From an uncultured bacterium (GTDB taxonomy: Bacteria > Cyanobacteriota > Vampirovibrionia > Gastranaerophilales > Gastranaerophilaceae), in contig CACWHC010000019.1 of the NCBI GenBank assembly GCA_902760645.1, positions 1 through 33,610 of the forward strand: a stretch of DNA of 33,610 nt. Direction: 5' to 3'. Shown here in pieces: positions 1 through 33,610 of this stretch. The translations under genes and the position numbers were made by a program. Numbering within the stretch: position 1 is the stretch's first letter; every line of letters starts with the position of its first letter. The notes under the pieces were generated by a model. The model saw nothing but the letters and a program-made list of their open reading frames with translations. It did no database searches and was not told where the DNA came from.

Positions 1-41
1 AGAAAAGAATTGGGATAAGTTTTCACACAAAAATAAAAATA

Positions 42-75
42 TTAAAAGGGACTAGTTTATACTAGTCCCTTTTAA
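42..75 (-). terminator. Perfect terminator-like hairpin next to the outermost tRNA-Arg tail copy
   Basis: A 15-bp perfect inverted repeat (42-56 with 61-75) encloses the 4-nt loop TTAT. Read on the minus strand it follows the tRNA-Arg tail copy at 76-93, just as the hairpin at 461-496 follows the real tRNA-Arg. On the minus strand the stem ends in TTAA rather than a long U run, so terminator activity is likely but not certain. Confidence 0.5.
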
Positions 76-93
76 TTTACGCCCGGCGCGATT
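76..93 (-). repeat. Outer copy of the tRNA-Arg 3' end (18 bp)
   Basis: The 18 bp tttacgcccggcgcgatt are identical to 496-513, which cover the acceptor 3' strand, the 3' half of the T-stem and part of the T-loop of the intact tRNA-Arg plus two flanking bases. No other part of a tRNA is present. The copy ends in the T-loop, where the tRNA would continue with CGAAC but the sequence changes to GTCTTGG. It is the third copy of this tail within 440 bp. Confidence 0.9.
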
Positions 94-264
94 GTCTTGG
101 ATTATTGGCAGTTCAACCGTTTACATTCGTTTTGTTTTGTTTGCACAAAACAGTCACTCATTACAACGGTTTCACTAGGACGGCGTTCCGTTCACTGACG
201 TTCACTCCAGCCTTGCCAAAATCCGCCGAACGCACAAATGCGGTTCTCAACGCTGACAAACATA
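94..264. repeat. tRNA-tail-associated structured element, copy A
   Basis: This spacer lies between two copies of the tRNA-Arg tail. It starts with GTCTTGGATTATT and has GCGGTTCTCAAC near its other end (239-254), matching the GGTTCTCATC of copies B and D. Internal complementarity includes AACCGTT (115-121) with AACGGTT (165-171), and a CGCA/TGCG hairpin just before GGTTCTCA. It encodes nothing convincing: the reading frame through it is an incidental opening. Its period with the flanking tail copy is 225 bp. Confidence 0.7.
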
Positions 265-303
265 AAATTAGAGGAGATAGGATTAACCTATCTCCTCTAA
301 TTT
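265..303 (-). terminator. Perfect hairpin next to the middle tRNA-Arg tail copy
   Basis: A 17-bp perfect stem (265-281 with 287-303) has the 5-nt loop ATTAA. On the minus strand it directly follows the duplicated tRNA tail and overlaps its last bases. Its sequence differs from the hairpins at 42-75 and 461-496, but all three are perfect and sit at the same place relative to a tRNA tail. It looks like an intrinsic terminator carried with the repeat unit. Confidence 0.55.
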
Positions 304-318
304 ACGCCCGGCGCGATT
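301..318 (-). repeat. Middle copy of the tRNA-Arg 3' end (18 bp)
   Basis: This is an exact copy of 496-513 and 76-93. It again stops at the same T-loop position, GATT, and is followed by GTCTTGAC instead of CGAAC. It defines a 195-bp period with the real tRNA-Arg end. Confidence 0.9.
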
Positions 319-460
319 GTCTTGACCTGTTCGCATTAAACGTGTCTGCGTGTTTTGCTTCAAAGAACTTACGTTCTTTTCGCAAAAGCACTCCGCTCAC
401 AGGTCGCTCGAACACGCAAGTGCTTACGCACTTTGCGGTTCTCATCTGGCTCAAACCCAA
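319..460. repeat. tRNA-tail-associated structured element, copy B
   Basis: The first 31 bases (319-349) match copy D near tRNA-Ser (28926-28956) at 30 positions, and 388-413 matches 29004-29029 at 24 of 26. An outer stem pairs GACCTGT (324-330) with ACAGGTC (399-405). A nested hairpin pairs AAAGAAC with GTTCTTT, and a third pairs GCAAGTGC with GCACTTTGC around the loop TTAC. It ends in GCGGTTCTCATC. Copy D keeps the same stems with different bases, which points to a conserved RNA or DNA structure rather than a protein. Confidence 0.75.
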
Positions 461-496
461 ATAAAAAGAGATAGGTTTATACCTATCTCTTTTTAT
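461..496 (-). terminator. Intrinsic terminator of the tRNA-Arg transcript
   Basis: A 16-bp perfect stem (461-476 with 481-496) with the 4-nt loop TTAT lies immediately after the tRNA-Arg 3' end on the minus strand. The downstream arm there is AGAGATAGG-like and runs into a U-rich stretch, as expected for a Rho-independent terminator. Confidence 0.75.
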
Positions 497-497
497 T

Positions 498-571
498 TAC
501 GCCCGGCGCGATTCGAACGCGCGACCCTCTGCTTAGAAGGCAGATGCTCTATCCAGCTGAGCTACGGACGC
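498..571 (-). tRNA. tRNA-Arg (anticodon TCT)
   Basis: On the minus strand the 74-nt gene folds as a complete cloverleaf. The acceptor is GCGTCCG with CGGGCGT (one G-U at the end and one inside), the D-stem is GCTC/GAGC, the anticodon stem is TCTGC/GCAGA around the loop CTTCTAA, and the T-stem is GCGCG/CGCGC around TTCGAAT. The discriminator is A, and CCA is not encoded. The anticodon TCT reads AGA/AGG. The gene lies downstream of a T-arm-less tRNA remnant on the same strand and is followed by a terminator. Its last 18 bp are repeated twice further downstream. Confidence 0.95.
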
Positions 572-583
572 ATATCTGTTGTT

Positions 584-716
584 GTCTTGGATTTGCTCCA
601 CGCTCACAGAGTTTCGTTTTCGGCACTTCGTGCCTGTCAACTCAATCTGTTCGCTATCCGGCATGAATGCCGTCCGCAAATCCGCTATTTAATTGTCAAT
701 TTTAAGCTTTTTCTGT
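584..716. repeat. tRNA-tail-associated structured element, copy C
   Basis: This 133-bp spacer lies between tRNA-Arg and the truncated tRNA. It starts with GTCTTGGATT, like copy A. An outer stem pairs GGATTTGC (589-596) with GCAAATCC (676-683), and internal hairpins are GGCAC/GTGCC and GGCAT/ATGCC. Unlike the other copies, no recognisable tRNA tail precedes it, and the tRNA on its other side has lost the T-arm. It seems to be a rearranged member of the same family. Confidence 0.6.
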
Positions 717-771
717 CGCCCTGACCTACCGCTTATAAGGCGGTTGCTCTATCCAGCTGAGCTACCAGGGC
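717..771 (-). pseudogene. T-arm-less tRNA remnant with anticodon TAT (Ile-like)
   Basis: On the minus strand the sequence has a 5' acceptor GCCCTGG, a good D-arm (GCTC/GAGC), and an anticodon arm ACCGC/GCGGT around the loop CTTATAA. It then goes from AGGT directly into CAGGGC, which can pair with the 5' GCCCTG. The whole T-arm, roughly 18 nt, is missing, leaving 55 nt. Anticodon TAT would read the Ile codon AUA. Most bacteria read AUA with a lysidine-modified CAT tRNA, so a TAT anticodon is uncommon; it could also be one base changed from a CAT loop. The T-arm loss suggests a non-functional remnant. A functional T-armless tRNA is not known for bacteria. Confidence 0.7.
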
Positions 772-809
772 TTTTATATGCCAAACACACTCAGTGTTTC
801 CTTATACCA

Positions 810-840
810 ATTATAGTAACATAAATATATTTTTGTGCAA
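810..840 (-). promoter_or_regulatory. Possible promoter of the tRNA locus
   Basis: On the minus strand, TTGCAC (840-835) and TATAAT (815-810) are separated by 19 bp and lie about 40 bp upstream of the tRNA remnant. The spacing is a little long. The rest of 772-954 is AT-rich, with nothing else recognisable. Confidence 0.4.
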
Positions 841-954
841 GTGAAAATTTTTATCCCTTTGTTAACTAATTTTAAGATTTTTAAGTATTCACGCAATTCT
901 GATAAATAATAATACTTTATATTATTGTAAGGTAGTGTATTGTAAAGGTTATTT

Positions 955-1629
955 ATGGGTATTCCAACCGTAGAAGTATTAGAAATATGTGTTCCGAGTA
1001 CTGTCTTTCTCTATAATAACGTTAAAAAGGTTGAAAATGGAGAAAAAGCCAGAGGTACGGTTGTGTTTGCTCAAGGTGCAAAAATCGCCGAAGCAATTGC
1101 TAAATACCATGATTCTACCGCTAAAAATGCATCCGAAGCTTTTAATATATTCGGTAAATATGCCAAAGAAAGTAAAGCCCTCGATTATGCAGGTAAAGGT
1201 GTAAATTGGGCAACTCACAATGTAAACCCTCTAATTTGTGCATCCGGTGTTTATAAAACTCTGACTTCCGATGACAAAGTTCATACCGGCATAACCCAGC
1301 TCGGTGCTATTTCCGGTATGTTCCTCGGTGAAGGCTTGATGAAGAGAAATATGGATAAAGTTATTAATGAGCAAAATGTAACAAAACTCGCCGAAAGCGT
1401 AAAAGATATTAAAGGTTTAGGCGGAATTGCCCAAACGCTGCTCAAAAACAATAACGGCGGTAAAGCCGCTGCTGTTGTAAAAGGTATCGCTTTCGTTTGT
1501 GCGTCAGTTACTTCTTATGCCATAGGTGAAAAAATTGCAACAAATGTCGCTGATGACCTGTGTAAAGACATGGGTGTTGAAAGAGAAAATGTAGAGGATA
1601 CAAACGGAAAAATCGACCGTATGATTTAG
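955..1629 (+). CDS. Hypothetical protein, 224 residues
   Basis: The product is not recognised. It has no signal peptide. It is rich in Ala, Lys, Asn and Gly, with alternating amphipathic helices and two more hydrophobic stretches at about residues 103-125 (NPLICASGVYKTLTSDDK onward) and 173-195 (VVKGIAFVCASVTSYAIG) that could associate with a membrane. The C-terminus is acidic. The ATG at 955 has only a weak AAAGG-like sequence before it, at 939-943. It is followed after 35 bp by a SpoIID-like gene. Continuous coding bias and length support a real gene, but function cannot be assigned. Confidence 0.7.
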   Translation: MGIPTVEVLEICVPSTVFLYNNVKKVENGEKARGTVVFAQGAKIAEAIAKYHDSTAKNASEAFNIFGKYAKESKALDYAGKGVNWATHNVNPLICASGVYKTLTSDDKVHTGITQLGAISGMFLGEGLMKRNMDKVINEQNVTKLAESVKDIKGLGGIAQTLLKNNNGGKAAAVVKGIAFVCASVTSYAIGEKIATNVADDLCKDMGVERENVEDTNGKIDRMI

Positions 1630-1664
1630 AAATACAAAATAAAATGTGTTATAATAATATTGTA

Positions 1665-2540
1665 ATGAGAAAATTAATTTTATTATTTTCAATATTATTA
1701 TTTACTTTTTTAGGGACAACTCCATGTTATGCAATTAAAATAGGCATAATAGTAGGGGCTTCCCAAATCGGTGTGGGTTCATCCAATAATACTTCAATTA
1801 TTGATGCAAACACTAATAAAACAGTATGCAAAATTGATGCCATGAAGGGTTATGAAATAGTACCTTACAAAAATACAATGGCAATTAAATTAAATGGTAA
1901 ATTTTACCAAATATATTCTGATAACATTGTATTAAAACCCGCAAAAGACGGCTTTGTTAATGCAAAAAGAAAATGGTACAGAGGACATCTTGTCATTCAA
2001 AACAGAAATAATAAATTGACTGTTATAAATGACGTTAATTTAGAAGACTATATAAGAGGTGTTGTTCCTGCGGAAATGCCTTCCGGTTGGGAGCTTGAAG
2101 CTCTTAAAGCTCAGGCTATTGCTGCAAGAAGTTATGCTCTTGCAAATCTCGGGAAACGTGCAAGTTTAGGGTTTGACTTAAAAGACACTCCTGAAGATCA
2201 GGCATACGGTGGAGCTTCTGCCGAAACCGTCAGAACAAATACTGCTGTTGAACAAACAGAAAAACTTGTTTTAACGTATAATTATAAAGTTGTTTCTGCA
2301 TATTATTCGGCATCCGCAGGCGGTCAGTCGATTAGTGCTAAAGACGTTTGGGGTGCGGATGTACCGTATATCCGTTCCGTGCCGTCGTACGACGGTAATG
2401 TAAAAAAGAATGGGCATGGTGTCGGCATGTCGCAGCATGGTGCTAATAACCTTGCTAAAGACGGGTATAATGCATACCAAATTTTGCAATATTTTTATCA
2501 AAACGTCAGATTTGCCAAAATTAACGATAAAGCAAGCTAA
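1665..2540 (+). CDS. SpoIID/LytB-domain protein, shortened
   Basis: This is a SpoIID/LytB-family exported protein, related to peptidoglycan-processing amidase enhancers and lytic transglycosylases acting on the cell wall. A signal peptide starts at MRKLILLFSILLF and probably ends near CYA. The hallmark sequences are present: YIRGVVPAEMPSGW, then LKAQAIAARSYAL, SAYYSASAGG with VWG, and GHGVGMSQHGA near the C-terminus. The stretch between PYIRSVPS and GHGVGMSQ, usually several tens of residues in this family, is only about 10 residues here, so a subdomain seems to be missing. I prefer the ATG at 1665 over the one at 1644, because TATAAT at 1650-1655 looks like a -10 box and the signal peptide starts at 1665. 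There is no clear ribosome site, so the mRNA may be leaderless. Confidence 0.85.
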   Translation: MRKLILLFSILLFTFLGTTPCYAIKIGIIVGASQIGVGSSNNTSIIDANTNKTVCKIDAMKGYEIVPYKNTMAIKLNGKFYQIYSDNIVLKPAKDGFVNAKRKWYRGHLVIQNRNNKLTVINDVNLEDYIRGVVPAEMPSGWELEALKAQAIAARSYALANLGKRASLGFDLKDTPEDQAYGGASAETVRTNTAVEQTEKLVLTYNYKVVSAYYSASAGGQSISAKDVWGADVPYIRSVPSYDGNVKKNGHGVGMSQHGANNLAKDGYNAYQILQYFYQNVRFAKINDKAS

Positions 2541-2665
2541 ATATTTTTGCGTAGTCTTTTTTTGCCAATCTTCAAATTAGGCTATAGTTATGCTTTCAGG
2601 AGAAGTATATCTTGTTTTATATATTAATAATAAGGCTTTTTGTAAAAAAAAATCTTGCAAACCCC

Positions 2666-2693
2666 TTGCAAATTGGGAATAAAATGCTATAAT
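2666..2693 (+). promoter_or_regulatory. Promoter of the HU gene
   Basis: TTGCAA (2666-2671) and TATAAT (2688-2693) are separated by 16 bp, with TGC before the -10 (extended -10). They lie about 75 bp upstream of the HU start. A strong ribosome site, GAAGGAGG, lies at 2755-2763. Confidence 0.75.
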
Positions 2694-2769
2694 GTTTTCG
2701 TCGATTATGAAAGGCATGCGGATAAAATGGTTTTAGTGTTCCGTTTGCAAAGGAAGAAGGAGGTTCGTA

Positions 2770-3042
2770 ATGAACAAAGAAGAATTGGTAAAAGAAGTAT
2801 CTAAAAAAGCTAAAGTTTCTCAAAAAGCTGCTGCTGATGTAATTGCAGCTACATTGGAAACTATTGAAAAAACTGTTTCTAAAGGTAAAAAAGTAACTCT
2901 AGTTGGTTTTGGTACATTTGAATCAAGAAAAAGAGCTGCAAGAACAGGCAGAAACCCTCAAACAGGTGCTGCTTTGAAAATTGCTGCTAAAACTGTACCT
3001 GCATTCTCAGCTGGTAAAAAATTCAAAGAACTTGTTAAGTAA
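2770..3042 (+). CDS. hup: HU-family DNA-binding protein
   Basis: This is a histone-like nucleoid protein that bends and compacts DNA as a dimer. At 90 residues it has the normal length. It begins MNKEELVKEVSKKAKVSQK, has the helical dimer base (residues 1-45), the VTLVGFGTFESRKRAARTGRNPQTG region leading into the DNA-binding arm with the intercalating Pro (RNPQTG), and the terminal AFSAGKKFKELVK helix. It is monocistronic, with its own promoter, a strong Shine-Dalgarno and a terminator at 3064-3098. Confidence 0.97.
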   Translation: MNKEELVKEVSKKAKVSQKAAADVIAATLETIEKTVSKGKKVTLVGFGTFESRKRAARTGRNPQTGAALKIAAKTVPAFSAGKKFKELVK

Positions 3043-3063
3043 TTTTCTTGTTCAAAAGAATTT

Positions 3064-3098
3064 AAAAGCCGATATTCTATCAGAATGTCGGCTTTTTT
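3064..3098 (+). terminator. Intrinsic terminator of the HU gene
   Basis: A 15-bp stem (3064-3078 with 3082-3096, containing GCCGA/TCGGC) and a short loop are followed by a run of six T. The A-rich left arm could also serve the convergent transglycosylase gene on the minus strand. Confidence 0.9.
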
Positions 3099-3124
3099 AG
3101 TTCAAAACTTAATTAGTATTTTAA

Positions 3125-5110
3125 CTAGTCGTTACCGCTGTATAAACGTACATAATTCCAGTAGCTTCTGAAAACTTTTTTAACGTAATCACGGGTTTCA
3201 GGATATGGAATTTGTTCAATAAACGAGTCTGTATCAGTATAATTTAAAGTTTTTTTCCATTGATTTACCGCTCCTGCTCCGCTGTTATATGCGGCAACAG
3301 ATAATATATTATCGCCGTTTAACTGGGTTTTTACCGAACCGTAGTGATAATTACCGAGCAATATGTTATCTTGAGGACTGAATAAATCGTAGGCGGATAT
3401 TCCTTGCTGTTTTGCGGTTCCTTCTGCTGTAGCAGGCATTAATTGCATCAGACCTCTTGCACCTGCTGAGCTTTGTGCGGCAGGGTTAAAATAACTTTCT
3501 TCTCTGGTTAATGCCATCATTAACGGGAATACCGTACCTGCACGGTCTGAATAATCCCTGAGTTCATTGTAATAAAATTCCGGATATACCAAACGCCATC
3601 TCAAATCTGTTCTCTCAGGTTTTTCGCTGAGTTTATCCATTGCATCTCTTGCAGTGAGCATGGCTTTACTAATTTCGCCCCGTTGATATAATGTCCAGCT
3701 TTTTACAAAATCATCATATGACGTGTATTCTTCTAAAATTTCGTAGTCTTTTAATTTAAGCAATTTATCAAGAAAAGCATGCTTTCTTTCATAAGGAAAT
3801 TCAATATCCTTTTGGTGCATTGTTGTGGCGATTATCGGAGTTTTTGAATGATTTAATCTCAAATACGAACGGTATGCGTAATAATTATCGGGATATTTTG
3901 ATATTACTCCTCTGTAATAGCTTACATAATCTCTGTATGCACGGGTTTTTTCGCTGAGTTTTCCCATATAGTACATAACTTGCGGTGCGTATTTAGATGA
4001 ATCTTTATATTTGTTCAGAAAATCAGCACCTATACGTTGAGCGTCATTTGTGTTATTGTTTCTGACCATATAGAGAAACATTTGTGATTGTGCTTCATCC
4101 GTATAGCTTCCTGCAGGATACCACAAATAAAGATTTTTATAGCAGGCAAATTTATCATCGGATGAACTGTATCTGCATTTGATAGCAAGGAGATAATCTT
4201 TTCCTCTTGATTTAGCTATTCCAAATAAATCTGTTGCCGTCTGATATTTTGACGGTACTGTTTCCATATATGAGTTAATTGCATCATATATATCTTCTTT
4301 ATCAACGTATTCTGAATTTTCTTTTAATCCCCATTCCATAAGGAATTTTGCATTTGATAGGTTCTTTAATGCTATGGCATTTTGGACTGCGATAGGCCAT
4401 GAACTTTTTAAGTCAGCTTTTTTAACAAATTCGTCCGCTTTTTGGTAATCTCCTACTTTGTATAAGGATTTTGCCATTAAATAGTAATCGTCATTTGAAA
4501 TCTGTACATCCATACTTGTCCAGTCATTTATGACAGAACTGACGAGTCTTCCTGACGGAGCTTTTTTTAAATAATGTCTGAAATGACTTTGTATATCGCT
4601 TTTTGCAGAAAGAGGAAATATTTTTTCATTTTCATATTTTTTTAAGTCAATAGTGCCGGAGTAATACTCTGAAGCTATTGCGTAGTCTGAATTTGGAAAT
4701 TTTGCAATAATTTTTTCAAATTCTTTTTTTGCCGCATTTGGGTTATTTTTCATTAAATCCTGTGCCAGATTATATCTTGCTCTGATTGACATAACGTGTT
4801 TAGGGTATAAGAACAAGAATAATTTATATTGTTTAACGGCAGAGTCAAAGTCTTCAACCTTGTCAGCCGAAAGAGCCTGCCTGTATATGGCAAGAGGTTT
4901 TAAATTTGATGAAAAAACAATTTTAGAGAATATATAATAAGATTTTGAATAATCTTTGTTATTATAGGCATTTAGTCCGGCAGTATATATTTCATCGGAT
5001 TTCTCCGAGGGCTGATAGATGTTAGCTCCTGCCCACAGTGCTGCAGCAAACAGTCCTCCGCCTATTAATAATATAACTGTCCCTTTTTTTAATTTATCCC
5101 AACTAATCAT
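3125..5110 (-). CDS. slt: Soluble-lytic-transglycosylase-type protein with helical repeats
   Basis: This is a peptidoglycan lytic transglycosylase acting in the envelope. The 661 residues begin with a single N-terminal membrane segment (residues 11-27, VILLIGGGLFAAALWAG). A long TPR-like helical solenoid follows (about 35-500), with an SLT domain at the C-terminus. The catalytic Glu is in TREESYFNP (about residue 538). The family motifs GARGLMQLMPATA, DNILLGNYHY and AAYNSGAGAV are all present. The architecture is that of Slt70-like enzymes, but with a membrane anchor. It is divergent from the cupin gene at 5221; the ribosome site is weak. Confidence 0.92.
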   Translation of the reverse strand: MISWDKLKKGTVILLIGGGLFAAALWAGANIYQPSEKSDEIYTAGLNAYNNKDYSKSYYIFSKIVFSSNLKPLAIYRQALSADKVEDFDSAVKQYKLFLFLYPKHVMSIRARYNLAQDLMKNNPNAAKKEFEKIIAKFPNSDYAIASEYYSGTIDLKKYENEKIFPLSAKSDIQSHFRHYLKKAPSGRLVSSVINDWTSMDVQISNDDYYLMAKSLYKVGDYQKADEFVKKADLKSSWPIAVQNAIALKNLSNAKFLMEWGLKENSEYVDKEDIYDAINSYMETVPSKYQTATDLFGIAKSRGKDYLLAIKCRYSSSDDKFACYKNLYLWYPAGSYTDEAQSQMFLYMVRNNNTNDAQRIGADFLNKYKDSSKYAPQVMYYMGKLSEKTRAYRDYVSYYRGVISKYPDNYYAYRSYLRLNHSKTPIIATTMHQKDIEFPYERKHAFLDKLLKLKDYEILEEYTSYDDFVKSWTLYQRGEISKAMLTARDAMDKLSEKPERTDLRWRLVYPEFYYNELRDYSDRAGTVFPLMMALTREESYFNPAAQSSAGARGLMQLMPATAEGTAKQQGISAYDLFSPQDNILLGNYHYGSVKTQLNGDNILSVAAYNSGAGAVNQWKKTLNYTDTDSFIEQIPYPETRDYVKKVFRSYWNYVRLYSGND

Positions 5111-5220
5111 AATCTACGCTACATGATAGCACAAATTTCCGGCATTGAATATTTTTCGTGAAAAAGTTTACAAACACGGGCCGATAACGTATAATATTTA
5201 AAAGAGCAGGTAAGATTATT

Positions 5221-5583
5221 ATGGAAAATATCCAAAGCAGTAATAAGAAGTATGAACGTCCCTGGGGGTATTATATCAATATTGCAGACGGGGATAGTTA
5301 TCTTGTAAAAATCATTCATGTCAATGTCGGGGGGAAGCTTTCGGTTCAGTCACATAATCACAGGTGTGAACATTGGACTGTTGTCCGTGGAACAGCCAAG
5401 GTGATACTTAATAAAGATGAACTTATTTTGAAAGAAGGCGAAAGTATCGATATCCCTCTTAAAGCCGTCCACTCACTTCAAAATCCTTATGAAAGTGAAT
5501 TGGAAGTCATAGAAATTCAAAGAGGTGATTTGTTATCGGAGGATGATATTATCCGATATGAAGATATTTACGGTCGTGTATAA
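5221..5583 (+). CDS. Cupin, mannose-6-phosphate isomerase type II-like
   Basis: This is a stand-alone 120-residue cupin matching the C-terminal isomerase domain of bifunctional ManC/AlgA-type enzymes, which interconvert fructose-6-P and mannose-6-P. Visible motifs are ERPWGYY at residues 12-18, a metal-binding cupin motif HNHRCEHWTVVRG, GESIDIPLKAVHSLQNP, and the terminal EIQRGDLLSEDDIIRYEDIYGR. The guanylyltransferase half is absent. Free-standing versions occur and may be isomerases or sugar-nucleotide cupins. The stop lies one base from the stop of the convergent sensor-kinase gene, and no terminator lies between them. Confidence 0.88.
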   Translation: MENIQSSNKKYERPWGYYINIADGDSYLVKIIHVNVGGKLSVQSHNHRCEHWTVVRGTAKVILNKDELILKEGESIDIPLKAVHSLQNPYESELEVIEIQRGDLLSEDDIIRYEDIYGRV

Positions 5584-5584
5584 A

Positions 5585-7375
5585 TTATATTACTTTTTCT
5601 GCGTCAGTTTCAATTCCTGCAGGAAGAATAAATCCGAATGTAGAACCCTTACCGACTTCTGAATTTACATAAATTCTTCCGTTATGATATTTTTCAATAG
5701 TGGTTTTTACAAGGTGTAAGCCCAGACCTGTTCCTTTTACCGAGTGAACGTTGTTTTCTACACGGTAGAACCTGTCAAAAATTTTCTTTAAATGTTCCGG
5801 GGCAATTCCGCATCCTCTGTCTGTTACGGTAACTTCAACCTCATTTGTATCACGCAGATTTCTTATATTAATATCTATTGTGGAATCGTCAGGAGAATAT
5901 TTTATTGCATTTGATAAGAAATTGGTCAATGCTCTTTGTATTCCGTTGTAATTAAACATAAAATCAGGTATATCATCATCTTTGCTGACAGAAATTTTAA
6001 TTTGTCTGTCTTTTGCAAGAATAGAAACCTGTCTTACGCAATCTTCAACAACTTCAAGAATATTATTTAATGATTTTTCCATAGGTGCATTTGATTCCAT
6101 TCTTGAAAAATCAAGAATATCGTTAACCATGCTCTGCAATCTTATAATTTCCTGATTAATGGTTCCTATAAATTCTTTTTGGGTATCATAATCAAATTCG
6201 TTGCCATAGTTATAAAGAGTATCAATATAGCTTCTTAATACGGTAACAGGGGTGCGGAGTTCGTGCGATACATTAGATATGAAGTCCGAACGCATTTTAT
6301 CCATTTCTGCTTCTTTTGTCATGTCGATAAGAACAATAATATAACCTACATAATCTCTGTTACCCGTAAACATTGGGGACATAACGGATTTTATAACCCT
6401 GTTATCAACATTTATCGTAAATTCTATCGGCTTCTTTTCTATAATATCAAGCGGAGTATCTTTAAATTCTTCGATTTTAGCCTTAAAGCAGTAGTTTTCC
6501 GAAGTATCAATATAGTTTTGTATTTTGGTATTCAAAAGCTGTTCTTCGGTAACTTCAAGTAAATCCTGAGCATGATTATTGATTAATACTACATTGTCAT
6601 TATCATCACATACGACAACACCGTTTGCAATACTCATCAGTACGGATTCAAATTTATTTCTTTCAAGCATAATTCTGTCGATATTTTGTTCTTCGTATAT
6701 ATGAAGTCTGTTCGACATATCATTGAAGGCCTTGAAAAGCTCCTGAACTTCCGAGCTGACTTCCCCGCTTTCAAGTTTATATCCGAATTGTCCTGTGGAT
6801 ATCTTTTTAACTCCGCTTTGCAGCATTTTTAATTCTCTTGTAATCAGGTATGTGTTAATAAGTATTACAAGTGCAAAAACAAACCATACTACCGTAAATA
6901 CGAATAATAACGATATTCTGGCGGTGGAAGTGATTTTCGATACGACATTTCCCGATAAACCTACCGTAACCGAGCCGTATACATCATTGCTGCCGGGAAT
7001 GATGAGCGGTGAACTTACTGTTATAGCAGGTTTCTTAACCTTATTGTCAGATATATTTTTTGTGGAATATAAAATATTCCCTTCATTATCCCTGTATTCT
7101 ATAAGGACTATATCGTTGTGTCCTGCGAGCAGCAGTTCGGAATGCGATTTTAAAGATTTTACCGCATCTGCCGTTGATAAGTTCTTTATTTGTTCAATAC
7201 TTTCAATAGCAAGTGTTCGGGAAATTCCTTCCCCAAAACTTTGGTATCCCTGTTTCAGCATTTTTTGAATATTAAAAACAGCAAAAATAGCTATAAAAAC
7301 AATCAAAGCCGTGCTTAATAATAACCCCGATATAATAAGACGATTTTGTGCTGTTAAACTAAACTTTCTGCTCAT
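5585..7375 (-). CDS. Membrane sensor histidine kinase, NblS/WalK-like
   Basis: From the ATG at 7375 the protein has 596 residues: TM1 (about 13-36), an extracytoplasmic sensor region, TM2 (154-178), HAMP (178-231), PAS (240-352), HisKA and HATPase. The phospho-acceptor is His371 in ISNVSHELRTP. The ATP-binding boxes NFLSNAIKYSPDDS, DRGCGIAP, FDRFYRVEN and GTGLGLHLVK are intact. The order TM-sensor-TM-HAMP-PAS-kinase is that of WalK/PhoR kinases and of cyanobacterial NblS/Hik33; the ortholog name is inference. No response regulator is adjacent. I reject an upstream start at 7468 because those codons run into a palindromic repeat and the TM1 start fits 7375. Confidence 0.92.
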   Translation of the reverse strand: MSRKFSLTAQNRLIISGLLLSTALIVFIAIFAVFNIQKMLKQGYQSFGEGISRTLAIESIEQIKNLSTADAVKSLKSHSELLLAGHNDIVLIEYRDNEGNILYSTKNISDNKVKKPAITVSSPLIIPGSNDVYGSVTVGLSGNVVSKITSTARISLLFVFTVVWFVFALVILINTYLITRELKMLQSGVKKISTGQFGYKLESGEVSSEVQELFKAFNDMSNRLHIYEEQNIDRIMLERNKFESVLMSIANGVVVCDDNDNVVLINNHAQDLLEVTEEQLLNTKIQNYIDTSENYCFKAKIEEFKDTPLDIIEKKPIEFTINVDNRVIKSVMSPMFTGNRDYVGYIIVLIDMTKEAEMDKMRSDFISNVSHELRTPVTVLRSYIDTLYNYGNEFDYDTQKEFIGTINQEIIRLQSMVNDILDFSRMESNAPMEKSLNNILEVVEDCVRQVSILAKDRQIKISVSKDDDIPDFMFNYNGIQRALTNFLSNAIKYSPDDSTIDINIRNLRDTNEVEVTVTDRGCGIAPEHLKKIFDRFYRVENNVHSVKGTGLGLHLVKTTIEKYHNGRIYVNSEVGKGSTFGFILPAGIETDAEKVI

Positions 7376-7455
7376 ACGAAAATTATTACACTTATTTGTA
7401 TGACCGTCAAGTGTTGGATGTGAAGATTTGTCGTGATAAATAATTATTGCAAATG

Positions 7456-7578
7456 TTCCCTCTACCAACGGGAGAGGGAAGAATTGGTTAACGAAACGAA
7501 GTTGAGTTTAGCAATTCGGGTGAGGGGTTAATCTTTTCAAAACCTCTGAAAAATTACCCTCTCCCGATGGTAGAGGGA
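7456..7578. mobile_element. MITE-like palindromic element (about 123 bp)
   Basis: The outer 22-bp inverted repeats (7456-7477 and 7557-7578, CCCTCTACCAACGGGAGAGGG-type) match at all but one position. Between them, AATTG/CAATT and AAC/GTT form a second, weaker inverted repeat. There is no reading frame and no clear target duplication. It lies upstream of the sensor kinase and looks like a non-autonomous repeat. Confidence 0.75.
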
Positions 7579-7639
7579 GTGTAAAATGAGATATTGTATA
7601 TAGATGTTAAATTTTTATTCAAAAAAAGACTTGTAAAAG

Positions 7640-7679
7640 CAGGCTAGCCTGCCCTTATAGATGCTTCGCTCGTTGAATG
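7640..7679. repeat. 40-bp direct repeat, copy 1
   Basis: This copy, starting GCAGGCTAGCCTGCCC, matches 7913-7952 at 36 of 40 positions, 273 bp apart. It contains the short palindrome GGCTAGCC and the shared GATGCTTCGCTCGT. Together with the flanking repeats it marks a rearranged stretch from 7456 to about 8100 that has no intact gene. Confidence 0.8.
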
Positions 7680-7795
7680 CAATATTTGCTGTGAAAAATT
7701 ACAGCGCGGAAAAACTGAACAATTTTGCGGAAAATGTGGTGGCTAAGTGAACAAAGCGGAAAAACCGGTGGCATATAAGAGGGGGCTTAGCCCCC

Positions 7796-7823
7796 TTGCG
7801 AAAGTTAAAAAATATGTTATAAT
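7796..7823 (+). promoter_or_regulatory. Promoter of the broken prepilin gene
   Basis: TTGCGA (7796-7801) and TATAAT (7818-7823) are 16 bp apart, with TGT before the -10. A GGGGGC/GCCCCC hairpin (7781-7795) lies just upstream. A strong Shine-Dalgarno, AGAGGAGG, at 7843-7850 leads to the ATG at 7859. The control region is intact although the gene is not. Confidence 0.65.
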
Positions 7824-7876
7824 GATAATATAGTACAAAAATAGAGGAGGATATTGCTATGACGGTATTTCAGCCT

Positions 7877-7888
7877 GGGGGGGGGGGG
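7877..7888 (+). repeat. Twelve-G homopolymer 18 bp after a start codon
   Basis: Twelve consecutive G follow ATG ACG GTA TTT CAG CCT. In an AT-rich genome this is striking, and such tracts change length by slippage. With 12 G the frame stops at 7904-7906. With 11 G it would run through 7911-8183. No length from 10 to 12 restores the prepilin frame. Confidence 0.9.
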
Positions 7889-7912
7889 CAAAACCTCTCG
7901 CAGTAAGGGTTT

Positions 7913-7952
7913 GCAGGCTAGTCTGCCTTTAGAGATGCTTCGCTCGTGGAAT
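7913..7952. repeat. 40-bp direct repeat, copy 2
   Basis: This copy, starting GCAGGCTAGTCTGCC, matches 7640-7679 at 36 of 40 positions. It lies inside the broken 5' end of the prepilin pseudogene, so it belongs to the DNA that interrupted it. Confidence 0.8.
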
Positions 7953-8000
7953 TTTTTAAACCGCGGTGAGGAAAGGATTAAGCCTATTTTATGTCATCCC

Positions 8001-8098
8001 GAACAGTTAACAGTAAACAGTTCATTACGGGTTGATAAGCAATCCCAAATGTGCGACAGCACCGATAAGAACTGTTCACGGTTCACAGGTTACTGTTC
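8001..8098. repeat. Imperfect inverted repeat at the prepilin break point
   Basis: The left arm GAACAGTTAACAGTAAACAG (8001-8020, then TTC) and a right arm starting GAACTGTTCACGGTTCAC (8069-8098) are imperfectly complementary. The right arm contains a GTTCACG/GTTCACA heptamer doublet. The arm ends right where the prepilin coding similarity resumes (about 8100), so this is probably the end of the inserted DNA. The 12 bases before it, GTCATCCCGAAC, also occur in the inverted repeats at 28402-28887. Confidence 0.5.
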
Positions 8099-8830
8099 AA
8101 ACCCTTGGTATTATCGGTGTTGTTGCGGCTATGACATTGCCGACTCTTATACAGGGGTACCAGAAGAGTGTTGCGGCAAATAGGCTAAAACAGGCTTATG
8201 CACAAATTACTGTAGCTATGGATAAAGCATCTGCCGAGTATGACGGTGGACCTATGGAAAACTGGTGTTCCGGTGATGAAACAATTGACGGCGTGACTTT
8301 TAGCAAATTTCACCAAGGATGTTTTCATCGTGCAATGAAAGAAATCGCAGTTAAATTATATCCTCCGCCGGATGATGTTAGGCATGCAGCCTGCTATGAG
8401 GGAACTGAGTACCGTCCTTATACTGCAATGGACGGTTCTACTGACAGATTTACAGCCAATCACATGCACTTTTCTACAGAATCATGGTCAGCAAAACTCC
8501 CAAGCGGGGCGTGTGTAATTTGGAATGGGGTGTACACTCACGATGCAAGCGGAAAAGTCTTGATTGATATAGACGGACCTTATGCAGGTTTCAACAGAAT
8601 GGGCAAAGACTTATTCTACTTTAGTTATGCTTATGGCAGAGACAATGTAGCACATGGTAACGGACAAAATGGAAGAAGTCTGACTGTTGGTTATCAGGGA
8701 TACAATAGGAGTGATTTGGCAAGATGGTGTGATAACGGAGTCGGCGACTCTTGTACACCGCTTGTGGTATATGACGGATGGCAAATTAAAAAGGATTATC
8801 CTTGGAAATAATTTTTATGTACAGCAGTGT

Positions 8831-8864
8831 ATAAAGGGTTGAATGAAGGTATTCAACCCTTTAT
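8831..8864. terminator. Bidirectional terminator between prepilin pseudogene and protease
   Basis: A 14-bp perfect stem (8831-8844 with 8851-8864, containing AAAGGGTTGAAT) has the 6-nt loop GAAGGT and AT-rich flanks on both sides. It lies between convergent genes. Confidence 0.8.
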
Positions 8865-8882
8865 TATTAAATGTAATAGTGT

Positions 8883-9569
8883 CTATTTTTTGTTTGGTAC
8901 GTTTGCAAGCTGTAAAAATTTTTTTGCCTCATTTATGGGTATTGCAAATCCGATACCTATATTTGAAATATTATTATCCGGATTGTATATGGATTGATTT
9001 ATGCCGATAACTTCTCCCGATGAATTTAAAAGCGGACCTCCCGAGCATCCCGGGTTAATTGCCGCATCAGTCTGAATTTTTCCTTTTTTGTAATCTATTC
9101 TTGATATTATGCCTTGTGTAAGTGTGCCGTTAAATCCAAAAGGATTTCCTATTGCAAGTACTTTTTGCCCGACCTTCAGCGTTCCCGAATCACCAAGTTT
9201 AATGGTTTGCAGGGGCTTTTTGGGTGTGATTTTGAGTATAGCCAAATCTTTATTTTTGCCCATTGCCGATATTATCTGTGCCTTGTAGGTTTGACCTGTA
9301 CTTGTTGTAACGGTGATTGTTTTGCCGCCTTCAATTACATGTGAACCTGTCAATATGTAGCCGTCACCTGTTACAATACATCCCGTGCCTGAAGATACTC
9401 CGTCTTCAATGTCGGCATCTATTGATACTATTGCAGGATTAATCATTTCATATACGGAGATGTTGGTTTCTTCTTCAGGTACAAGGGTTCCGCAATAACC
9501 GCAATTTATAGGATTAAATATTAAATTAAAAGCTAAAAGAATACTTATAAGTGTAATTTTGGCATGCAT
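8883..9569 (-). CDS. Exported HtrA-type trypsin-like protease without PDZ
   Basis: This is a trypsin-fold serine protease of the HtrA/Deg family, probably exported: an N-terminal hydrophobic segment ITLISILLAFNLIF lies in a short leader. The triad is His77 (TGSHVIEG), Asp108 (NKDLAILK) and Ser176 (NPGCSGGPL). The usual Asn before the catalytic Ser in this family is Cys here. The AIGNPFGFNGTLTQGIIS and IGFAIPI motifs are normal. At 228 residues the protein ends right after the protease domain, so the PDZ domains used for substrate binding and assembly are absent. The start has a strong AAAGGAGA site. Confidence 0.92.
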   Translation of the reverse strand: MHAKITLISILLAFNLIFNPINCGYCGTLVPEEETNISVYEMINPAIVSIDADIEDGVSSGTGCIVTGDGYILTGSHVIEGGKTITVTTSTGQTYKAQIISAMGKNKDLAILKITPKKPLQTIKLGDSGTLKVGQKVLAIGNPFGFNGTLTQGIISRIDYKKGKIQTDAAINPGCSGGPLLNSSGEVIGINQSIYNPDNNISNIGIGFAIPINEAKKFLQLANVPNKK

Positions 9570-9647
9570 AAAATTCTCCTTTTATATGTATTATAAAGTT
9601 TTTTTTATTCCGATTAATCATTCAACTATGTTTATTACGGGTAATTC

Positions 9648-9676
9648 TTGAAATTATTAGAATTTTAATGTATAAT
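9648..9676 (+). promoter_or_regulatory. Promoter of the Ycf23-like gene
   Basis: TTGAAA (9648-9653) and TATAAT (9671-9676) are exactly 17 bp apart, about 60 bp upstream of the gene. A GGAG ribosome site lies at 9722-9725. Confidence 0.8.
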
Positions 9677-9735
9677 ATGTTCCAAGAGTTATATTAACTG
9701 CATCAGGCAGAGAACAGAAAAAGGAGAAATGAAAA

Positions 9736-10494
9736 ATGAGCAGAATCGACTTATTTAAAGACCATTTATCAGCTCACAGAGCGGTAAAAATTATTGCAGG
9801 TATTGATAATTTTGATATTGATAATGTAAAAAAAGTAGTTAAGGCAGCTGAAGCTGCAGGTGCAAGTGCAATTGATATTTGTGCCGATGAATGTATTATT
9901 GGCGAAGTCAGAGAAATGACTGATATGCCTTTATTTGTATCATCAATCGTTCCGTCAGAATTGGCTCGTGCTGTTGAACTTGGTGCAGATGCTATTGAAC
10001 TCGGAAACTTTGATGTACTGTATAAAAAAGGCATGTCTTTCTCTAAAGATGATGTTCTTCGTCTTGTTGACGAAACAATCGAATTACTTGGCGATAACAG
10101 AGTATTCTTCTCTGTAACCGTTCCGGGTGAAATTTCTATAGCTGACCAGATTGATTTGGCAAGAGAATTAGAAATCAGAGGTGTTGATTTAATACAAACA
10201 GAAGGTCATTTTGCATCAGAAACTCAGGCTGACGGCGTAAGAGGTTTGATGGAAAGAGCTGAATTGACTATTTCAAATACTCTTGAATTATCAAGAAATA
10301 TTGAAATGCCTATTATGACAGCAACAGGTATTAATCCGACTACTGCACCGTTCGCTTTTGCAGCAGGTGCAAGTGCAATCGGATGCGGTTCATGCATTAA
10401 TAAAATGAATTCAGAAATTTCTATGATTGCTACAGCAAGACAACTTGTTGAAATTGCTTCAAGAAATGCTGAAAAAGTTGCTGAATTAGTGTAA
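9736..10494 (+). CDS. ycf23: Ycf23-like TIM-barrel protein (DUF561)
   Basis: The 252-residue protein matches the DUF561/Ycf23 family, found in cyanobacteria and some plastids and of unknown biochemical role. The sequence reads as a TIM barrel: VKIIAGIDNFD (strand 1), ASAIDICAD, MPLFVSSIVP, ADAIELGNFD, RVFFSVTVPG, VDLIQTEG, IMTATGINPTTAPFAFAAGASAIGCGSCINKMN. The GINPTT and GASAIGCGSCI segments look like a phosphate- or ligand-binding end of the barrel. The gene is monocistronic with a good promoter and the terminator at 10517-10547. It is one of the best clues to cyanobacterial ancestry here. Confidence 0.88.
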   Translation: MSRIDLFKDHLSAHRAVKIIAGIDNFDIDNVKKVVKAAEAAGASAIDICADECIIGEVREMTDMPLFVSSIVPSELARAVELGADAIELGNFDVLYKKGMSFSKDDVLRLVDETIELLGDNRVFFSVTVPGEISIADQIDLARELEIRGVDLIQTEGHFASETQADGVRGLMERAELTISNTLELSRNIEMPIMTATGINPTTAPFAFAAGASAIGCGSCINKMNSEISMIATARQLVEIASRNAEKVAELV

Positions 10495-10516
10495 TAATTC
10501 AAAAACTTAAATTTTT

Positions 10517-10547
10517 AAAAAGCCTCATCTTCCCGATGAGGCTTTTT
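10517..10547. terminator. Bidirectional terminator
   Basis: A 13-bp perfect stem (10517-10529 with 10535-10547, AAAAAGCCTCATC) has the 5-nt loop TTCCC, with a T run on each strand. It lies between the convergent Ycf23-like and Cys-rich genes. Confidence 0.92.
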
Positions 10548-10548
10548 G

Positions 10549-10842
10549 CTATCCAAGTACGCTGTACAAAACTATTTTATCAATGTTTACATTCAACCAG
10601 TCATATTTGAAGCAAATATAATCATCACAGTTACAATTTTCACCGTCACATGTGCAATAATCTTTAAGTCTGCAAATTGTTACATCTGTTAACGTTAGAA
10701 TATTTTCATGACATTCATCGCATTTGCCGTCTTCAATGTAAAGTTTGCCGTCAATTTTTAAACTGTTTGTCATTATCATTATTTTGTCAGAGCCTACCTT
10801 TTCACAAATTTTTTTGACTGCTTTTGATATTGTTTTTGACAT
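10549..10842 (-). CDS. Small cysteine-rich protein, 97 residues
   Basis: The product is not recognised. Residues 1-40 form a basic, mixed helix/strand start (KIMIMTNSLKIDGKLY). The second half has a CDEC pair, then a dense acidic Cys cluster, CTCDGENCNCDDYIC, that may bind a metal. No signal peptide is seen, so cytosolic metal binding rather than disulfides is the likelier reason for the cysteines. A strong CAGGAGGG ribosome site supports the ATG at 10842. The gene shares a terminator with the Ycf23-like gene. Confidence 0.8.
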   Translation of the reverse strand: MSKTISKAVKKICEKVGSDKIMIMTNSLKIDGKLYIEDGKCDECHENILTLTDVTICRLKDYCTCDGENCNCDDYICFKYDWLNVNIDKIVLYSVLG

Positions 10843-10934
10843 AATCCCTCCTGTTTTATATATTAAAATTATGATATTTTTAGGGATAATATTTTATTCG
10901 ACATATAGTTAAAACAATTAATTTATATTGTATG

Positions 10935-10963
10935 TTGATAAATTTAAAAAAAAATGTTAAAAT
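10935..10963 (+). promoter_or_regulatory. Promoter of the prepilin gene at 10987
   Basis: TTGATA (10935-10940) and TAAAAT (10958-10963) are 17 bp apart, with TG one base before the -10. A CGGAGGA ribosome site lies at 10977-10983. Confidence 0.7.
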
Positions 10964-10986
10964 AATAAATAAAAAACGGAGGATCT

Positions 10987-11745
10987 ATGTATAAAAAAGC
11001 ATTCACTCTTGCAGAAGTTCTTATAACTATTGGCATAATAGGTATTGTTGCGGCTATTATGATTCCTAATATGGTTTTACGATATAGAGAAAGAGAGTAT
11101 ATTTCCCAATTAAAGAAAATATATAGTGCTTTGACGAATACTTATCAGCGTACCCTGGTCGAATATGGTGAAACTTATAACTGGGGATTAGAGGCGGCAA
11201 ACAGCAGTGAAGGTGCTAATAGAATAAATGAAATGTTGACTCAAAATCTTAGAATACTGAAAAATTGCAGAACAGAGGGTGGATGTTGGCGAAATACTGA
11301 ACTTAAATATCTTGATAACACATCATCCGGACTAAATATAAGTAGTAATAATTCTTATTCAACGGTATTTGTTGAAGGTGGACTTTTATTGGCATTTAGA
11401 GTCTTGGATCCAAGCTGTAATTATGCAATTGGTGTTGGTGAAGGATACGGACATGTTTGTGCAGAAGCTGTGGTAGATGTGAATGGGGAAAAGAATCCAA
11501 ATGCATACGGATTTGATGTTCATACTTTCTACATAACGCGACATGGCATAGTCCCTGCAGGTTATAATGAAGATAATACAACAACTTTTGCAAATCATTG
11601 TGAAAATCGTAATAAAGGAACCGGTTGCACTGCTTGGGTGTTACAATTTAGTAATATGGATTATCTTCATTGTTCAGGCTTAAGTTGGGACGGTAAAAAT
11701 CAATGTAAAAGTATATTTAATTATGATTATAATTATAACTTGTAG
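10987..11745 (+). CDS. Prepilin-like protein with type IV leader
   Basis: This is a type IV pilin/pseudopilin-like secreted or pilus-associated protein. The leader MYKKA is followed by FTLAEVLITIGIIGIVAA, with the +5 Glu (Glu10) needed for assembly and prepilin-peptidase processing. A 200-residue soluble domain has several cysteines (CRTEGGCW, CNYAIG, CAEAVVDVNG, CTAWV) that probably form disulfides, and it contains the DVNGEKNPNAYGFD segment typical of this prepilin group. The gene is monocistronic with its own promoter. Several dispersed prepilins of this kind occur here and none is next to a pilus motor gene. The +5 Glu and AEAVVDVNG motif are intact, in contrast to the pseudogene at 7859. 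Confidence 0.93.
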   Translation: MYKKAFTLAEVLITIGIIGIVAAIMIPNMVLRYREREYISQLKKIYSALTNTYQRTLVEYGETYNWGLEAANSSEGANRINEMLTQNLRILKNCRTEGGCWRNTELKYLDNTSSGLNISSNNSYSTVFVEGGLLLAFRVLDPSCNYAIGVGEGYGHVCAEAVVDVNGEKNPNAYGFDVHTFYITRHGIVPAGYNEDNTTTFANHCENRNKGTGCTAWVLQFSNMDYLHCSGLSWDGKNQCKSIFNYDYNYNL

Positions 11746-11910
11746 CTATTTTTATTATTTATAATATACAAAAGTCTGTGACTGTGGTATGATTTTTACA
11801 GAATTATCCGAAATATTTATTTGCTCGGGAACTTTTTTAATAAAATTACGTCTGTAATATTAAAGCTTGAGCTTATAGCTATTGAGGATAATCTGGAGGA
11901 AAAATAAAGA

Positions 11911-13158
11911 ATGAGAAATATTATGAAAAAAAGTTTATTAGCATTGGGTGCTTTCGTATTAACATACGGGTGGATTGTTCATAGCAGTGTTTTAGCTGTT
12001 AACGGACCTGCAAGGTTGTATGATCAGGTATGGAAAATAATTGATACCAGATATGTTGATAAAACAGATAACCATCAGGCATGGGAATCTAAATGGCGTC
12101 ATAAATATGATAATTATATTCAAACCGATGAGGATGCTTATGTAGCAATTAATACCATGCTTGCAAGTTTGAATGATCCGTACACAAGATTTCTTGAACC
12201 AAAAGAGTTCAGAGATGAAAAGGCTTCCATGGACGGTGCATTAAAAGGTATCGGTATTCAGATTGGTATGAAAGACGGAAAATTGACCGTTATCGCTCCA
12301 ATCGAAGATACTCCTGCAGAACGTGCAGGACTTCTTGCCGGTGATGTTATTCTTGAAATCAACGGTCAGAGTACAAAAAGTATTACTGTTGATAAGGCTG
12401 CCGAACAAATCAGGGGTCCTGAAAATACTACCGTTAATTTGTTAATCAAGCGTGACGGTGTTGATGCACCGAAGTTGTATACGGTTACTCGTGCAACTAT
12501 TAAACTCAAAGCTGTATCTCAAAAATTACCCGAGTCTATTACATTGCCTAATGATATGTGTTATATAAGACTAAGTTCATTTATGAGCCAAAATGCAGCC
12601 AGTGAATTCAGATCAATTATAGAAAGAAACTATAACAAAAAAGGTTTTATTATTGATTTAAGGTCAAATCCGGGCGGCAGACTTGTTCATGCCATCACAA
12701 TATCGGATATGTTCCTGTCAAAAGGTGAGGATATTGTATCTACGGTCGATCGTAACAATTATATAATGACTGACCATGCAACAACAGGTGTTCTCACTAA
12801 AAAGCCTATAGTTATTCTTATTAATAAGGGTTCTGCTTCCGCAAGTGAAATATTCTCCGGGGCTATGAAAGATAACGGTAAGGCTGTTCTTGTCGGGGAA
12901 ACTACATTCGGTAAAGGACTTGTACAAGAGGTTATTCCTCTCGGTAAAGAAATCAGTGCCCACGTTACAATACAAAGATATTTAACTCCAAGCGGAACTG
13001 ATATTCATAAAAGAGGTATTGCACCTGATGTTGAAGTTAAACTGACCGAAGAAAATATTAAAAATAAAGATGATGTTCAGCTCAAAACGGCAATAGATGT
13101 ATTACAGAAAATGATTAGAGGTGCTTCTGTTGCATCATTTTCGAAAAGATATTTTTAA
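11911..13158 (+). CDS. ctpA: Carboxy-terminal processing protease (S41)
   Basis: This is a periplasmic/extracytoplasmic protease of the CtpA/Tsp family. Its 415 residues contain an N-terminal signal/anchor (residues 6-29), a helical region ending in LNDPYTRFLEP, a PDZ domain (about 105-190, GIGIQI, APAERAGLLAGDVILEINGQ-like) and the S41 protease core. The catalytic pair is Ser310 in GSASASE and Lys335 in TFGKGLVQ, with the family's 25-residue spacing. The stop is followed by a terminator. The start has a GGAGG site (11896-11900); an ATG four codons downstream is also possible. Cyanobacterial relatives process photosystem II D1, but that substrate is not expected here, so it is likely a general envelope protease. 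Confidence 0.96.
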   Translation: MRNIMKKSLLALGAFVLTYGWIVHSSVLAVNGPARLYDQVWKIIDTRYVDKTDNHQAWESKWRHKYDNYIQTDEDAYVAINTMLASLNDPYTRFLEPKEFRDEKASMDGALKGIGIQIGMKDGKLTVIAPIEDTPAERAGLLAGDVILEINGQSTKSITVDKAAEQIRGPENTTVNLLIKRDGVDAPKLYTVTRATIKLKAVSQKLPESITLPNDMCYIRLSSFMSQNAASEFRSIIERNYNKKGFIIDLRSNPGGRLVHAITISDMFLSKGEDIVSTVDRNNYIMTDHATTGVLTKKPIVILINKGSASASEIFSGAMKDNGKAVLVGETTFGKGLVQEVIPLGKEISAHVTIQRYLTPSGTDIHKRGIAPDVEVKLTEENIKNKDDVQLKTAIDVLQKMIRGASVASFSKRYF

Positions 13159-13182
13159 TTAATGGTACAATTAATATTAGTC

Positions 13183-13213
13183 AAAAGGACTTCCTAAACA
13201 GGAGGTCCTTTTG
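13183..13213 (+). terminator. Intrinsic terminator of ctpA
   Basis: A 13-bp stem (13183-13195 with 13200-13212, AAAAGGACTTCCT/AGGAGGTCCTTTT, one wobble pair) has the 4-nt loop AAAC and a short T run. Confidence 0.85.
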
Positions 13214-13228
13214 TGTTAAAATGTAGCT

Positions 13229-13699
13229 ATGGAAGATTTACTTAGAGATAATATAATCAAATTAAAACTGGAAAACAAAAATCAGGCAGTATACGTTGCA
13301 AATATTGATGTAGAGAATATAGATGTGCTTCTTGACAATATCGCAAAAGAACTTTATTCCGGCGCGGATATAATAATTTTTGATGCAAATTTAATGAGCG
13401 ATGACAGAATGTGCATAGAGGTTGCTAATAAAATAAAACTTTTATGCGGTGAATTTGATGCATCATTTTTTATAAAAGGCAGAGCCGATATTGCTTATAT
13501 TGTTAGGTCAGACGGAATTTTGCTTGATAATACGGATGTTTATCCTGAATATGCCCATGAAATATCAGGTCATAACTCTATTTTGGGTTTTGTTGGCGAA
13601 CCTGATGTAAATAATGATTTGGTTGATTTTATAATTGATGATAAAGTGTTATTTTGTGTTAAAAATAAAATAAAAATACCTGTAAAAGAACTAAAATAG
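13229..13699 (+). CDS. ThiE/TenI-like domain protein, reduced
   Basis: The 156-residue protein looks like a shortened thiamine-phosphate-synthase fold. The best match is FIKGRADIAYIVRSDGILLDNTDVYPEYAHE, laid out like the ThiE motif with a strand, RADIA, DG and L followed by D. The motif then continues SILGFVGEPDVN in place of the usual IG-S segment. The start MEDLLRDNIIKLKL lacks the N-terminal barrel strands, and the protein is about 50 residues shorter than ThiE. Key pyrophosphate-binding residues are not obvious. It may have lost catalysis or have another role. The next gene starts at the base after its stop, so the two are almost certainly co-transcribed. Confidence 0.6.
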   Translation: MEDLLRDNIIKLKLENKNQAVYVANIDVENIDVLLDNIAKELYSGADIIIFDANLMSDDRMCIEVANKIKLLCGEFDASFFIKGRADIAYIVRSDGILLDNTDVYPEYAHEISGHNSILGFVGEPDVNNDLVDFIIDDKVLFCVKNKIKIPVKELK

Positions 13700-14500
13700 A
13701 TGGACGAAAAAAAAGAACTAATAGCGTACTTAAAAAATCTTGGACTGACTGTTAATACACGGACGAAAGCTCGCGGACATCAGGGTTTTTTCGTAAAAAA
13801 CAGAATAGATATATCAAAAAATGTGTCTGAAGAAAGAACAATCCCTACTCTGCTTCATGAATTTGCACATTATGTTCATTATAATATTGAACCAAAGATG
13901 AATATAACAGGCGGAAGCATAGAAGCACTATTTGGAGAAGAAAATCCCGTAATTGAAAAAGAACTTATGAAAGTTACCAATTTTGTTGATGAAAATTCCC
14001 TATGCGTGAAACTGTATGAGCATAAAGACCGTATAAAAGAAAAAATATCCGAGTATGAAAATATTATCAAAGCCGAATACCCTGAATTTATGCGGTCAAA
14101 ACCGTTTAAGCAGTTTGACAAATATATAAAAAAATCTGACGCAAGATATTTACTTAGGTATGACAGAGTACGGATAGTTAAAGGTTTTTGGAAAAAGAAT
14201 TACCGTCTGATAACTGTTGCGACAATAGAAAAAGATTTTCCCGATATGCCGGTTAGTTTTTTGGCATATATAAAATTAAAATCCGCTCAGAAAAAACAAG
14301 CTAGGGTTTCTGCACGAATAAATAAATTGCAAAAGTATTATTCAAAACCGAATGAGATGTTTGCAAGACTTATAGAGGGGTTATATATCGATAAAGACTG
14401 GGTGAAAGCACTTGCTCCATATACAACGAAGCTTTTTTATGAAAGGTTAAAAAGCGGTTGTTACCCTGATTTGGACAAAGTTGTGTATAAATACTTATAA
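13700..14500 (+). CDS. Zincin-like protein with HEFAH motif
   Basis: The 266-residue soluble protein contains a zinc-peptidase motif HEFAHYVH (His53, Glu54, His57). A Glu at about residue 219 in SKPNEMFARLIEG is a candidate third ligand, in the S-x-x-E-x-F-A-R pattern seen in several cytosolic zincins. There is no signal peptide or membrane segment. The middle part (100-210) is charged and helical. The start ATG directly follows the TAG of the ThiE-like gene, which suggests translational coupling. Family membership beyond zincin is uncertain; it is not a clear ImmA/IrrE protein, since no HTH partner is adjacent. Confidence 0.75.
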   Translation: MDEKKELIAYLKNLGLTVNTRTKARGHQGFFVKNRIDISKNVSEERTIPTLLHEFAHYVHYNIEPKMNITGGSIEALFGEENPVIEKELMKVTNFVDENSLCVKLYEHKDRIKEKISEYENIIKAEYPEFMRSKPFKQFDKYIKKSDARYLLRYDRVRIVKGFWKKNYRLITVATIEKDFPDMPVSFLAYIKLKSAQKKQARVSARINKLQKYYSKPNEMFARLIEGLYIDKDWVKALAPYTTKLFYERLKSGCYPDLDKVVYKYL

Positions 14501-14577
14501 GTGTAACATTTTTTAAAAAACAGACAATTTATTTCATGTTTTGACTTTAACTAAATAATTCTACCGGAGTAAAATAA

Positions 14578-17076
14578 GTGCATTTATCCATCCAAAATTT
14601 AAAATTTAATTCTTGCAGACAATCCGTAAATCTGCCGATTTGCAGACAGCCTGATGATAATAGCGACAGGGCGGGAGAACTGTCGGGTATTTCGAACATT
14701 TGTTATAAACCTTTTTTTACATCAAAAAACGAGTTAACATTTAACGACAGCAAAGCAGAAATTGTAAACCGTATGAGAGCTAATTATGCATCAGAGGAGA
14801 TTATAAATGAAATTTCTGATGTTTTGACTCCCGATAATATTCAGCTGGGGAAAGTTTTGCTTTTTGATAAGCGTGTCAATAAAAGAGAACTTGATGTACC
14901 CGAAATATTGAAATCTATAAATCCCGTAAATAAAGATATAGCGGAAATTATTTGTTTAAATCCAAATATTAAAGGGAATCTCAAACCTGAGCTTATTAGC
15001 CTTATAACTCCGGAAACAAAAGAATTGACTGCAAGATTATTGCCGGAAATTTCTCCTCTGCACACAATCAATATTCTCGAGATTGCTTCCGAAAAAGATG
15101 ATTTTCAGACTGCAGGTGCTATTTGCTCAGTATTTCTGTATGACGGGAAAGATTTTCCTTTTGAAATACTTAAATTATTTCCAAATACAGCAAAATACCC
15201 TGATACAGCGAATATATTAAAAACTATATATCAAAAAGAAGATTTAACGGGGAAAAATCAACGCGGATATTTTGAAAATATGTCTGATTTTAATTTTCCG
15301 GTTTTGAAAAAACTGTATGAGAAAAATTTGCCTGACAATTTTATTACTGACATATTACCGGATATTAATAAAAAAAGAGAATTTCTTGAAAATAATGACT
15401 TAGAAGAGCTTGTAGAAAGAGTAGAATACCAAAAAACACTTGTCCGAAAAAATCCCGGGAAATATATTAATCGTACCGGATATTTTTCATTGAATACGTC
15501 CAGATATGATGATGCTGTTGATATTCTGTTTAATTCGAGGTATGCGTCGTTAATGATTTTAGCATCTGTGTTTGACAAGGAAACTATGGATGTAATTTTT
15601 CAAAAAAAAGAAAATTTTGTAGTCCAATATACTAATAAAATATCAAAGCTCAGTTATACTGATTTTAATATGCTGAAAAAACTTGTAAAGTGTTCCAATG
15701 CATCAGGAAAACCTTTCACTCCGACTCAAAAAATTGATTTTCCCGATATGATTATTGCACTTAATTCATCTCAGGAGCTAAGAGATTTAACGAATAGTAT
15801 GATACAAAACAATATGGTAGATTTAGATATCCTGAACAAAAAAATAATCGGTGTAGTGTACGATATGGCAGGACTAAGTCAAAGTGAAATCAATAAAATT
15901 CCAAAATCAAAACATTCGTTGTGGAATTTGAAATATGTTCATCAATTAGCTGCCGAATTTAACAGAACAAATAATCCAAAAGCTTTAAAGGATATAGTCA
16001 AAGCTGCCAGTCTGAGTAATTTTATTGATTATATAAATAATCCGTTAAATATTTATGGGGAAGCAAATCTTCGGACTCAAAAGAAATTTGAACTAAGCGG
16101 ATTAAATTATGATAAATGGGTTAATCCTAAAAAACAGCTTGAAGTTCAATTCTTAAATAAAGATGACAATGCTAATATTATTGATATATTTGCGTCCCAA
16201 ACAGAAGAAGATATTGAAACACTTAGGCAGTCAAATTCAACACTAAAACATATCATTGATAAACAATTCCAAAAATATATTGTTGATGATAAATTTGTTA
16301 TCCCGGATGCTTGTCATAAAAATAAATGCAAACTGGAAAATCTTGTGAAAGACGTTATAGTCAAGCTTGATAAAGTGTGGAAACAAGCGGAAGTAAATAA
16401 AAACAAAGCAAATCAAACCGGGAATGCAGACCTTGCAAGTAAAGCCTCCAGTACTCTGATGATTTGTTACCACCTTGTTGAACGTTATAATACACTGGAA
16501 GTATTTGATGATAAATCATCATCAAATGATTACAACCTGACAATAAAAAACTGGGACAGGGTACCTCAGCATGACTTATTTCAGGGAAATTATTCAACTT
16601 GTTGTATTTCTCTCGGTAAAGGTACTAATTCAAAGGCGATGCCGGATTACCTTTTAAATACGGCATTTAATATGATTGAACTTAAAGATAATGAAACGGG
16701 TAATATTATAGGCAATGCTCTTTGCTATTGGGTAAATACAAGTGATAATAATGACCCTGCACTGGTTGTTGATAATATTGAAATAAATAATTTCTTTAAG
16801 CCGTCAGGAAAAGTTGGTATAAAGTTAAGAAATGCTGTTATACAATATGCCAAAAATTTGGCATTATACTCAAGTAATGGCAAATATGACAGAGTTATTC
16901 TCGGTAAATCTTTTAATGATATTCCGACCGGGGATTTGCCTGCTGTATCCGGTCGTATAGGGTTTATTGGGGACATATCCTGCAACGATATTTATTTGGA
17001 TTTATATAAAGGTTGGGTAAGTAAATCCCGTTTATATGCTTCCGATGCAAAATATTTTCCGGTATCCGAACGGTAA
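14578..17076 (+). CDS. Unknown 832-residue protein
   Basis: The product is not recognised. It starts at a GTG with a CCGGAG site about 10 bases before. No signal peptide is visible. Residues 1-60 are Cys-bearing and look unstructured. About 60-280 are repeated short helical units (NINIL, PELISLITPETKELTARLLPE-like) that read like an alpha-solenoid. Residues 300-620 are mixed helices. The last about 180 residues form a different, globular domain with DLFQGNYSTCCISLG, LKDNETGNIIGNALCYW, VVDNIEINNF and AVIQYAKNLALYSS. This resembles the strand-strand-helix order of an acetyltransferase-like fold, but I would not assign one. Possible uses are host or prey interaction or surface work; none is shown. 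Confidence 0.8.
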   Translation: MHLSIQNLKFNSCRQSVNLPICRQPDDNSDRAGELSGISNICYKPFFTSKNELTFNDSKAEIVNRMRANYASEEIINEISDVLTPDNIQLGKVLLFDKRVNKRELDVPEILKSINPVNKDIAEIICLNPNIKGNLKPELISLITPETKELTARLLPEISPLHTINILEIASEKDDFQTAGAICSVFLYDGKDFPFEILKLFPNTAKYPDTANILKTIYQKEDLTGKNQRGYFENMSDFNFPVLKKLYEKNLPDNFITDILPDINKKREFLENNDLEELVERVEYQKTLVRKNPGKYINRTGYFSLNTSRYDDAVDILFNSRYASLMILASVFDKETMDVIFQKKENFVVQYTNKISKLSYTDFNMLKKLVKCSNASGKPFTPTQKIDFPDMIIALNSSQELRDLTNSMIQNNMVDLDILNKKIIGVVYDMAGLSQSEINKIPKSKHSLWNLKYVHQLAAEFNRTNNPKALKDIVKAASLSNFIDYINNPLNIYGEANLRTQKKFELSGLNYDKWVNPKKQLEVQFLNKDDNANIIDIFASQTEEDIETLRQSNSTLKHIIDKQFQKYIVDDKFVIPDACHKNKCKLENLVKDVIVKLDKVWKQAEVNKNKANQTGNADLASKASSTLMICYHLVERYNTLEVFDDKSSSNDYNLTIKNWDRVPQHDLFQGNYSTCCISLGKGTNSKAMPDYLLNTAFNMIELKDNETGNIIGNALCYWVNTSDNNDPALVVDNIEINNFFKPSGKVGIKLRNAVIQYAKNLALYSSNGKYDRVILGKSFNDIPTGDLPAVSGRIGFIGDISCNDIYLDLYKGWVSKSRLYASDAKYFPVSER

Positions 17077-17223
17077 AATCGGATTAAATTTCTAATAAAT
17101 TTTTCAATAAATCAGTAATTAATTTATATTTTATTCAAAAAATATACTTTTATTACGCTTATTTTTTTAATCGTAGCAATTTATTATAAAAATACGGAAT
17201 ATATTATCGGAGAAATTGCACAA

Positions 17224-18183
17224 GTGGAAAGAGCTGTACCGAAATTAGCAATAATAATTCCCTGTTATAATGAGGAATTATGTATTAAGAATACTGTAGA
17301 ACAATTATTAGTTGTAATAGGCGACTTAATTTCAAAAAATAAAATTACGTCAGAAAGTTATATTTATCTGATTGATGACGGTTCTGTGGATAATACATGG
17401 AATATTATTGAAGAATTACACAAGCAGAACAATAAAATTAAAGGTACAAAATTTATAAGAAATTTCGGTAATCAAAAGGCAATTATGGCAGGTTTGGAGT
17501 CGGTAAGGGACATAGGTTGTGATTGTGTTGTATCAATTGATGCAGATTTACAACAGGATGAATGGGCTATAGAAAAATTCCTTGATGAATATATGAAAGG
17601 TGCTGAAATCGTATTAGGTATAAGAAATAATCGCAAGACAGATTCTTTCTTTAAAAAATCAACGGCGATTATGTTCTACAAGGTTATGAATCTTTTGGGT
17701 GCTAATATCCCTATGAATCATTCCGATTACAGATTAGTCAGTAAAAGAACTTTGGATATTTTGTCGTTGTATCCTGAAAAATTATTCTTTTTGAGAGGAT
17801 TTTTCCACGAAGTCGGATTGCCTACGGCGTATGTTAATTTTGACGTTAAACAACGCTTCGCCGGTACTTCAAAATTTAATTTCTCCTCATTAATGGGTTT
17901 GGCACTAAATGGTATTACATCATATAGTGTTATTCCGTTGCGATTTGTTGCGGTGTTAGGCTTTTTTATGGCTTTAATCAGTTTTATTGTTGGTCTGGAA
18001 ACAATATATGAAAAATTGGTTTTTCATAATTCCCCAAACGGATGGGCAACAAATATAATAATGTTATGTGCATTCGGAGGCATCCAGCTTTTTTGTCTGG
18101 GTATTATAGGGGAATATGTCGGACAGCTTTATCGTGAAGTTAAATCAAGACCAAGATATATTAAAGATATTGAATTAAAATAG
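17224..18183 (+). CDS. Polyprenyl-phosphate glycosyltransferase (GT2, ArnC/GtrB type)
   Basis: This is an inner-membrane GT2 enzyme that attaches a sugar to polyprenyl phosphate, giving a lipid-linked donor. It has the GT-A start KLAIIIPCYNEE, YLIDDGSVDNT, the metal-binding DADLQQ, and NHSDYRLVSKRTLD. KQRFAGTSKFN and two C-terminal transmembrane segments (about 238-260 and 275-297) follow. This is the DPM1/GtrB/ArnC/FlmF architecture, of normal length (319). GTG is the start, with GGAG about 10 bases before. It converges with the GtrA gene (3 bp between stops), and the deacetylase at 19071 and the ArnT-like gene at 19888 suggest a shared glycan-modifying role. Confidence 0.93.
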   Translation: MERAVPKLAIIIPCYNEELCIKNTVEQLLVVIGDLISKNKITSESYIYLIDDGSVDNTWNIIEELHKQNNKIKGTKFIRNFGNQKAIMAGLESVRDIGCDCVVSIDADLQQDEWAIEKFLDEYMKGAEIVLGIRNNRKTDSFFKKSTAIMFYKVMNLLGANIPMNHSDYRLVSKRTLDILSLYPEKLFFLRGFFHEVGLPTAYVNFDVKQRFAGTSKFNFSSLMGLALNGITSYSVIPLRFVAVLGFFMALISFIVGLETIYEKLVFHNSPNGWATNIIMLCAFGGIQLFCLGIIGEYVGQLYREVKSRPRYIKDIELK

Positions 18184-18186
18184 AAA

Positions 18187-18588
18187 TCAGTTTTCGGTTT
18201 TGTGCTTAAATGCAAAGAATTTAAACAATACATACGTTACCGCAGATACAATTGCAAGTGATATAAATTGTGCTATGAATACGTTTTGGGTAATATACCG
18301 AACAAAGATTTCAAGAATAATTACGTTCAAAATATAGCTTATAACCCATGTTGAACAGCACTTCAAATATTCTTTTATATAATTCCCTTTTGTCATGAAT
18401 ACAAAAAACTTTTGGTTTGTATAGGATATTACTGATGATAAGCCCCATTGTAAAGCTACGCAGAGCTGGTAATTTCCCTGTCCTAATATCAAAATTGCAA
18501 GAATATAAATGATGTATGATATTGCGGCATTAATAGCCCCAATAATAATAAATCTTATAACCGATGGTAACTTTAACCAATATTCCAT
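18187..18588 (-). CDS. GtrA-family membrane protein
   Basis: The 133-residue protein has four transmembrane helices and the GtrA pattern: FIIIGAINAAISYIIY, SSVISYTNQKFFVF, and a C-terminal helix ending in FKFFAFKHK. GtrA proteins are thought to flip the polyprenyl-phosphate-sugar made by a GtrB-type enzyme, and such an enzyme is the convergent neighbour at 17224. There is no clear ribosome site before the ATG; the XRE gene lies 28 bp upstream on the same strand. Confidence 0.9.
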   Translation of the reverse strand: MEYWLKLPSVIRFIIIGAINAAISYIIYILAILILGQGNYQLCVALQWGLSSVISYTNQKFFVFMTKGNYIKEYLKCCSTWVISYILNVIILEIFVRYITQNVFIAQFISLAIVSAVTYVLFKFFAFKHKTEN

Positions 18589-18615
18589 ATATACAGTTTA
18601 GCATAAACAATACAA

Positions 18616-18933
18616 TTATTTGGATATTCCGTCAAAAAATTTATATATTAATTTAATTTGGTTATCATCCAGTTTATCTATGTTTTTTATTATGTCTTGT
18701 TTGATTTCATTTATCGGTTGCAAGTGATTAAATTCAAAAAGAGTTTTTAATTCTACGTTTAAATTATTTGCAATTTTTTCCAGTGTGGGCATTGACGGAA
18801 AATGTCTGCCGCTTTCTATCCCACTCAGAGATGTTGTTTCGATACCAATCATTTCCGAAAATTTTTCTTGTGTTAAGTCGGATAGTTTGCGTAATTCTTT
18901 TATTCTTTTTCCTAATAATTTTTTATTATCCAT
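18616..18933 (-). CDS. XRE-family DNA-binding regulator
   Basis: This 105-residue regulator has an N-terminal helix-turn-helix of the Cro/C1 type, seen as LGKRIKELRKLSDLTQEKFSEM, then TTSLSGIESGRHFPSMPTLEKIANNL. A C-terminal helical tail (about 70-105) may serve dimerisation. It could regulate the neighbouring GtrA gene, with which it shares a strand and a 28-bp gap, but no operator is evident. Confidence 0.9.
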   Translation of the reverse strand: MDNKKLLGKRIKELRKLSDLTQEKFSEMIGIETTSLSGIESGRHFPSMPTLEKIANNLNVELKTLFEFNHLQPINEIKQDIIKNIDKLDDNQIKLIYKFFDGISK

Positions 18934-19070
18934 ATATTACCTGCATATTTGTAATAATTTATTTATACGGGACGATAATTGTATTATATCAATTATTTTT
19001 TTAATAAACAAGTAATTTATGCATAGTTTTTATTGTATATTTTTATACTATAATTATAAAGAGGTTATTT

Positions 19071-19913
19071 ATGAATAGTAAATTGGTTTTAAATGCCGAT
19101 GATTTCGGATTATCGGAGTATTTTAATAAAGCGGTGTATGATGGTTTTCATAGCGGTATGTTAACATCCGCAAGTTTGTGTGCTAACGGTGCAGCTTTTG
19201 AAAGTGCCGTTAATGATGTAATTCCAAATTGTCAGGGGTTATCTGTCGGGGTTCATTTGAACATTATGGAGGGTAAGTCCTTAACGGAGGCTCCTTTATT
19301 AACTCAGCTGGACGGTACTTTCCAAAACGGGTACATTTCTCTGATATTAAAATCATACAACAAGGATTTTATGGCACAGTTGGAAAGTGAATTTAGAGCC
19401 CAGATAGAGAAAATTCAAAGTCGGGTAAAAGTTGACCATATAGATTCGCATGTTCATACGCATGCTATTCCCAATATATTTAAACTGGTCGCCAAATTGG
19501 CAGAAGAATATAATATTCCGTATATAAGAACCCAGTTTGAAAAAATGTATTTTGTTCCGTCTATAAAAAAGCATTTGAATACAAAATATCCCCCAAATAT
19601 ATTGAAAATCATTTTATTAAATACTTTTACCGTAATGAACAGAGGAACCGTTAAAAAACATAATTTAAAAACGAATGATTATCTTATAGGGGTAGGTTAT
19701 ACCGGAATGATGGACGATACTACTCTTGAATATGGTTTAAAGGCTCTTAACAAGGATTGTATAGTGGAAACTCTCATACATCCATGCAAATATAGCAGTG
19801 ATATTATTGACAGTCATTATACGGAATTTTCTATTACTCAAAACCTTGAATTAAAGGAAAAAATACAGGGTATGGGAATACAGTTTTCTAATATTTCTTC
19901 ATTGGCGGAATAA
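19071..19913 (+). CDS. YdjC/ChbG/NaxD-type carbohydrate deacetylase
   Basis: This is a zinc-dependent deacetylase acting on N-acetylated sugars. Metal and catalytic residues are visible: NADDFG (Asp10, Asp11), VGVHLNI (His62) and VDHIDSHVHTH (Asp122, Asp125, His127, His129, His131), as in the ChbG/HpnK/NaxD family; length is 280. A -10-like TATAAT at 19049-19054 and an AGAGG site lie before the ATG. In Francisella a family member (NaxD) deacetylates polyprenyl-P-GalNAc before an ArnT-like enzyme puts it on lipid A. Its neighbours here, a GT2 and an ArnT-like enzyme, fit that scheme. Confidence 0.93.
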   Translation: MNSKLVLNADDFGLSEYFNKAVYDGFHSGMLTSASLCANGAAFESAVNDVIPNCQGLSVGVHLNIMEGKSLTEAPLLTQLDGTFQNGYISLILKSYNKDFMAQLESEFRAQIEKIQSRVKVDHIDSHVHTHAIPNIFKLVAKLAEEYNIPYIRTQFEKMYFVPSIKKHLNTKYPPNILKIILLNTFTVMNRGTVKKHNLKTNDYLIGVGYTGMMDDTTLEYGLKALNKDCIVETLIHPCKYSSDIIDSHYTEFSITQNLELKEKIQGMGIQFSNISSLAE

Positions 19914-21390
19914 TTATATAGAAAAACGAATAACTTTTTTCCCTTCCGAATTTACTTTTGACTGTAAATTTATATTCCTTTGGCGTTGCGGAATAATCTT
20001 CGGGAATTAATGTAACAATTTCTTTTACTCTGCCGGTTACGGCTTCTTCGGATTTATCCATAAGGATTATTCCGGAGTTAATTACGTCTTTGTGGTCAAT
20101 CCATGGGTTTTTGTAGCCGAAAGTTTCTAAAATTGCTGTCGGGTGTTGTTTATTATATGCTCGGAACTGGAATATATAGTCTATTCCTCCGCCTACATAT
20201 TTTAAAGGAGCGTTATTGGTTGATTCATTCCATATTTTGTCAAAATCAGTCATAATTTTTTTGTGCGGATAAGATATCGGATATTTTACCTGAGCGAAAG
20301 CAAATATAGTAACTGCAATTACCCATATTATAAGCAGGCTGTATATCCATTTCATAAAATATTCAAAAGTATTTTCTTTGAATTTTACGGGGAAGAAATA
20401 GAACAGTCCTATACCGACAAAGCTAACCATTATTGAGCCCCAAATACCCTGAACTCTGTTCCCTGTTATTGCACCCATAAGTCCCTGCAGAAGTACGGGA
20501 ACGCAGCAGATACAGAACAAGAAAACTTTGTCGGAGGTGTTGCCTTCTTTACTTATGAAACCAATGTTTTTATTTTTGAGTGCTAGTATTAAGTACAGTA
20601 CTATGCAGCTTGTTACGGATAATATCTGATCAAGAATAAATTTTACCGGAAAAGTTATTCTTGCAAAAGCGAGTAAAAACTTCGGTGTATTATGAGTTCC
20701 GATTTCAGTTCTTTCTGTCATGTATATAAAAGAGAAGAAATCTGTTTTATAAAGCCATAACAAATGGGGAAGTATAACAACAAATCCTGCAAGCATTGCG
20801 ATATACATACCTTTTTGTTTAAATTGTTTTCTTTCGCAAATGATTAAATATAAGAACAAAGCCATAAACAAAAAGGCGATTTGGTATTTTGCAAGTACGC
20901 CAAGTCCTGATATTATACCGAAAATTATCCAGTCTTTGATTTTGTTTTCTTTAACTGATTTGTAAAAATAATATGCTACGGCAGGCCAAATTCCCATAGA
21001 CAAAAAGTTACAGTTAAAGTTATCTATGAATACGATGTAAGTATAATAGTAGCAGGAGGTTAAAATCATTGATGAGCAGAGGGCTTTTTCTTCGCTCATA
21101 AAGAATTTAGCCAGTTTATAAATAAATATTAATCCGATAAATATGCAAATTTGTCCAAGTATGAATGCGGCAAAATCGTGTTGTCCGCAAAGGTTGTAGA
21201 ACCCTGCCATAAGCCAGCCGGATAGCGGAGGGTGCTTATTTGTTCCAAAACTTATTAATTCACCCCATGCAATGGCTTCAAGAGAGTCAATACTGAGTGA
21301 AGTTCTCAGTAATTGTACGCAAATCCATAATATTGCATTGATAATAAGATATATATAAAAGAAATTTTTTTCTTTTGGTAAATTATTCAT
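19888..21390 (-). CDS. ArnT/GT39-type membrane glycosyltransferase
   Basis: This GT-C enzyme uses polyprenyl-phosphate sugar as donor. It has about ten or more transmembrane segments. The signature SIDSLEAIAWGELISFGTNK has the acidic pair Asp35 and Glu38 in the first periplasmic loop and is followed by KHPPLSGW, the HPPL motif of the PMT_2/ArnT group. A soluble C-terminal part of about 150 residues follows (DFDKIWNE to FGREKSY). Its 3' end overlaps the deacetylase gene by 26 bp in convergent orientation. Together with the GT2, GtrA and deacetylase it probably completes one pathway. Confidence 0.92.
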   Translation of the reverse strand: MNNLPKEKNFFYIYLIINAILWICVQLLRTSLSIDSLEAIAWGELISFGTNKHPPLSGWLMAGFYNLCGQHDFAAFILGQICIFIGLIFIYKLAKFFMSEEKALCSSMILTSCYYYTYIVFIDNFNCNFLSMGIWPAVAYYFYKSVKENKIKDWIIFGIISGLGVLAKYQIAFLFMALFLYLIICERKQFKQKGMYIAMLAGFVVILPHLLWLYKTDFFSFIYMTERTEIGTHNTPKFLLAFARITFPVKFILDQILSVTSCIVLYLILALKNKNIGFISKEGNTSDKVFLFCICCVPVLLQGLMGAITGNRVQGIWGSIMVSFVGIGLFYFFPVKFKENTFEYFMKWIYSLLIIWVIAVTIFAFAQVKYPISYPHKKIMTDFDKIWNESTNNAPLKYVGGGIDYIFQFRAYNKQHPTAILETFGYKNPWIDHKDVINSGIILMDKSEEAVTGRVKEIVTLIPEDYSATPKEYKFTVKSKFGREKSYSFFYIIIPPMKKY

Positions 21391-21407
21391 AACTTAATCT
21401 TAACACG

Positions 21408-21439
21408 AAAAAAAGACAGCTGACACGCTGTCTTTTTTT
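21408..21439 (-). terminator. Terminator of the prepilin-like gene at 21454
   Basis: A 13-bp stem (21408-21420 with 21427-21439, AAAGACAGC/GCTGTCTTT core) has the 6-nt loop TGACAC and T runs on both strands. It ends the minus-strand gene 21454-22791 and separates it from the ArnT-like gene. Confidence 0.88.
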
Positions 21440-21453
21440 TATAATTTTAATAT

Positions 21454-22791
21454 TTATCTTATTCTTACATTAAATTCCAGGTCATCTGTACCGAGTCTTG
21501 CATTTTGAATATATAAAGGATGATCCCCCGGTTGAATAGTTTTTCCGCTGGCAGGAGTAATTACTATTTGATATTCGCCCGGATACAAACCGCAAGCCTC
21601 CATTAATTTTCTTGTTGTAGGTGTAGATGGTTGCTGCATTGTTATTTGATTGCCGGCATCGCAGGTATATGTAAAGTAGTTATTTACATTCCCTCCGGCA
21701 GGTAGTTCTCGAATACGGGTGTATTCGCCGAAGGCAGTATTCTCAGCCCGATACAAATCTTGTGTGGCACTGGTTGCCTGTACAAATTTACAATTTCTTT
21801 TGATTTTATAATCTGCACTATCTGCAACCGGGAATGGACTTGTAACTTCTACTCTTATACAGTGAGTTTCTTTTGGTGAGAAGATAAGTTCTATTTCTCT
21901 GTTACTGTTGGACATTCTCACTTTTTTACGATTATTTGACCAATTGCTGTGATATCCTGCTTTTGGTATAGCTCTAACAAGGTATGTTTTATTTTTGGTT
22001 AAACCTGTAAACTTATCTGCAGCTGAGCTGTATGCGGTAGCACAAGCATTCGCCGCATCATTCATTTGACATATTTCCCAAGAACCGCCGGTACTTCCGG
22101 TATTATCTCCTCTAAGGTTTCCGTTGCCATCTTTTGTACAAATTTGCGGATTGGAAGTTCTTGTACAATTTTTAACAATAATTTTATAGGTTACGCCTCT
22201 TGTGCTGACAGGATTTTCGAGTGTAATTTTCCCGTTAGCTTTAACGTAATATCTGTAACGGTCACGTTTTCTTACATTAGCATTACTGCAGGCATTGTTT
22301 ACCCAACCGCAGTTTACACCGTTTGGTCCGTTGACATCAACTTTCAATTCAGCGTATCCGTCAGAAAAGTTAGTTACCGGAACATACCATTCAGAACCGT
22401 CTGTTGCTGTAAATGTTTTTACATTTGGGTTTGATGAACAACTAACCGCAGTGGTTTTGTTAAATTTTTCCGCAAACAATTCACAGAATTTTGTATTTCC
22501 GGAATAATCGCGGCTTTGTTTTCTATCTCTGTCTATTGCCGTAACTTTTTCCAAATTCTGAAATCCTGATTCTCCAAATTCGGATTTCTTAGGATATAAA
22601 TTATCATCATCAAATATTTGTTCTACAACTTGCTCAACCAAATAATTTGTTTTTTTGGCAAGTTCTTCTTCTTTTGTAGGGATATGTTTGATTAATCCGG
22701 GCAATGTAATTGCTGCTATAACGCCAAGTATAGCCATTACGATAAGCATTTCCGATAATGTAAAGCCTTTTTTACTCCAAATGTTGTGCAT
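21454..22791 (-). CDS. Large prepilin-like protein
   Basis: The 445-residue protein has the leader MHNIWSKKG followed by FTLSEMLIVMAILGVIAA, with the +5 Glu. A soluble region starts with TKEEELAKKTNYL and KFCELFAEKFNK, then KVDVNGPNGVNCG. It carries about 15 cysteines and ends with two fibronectin-like or beta-sandwich stretches (YKIIVKNCTRT, KNKTYLVRAIPK, YQIVITPASGK). The start has a strong GAGGAG site. It diverges from the three glycine-rich prepilin genes, with 236 bp of AT-rich intergenic DNA. It is probably a minor, non-filament pilin or secreted surface protein; no known adhesin is recognised. Confidence 0.9.
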   Translation of the reverse strand: MHNIWSKKGFTLSEMLIVMAILGVIAAITLPGLIKHIPTKEEELAKKTNYLVEQVVEQIFDDDNLYPKKSEFGESGFQNLEKVTAIDRDRKQSRDYSGNTKFCELFAEKFNKTTAVSCSSNPNVKTFTATDGSEWYVPVTNFSDGYAELKVDVNGPNGVNCGWVNNACSNANVRKRDRYRYYVKANGKITLENPVSTRGVTYKIIVKNCTRTSNPQICTKDGNGNLRGDNTGSTGGSWEICQMNDAANACATAYSSAADKFTGLTKNKTYLVRAIPKAGYHSNWSNNRKKVRMSNSNREIELIFSPKETHCIRVEVTSPFPVADSADYKIKRNCKFVQATSATQDLYRAENTAFGEYTRIRELPAGGNVNNYFTYTCDAGNQITMQQPSTPTTRKLMEACGLYPGEYQIVITPASGKTIQPGDHPLYIQNARLGTDDLEFNVRIR

Positions 22792-22902
22792 ATTCTAACT
22801 CCTCTGAATTATTATTGTTATATTTATTATAACGTACAATTCAAATATTTTCAATTGTCTAAATAAAATATACTTTATTTTATCTAATTGTTTACTTTAC
22901 AC

Positions 22903-22931
22903 TTGAAATTAAGAGGAAAATATGGTATTAT
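22903..22931 (+). promoter_or_regulatory. Promoter of the glycine-rich prepilin operon
   Basis: TTGAAA (22903-22908) and TATTAT (22926-22931) have 17-bp spacing, with TGG before the -10. The 5' leader of about 90 nt contains a small hairpin, ACCGGC (22984-22989) with GCCGGT (23005-23010). Confidence 0.65.
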
Positions 22932-23027
22932 ATATAATAATAATATATAGTAATATTATTAAGAGTATGACAGAGATAAATATACCGGCTAAGTACACGT
23001 AAATGCCGGTTGCAAGAGGTCTGACGG

Positions 23028-24635
23028 ATGTTTGGATGTTTGGATAGAAAAGAAATGAAAAAGCATTATGCCTACACAATGGCAGAAATGCTTATCGTAA
23101 TGGTTATTATTGCTGTGGTTATGTTATCATTGCCTAAAGCTACAAAAAAATTATTCAGAGTTGATACGGTAAGGGCTAACCACTCAAGATATGAATGTTA
23201 CTGGGACCATGGTGTGCTTAAACAGCATACGGTTACGGAAACTTTAACTGGTCAGGCTACGGGTAATAGTATCGTGAATGCACGAGAATATAGCGGACGT
23301 GATGACGTTTGTGTTTTCACTCCTCCTGATAATACGCCGTATGTTATTATGCACGCAGTAGGCGGCGGTGGCGGCGGAGTTAATGTATGGTCAACGTTGG
23401 AACCTAAGAGCGACAGTACATCTCTTGCATACTTTAATAAGACAGAAAAGGACTTGTGGCCGGATTGGTTTAGTTCGAACGGTGTCCAGAATTTTGCTTT
23501 TACAACAACAAATGCAGCCGCAGAGAATAAAGGTAAAAAAGTCAAAGATGTTGATTACTACGAAGTAGATTCGGTTTATTCAAGTCAGCCTGTAAAATAC
23601 AGACCAAGCGGAACAGCAGGTACTTTAAAATCCATGTTTTTCCCAAATCTTCCTCCGGGATCAAAATTAATTATCAAACCCGGTAAAGGCGGAGATATGG
23701 GTGCTGCAGCAAGTTCTACCGTTTCATATGACGGGGGTAACGGTAACCGTACTATTGTCAGAATCGCACATCCGGGTGTAAATTTGGGAACTTGTATCGA
23801 TTATGCGAATACAGATAATACCACATGCAGCAACGGTTGTTGTGATTTGGTGATTGCTGACGGCGGTAAGGGTGGCAGTACGCTCTCTCATGACGGTACA
23901 AGAGTTGATTTGAAACAGACCGTTATGCTGACCGGTGGTATCCCCCGTGATTATGATATAAGTAACTATGGTATTGTAAAAGAAAAAGAATCCGGATTCA
24001 GTATGGTTTTGGCAAATGACAGTAATGTTGAAGACCTTGCCTCAGAAGTTCCTGTAAATGCCGGTAACGGCGGAAGGGGTGCAAACCAATTTGTTACCGA
24101 TACATCTGGGAGTATTATATACGAATTAAATGATTATGCAGGTATAATCGGTGGTGGTATGGTTTACGGTACAAAGTGGATATCGGTATCAAATCATGTA
24201 AGTGAAAATATTTACGCAAGCGGTAACTGTTCAGAAGGTGATTTTAACGGTACGGTTTGGGCAAAGCGTAGAGGATATTGTATTCCGGCGTTTGGTGTTT
24301 GCTTTATCGGTAATATTAAGGTAACTCCGAATGTAGCTCCGGGTATGACATGTGATGATAAAGCTCATTGTGCACGTTATACTTTGGGCGGCACGAATGA
24401 AAATCCTACCGTTACGGGTGCTGAGTGGGCAACTCAAAATTACAGAAATTGTAAATATGATACAAGTTTTGGCGGTATAAGCTGTGAAGAAAAAGTGACT
24501 TCAGGTCGTGCTCATAACTGTACGACACCATCTGCCGGTTCAGGCGGTAGTAAATGTGCGAATAAATCTACACCGACAGGTAATGTTTGCGAAGGCAGTA
24601 AAGGCGGAGATGGAGCGGTGGTAATATTATGGTAA
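23028..24635 (+). CDS. Glycine-rich prepilin-like protein 1
   Basis: The leader reads MKKHYA|YTMAEMLIVMVIIAVVMLSLP, with +5 Glu and Tyr at +1 in place of Phe. After the helix comes a shared block, SRYECYWDHGVLKQ, then CVFTPP and VIMHAVGGGGGG. Gly-rich segments then alternate with Cys pairs (CIDYANTDNTTCSNGCCD, CSEG), and the last residues are GGDGAVVILW. The ATG at 23028 has AGAGGT before it, but a start at 23055 (MKKHYAY) would give a more usual leader. Its stop overlaps the next start. The pattern fits the glycine-rich domain seen in phage and surface proteins, here joined to a prepilin start. Confidence 0.9.
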   Translation: MFGCLDRKEMKKHYAYTMAEMLIVMVIIAVVMLSLPKATKKLFRVDTVRANHSRYECYWDHGVLKQHTVTETLTGQATGNSIVNAREYSGRDDVCVFTPPDNTPYVIMHAVGGGGGGVNVWSTLEPKSDSTSLAYFNKTEKDLWPDWFSSNGVQNFAFTTTNAAAENKGKKVKDVDYYEVDSVYSSQPVKYRPSGTAGTLKSMFFPNLPPGSKLIIKPGKGGDMGAAASSTVSYDGGNGNRTIVRIAHPGVNLGTCIDYANTDNTTCSNGCCDLVIADGGKGGSTLSHDGTRVDLKQTVMLTGGIPRDYDISNYGIVKEKESGFSMVLANDSNVEDLASEVPVNAGNGGRGANQFVTDTSGSIIYELNDYAGIIGGGMVYGTKWISVSNHVSENIYASGNCSEGDFNGTVWAKRRGYCIPAFGVCFIGNIKVTPNVAPGMTCDDKAHCARYTLGGTNENPTVTGAEWATQNYRNCKYDTSFGGISCEEKVTSGRAHNCTTPSAGSGGSKCANKSTPTGNVCEGSKGGDGAVVILW

Positions 24636-25717
24636 AAATAAATTCTAAAAAAGGTTTTTCATTATTTGAAGCGGCATTGGTTATGCTTATTGCCGCCGTA
24701 TTCATTACTGTTATGGCAAGTGTATTTCCGCATAAACCAAAACCAAAATCACAGGCGGAAGCACATGGTCGTTTTGAATGTTATTATGACGGTAATACTT
24801 TGAAGCAGCGTACTATTACACAGGGAGCTGCTAGTGCCGTTACTAATGCCGCAGGTTCCGATTATTGTGAATTTATACCAAATCAGTTTGTAAGATATTT
24901 GATTGTAGATGCAGTGGGCGGCGGCTCCGGTGGTGCATCCAAGGGTGGTGCAGCAGGGGTATTTTCAAGTTCATTCTTTGCTGTTCCTATGTATAAGTAT
25001 CGTTTGTATCCGGGTAAAGGCGGCAGCAGATGTACTACTGAACCTTGCGGTGCTGCTACGGCAGGTAAAAATACCAAAGTATTTGGGTATAAAGATAACG
25101 GTGCAGGTACAACAGGTGAAGAATTAATGAGTGTTCCCGGCGGAACTTATGGTGATACTCTTGTTAATAAATCCGTCAGTGATATTGAAACTTGCCGTGT
25201 AACAAAATCATCAACTTTAGAATATTACGATTGCGGAACTTCTCCGAATTGTGAATTGGTAAATGATATGGTTGAAGTTAGTTACTGCAGACGTAGTGAT
25301 GTGTACAGAACTTTACCGTTCAGATTTCATGTTTCTCCGGGTGATTCTAATGATAAGAAATATGATACTATTGCGGATAATCCTTGTACGCAATCAGTGG
25401 GCAACGGTAAATTTATTTTTCATGATGTTTCTGTATGGCGTGATTGGAAGTCATCTTCCATATTCAATTATGGTATACCAAATCCTTGTCCGACACTTGA
25501 TAATGACCATTTAGATAATTTTGATTTGCCGTCATTATATATTCTTGAAATTGTTATGAAAATTCCGCCGGCTATTCCGGATGACGGTGAAGATTCTGAT
25601 TTATACAGATTTGTCAGAGCAATGAAATATACAGGTGATATACTTAATGTAAAACCCGGCAACGGCGGTGCAAAAGGTGCAAATGGCAAAGCCGGTGCGG
25701 TTGTCGTTATGTGGTAA
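24629..25717 (+). CDS. Glycine-rich prepilin-like protein 2
   Basis: The start overlaps the stop of the preceding gene by 7 bp, so the two are translationally coupled. The leader MVKINSKKG|FSLFEAALVMLIAAVF has the +5 Glu. The mature part starts GRFECYYDGNTLKQ, then has DYCEFIP and VDAVGGGSGG. It contains several Cys and ends GKAGAVVVMW. At 362 residues it is the shortest of the three paralogs. It shares the first block and the C-terminal motif with its neighbours but little of the middle. It is probably a minor prepilin-like surface component. Confidence 0.9.
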   Translation: MVKINSKKGFSLFEAALVMLIAAVFITVMASVFPHKPKPKSQAEAHGRFECYYDGNTLKQRTITQGAASAVTNAAGSDYCEFIPNQFVRYLIVDAVGGGSGGASKGGAAGVFSSSFFAVPMYKYRLYPGKGGSRCTTEPCGAATAGKNTKVFGYKDNGAGTTGEELMSVPGGTYGDTLVNKSVSDIETCRVTKSSTLEYYDCGTSPNCELVNDMVEVSYCRRSDVYRTLPFRFHVSPGDSNDKKYDTIADNPCTQSVGNGKFIFHDVSVWRDWKSSSIFNYGIPNPCPTLDNDHLDNFDLPSLYILEIVMKIPPAIPDDGEDSDLYRFVRAMKYTGDILNVKPGNGGAKGANGKAGAVVVMW

Positions 25718-25735
25718 TTTATGAAAGGATGATAT

Positions 25736-28342
25736 ATGTACGGTAAAAGAAAATTTAAAGCGTTTTCGATGGTAGAGCTGATGCTCTTACTTTTAATTTC
25801 TTCTTTAATTATTGCAGCGACAGTTCCTCTTGTTACTAAGCGACATATGAGGATTCCGGGTTCTGTTAGTCATGGTACGTACATTTGTTATTACAGAAAC
25901 GGCGTTTTGCATGAAACTCGCTGGAGTGGTAAAGCTACTCAAAGAAAAGTATTTGACAGAAACGCAATAGGTGGTGATTGCGTATTTGATCCGCCTAAGA
26001 AGGCTACATATTTCCAAATATCAGCTATCGGCGGCGGTGGCGGCGGCGGTGATGCCGGTTATACAGGCGGTAATCTTACCGAAAAATTAGACCAAAGAAC
26101 AAAAATACCTCCTCTCGGACTTACTGAGGCAAGAGCGGATGCATTAGGTCTTAGAGATAAAGACGCCGGTGCGGCTGATCCTTGGAAAGATGCTAAGGAT
26201 GCTGCAGGTACTTTGTGGGCTTTTGCTAAAGGCTTGCCGTCTGGTAATGGTGGCTCTGTAGGTTACATGGTAAATGATGGACCTTATGACAGTGACAGGT
26301 GTGCCAGATATGAAGAATATTGTAAAACAACAGCGACTGATGTTCACAGTGCAAAAAAATATCATTGCGTAAGAACTATTGAGACTGATGATGGCCAGAG
26401 TTCTAATATAATTCGTGATATATTTGCAAGATTAAAGTTTGTAAATAAAATAGCATCTTATGTTAAAGGTGTTATGACAGGTGCTGCAACAACTACGACA
26501 ACCGAGGGTTGCGGCTCTTGGTTTGAATATACGACTGTTCGCAAAGAAAAATATACGGTTGATGTTAACCCTCATGAAGTGAGATATTCTTGTTGTCCAT
26601 CCGGATACGAAGAAGTAGTTTTGGAACCGGCACATGATGAATGGGTTGATGTTGATTGTTCAACCCGTAAGTGGGTATCATTTGGCGGCGGCGGCGGAGA
26701 ATCGAGTGCTGCCCAAAGTTCAAGCGGTGCTGGTACATGGGTTGTAGAACCTTGTACCAGAAAGGAAAAGGTAAGAGTTCCTGCCGTAAAAGTTAATCGT
26801 TGCAAAGATGGCGATAATTATACTTGTACTAAAACGGTTTATGATAAAGAGGAAAGAATTCGTGAATTACCACCTGAAAGCCATCATACAACGATACCGT
26901 CTTGTCGTGGAGATGCTAATGTTGAATGTTATGAAGTAGGGTATTCCAATGCTGATGAAATATGCGTGGAAACTGCCCAAAGATGCGTAGAAAAGGAACA
27001 AAATCTGGACAGATTTATTCATACTATAGCTGCCGGTGCTTCAGGCGGGGCAGGTGGTACTTGTTCGACTAATGGTGTTTCTCATAAGTTGTTAAATTTA
27101 GGTTATACTCCGGATAAAATTGCTGCAGCCACAATTGAGGATGGTACTTCCTATGATATGGAGGCTAATGGTCGAACACTTCCTTATCCGACTCCTCAGA
27201 GTGGTACATATGGTTTTGCTTTTTGCGGTGACGGTACAATTTCAAATACTTCAACCGGTTGCGGCAGTTTAGAAGCAGCATCGTATTCTCAGGCTACTAT
27301 TACTGATGGCGGGACTTCTCATACTACAAGAGCATACAGTGCTTGGCGTGGCGGACAAGGTGCAAGTAGAAAATTAACACCTACTAAAATGCCTACACCT
27401 CCTTTGGAGGATATGTATTGGAATTTAGAGGGGGATACTCCACTTGCAGGTGCTAACGGAGGATGTGCAGGCTCTCCATATGAACCCGGCACTTTAGGCG
27501 ATTGCGGTTCTTCTGATATGGTTGGCTACTGCCTCAGACACAAAACGGCAAATGGTGAGATAGATGAACCTAACGGTCAGTATGATTATAAACGTATAGT
27601 TGATGAGAACTTCCTGACAAAGGGTAATCCGGGTTATGCAGGTCAATTCCATACGGTTATTGTTCGTTCATTAGACAGTGTTGACAGAACTATACATATC
27701 GGTCGCGGCGGCTCTCCTGCTACATTGAATCTTGGCGGCAGCGGTGCTGATGGTTCACCTACTTACATGGGTGCAGATCCAAACAATGCCATTATCAAAG
27801 CTGATGGTGGTAAGGGCGGTGAAGGTTATCAAATGTCTATCCTAAGACGTCCGTTACCAAGATTTATTTTGCCTAAATGGAAAGCAGAACAATTATGTTA
27901 CAAAAAGCTAAGAGGCGGTACGCTTACTGCTTCTGAAACTTCAGAATTGAACACTAATCTTGCGGCAGCAGGAATGGGCTCTTGTCCTTCAAAAGTTGAA
28001 GATTTAGTATATATAAAACCTGTAGGTGGTGAGGCAGGTGGTGTCTCCAGTACAACTACTTTTGGCGGTATGTTTAATTTCATGAAGTTATCATTCAATT
28101 CTGATGGTGTAATTAATGATTTAATTCAGCATGCCGGTAAAGGTGGTGCAGGCGGCGGTGTTACTCACTACTGTTGGGCAGGTCAGGACAGAATTTGGTT
28201 AAACGACATTTGGGACGATAGTAAATATTTACCGGGTCCTAGTGTAAACAGAGCATTTGTTCAAAGCAAGGGCTGCTACACGGATTACGAAAACCACGTT
28301 GCAGGTCCGGGTTCTGACGGTGCTTTAATCATCAGATGGTAA
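25736..28342 (+). CDS. Glycine-rich prepilin-like protein 3 (868 residues)
   Basis: This is the longest of the three. The leader MYGKRKFKA|FSMVELMLLLLISSLIIAA has the +5 Glu. The mature part starts GTYICYYRNGVLHE and has CVFDPP and AIGGGGGGGD. It is very rich in Gly and Cys; ECYEVGYS, CVETAQRCVEKE and GGAGGTC are examples, along with runs of SSAAQSSSG. It ends GPGSDGALIIRW. The many Cys with about even spacing suggest a disulfide-stabilised extracellular body. The ribosome site GAAAGGATG is good; the gene starts 18 bp after the previous stop. The block order is the same as in proteins 1 and 2. Confidence 0.92.
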   Translation: MYGKRKFKAFSMVELMLLLLISSLIIAATVPLVTKRHMRIPGSVSHGTYICYYRNGVLHETRWSGKATQRKVFDRNAIGGDCVFDPPKKATYFQISAIGGGGGGGDAGYTGGNLTEKLDQRTKIPPLGLTEARADALGLRDKDAGAADPWKDAKDAAGTLWAFAKGLPSGNGGSVGYMVNDGPYDSDRCARYEEYCKTTATDVHSAKKYHCVRTIETDDGQSSNIIRDIFARLKFVNKIASYVKGVMTGAATTTTTEGCGSWFEYTTVRKEKYTVDVNPHEVRYSCCPSGYEEVVLEPAHDEWVDVDCSTRKWVSFGGGGGESSAAQSSSGAGTWVVEPCTRKEKVRVPAVKVNRCKDGDNYTCTKTVYDKEERIRELPPESHHTTIPSCRGDANVECYEVGYSNADEICVETAQRCVEKEQNLDRFIHTIAAGASGGAGGTCSTNGVSHKLLNLGYTPDKIAAATIEDGTSYDMEANGRTLPYPTPQSGTYGFAFCGDGTISNTSTGCGSLEAASYSQATITDGGTSHTTRAYSAWRGGQGASRKLTPTKMPTPPLEDMYWNLEGDTPLAGANGGCAGSPYEPGTLGDCGSSDMVGYCLRHKTANGEIDEPNGQYDYKRIVDENFLTKGNPGYAGQFHTVIVRSLDSVDRTIHIGRGGSPATLNLGGSGADGSPTYMGADPNNAIIKADGGKGGEGYQMSILRRPLPRFILPKWKAEQLCYKKLRGGTLTASETSELNTNLAAAGMGSCPSKVEDLVYIKPVGGEAGGVSSTTTFGGMFNFMKLSFNSDGVINDLIQHAGKGGAGGGVTHYCWAGQDRIWLNDIWDDSKYLPGPSVNRAFVQSKGCYTDYENHVAGPGSDGALIIRW

Positions 28343-28357
28343 TTTAAAATACATAAT

Positions 28358-28389
28358 AAAAAACTCCTGCCATACGGCAGGAGTTTTTT
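28358..28389 (+). terminator. Terminator of the glycine-rich prepilin operon
   Basis: A 14-bp perfect stem (28358-28371 with 28376-28389, AAAAAACTCCTGCC) has the loop ATAC and a T run. It lies just before the inverted repeat at 28402. Confidence 0.93.
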
Positions 28390-28401
28390 GTTCACCTATT
28401 A

Positions 28402-28887
28402 TACATAATATATGTTACAAACGCTATTTATCCAATTTTGTCATCCCGAACTTGTTTCGGGATCTGACCCATGATAAAATCTGATTATGGTCTACACAAA
28501 ACAATACTATGTATATATAATTACAAACTATCACCAAACAACATTTTATATTGGAATAACTAATAATTTAGAACAAAGAATATGGCAACATAAAAATAAA
28601 ACCTCTGATGGTTTTTCTTCTAAGTATAATTTAAACCGCTTAGTATATTATGAATGTTTTGATGATGTTAATTACGCAATAGCAAGGGAAAAACAGTTGA
28701 AAAACTGGCATAAACAATGGAAATTAAACCTCATAAGAGATATGAATCCGGATTTTAAGGATTTAAGTACTGATATTGGTTTAGAACCTGAAACAAAAGA
28801 AATCACATAACTCCACTGTGGTCAGATCCCGAAACAAGTTCGGGATGACAAAATTGGATAAATAGCGTTTGTAACATATATTATGTA
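28402..28887. mobile_element. GIY-YIG element with perfect 68-bp inverted repeats
   Basis: Positions 28402-28469 and 28820-28887 are perfect inverted repeats of 68 bp, compared base by base. They frame a 324-bp GIY-YIG gene, 486 bp in all. Each arm contains a smaller palindrome, ATCCCGAACTTGTTTCGGGAT-like, the REP-like core. No clear target duplication flanks the element. The perfect identity argues for a recent insertion or active repair. It is inserted between the operon terminator and the tRNA-Ser locus. Confidence 0.9.
28487..28810 (+). CDS. Small GIY-YIG nuclease-like protein
   Basis: The 107-residue protein is a single GIY-YIG domain: YYVYIITN (the GIY strand, Tyr8-Tyr10), FYIGITNN (the YIG strand, 21-23), then Arg31, His35 and the catalytic Glu68 in AREKQLKNW. 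It belongs to the short UPF0213/YhbQ-like family. Related short proteins occur next to CATCCCGAAC-like palindromes in many bacteria (my memory of the family, not checked here). It has no visible ribosome site and lies entirely between the inverted repeats. Its likely role is to cleave DNA at or near the repeats, which is inference. A DNA-repair role is an alternative. Confidence 0.85.
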   Translation: MVYTKQYYVYIITNYHQTTFYIGITNNLEQRIWQHKNKTSDGFSSKYNLNRLVYYECFDDVNYAIAREKQLKNWHKQWKLNLIRDMNPDFKDLSTDIGLEPETKEIT

Positions 28888-28903
28888 ACATTAATAATAT
28901 TGT

Positions 28904-28925
28904 AAAAAACGGAGAAGAAGGGATT
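28904..28925 (-). repeat. Copy of the tRNA-Ser 3' end (22 bp)
   Basis: These 22 bp, of which the first 6 are A, are identical to 29087-29108: the acceptor 3' strand and T-arm 3' half of the tRNA-Ser plus flanking A. The copy ends at GGGATT, where the tRNA continues with CGAAC, and switches to GTCTTGAC. The break point is the same as at tRNA-Arg. The period is 183 bp. Confidence 0.92.
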
Positions 28926-29086
28926 GTCTTGACTTGTTCGCATTAAACGTGTCTGCAGTTTTTCTTTTTCGGAAATTATATTTCCTGCAAAGAAAAAGCT
29001 TCCGCACTCTGCTCACAAGTCGCTCGAACCTGACAAGGCTTCCGCCTTGTGGTTCTCATCCCATTTGTGCAGCCGATTTAAACATG
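28926..29086. repeat. tRNA-tail-associated structured element, copy D
   Basis: This spacer lies between the tRNA-Ser tail copies. It has the same opening 31 bases as copy B (30 identical) and the same GCACTCxGCTCACxxGTCGC block at 29004. Stem GACTTGT (28931-28937) with ACAAGTC (29015-29021) differs from copy B by a compensatory C-G to T-A change. The hairpin ACAAGGC/GCCTTGT and the inner pair GGAAAT/ATTTCC replace different sequences at the same places in copy B. It ends GTGGTTCTCATCC. Position, stems and ends are conserved, so the folded form is likely what is selected. Confidence 0.78.
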
Positions 29087-29092
29087 AAAAAA

Positions 29093-29179
29093 CGGAGAAG
29101 AAGGGATTCGAACCCTTGGTGGAGTTTCCCCCACAACGACTTTCGAGGTCGTCACCTTAAACCGCTCGGACACTTCTCC
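29093..29179 (-). tRNA. tRNA-Ser (anticodon CGA)
   Basis: The minus-strand gene of 87 nt has the acceptor GGAGAAG with CTTCTCC and discriminator G. Its D-arm and anticodon stem ACGAC/GTCGT surround the loop CTCGAAA (anticodon CGA, reading UCG). The long variable arm typical of Ser is present (GTGGGGGAAACTCCAC-like), and the T-arm is intact. CCA is not encoded. A run of six T follows on the minus strand, a weak terminator. Its 3' end is duplicated at 28904-28925. Confidence 0.96.
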
Positions 29180-29320
29180 TTTTTCTTTATTTTATCACAA
29201 ATTATTTTATACTGCTATCTGAAATTATTTATTCTTTCCCCCACTTGCATTATATTGTGGTTTGTTGTATTATATCTCTGCAGACACTTGTAACAAGCTA
29301 TAAAGGTGGTGAAAATATAA

Positions 29321-29494
29321 ATGGCAGAAGTTAAAGTTGGCGAAAACGAAAGTATCGAAGTCGCTTTAAGACGTTTCAAAAAGAAAATCCAAAAAGCAGG
29401 CATTCTTTCTGAAGTTAAAAAACGTGAAAGATACGAAAAGCCTAGCGTTAAAAGAAAACGTAAATCTGAAGCTGCTCGTAAGAGAAAAGTGTAA
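29321..29494 (+). CDS. rpsU: 30S ribosomal protein bS21
   Basis: This is a 57-residue ribosomal protein of the small subunit that helps mRNA binding at initiation. It begins [19 protein letters not shown], then [22 protein letters not shown], and ends in the basic tail [14 protein letters not shown], all typical of bS21. It was found by eye, being below the usual size limits. An AAAGGTGGTG site lies about 10 bases before the ATG, and a terminator follows at 29516-29549. It is a single-gene unit between tRNA-Ser and the membrane protein. Confidence 0.95.
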
Positions 29495-29515
29495 GGTTTT
29501 ACTTATAAATTCATT

Positions 29516-29549
29516 AAAGGCGAAACTCTCTACAGGTTTCGCCTTTTTT
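29516..29549 (+). terminator. Intrinsic terminator of rpsU
   Basis: An 11-bp perfect stem (29516-29526 with 29536-29546, AAAGGCGAAAC/GTTTCGCCTTT) has a 9-nt loop and is followed by a T run. Confidence 0.9.
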
Positions 29550-29579
29550 GTGCTATCATGCCCGTGAGGAAAACAAGAC

Positions 29580-31304
29580 GTGAAAGAGTTTATATCAAAA
29601 TTCAAACCTGATTTATATTGTATTTTGGGACTGTTTACAATTTTTGTAATATGCTCGATTGTTTCTTGGGGAACTTTCGGTGCATTGTATTATGATTGCG
29701 GACGTGAGATTTTATTACCGCAGTGGATATTGGACGGAAAACTCCTCTATAAAGATATTTTCGCTATGTATATGCCTCTGCCGTATTATTTTAATGCGGT
29801 GTTTGTTAAACTTTTCGGAAACAGTATTACTCTGTTCCAAATTTTGGGATTCATTAATACTTTTATAATTATTACTGCCCTGTACGCTGTGATGAGATGC
29901 TTTATAAACAGATATTTTTCGTCAGCTATGTCGCTGTTTATAATGTTATTTTATATCTTTCGCTCAACCTCATGTATAAATTATATTTTGCCGTATGCAT
30001 ATCCGATGGTGTATGCACTATCTGCCGTATTGTTATCTCTGCTGTTCGGATTGGTATTTATTAAAACCGAAAGAACTGTATTTATAAATTTGGCATTTTT
30101 GTCGCTCGGAATATCTGTCGCAAATAAGCCTGAATTTTTGTTTTGTATTATTCCATTAGTATTTGTAACCGTGCTTAGCCGTAAAAACAATTTTAAACTG
30201 TGGTTATTAAATATTGCAGCTTTCATTTTCCCGTCTGTTTTAAGTGTCGGAATGTTGATGTTACAAGGTTTCGGTATTGATGATTTTAAAAACTATTATA
30301 TATTTCTTCAGAAGTTTTTCAATACTGAAGAACAACAATATTATACTGCTCATTTTGTGAAATTCCCTGTCACGAAAACCTGTATTTTGGCTGTCGTAAA
30401 ATCTTTCTTTACATGTGCCGCAACCCTTGTTCTGTCTGTTATGACTTTTAAATTTATTACAATGAAAAAATTAAGAGTACTCGGAATATTTTTACTTCCC
30501 TGCCTGATTTTGTTACTTTTGTACCTCAACAGAATACTGACTGTCGGAATTTATGAACCCCTGAATTGGCTTGGTGTTACAACAATTGTAATCGCAGTCT
30601 TTGCTCTTATAAATAAAAACATTGAATTGTCATTTTTAAGTCTGTTTGCGTTGCTCTCATGCGTAAGAATAAATTTTGTGCCGTTACAACAGGGCAGTTA
30701 CGGTTTATATTTAATATTATTACCCTTAATTACAAATTGGGTGTTTATTACTCAAAAATTTAACTGTTTTATCTGCGAAAAGTTAAAAATTAAACATCAG
30801 CTGGTCTTATCACTTTTATTGATTTCGTTTATGGTGTTTGCTTTTAATATTACGCTGAAAAATGCCCATTATGTTTCTGTGGATACAGATAATAAAGGGG
30901 TATTAAAAGCTCCGAGAGAGCTTGCTATTCCGTTTAATAATACTATCGGGTGGATACGCACTAATACAAAAGAAACGGACAGAGTTGTAGTTTTGCCGGA
31001 AGGTCCCATGATTAACTTTATTACCCAAAGACAGACTTTACCGAAGTATTATCACCTTATCCCTAATCATATTTCTGCACTGGGAGAAGATAGTGTTGTA
31101 AAAGGTCTGTCGGAAGATATGCCGGAATATTTTGTCGTAAATAACACGGAATACAGCACTTACAATAAACCTCATATATGTGAAGATTTCGGATTTGATA
31201 TATGTAAATTTATAGAAAAAAATTACAGCCTGCAAATAGTATATACAGCTTACAGTCCGAAAGGTAAACCGCATACTTCAAAAATTTATAAACTCGGCAG
31301 GTAA
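29580..31304 (+). CDS. GT-C-type membrane glycosyltransferase-like protein
   Basis: The 574 residues include about eleven transmembrane helices, with the loop signature of lipid-sugar-dependent GT-C enzymes: TFGALYYDCGREIL (Asp39, Arg42, Glu43), LDGKLLYKDIFAMYMPLPYYFNA. A soluble tail of about 110 residues follows the last helix (GWIRTNTKETDRVVVLPEG). This matches the membrane glycosyltransferases with a D-x-G-R-E and Y-K-D-I pattern. The substrate cannot be told. GTG is the start, with GAGGA at 29566-29570. Its stop lies next to the convergent CoA-activase-like gene. Confidence 0.88.
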   Translation: MKEFISKFKPDLYCILGLFTIFVICSIVSWGTFGALYYDCGREILLPQWILDGKLLYKDIFAMYMPLPYYFNAVFVKLFGNSITLFQILGFINTFIIITALYAVMRCFINRYFSSAMSLFIMLFYIFRSTSCINYILPYAYPMVYALSAVLLSLLFGLVFIKTERTVFINLAFLSLGISVANKPEFLFCIIPLVFVTVLSRKNNFKLWLLNIAAFIFPSVLSVGMLMLQGFGIDDFKNYYIFLQKFFNTEEQQYYTAHFVKFPVTKTCILAVVKSFFTCAATLVLSVMTFKFITMKKLRVLGIFLLPCLILLLLYLNRILTVGIYEPLNWLGVTTIVIAVFALINKNIELSFLSLFALLSCVRINFVPLQQGSYGLYLILLPLITNWVFITQKFNCFICEKLKIKHQLVLSLLLISFMVFAFNITLKNAHYVSVDTDNKGVLKAPRELAIPFNNTIGWIRTNTKETDRVVVLPEGPMINFITQRQTLPKYYHLIPNHISALGEDSVVKGLSEDMPEYFVVNNTEYSTYNKPHICEDFGFDICKFIEKNYSLQIVYTAYSPKGKPHTSKIYKLGR

Positions 31305-32375
31305 TTACTTTGTTTCAATGTATTCAATATTAGGAGTGTAGTTTGGCTCACCGTTAATGCTGATTTTATTCAGAATGTTTGCACGTTTTTTGCGGAACAA
31401 CATATCAACAAATGCTTCCAAACGTGTTACAAAACCTGCTTCACCGGTTTGTTCATCAATTGTAAGATTGATGATAGGTTTGTTATATTGTTTTGCTTTC
31501 CTTACAATTTTTTCTACCATCAGAGAATCAGGTCCGCAGCCAAAAGCATTAAGTGCAATTATCCCGTCAATTTTGTTGTCCTTCATATAATGACCTGCTG
31601 TGCCTGTCATTTCAAATTCGTTCGCCCAGTATAATTTTTCCCCTAATGCATTTATGCCTTCATTCATCTGTTCATGAGAGAGCTGTAATGCGGTGTAAAC
31701 CTTTACATCCATGGCTTCAAGCTTATCAATAATTTTCATACATGCTCTGTCATCATATATGTTGTATCCGTGTGATACCAATGCTATGGATATAGGATAT
31801 TCTTTTGCATCATTTTCTATAAGAACTTTGCCCTGCAAAGCATAACTCAATGCCTTTTTGTAGCTCATTCCGGATTTTGCCATGATGTGGAAATTATTAA
31901 ACGTTCTCCAGCCGGCTTTTGAAGCTGTTTTTATCTTTTCCATATCAGTAATACCAAATGGTTTTACTGCCTGAGATAAAAATTCATACAAGCCCTGATT
32001 TTTTTCGGATTTGTCAATAGTAGCCTCAATCATCGTAAACGGTTGCTTAATTACGTTTCTGATTAAGTCAGGCAAACCTCTTATCTTGGAACAATTATAA
32101 ATTTTTGGCGCTATTGACTGAATTGACGGTACAAATATTTTATCAATACCTTTATTTAAAAGGTTTAAAATATGACCGACATATATTTTTATAGGTAAGC
32201 ATGTTTCTGTAACTACAAGCGATGAACCGTCTGACATTGTTTGTTTTGTTGTAACATCAGATAAAACAACTTTTATTCCGAGTGCATTAAAGAATCCAAA
32301 ATAAAAAGGATAGTTATGATAAAAATTCATAGCTCTTGGAATACCTATTACCATTTCTTTCGTTTCAGCTTGCAT
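31305..32375 (-). CDS. Acyl-CoA dehydratase activase-related protein (DUF2229)
   Basis: The 356-residue protein resembles DUF2229/CoA-protein-activase proteins, related to the 2-hydroxyglutaryl-CoA dehydratase system, which carry a 4Fe-4S cluster. It starts VIGIPRAMNFYHNYPFYFGFF. It has cysteines in TETCLPIKIYVGH, YNCSKI and NAFGCGPDSL that may bind an iron-sulfur cluster, then DEQTGEAGFVTRLEAFVDM, which closes the fold. No ATPase activase half is in the window. A GGGAGA site lies about 10 bases before the ATG at 32375. Its function in this group of bacteria is unclear; it follows the LdpA gene on the same strand after a 114-bp gap. Confidence 0.88.
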   Translation of the reverse strand: MQAETKEMVIGIPRAMNFYHNYPFYFGFFNALGIKVVLSDVTTKQTMSDGSSLVVTETCLPIKIYVGHILNLLNKGIDKIFVPSIQSIAPKIYNCSKIRGLPDLIRNVIKQPFTMIEATIDKSEKNQGLYEFLSQAVKPFGITDMEKIKTASKAGWRTFNNFHIMAKSGMSYKKALSYALQGKVLIENDAKEYPISIALVSHGYNIYDDRACMKIIDKLEAMDVKVYTALQLSHEQMNEGINALGEKLYWANEFEMTGTAGHYMKDNKIDGIIALNAFGCGPDSLMVEKIVRKAKQYNKPIINLTIDEQTGEAGFVTRLEAFVDMLFRKKRANILNKISINGEPNYTPNIEYIETK

Positions 32376-32489
32376 TTCTAAGATTTCTCCCTATAAGGTA
32401 AAAGTTTTACTACTCTTATAATACTTCAAATTAAAAATTTTTACCAGTTAAATACACAAATGTTAATAATTATGTCTTTTTGTAAAATT

Positions 32490-33452
32490 CTAATTAAATA
32501 TACTACAGTCAACAAGATGTTTTGCGACATTTATGGCAGTATTTAATATTTCTTTATTATCATAAAAATCATTTCTGTTTATGTATTCTTTAACGATTTT
32601 TCTTGCGTAAGAACCTATTGCCACTCCGGAGGCCTTTATGTTACAGAGTTTTGCAAGTTCTGCCGTTTTTGAATTTGTACCTCCCGATAAAAGTATAAAT
32701 GCAGGTAAATCCTCATCTTGTACAAGTTCTGCGGTAGCAACAGCCTGAAGAGTGGTTTTGTAGTCGTCTTTGCCGCCCGACATTGGTGCTCCGTCCGCCT
32801 GAATTATTGTGGTATAAGGTTTTCTTATCTCAAGCATTTGTTTCAGTCGTTTTATTAAATGTTCATTGCTTAACTTTGAACGGTCTATACATATACTTAA
32901 AAATCCGTCATACATATCATTAAGCAGCTGCCATTTGTCCATGACCTCAATATCATTTTCTATAAGTGCATGTAATTCAATGCAATCTATGTTTTCTTTA
33001 ATTATGTTCGGCAGAACTTCTTTTAAATCAAGTTCCTTTGAGTACATTGTTATAGCATTGTGCGGACAAACTTTTTCACATCTGCCGCAGCCTATACATC
33101 TTTTTGATTTAACATAATTACTTCTTGCGTCTTCTGTAATCGCACTTTGAGGACAGATATTTTTGCATCTGTCGCATTTAGTGCATTTGTTCTCATTTAT
33201 TTCAGCTTTATTTATATGCGGATCTCCGGCTATTCCAAGGCTTACACATAAGTATCTGTCCTCCGTTATACCGGAACGCTTTAAGCCACGCTTTGCCGCC
33301 TGTATTACATCTTTGTTTGCACTCAAATCAAATATATTACAACCGGCTTTTGAATAGAGATAAACAAGCTTTTCGACTTCTTCAATATCTTCATTCCCGG
33401 CACCGCAGACAAGCTTGAAACATTTGTTGGATTTTAATATATCTGAAAACAT
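32490..33452 (-). CDS. ldpA: LdpA-type ferredoxin/TIM-barrel protein
   Basis: The protein has two 4Fe-4S ferredoxin motifs, Cys90/93/96/100 (CTKCDRCKNICP) and Cys119/122/125/129 (CIGCGRCEKVCP), between an N-terminal barrel-like part (LVCGAGNEDIEEVEKLVYLYSK) and a C-terminal domain with IIQADGAPMSGGKDDYKTT and FILLSGGTNSKTAEL. This is the layout of LdpA, which in Synechococcus couples redox state to the circadian clock. At 320 residues it is slightly short. No kai gene is visible here. In a dark-living relative its role must be different, presumably redox sensing. The start has no clear ribosome site. Confidence 0.9.
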   Translation of the reverse strand: MFSDILKSNKCFKLVCGAGNEDIEEVEKLVYLYSKAGCNIFDLSANKDVIQAAKRGLKRSGITEDRYLCVSLGIAGDPHINKAEINENKCTKCDRCKNICPQSAITEDARSNYVKSKRCIGCGRCEKVCPHNAITMYSKELDLKEVLPNIIKENIDCIELHALIENDIEVMDKWQLLNDMYDGFLSICIDRSKLSNEHLIKRLKQMLEIRKPYTTIIQADGAPMSGGKDDYKTTLQAVATAELVQDEDLPAFILLSGGTNSKTAELAKLCNIKASGVAIGSYARKIVKEYINRNDFYDNKEILNTAINVAKHLVDCSIFN

Positions 33453-33512
33453 GTCAAAATATTATCATAAAAACCGGTGTAATAAAATATTTCAATTAAT
33501 TTGTATCAAACA

Positions 33513-33528
33513 GCGGAAGACGGGACTT
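33513..33528 (-). repeat. tRNA-Leu-like 3' tail
   Basis: GCGGAAGACGGGACTT reads on the minus strand as AAGTCCCGTCTTCCGC: the end of a tRNA with an acceptor such as CTTCCGC, as in many bacterial tRNA-Leu, plus a T-stem 3' arm and T-loop end. The rest of a tRNA is absent. The sequence stops at the T-loop, as at tRNA-Arg and tRNA-Ser. It predicts a minus-strand tRNA-Leu with this tail right of the window. Confidence 0.65.
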
Positions 33529-33610
33529 ATCGGATTATTCGGGTGAGCATAACTTTAGCATTCACTTCTAAATTGCTTATGCAATTTATTCGTTCATTAA
33601 AGTTATCTGC
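33529..33610. repeat. tRNA-tail-associated structured element, copy E (partial)
   Basis: The stretch begins ATCGGATTATT, which resembles the TTGGATTATT of copy A. It has an outer stem ATAACTTTA (33549-33557) with TAAAGTTAT (33598-33606) and an inner hairpin TAAATTGC/GCAATTTA around TTAT. The window ends inside it. It fits the nested stems of copies B and D but diverges in sequence; I rate it as a probable, not a proven, family member. Confidence 0.55.

What the first reader, a model, noticed from the sequence alone, without database searches (positions are those of the whole stretch)
76..513. Tandem duplication of a tRNA-Arg 3' tail with terminators and structured spacers
The last 18 bp of tRNA-Arg occur three times, at 76, 301 and 496, with periods of 225 and 195 bp. 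Each is accompanied by its own perfect hairpin and an intervening element that starts with GTCTTG. This is seen in the sequence. A tandem repeat carrying the last 19 bp of a tRNA is known only as an isolated case (the E. coli tyrT/rtT repeats). The fixed T-loop break point also recalls tRNA-targeting integrases, whose crossovers fall in tRNA loops. Whether these are tiny satellites, an RNA family or recombination debris is open.
Basis: partly seen in the sequence, partly recalled or inferred. Interest (0 to 1): 0.85.

Follow-up and report, generated by a model that had tools for sequence, protein, structure and literature searches.

The report
Tandem tRNA-tail repeat units (TLRs)
Behind a tRNA gene lie small structured repeat units, each ending in a copy of the tRNA's last 16-18 bases; the same design, known before from E. 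coli, turns up behind tRNA genes of many bacterial phyla.

Summary
The last 18 bp of tRNA-Arg stand at 76, 301 and 496, each with its own terminator hairpin. It is not a single case. In the window's own genome, 16 of 42 tRNA hits have a copy of their own last 16 nt within 1 kb downstream; the window's tRNA-Ser has one too. By anatomy these are tRNA-linked repeats (TLRs), described in E. coli (22 genes at ten loci; the tyrT/rtT repeats are the oldest). New here: (1) a common plan: intact tRNA, trailer with terminator, inverted copy of the host's T-arm (centre usually GA), direct copy of its T-stem 5' half, structured core, tail copy starting at A58; (2) inverted and direct copies match their own host better than other hosts (0 of 5000 permutations each); (3) core families do not follow tRNA identity; (4) a core-independent pattern finds the plan behind tRNA/tmRNA genes in over ten phyla; (5) E. 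coli serX carries 3, 2 or 0 units in different strains. I read them as structured, array-forming cassettes whose cores move between tRNA loci. What moves them is unknown: the 20-copy genome shows no Y1 transposase, IS110 or reverse transcriptase hit.

The parts
497..572 (-). intact tRNA-Arg (TCT), host of the array; A58-N73 tail at 498-513
   Evidence: ARAGORN; Rfam
459..498 (-). trailer 1: terminator-like perfect hairpin directly behind the tRNA
   Evidence: inverted repeat I1
435..447 (-). unit 1, inverted copy of host T-arm (sense AGATGAGAACCGC), centre GA
   Evidence: read; host match tested as a class
409..417 (-). unit 1, direct copy of T-stem 5' half (sense GCGTGTTCG; host GCGCGTTCG)
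319..408 (-). unit 1 core, type A, ends CAAGAC in sense
   Evidence: member of alignment A1; R1 match at 303-420
303..318 (-). tail copy 2 (A58-N73 of tRNA-Arg; exact 18-bp match is 301-318)
265..303 (-). trailer 2: second terminator-like hairpin
   Evidence: inverted repeat I3
240..253 (-). unit 2, inverted T-arm remnant (sense GCGTTGAGAACCGC)
   Evidence: read
227..235 (-). unit 2, direct T-stem 5' half copy (sense GTGCGTTCG)
94..226 (-). unit 2 core, a different family (type C), same ends (..AATCCAAGAC)
   Evidence: no R1 match listed there
78..93 (-). tail copy 3 (exact 18-bp match is 76-93)
41..76 (-). trailer 3: third terminator-like hairpin, end of the array as far as the contig shows
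   Evidence: inverted repeat I4
584..686 (-). type-B core upstream of tRNA-Arg, behind a damaged tRNA (717-771); no tail copy behind it
717..771 (-). tRNA remnant lacking its T-arm
   Evidence: RF00005 38.7 bits; not called by ARAGORN
29093..29179 (-). tRNA-Ser (CGA), second host in the window
29051..29063 (-). inverted T-arm of the tRNA-Ser unit (sense TGGGATGAGAACC)
29025..29032 (-). direct T-stem 5' half copy of the tRNA-Ser unit (sense CAGGTTCG)
28926..29024 (-). type-A core of the tRNA-Ser unit
   Evidence: R1 match 28910-29036, E 4.3e-27, (it is one of the training sequences)
28904..28925 (-). tail copy of tRNA-Ser (22 bp)

Best explanation
The region is an array of two tRNA-linked repeats (TLRs) behind tRNA-Arg, with one more behind tRNA-Ser. 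Each unit is a small structured cassette: trailer, inverted host T-arm, direct T-stem 5' half, hairpin core, then a copy of the host tail from A58 on. Folded as a single strand, the inverted T-arm can pair with the tail copy (stem P0) and with the direct half (stem P1), so the core hairpin hangs in the T-loop of a tRNA-arm mimic (shown by sequence and by minimum-energy folds in several cases, not for every unit). Cores are exchanged between tRNA loci while the frame around them matches each host (shown statistically). Arrays then grow and shrink by whole units, as E. coli serX shows (direction of change not shown). Inferred: new units enter at the T-loop between 57 and 58, or by conversion among tRNA loci, and leave the tRNA whole because the tail is duplicated. 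In E. coli, read-through past the first terminator turns one such unit into an sRNA (PMC8144298); whether that happens here is unknown. The enzyme that moves the cores is unknown.
For: 16 of 42 tRNA hits in the own genome have a copy of their last 16 nt (at most 2 mismatches) within 1 kb; 9 of these 16 copies follow CAAGAC directly, the others mostly relatives such as CGATAC or CAAGATA. Core fold: 92.8% of cells paired, 19 of 26 pairs with double-sided changes, covariation 0.541 against 0.177 in shuffles (0 of 500) and 0.07-0.13 in slid controls. Model R1 matches in 37 of 57 genomes, up to 25 per genome. Host match: inverted arm 10.76 of 15 against 9.16 for other hosts, direct half 7.15 of 9 against 6.32; 0 of 5000 permutations each. 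Core nearest neighbours: 41 of 46 at a different tRNA. Core-independent pattern: 86 of 101 matches have a tRNA or tmRNA on the same strand less than 1.2 kb upstream, 51 of 101 are followed by the host tail from A58. E. coli tyrT and serX have the same plan. serX has 3, 2, 0 and 0 units in MG1655, LAU-OXA, TUM18780 and JL05. Type-A-like copies in G025 lie outside tRNA genes, one inside a type-B core.
Against: No mobiliser found: G000 (20 R1 matches, 99.76% complete) has 0 Y1, 0 IS110 and 0 RVT_1 hits; its 3 PF00589 hits were not analysed. No gain of a unit was caught in the act; the empty serX sites can be losses by recombination between repeats. 14 of 55 units show no inverted arm at 10 of 15 or better. 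The minimum-energy fold of the window's two tRNA-Arg units does not show P0. Rfam RtT does not match this genome, so descent from a common ancestor with rtT is not shown here. 15 of 101 pattern matches had no tRNA called upstream, some cut off by locus ends. The core exchange test uses one or a few loci per genome.
Confidence: 0.6

Rival explanations
1. The units are primarily sRNA genes or cis regulators of tRNA operons, kept for their RNA. The tail copy serves as a 3'-end processing signal, as proposed for the 5S-linked RrB of E. coli, and mobility is incidental.
For: PMC8144298 reports RrA/B/F transcribed by read-through between two terminators, processed, binding Hfq and CsrA, and suggests RNase E recognises the repeated 3' end. 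Rfam files RtT as Cis-reg. The terminator-unit-tail-terminator order in the window is the same as at rrnB. Cores keep covarying helices.
Against: 42 of 55 Gastranaerophilales units lie behind a terminator-like hairpin, so they would be transcribed weakly from the tRNA promoter. 26 of 42 tRNA hits of the own genome show no unit. Units are present or absent between strains and species. Cores differ between hosts and orthologues. An early functional claim for tyrT was retracted according to the same paper.
Confidence: 0.25
2. Recombination debris: tandem duplication of a tRNA 3' end with neighbouring DNA, without function or mobility.
For: Whole-unit length changes at E. coli serX and near-identical tandem units in several loci are what unequal recombination gives.
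Against: Unrelated hosts share core families; the host-matched inverted arm; covarying core pairs; the same plan in many phyla. Duplication alone makes none of these.
Confidence: 0.07
3. RNA-guided IS110-like (bridge RNA) mini-elements: direct half and inverted arm act as left and right target guides for the T-loop.
For: A direct left half and an inverted right half of the target, both fitted to each host, around a break between 57 and 58, are formally guide-like.
Against: Order of the two segments and the centre dinucleotide do not fit the bridge RNA scheme as I recall it. PF01548 is absent from G000 and from 52 of 57 genomes in all, among them the element-rich G012, G025, G020 and G006.
Confidence: 0.04
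4. Decoys against integrases that target tRNA T-arms: the inverted arm with an altered centre binds an integrase but cannot recombine.
For: The inverted arm keeps the T-stem dyad and changes the centre to GA in 29 of 41 scored units.
Confidence: 0.04

Closest known systems
tRNA-linked repeats (TLRs) of E. coli K-12 (Egan and Landy 1978, Rudd 1999, as cited in PMC8144298)
   Same: Units behind tRNA or 5S genes whose last 18-19 bp repeat the 3' end of the upstream gene; one to five per locus; terminator between gene and unit at rrnB. E. coli tyrT and serX units have inverted T-arm with GA centre, direct half and A58 tail like the window's units.
   Different: Different core sequences; not matched by the RtT model; a larger share of the tRNA genes of one genome carries them (16 of 42); several core families mixed in one array; tmRNA is also a host (L085).
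RtT RNA, Rfam RF00391
   Same: The model covers the E. coli tyrT units and passes its cut-off at Enterobacter tRNA-Ser and in a Verrucomicrobia MAG at tRNA-Ser.
   Different: No match in the window or in G000 and G012.
Integron cassette arrays with folded attC sites (recalled)
   Same: Works like: short cassettes stacked behind a fixed site that is left intact, foldable imperfect inverted repeat with unpaired centre.
   Different: No integron integrase sought or found, no attC boxes, cassettes carry no gene, site is a tRNA T-arm that differs from host to host.
tRNA-targeting integrative elements (recalled)
   Same: Crossover in the T-loop and restoration of the tRNA by a duplicated 3' tail.
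   Different: Units of about 120-220 bp without integrase; inverted arm and direct half are not expected of att sites.

Membership tests
tRNA-linked repeats (TLR) | lies directly downstream of a tRNA or rRNA gene | tested here: met
tRNA-linked repeats (TLR) | 3' end of about 18-19 bp identical to the 3' end of the upstream gene | tested here: met
   18 bp at tRNA-Arg, 22 bp at tRNA-Ser
tRNA-linked repeats (TLR) | one to five units per locus | tested here: met
   two at tRNA-Arg, one at tRNA-Ser
tRNA-linked repeats (TLR) | sequence relatedness of the unit body to E. coli TLRs | tested here: inconclusive
   RtT model does not match G000 and R1 does not match E. coli L185 or L314, but the frame is the same
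tRNA-linked repeats (TLR) | transcribed and processed | not testable with these tools
   reported for rrA, rrB, rrF in PMC8144298
RtT RNA RF00391 | score above Rfam gathering cut-off | tested here: not met
IS110 / bridge RNA element | IS110 transposase (PF01548) in the genome | tested here: not met
   0 hits in G000, 5 of 57 genomes have any
REP / IS200-IS605 derived element | Y1 transposase (PF01797) in the genome | tested here: not met
   0 hits in G000; 18 of 57 genomes have any
Retroelement | reverse transcriptase (PF00078) in the genome | tested here: not met
   0 hits in G000; 26 of 57 genomes have any
tRNA-targeting integrative element | integrase gene inside the element | tested here: not met
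   units of 195 and 225 bp have no room for one; ORFs listed
Integron cassette array | integron integrase acting on folded attC sites | not tested
   tyrosine recombinases occur in 57 of 57 genomes but were not sorted into types

The most novel reading that the evidence does not exclude
TLR-type units are one bacteria-wide class of mobile, foldable cassettes that use the T-arm of tRNA and tmRNA genes as an attachment site in the way integrons use attI. Each cassette carries a single-strand mimic of its host's T-arm, which a host recombinase (perhaps a Xer-type tyrosine recombinase; tyrosine recombinases are the only family of the four tested that is present in every genome looked at) could exchange with the real T-arm, so that tRNA genes act as cassette arrays.
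Probability: 0.2. Interest if true: 0.92.

Novelty: new variant of a known kind. Interest (0 to 1): 0.76.

Why it matters
TLRs have been known in E. coli since 1978 and, by the one recent paper I could read, had no known function before the 5S-linked ones. If the same plan sits behind tRNA genes across many phyla, with a host-matched inverted T-arm and cores that move between hosts, the question of what they are becomes testable: there is a rule to find them, natural strain pairs with 3, 2 and 0 units in E. coli, and a defined folded structure to break. It also bears on why T-arms are favoured insertion sites, and on annotation: K-12 serX carries three units that its reference annotation does not list.

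Tried and rejected
Chance: rejected; three exact 18-bp copies and a genome-wide pattern. Assembly error: rejected for the array as such, because the units differ and complete E. coli chromosomes show arrays. Y1, IS110 and reverse transcriptase as drivers: not supported, absent from the 20-copy own genome. Phage carriage: the E. coli serX core gave no match in 50,697 phage records; 16 plasmid records match, several of them chromosome-sized, not followed. Rfam on the window: only tRNA at gathering cut-offs, and below cut-off nothing I would believe. Literature: searches gave nothing on the repeats (listings only); one search listed bridge RNA papers (listing and start of abstracts only); one search listed PMC8144298, which I then read in part; (phrase tRNA-linked repeats) found two papers; one search listed seven papers that hold the title words of Rudd 1999, of which I read only PMC8144298. 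I found no description of the plan outside E. coli and relatives in these searches, but Rudd 1999 itself was not seen.

The sub-test (inverted arm split into two halves and position 59) is biased, because the placement was chosen with the host's own sequence; I rely, where each host gets its best placement. In one search rows without a recognisable T-loop motif or with less than 150 nt downstream were dropped before the count of 113, and loci fetched for an R1 match are over-represented, so 55 of 113 is not a prevalence. In one search, 46 of the 55 units entered (those with CGTT in the last 105 nt); two (L080, L081) had no genome label, and pairs with same tRNA and same genome were skipped. 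Counts not chosen for having a unit: own genome 16 of 42; Akkermansiaceae 1 of 39 and Sphingobacterium 6 of 45 tRNA contexts, three contexts printed as too short and rows without a recognisable T-loop motif dropped; these two genomes were themselves chosen because the pattern hit them. The taxon of the window is inferred: R1 matches a contig titled Candidatus Gastranaerophilales (L198); my use of that name for G000 and its relatives is an inference.

Full report
What is in the window. The minus strand reads: tRNA-Arg(TCT) at 572-497, a terminator-like hairpin, a structured spacer ending in CAAGAC, a copy of the tRNA's last 16 nt (18 with flank), another hairpin, another spacer ending in CAAGAC, a third tail and a third hairpin. 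The exact 18-mer occurs only at 76, 301 and 496. The tRNA-Ser at 29179-29093 has one unit of the same kind, with a 22-bp tail copy at 28904-28925. Upstream of tRNA-Arg lies another core (584-686) behind a damaged tRNA (717-771).

It is a genome-wide feature. The window is contig C19 of a 1.96-Mb, 29-contig genome. Some tRNAs lie near contig ends, so 16 is a lower bound. The tmRNA has units as well (L085). In 9 of the 16 the copy directly follows CAAGAC; in the others it mostly follows related endings.

Anatomy of a unit, in sense orientation: trailer, usually with a terminator-like hairpin (42 of 55 units; 0 of 55 shuffled first-60-nt controls); an inverted copy of the host T-arm, read as for example GGGAT-GA-GAACC where the perfect inverse would be GGGAT-TC-GAACC; a short hairpin loop; a direct copy of the T-stem 5' half with TTCG; a core; then the host tail from A58 on. 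So the core sits between the two halves of a T-arm. Three core families were seen in the own genome; they share their ends. In one array types B, A and B alternate (C16).

The core is a conserved structure. For 13 type-A cores the consensus fold has 26 pairs, 19 of them with changes on both sides; 92.8% of cells pair, the covariation score is 0.541 against 0.177 in shuffles (0 of 500 reach it) and at most 0.132 when slid. The fold was derived from the same sequences, which favours it over the slid versions.

The frame tracks the host. In 55 units from loci of the own genome and its relatives, the best placement of the own host's inverted T-arm scores 10.76 of 15 against 9.16 for other hosts, and the direct half 7.15 of 9 against 6.32; none of 5000 host permutations reached either value. 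In the 41 units with a clear inverted arm the centre is GA in 29. The cores do not track the host: for 46 cores the nearest relative is at another tRNA in 41 cases (38 in another genome, 3 in the same genome) and at the same tRNA of another genome in 5. I take this as movement or conversion of cores among tRNA loci with a frame fitted to each host.

Spread. A model of the type-A core matches in 37 of 57 genomes (the own one included), with 20 matches in the own genome and up to 25 in one. Orthologous tRNA-Lys loci of the genus are filled in some species and empty in others (empty: L158, L160, L161; filled with type A or B units in others). In G025 near-identical type-A-like copies lie away from tRNAs, one of them inside a type-B core. 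A pattern for the frame alone, GGGATGAGAACCC N3-33 GGGTTCGA, was run over one genome per species. In the 80 loci shown there are 101 matches; 86 have a tRNA or tmRNA on the same strand within 1.2 kb upstream, and 51 are followed by the host tail from A58. The record titles name Bacteroidota, Verrucomicrobia, Beta- and Gammaproteobacteria, Deltaproteobacteria, Chlamydiae, Chlorobi, Gemmatimonadetes, Planctomycetes, Lentisphaeria and Kiritimatiellae, Neomarinimicrobiota, Aminicenantes, Saccharibacteria, Gracilibacteria and Uhrbacteria. In two of these genomes the share is lower than in the own genome: 6 of 45 tRNA contexts in a Sphingobacterium and 1 of 39 in an Akkermansiaceae genome.

E. coli. 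The tyrT/tyrV repeats show the same plan: GGGGAAGGAT-GA-GAAGCTTCGA, then AAGGTTCGA, a core, then AATCCTTCCCCCACCACCA from A58. MG1655 serX carries three further units of 181 bp and lysV one; 24 other tRNAs that I looked at in seven MG1655 regions have no tail copy apart from full neighbouring tRNAs. At serX, strain LAU-OXA has two units and TUM18780 and JL05 have none; filled and empty alleles differ by whole units, from A58 of one tail to A58 of the next. Three other strains keep only a truncated unit, and in one strain an IS5-family transposase gene interrupts the first unit. Of 5426 E. coli genomes, 3331 hold the serX core, with a median of 2 and at most 11 places. Whether the empty alleles are ancestral or collapsed cannot be told from this.

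Folds. Minimum-energy folds of the E. coli serX and tyrV units, the Sphingobacterium tmRNA unit, a Verrucomicrobiaceae unit and the window's tRNA-Ser unit all close with a stem between the inverted arm and the tail copy; all but the Verrucomicrobiaceae one also show the hairpin between inverted and direct halves. The two tRNA-Arg units of the window do not show the closing stem in their minimum-energy fold.

What is known. PMC8144298 (I read the passages, the Introduction, and part 1 of 2 of the Discussion) calls such units in E. coli tRNA-linked repeats: 22 genes at ten loci, 18-19 bp of the 3' end identical to the upstream tRNA or rRNA, no known function before, and the three 5S-linked ones made by read-through between two terminators, binding Hfq and CsrA. 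Egan and Landy 1978, Rudd 1999 and the tyrT work are known to me here only as cited there. Rfam RtT (RF00391) passes its cut-off at E. coli tyrT, at Enterobacter tRNA-Ser and in a Verrucomicrobia MAG at tRNA-Ser, but not in the own genome. So the window's units meet the anatomical definition of TLRs and fail the RtT sequence model.

Mechanism. Shown: host-matched frame, shared and exchanged cores, covarying core structure, arrays that vary by whole units. Inferred: entry at the T-loop with duplication of the tail. Not shown: any enzyme. The own genome, with 20 type-A matches, has no Y1 transposase, IS110 or reverse transcriptase hit, and three tyrosine recombinase hits. Tyrosine recombinases occur in all 57 genomes, which makes a host recombinase possible but is no evidence for it. 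A selfish cassette reading and an sRNA reading are not exclusive: a mobile structured unit placed between two terminators can become an sRNA gene.

Noticed in passing
28402-28887: A 68-bp perfect inverted repeat (28402-28469 and 28820-28887) flanks a 107-aa GIY-YIG ORF (28487-28810), right beside the tail copy of tRNA-Ser; it looks like a small mobile GIY-YIG element.
   Followed up: partly
717-771: A tRNA without its T-arm (covariance model hit, not called by ARAGORN), followed by a type-B core; possibly a host destroyed by or after insertion.
   Followed up: partly
L090, L091, L092, L093, L094: In genome G025 type-A-like cores are dispersed outside tRNA genes, several behind pilin-like genes (my reading of the flanking sequence, not tested) and one inside a type-B core.
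   Followed up: partly
L050 (G000:C3:1-6500): At tRNA-His two units are separated by about 800 bp that look like they hold an ORF, with a diverged tail copy before the second unit, as if an array had taken up a gene.
   Followed up: no
L314 (NC_000913.3 1096829-1097652): The K-12 reference annotation lists none of the three units behind serX, while other E. coli records annotate RtT sRNA there.
   Followed up: yes
L208:7654-7792: Rfam sX4, a Proteobacterial sRNA, overlaps the tRNA-Ser in Stenotrophomonas; its relation to TLRs was not examined.
   Followed up: no
L418: At E. coli rrnB the 5S tail AACTGCCAGGCAT recurs between terminators, and the unit holds GAGTAGGA, which resembles the 5S sequence before the break; the plan may extend to a host without a T-arm.
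   Followed up: partly

What the first reader, a model, noticed from the sequence alone, without database searches (positions are those of the whole stretch)
28904..29108. The same element at tRNA-Ser, with compensatory base changes
At tRNA-Ser a 22-bp copy of its own tail is followed by an element that matches the tRNA-Arg element at 30 of 31 bases at its start and 24 of 26 further on, 28.6 kb away. The tail sequence differs between loci but the element does not, so the element moves and takes the tRNA tail of its new site. The outer stem has a C-G pair in one copy and U-A in the other, and two inner hairpins keep pairing with different bases. That is evidence of a selected fold, though from two copies only.
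Basis: partly seen in the sequence, partly recalled or inferred. Interest (0 to 1): 0.88.

Follow-up and report, generated by a model that had tools for sequence, protein, structure and literature searches.

The report
tRNA-hopping hairpins matched to hosts
Behind about half of this gut bacterium's tRNA genes sits a short non-coding mobile element that carries a copy of that tRNA's own tail and a complement of its T-arm; E. coli K-12 shows the same arrangement behind three kinds of tRNA gene, so an old one-locus oddity (the tyrT "RtT" repeat) looks like one case of a general, testable kind of mobile element.

Summary
On the minus strand, tRNA-Ser(CGA) is followed by a structured element and a 22-bp copy of its own tail. 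A covariance model finds about 20 copies in this genome and matches in 35 of 57 relatives (Gastranaerophilales), behind about 29 tRNA species and tmRNA. Pairing on an unfitted 57-copy alignment is decisive (covariation 0.556 against 0.147 shuffled). Each unit holds a reverse complement of the host T-arm with central GA, a second copy of the T-arm's 5' half, a hairpin core inserted in that T-loop, and the host's tail. Cores move between tRNAs and species; the host-derived parts follow the tRNA. The core avoids G-T pairs (1.1% against 7.9% in tRNA stems) and prefers three-base loops, which suggests selection as folded single-stranded DNA. The T-arm rule, applied to seven E. coli K-12 tRNA genes, found units at tyrV/tyrT (the known RtT repeats), proK and serX, each with its own guide and tail, and none at proL, leuX or serT. 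So this is a mobile, multi-tRNA variant of the RtT kind. The mobilising enzyme is unknown; Y1 and IS110 transposases and reverse transcriptase are absent from this genome.

The parts
29093..29179 (-). host tRNA-Ser(CGA)
   Evidence: ARAGORN and Rfam tRNA
29087..29108 (-). tail of tRNA-Ser with its T run (first copy of the 22-bp direct repeat)
29051..29062 (-). guide GGGATGAGAACC: reverse complement of the host T-arm with central GA
29026..29055 (-). hairpin 1 (GAACC - inner hairpin - CA bulge - GGTTC)
29024..29030 (-). T5 copy GGTTCGA (second copy of the 5' half of the T-arm)
28931..29021 (-). type I hairpin core (GACTTGT...ACAAGTC), covarying
28904..28925 (-). second copy of the tRNA-Ser tail (core ends AAGAC, then AATCCC...)
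497..572 (-). host tRNA-Arg(TCT)
300..494 (-). unit B at tRNA-Arg: terminator 463-494, guide 435-448, type I core, tail copy 300-318
75..299 (-). unit A at tRNA-Arg: terminator, guide region 240-251, T5 copy, type III core starting GCGGATTTTGG (211-226), tail copy 75-93
584..686 (-). type II core C (AGCGGATTTGCGGACGG...GAGCGTGGAGCAAATCCAAGAC) between a T-arm-less tRNA and tRNA-Arg; no tail copy recognised

Best explanation
A short, non-coding, non-autonomous mobile element of the RtT kind, specific for the T-arm of tRNA and tmRNA genes. Shown by sequence: the tRNA stays whole and is followed by a unit of host-derived parts (reverse complement of the T-arm, second copy of its 5' half, copy of its tail) with a hairpin core lodged in the loop of the second T-arm copy; cores are exchanged between tRNA species, the host-derived parts are not. 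Inferred: the tRNA-sense strand, when single-stranded (replication, uptake), folds into a junction of hairpins that recreates a T-arm-like site; a site-specific recombinase acting in trans joins this folded site to the T-loop of a tRNA gene. Because tail and guide are remade for every host, the target must be copied in the process. The enzyme is not identified; a tyrosine recombinase is the likeliest class, and the two Xer-like ones are the only intact candidates of that class in this genome.
For: About 20 copies here and matches in 35 of 57 relatives at about 29 tRNA species and tmRNA. Covariation. Guide, T3 and T5 matches to the own host above every shuffle. Nearest cores at other tRNAs; same core with different host parts; upstream part clusters by tRNA, 21/55 against 6%, core does not, 6/55 against 4%. 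G-T depletion and triloops. Bare tRNA genes in close relatives. The T-arm rule learned here finds units at proK and serX of E. coli K-12.
Against: No mobilising enzyme found; plain Campbell-type integration would bring the donor's tail, so an unproven copying step is needed. Hairpin 1 alone shows no G-T depletion (9.3% by the greedy search). The guide does not fit every host perfectly. No before/after pair at one orthologous locus was obtained. Single-stranded DNA folding rests on statistics only.
Confidence: 0.5

Rival explanations
1. RNA-level device: the unit is transcribed by read-through of the tRNA and the folded RNA acts as a small RNA, or as a decoy for tRNA-maturation enzymes; the T-arm complement pairs with the tRNA precursor.
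For: E. coli RtT is annotated as an sRNA processed from the tyrT transcript and as cis-reg in Rfam. The sense strand also folds better with RNA parameters (53 of 64). Units always lie in tRNA sense in the copies examined.
Against: A terminator-like hairpin stands between tRNA and element in most units. G-T pairs are rare in the core and loops are mostly three bases, unlike tRNA stems and terminators of the same loci. An RNA role does not by itself explain movement between tRNAs.
Confidence: 0.2
2. No dedicated enzyme: replication or repair errors copy and invert the T-arm and tail at each tRNA (snap-back copying at the T-arm palindrome), and cores spread by short-homology recombination.
For: Guide, T5 copy and tail are all copies of the local tRNA. 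Units are often tandem and exact. No resident Y1, IS110 or reverse transcriptase.
Against: Fixed layout, fixed orientation and fixed insertion point in two distant phyla; cores conserved by compensatory change, which needs selection.
Confidence: 0.2
3. Remains of tRNA-integrating phages or islands: attachment sites left by deletion of larger elements.
For: tRNA 3' ends are classic attachment sites and larger inserts sit in or beside many units.
Against: The same roughly 180-bp unit recurs at about 29 tRNA species without integrase genes beside it, apart from a Xer-type gene in loci L126 and L311, and is absent from the phage and plasmid collections.
Confidence: 0.07
4. Ordinary recombination between the two loci of the window.
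For: Two shared blocks of 30/31 and 24/26 bases.
Against: Copies at many loci and species, with flanks fitted to each host.
Confidence: 0.02

Closest known systems
RtT RNA / tyrT 178-bp repeats of E. coli (Rfam RF00391; rttR, tpr)
   Same: Tandem units behind tRNA genes, each with a copy of the tRNA tail, a reverse complement of the T-arm with central GA, a T5 copy, and a hairpin core inserted in the T-loop copy.
   Different: Core sequences do not match: Rfam RtT does not detect the Gastranaerophilales units tested and model R1 does not detect RtT. Here the family is far more abundant, reaches tmRNA and about 29 tRNA species and shows exchange of cores between them.
Integron attC sites and cassettes
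   Same: Imperfect palindromes recombined as folded single-stranded DNA, little sequence but strong structure conservation (PMC8946536); mostly three-base loops and unpaired bulges here.
   Different: No IntI found here, units usually without a gene, and the anchor is a tRNA gene instead of attI.
REP sequences and RAYT / IS200-IS605 elements
   Same: Short hairpins with a guide-like stretch, mobile as single-stranded DNA (own knowledge).
   Different: Y1 transposase is absent from this genome and most of the genus; the target is the T-loop and the complement is 10-13 bases long.
IS110 bridge-RNA systems
   Same: Target choice by a rewritable complement to both sides of a dinucleotide (own knowledge).
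   Different: No IS110 transposase in the genus.
Casposons
   Same: Insertion at the 3' part of tRNA genes with a target duplication of similar length (own knowledge).
   Different: No genes and no long terminal inverted repeats seen; Cas1 was not searched.

Membership tests
RtT kind, by architecture | copy of the host tRNA tail at the end of each unit | tested here: met
RtT kind, by architecture | reverse complement of the host T-arm (central GA) before the T5 copy | tested here: met
   statistics; E. coli 16/17
RtT kind, by architecture | structured core inserted in the T-loop of the second T-arm copy | tested here: met
Rfam RF00391 RtT | covariance model score over the gathering cut-off of 45 bits | tested here: not met
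   no RtT match in the window or in loci L130, L141, L162; E. coli controls match
integron attC / cassette | integron integrase IntI in the genome | tested here: inconclusive
   only two intact tyrosine recombinases in the own genome, Xer-like by length and sequence, not scanned for the IntI-specific patch
integron attC / cassette | folded single strand as substrate | tested here: inconclusive
   G-T depletion and triloops agree; no experiment
REP-RAYT / IS200-IS605 | Y1 transposase in trans | tested here: not met
   PF01797 absent from the own genome and from G012 with 25 copies
IS110 bridge-RNA element | IS110 transposase | tested here: not met
   PF01548 absent from all 13 genus genomes searched
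reverse-transcribed element | reverse transcriptase in the genome | tested here: not met
   PF00078 absent from the own genome
casposon | Cas1 integrase and terminal inverted repeats | not tested
   no Cas1 search was run

The most novel reading that the evidence does not exclude
A widespread class of mobile single-stranded-DNA hairpin cassettes that use a rewritable complement of the tRNA T-arm to enter any tRNA or tmRNA gene without killing it, rebuilding tail and guide from each new host; RtT in E. coli is one lineage of it.
Probability: 0.35. Interest if true: 0.93.

Novelty: new variant of a known kind. Interest (0 to 1): 0.83.

Why it matters
The tyrT repeats of E. coli have been a curiosity of one locus. 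If the T-arm rule is general, they are one case of a class of mobile elements that live behind tRNA genes in unrelated bacteria, keep the host tRNA intact, and fit themselves to each target by base complementarity. Units at proK and serX of K-12 allow a direct test in a laboratory strain, and the case would link tRNA genes, folded single-stranded DNA and site-specific recombination.

Tried and rejected
Rfam on the element at permissive thresholds: tRNA and chance matches only. A hammerhead-like reading (GAUGA before a stem): rejected by inspection, since other conserved core bases are missing and the Y of GAY follows the host T-loop. Bridge RNA, Y1 and reverse-transcriptase mechanisms: genes absent from this genome. 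Phage or plasmid carriage: no match; the one viral contig looks like a host unit beside a prophage. Empty-site comparison at orthologous loci (rpsU for Ser, der for Gln) failed because tRNA and neighbour are no longer syntenic; bare tRNA genes in general were seen instead. A dedicated integrase beside the units: a Xer-type gene lies in loci L126 and L311, otherwise none was found near an element. Literature in the open library: nothing found on this arrangement.

Full report
Observation. On the minus strand of the window, tRNA-Ser(CGA) (29093-29179) is followed by an element and a second copy of its last 16 bases plus six T (28904-28925). The two blocks shared with the tRNA-Arg(TCT) element are as described (30/31 and 24/26) and the outer stem is compensated. 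The tRNA-Arg array holds two units with different cores, B (type I) and A (type III), each with its own terminator-like hairpin and tail copy. Rfam finds only tRNA here.

How many. The own genome (1.96 Mb, 29 contigs; the window is contig C19) has further copies behind tRNA-His, Met, Lys, Arg(ACG), Ala, Gln, Ser(GCT), Ser(GGA) and others; of 42 tRNA genes about 20, by my reading of the flanks, have an intact or truncated unit. A covariance model from 12 copies finds 20-21 copies here and matches in 35 of 57 relatives, up to 25 per genome. A pattern scan of named genomes hits mostly Candidatus Gastranaerophilales from gut and rumen. Of 97 copies read with flanks, 70 have a tRNA or tmRNA gene on the same strand within 400 bases upstream, first units usually 53-95 bases away, with tail copies of 13-14/14 in most; many of the rest are at contig starts or truncated.

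Fold. On an unfitted MAFFT alignment of 57 copies RNAalifold gives 20 pairs; 96.8% of cells pair, 15 pairs have changes on both sides, covariation 0.556 against 0.147 +/- 0.011 shuffled and at most 0.094 when slid. One-sided (wobble) changes are nearly missing. Over 93 distinct copies, leaving out one invariant G-T column pair, the core has 25 G-T among 2287 paired cells (1.1%); tRNA stems from the fetched loci have 280 of 3561 (7.9%); terminators 10.6% by a greedy search that gives 4.4% for the core's apical hairpins and 9.3% for hairpin 1. Three-base loops dominate (P2 45/56, hairpin 1 38/61, terminators 29/182), with GAA the commonest. d(GNA) triloops are a known stable DNA motif (PMC5815330). 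Tandem G-A mismatches are conserved in the basal stem. These signs favour folding of the tRNA-sense strand as single-stranded DNA; the inference rests on the core, since hairpin 1 shows no G-T depletion.

Anatomy. Reading in tRNA sense: tail, terminator (in most units), GGGAY-GA-GAACC, an inner hairpin with a CA bulge, GGTTCGA, core, AAGAC, tail. GGGAY-GA-GAACC is the reverse complement of the host T-arm (GGTTC-GA-RTCCC) with the central dinucleotide left as GA. Matches to the own host exceed every shuffle: T5 side 6.56/8 against 5.65 (max 5.91 of 500), T3 side 3.69/5 against 2.67 (max 3.0 of 2000), T5 copy 3.19/5 against 2.23 (max 2.47 of 500). At the two outer T-stem positions the guide follows the host more than the T5 copy does (0.45 and 0.48 against 0.23 and 0.38), so internal pairing alone does not explain it.

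Modules and movement. The nearest relative of a core is usually at another tRNA in another genome. When similar cores sit at two tRNAs, homology covers mainly TTCGAGCG-core-AAGAC, while guide, T5 copy and tail fit each host. The 62 bases before the T5 copy cluster by tRNA (21/55 against 6% shuffled), cores do not (6/55 against 4%). At tRNA-Val(GAC) the same hairpin 1 carries a type II core in the own genome and a type I core in G012; at tRNA-Ser(CGA) itself G003 has nearly the same hairpin 1 with a different, truncated core. Two close relatives have mostly bare tRNA genes. So the element moves and its host-derived parts are remade.

Which enzyme. This genome has no Y1 or IS110 transposase and no reverse transcriptase and only two intact tyrosine recombinases, Xer-like by length and sequence (no family scan was run on them). 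No match in the phage and plasmid collections. The mobiliser remains open.

Comparison with the known. E. coli K-12 tyrV/tyrT repeats (RtT, rttR) have tail copies every 178 bases, a guide GAAGGAT-GA-GAAGCTTC and a T5 copy AAGGTTCGA. Applying the T-arm rule to further K-12 tRNA genes gave 16/17 with tail copies at proK (TGAGGATGAGAACCTCC) and serX (GGGGGATGAGAAGCCCC, three tail copies 181 bases apart), and nothing above the shuffled maximum at proL, leuX and serT. serX has a core different from tyrT. Rfam RtT covers all three E. coli loci, serX barely (46.3 against 45 bits), but not the Gastranaerophilales loci tested, and model R1 does not find RtT. I file the window element as a variant of the RtT kind by architecture, not as a member of the Rfam family.

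Shown and inferred. Shown: distribution, fold, host match, modularity, agreement with E. coli. Inferred: folding as single-stranded DNA, a recombinase in trans, and a copying step that rebuilds guide and tail. The main difficulty: simple site-specific integration would bring the donor's tail into the new tRNA; the data require that the target is copied.

Noticed in passing
717-771 (-): A tRNA-like gene (loop reads CTTATAA) that lacks its T-arm: the variable loop runs straight into the acceptor strand. It lies just upstream of the type II core C.
   Followed up: partly
L107, L116, L117, L121, L126, L153 (e.g. L116:4940-4990): Larger inserts with a shared right end (GTGTTAAATTACA) cut into these elements at varied positions; they look like islands that use the elements as landing sites.
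   Followed up: partly
L045 (tRNA-Pro CGG), L046 (tRNA-Glu CTC), L040 (tRNA-Pro TGG), L341 (tRNA-Gly TCC), L372 (tRNA-Val GAC): Other small elements, unlike types I to III, also end in a copy of the local tRNA tail, so several families use this niche.
   Followed up: no
L118:1672-6768 (genome G025): Copies of the core spread away from tRNA genes, several per contig.
   Followed up: no
28487-29500 and L326: tRNA-Ser beside rpsU and tRNA-Gln beside der are found only in the own genome; relatives have rpsU or der without the tRNA, so these tRNA loci are rearrangement points.
   Followed up: partly
1-93: The contig begins inside the tRNA-Arg array; other contigs also start or end in such arrays, which suggests that assembly broke on longer arrays.
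   Followed up: no
L382 (E. coli K-12 proK, downstream of 13617 on the minus strand): In the second proK unit the core slot after TTCGACTCGAC is taken by a GTAGGCCTGATAAGACGCG repeat of the REP/BIME kind; Rfam calls naRNA4 at 13276-13355.
   Followed up: no
genomes G001, G003, G005-G008, G010-G014, G044: Very short tyrosine recombinases of about 170-220 aa are common in these genomes but absent from the own genome.
   Followed up: no
L199:6092-7252: A prophage-like contig with a reverse-transcriptase gene lies next to a unit with a tRNA-Val(TAC) tail.
   Followed up: partly
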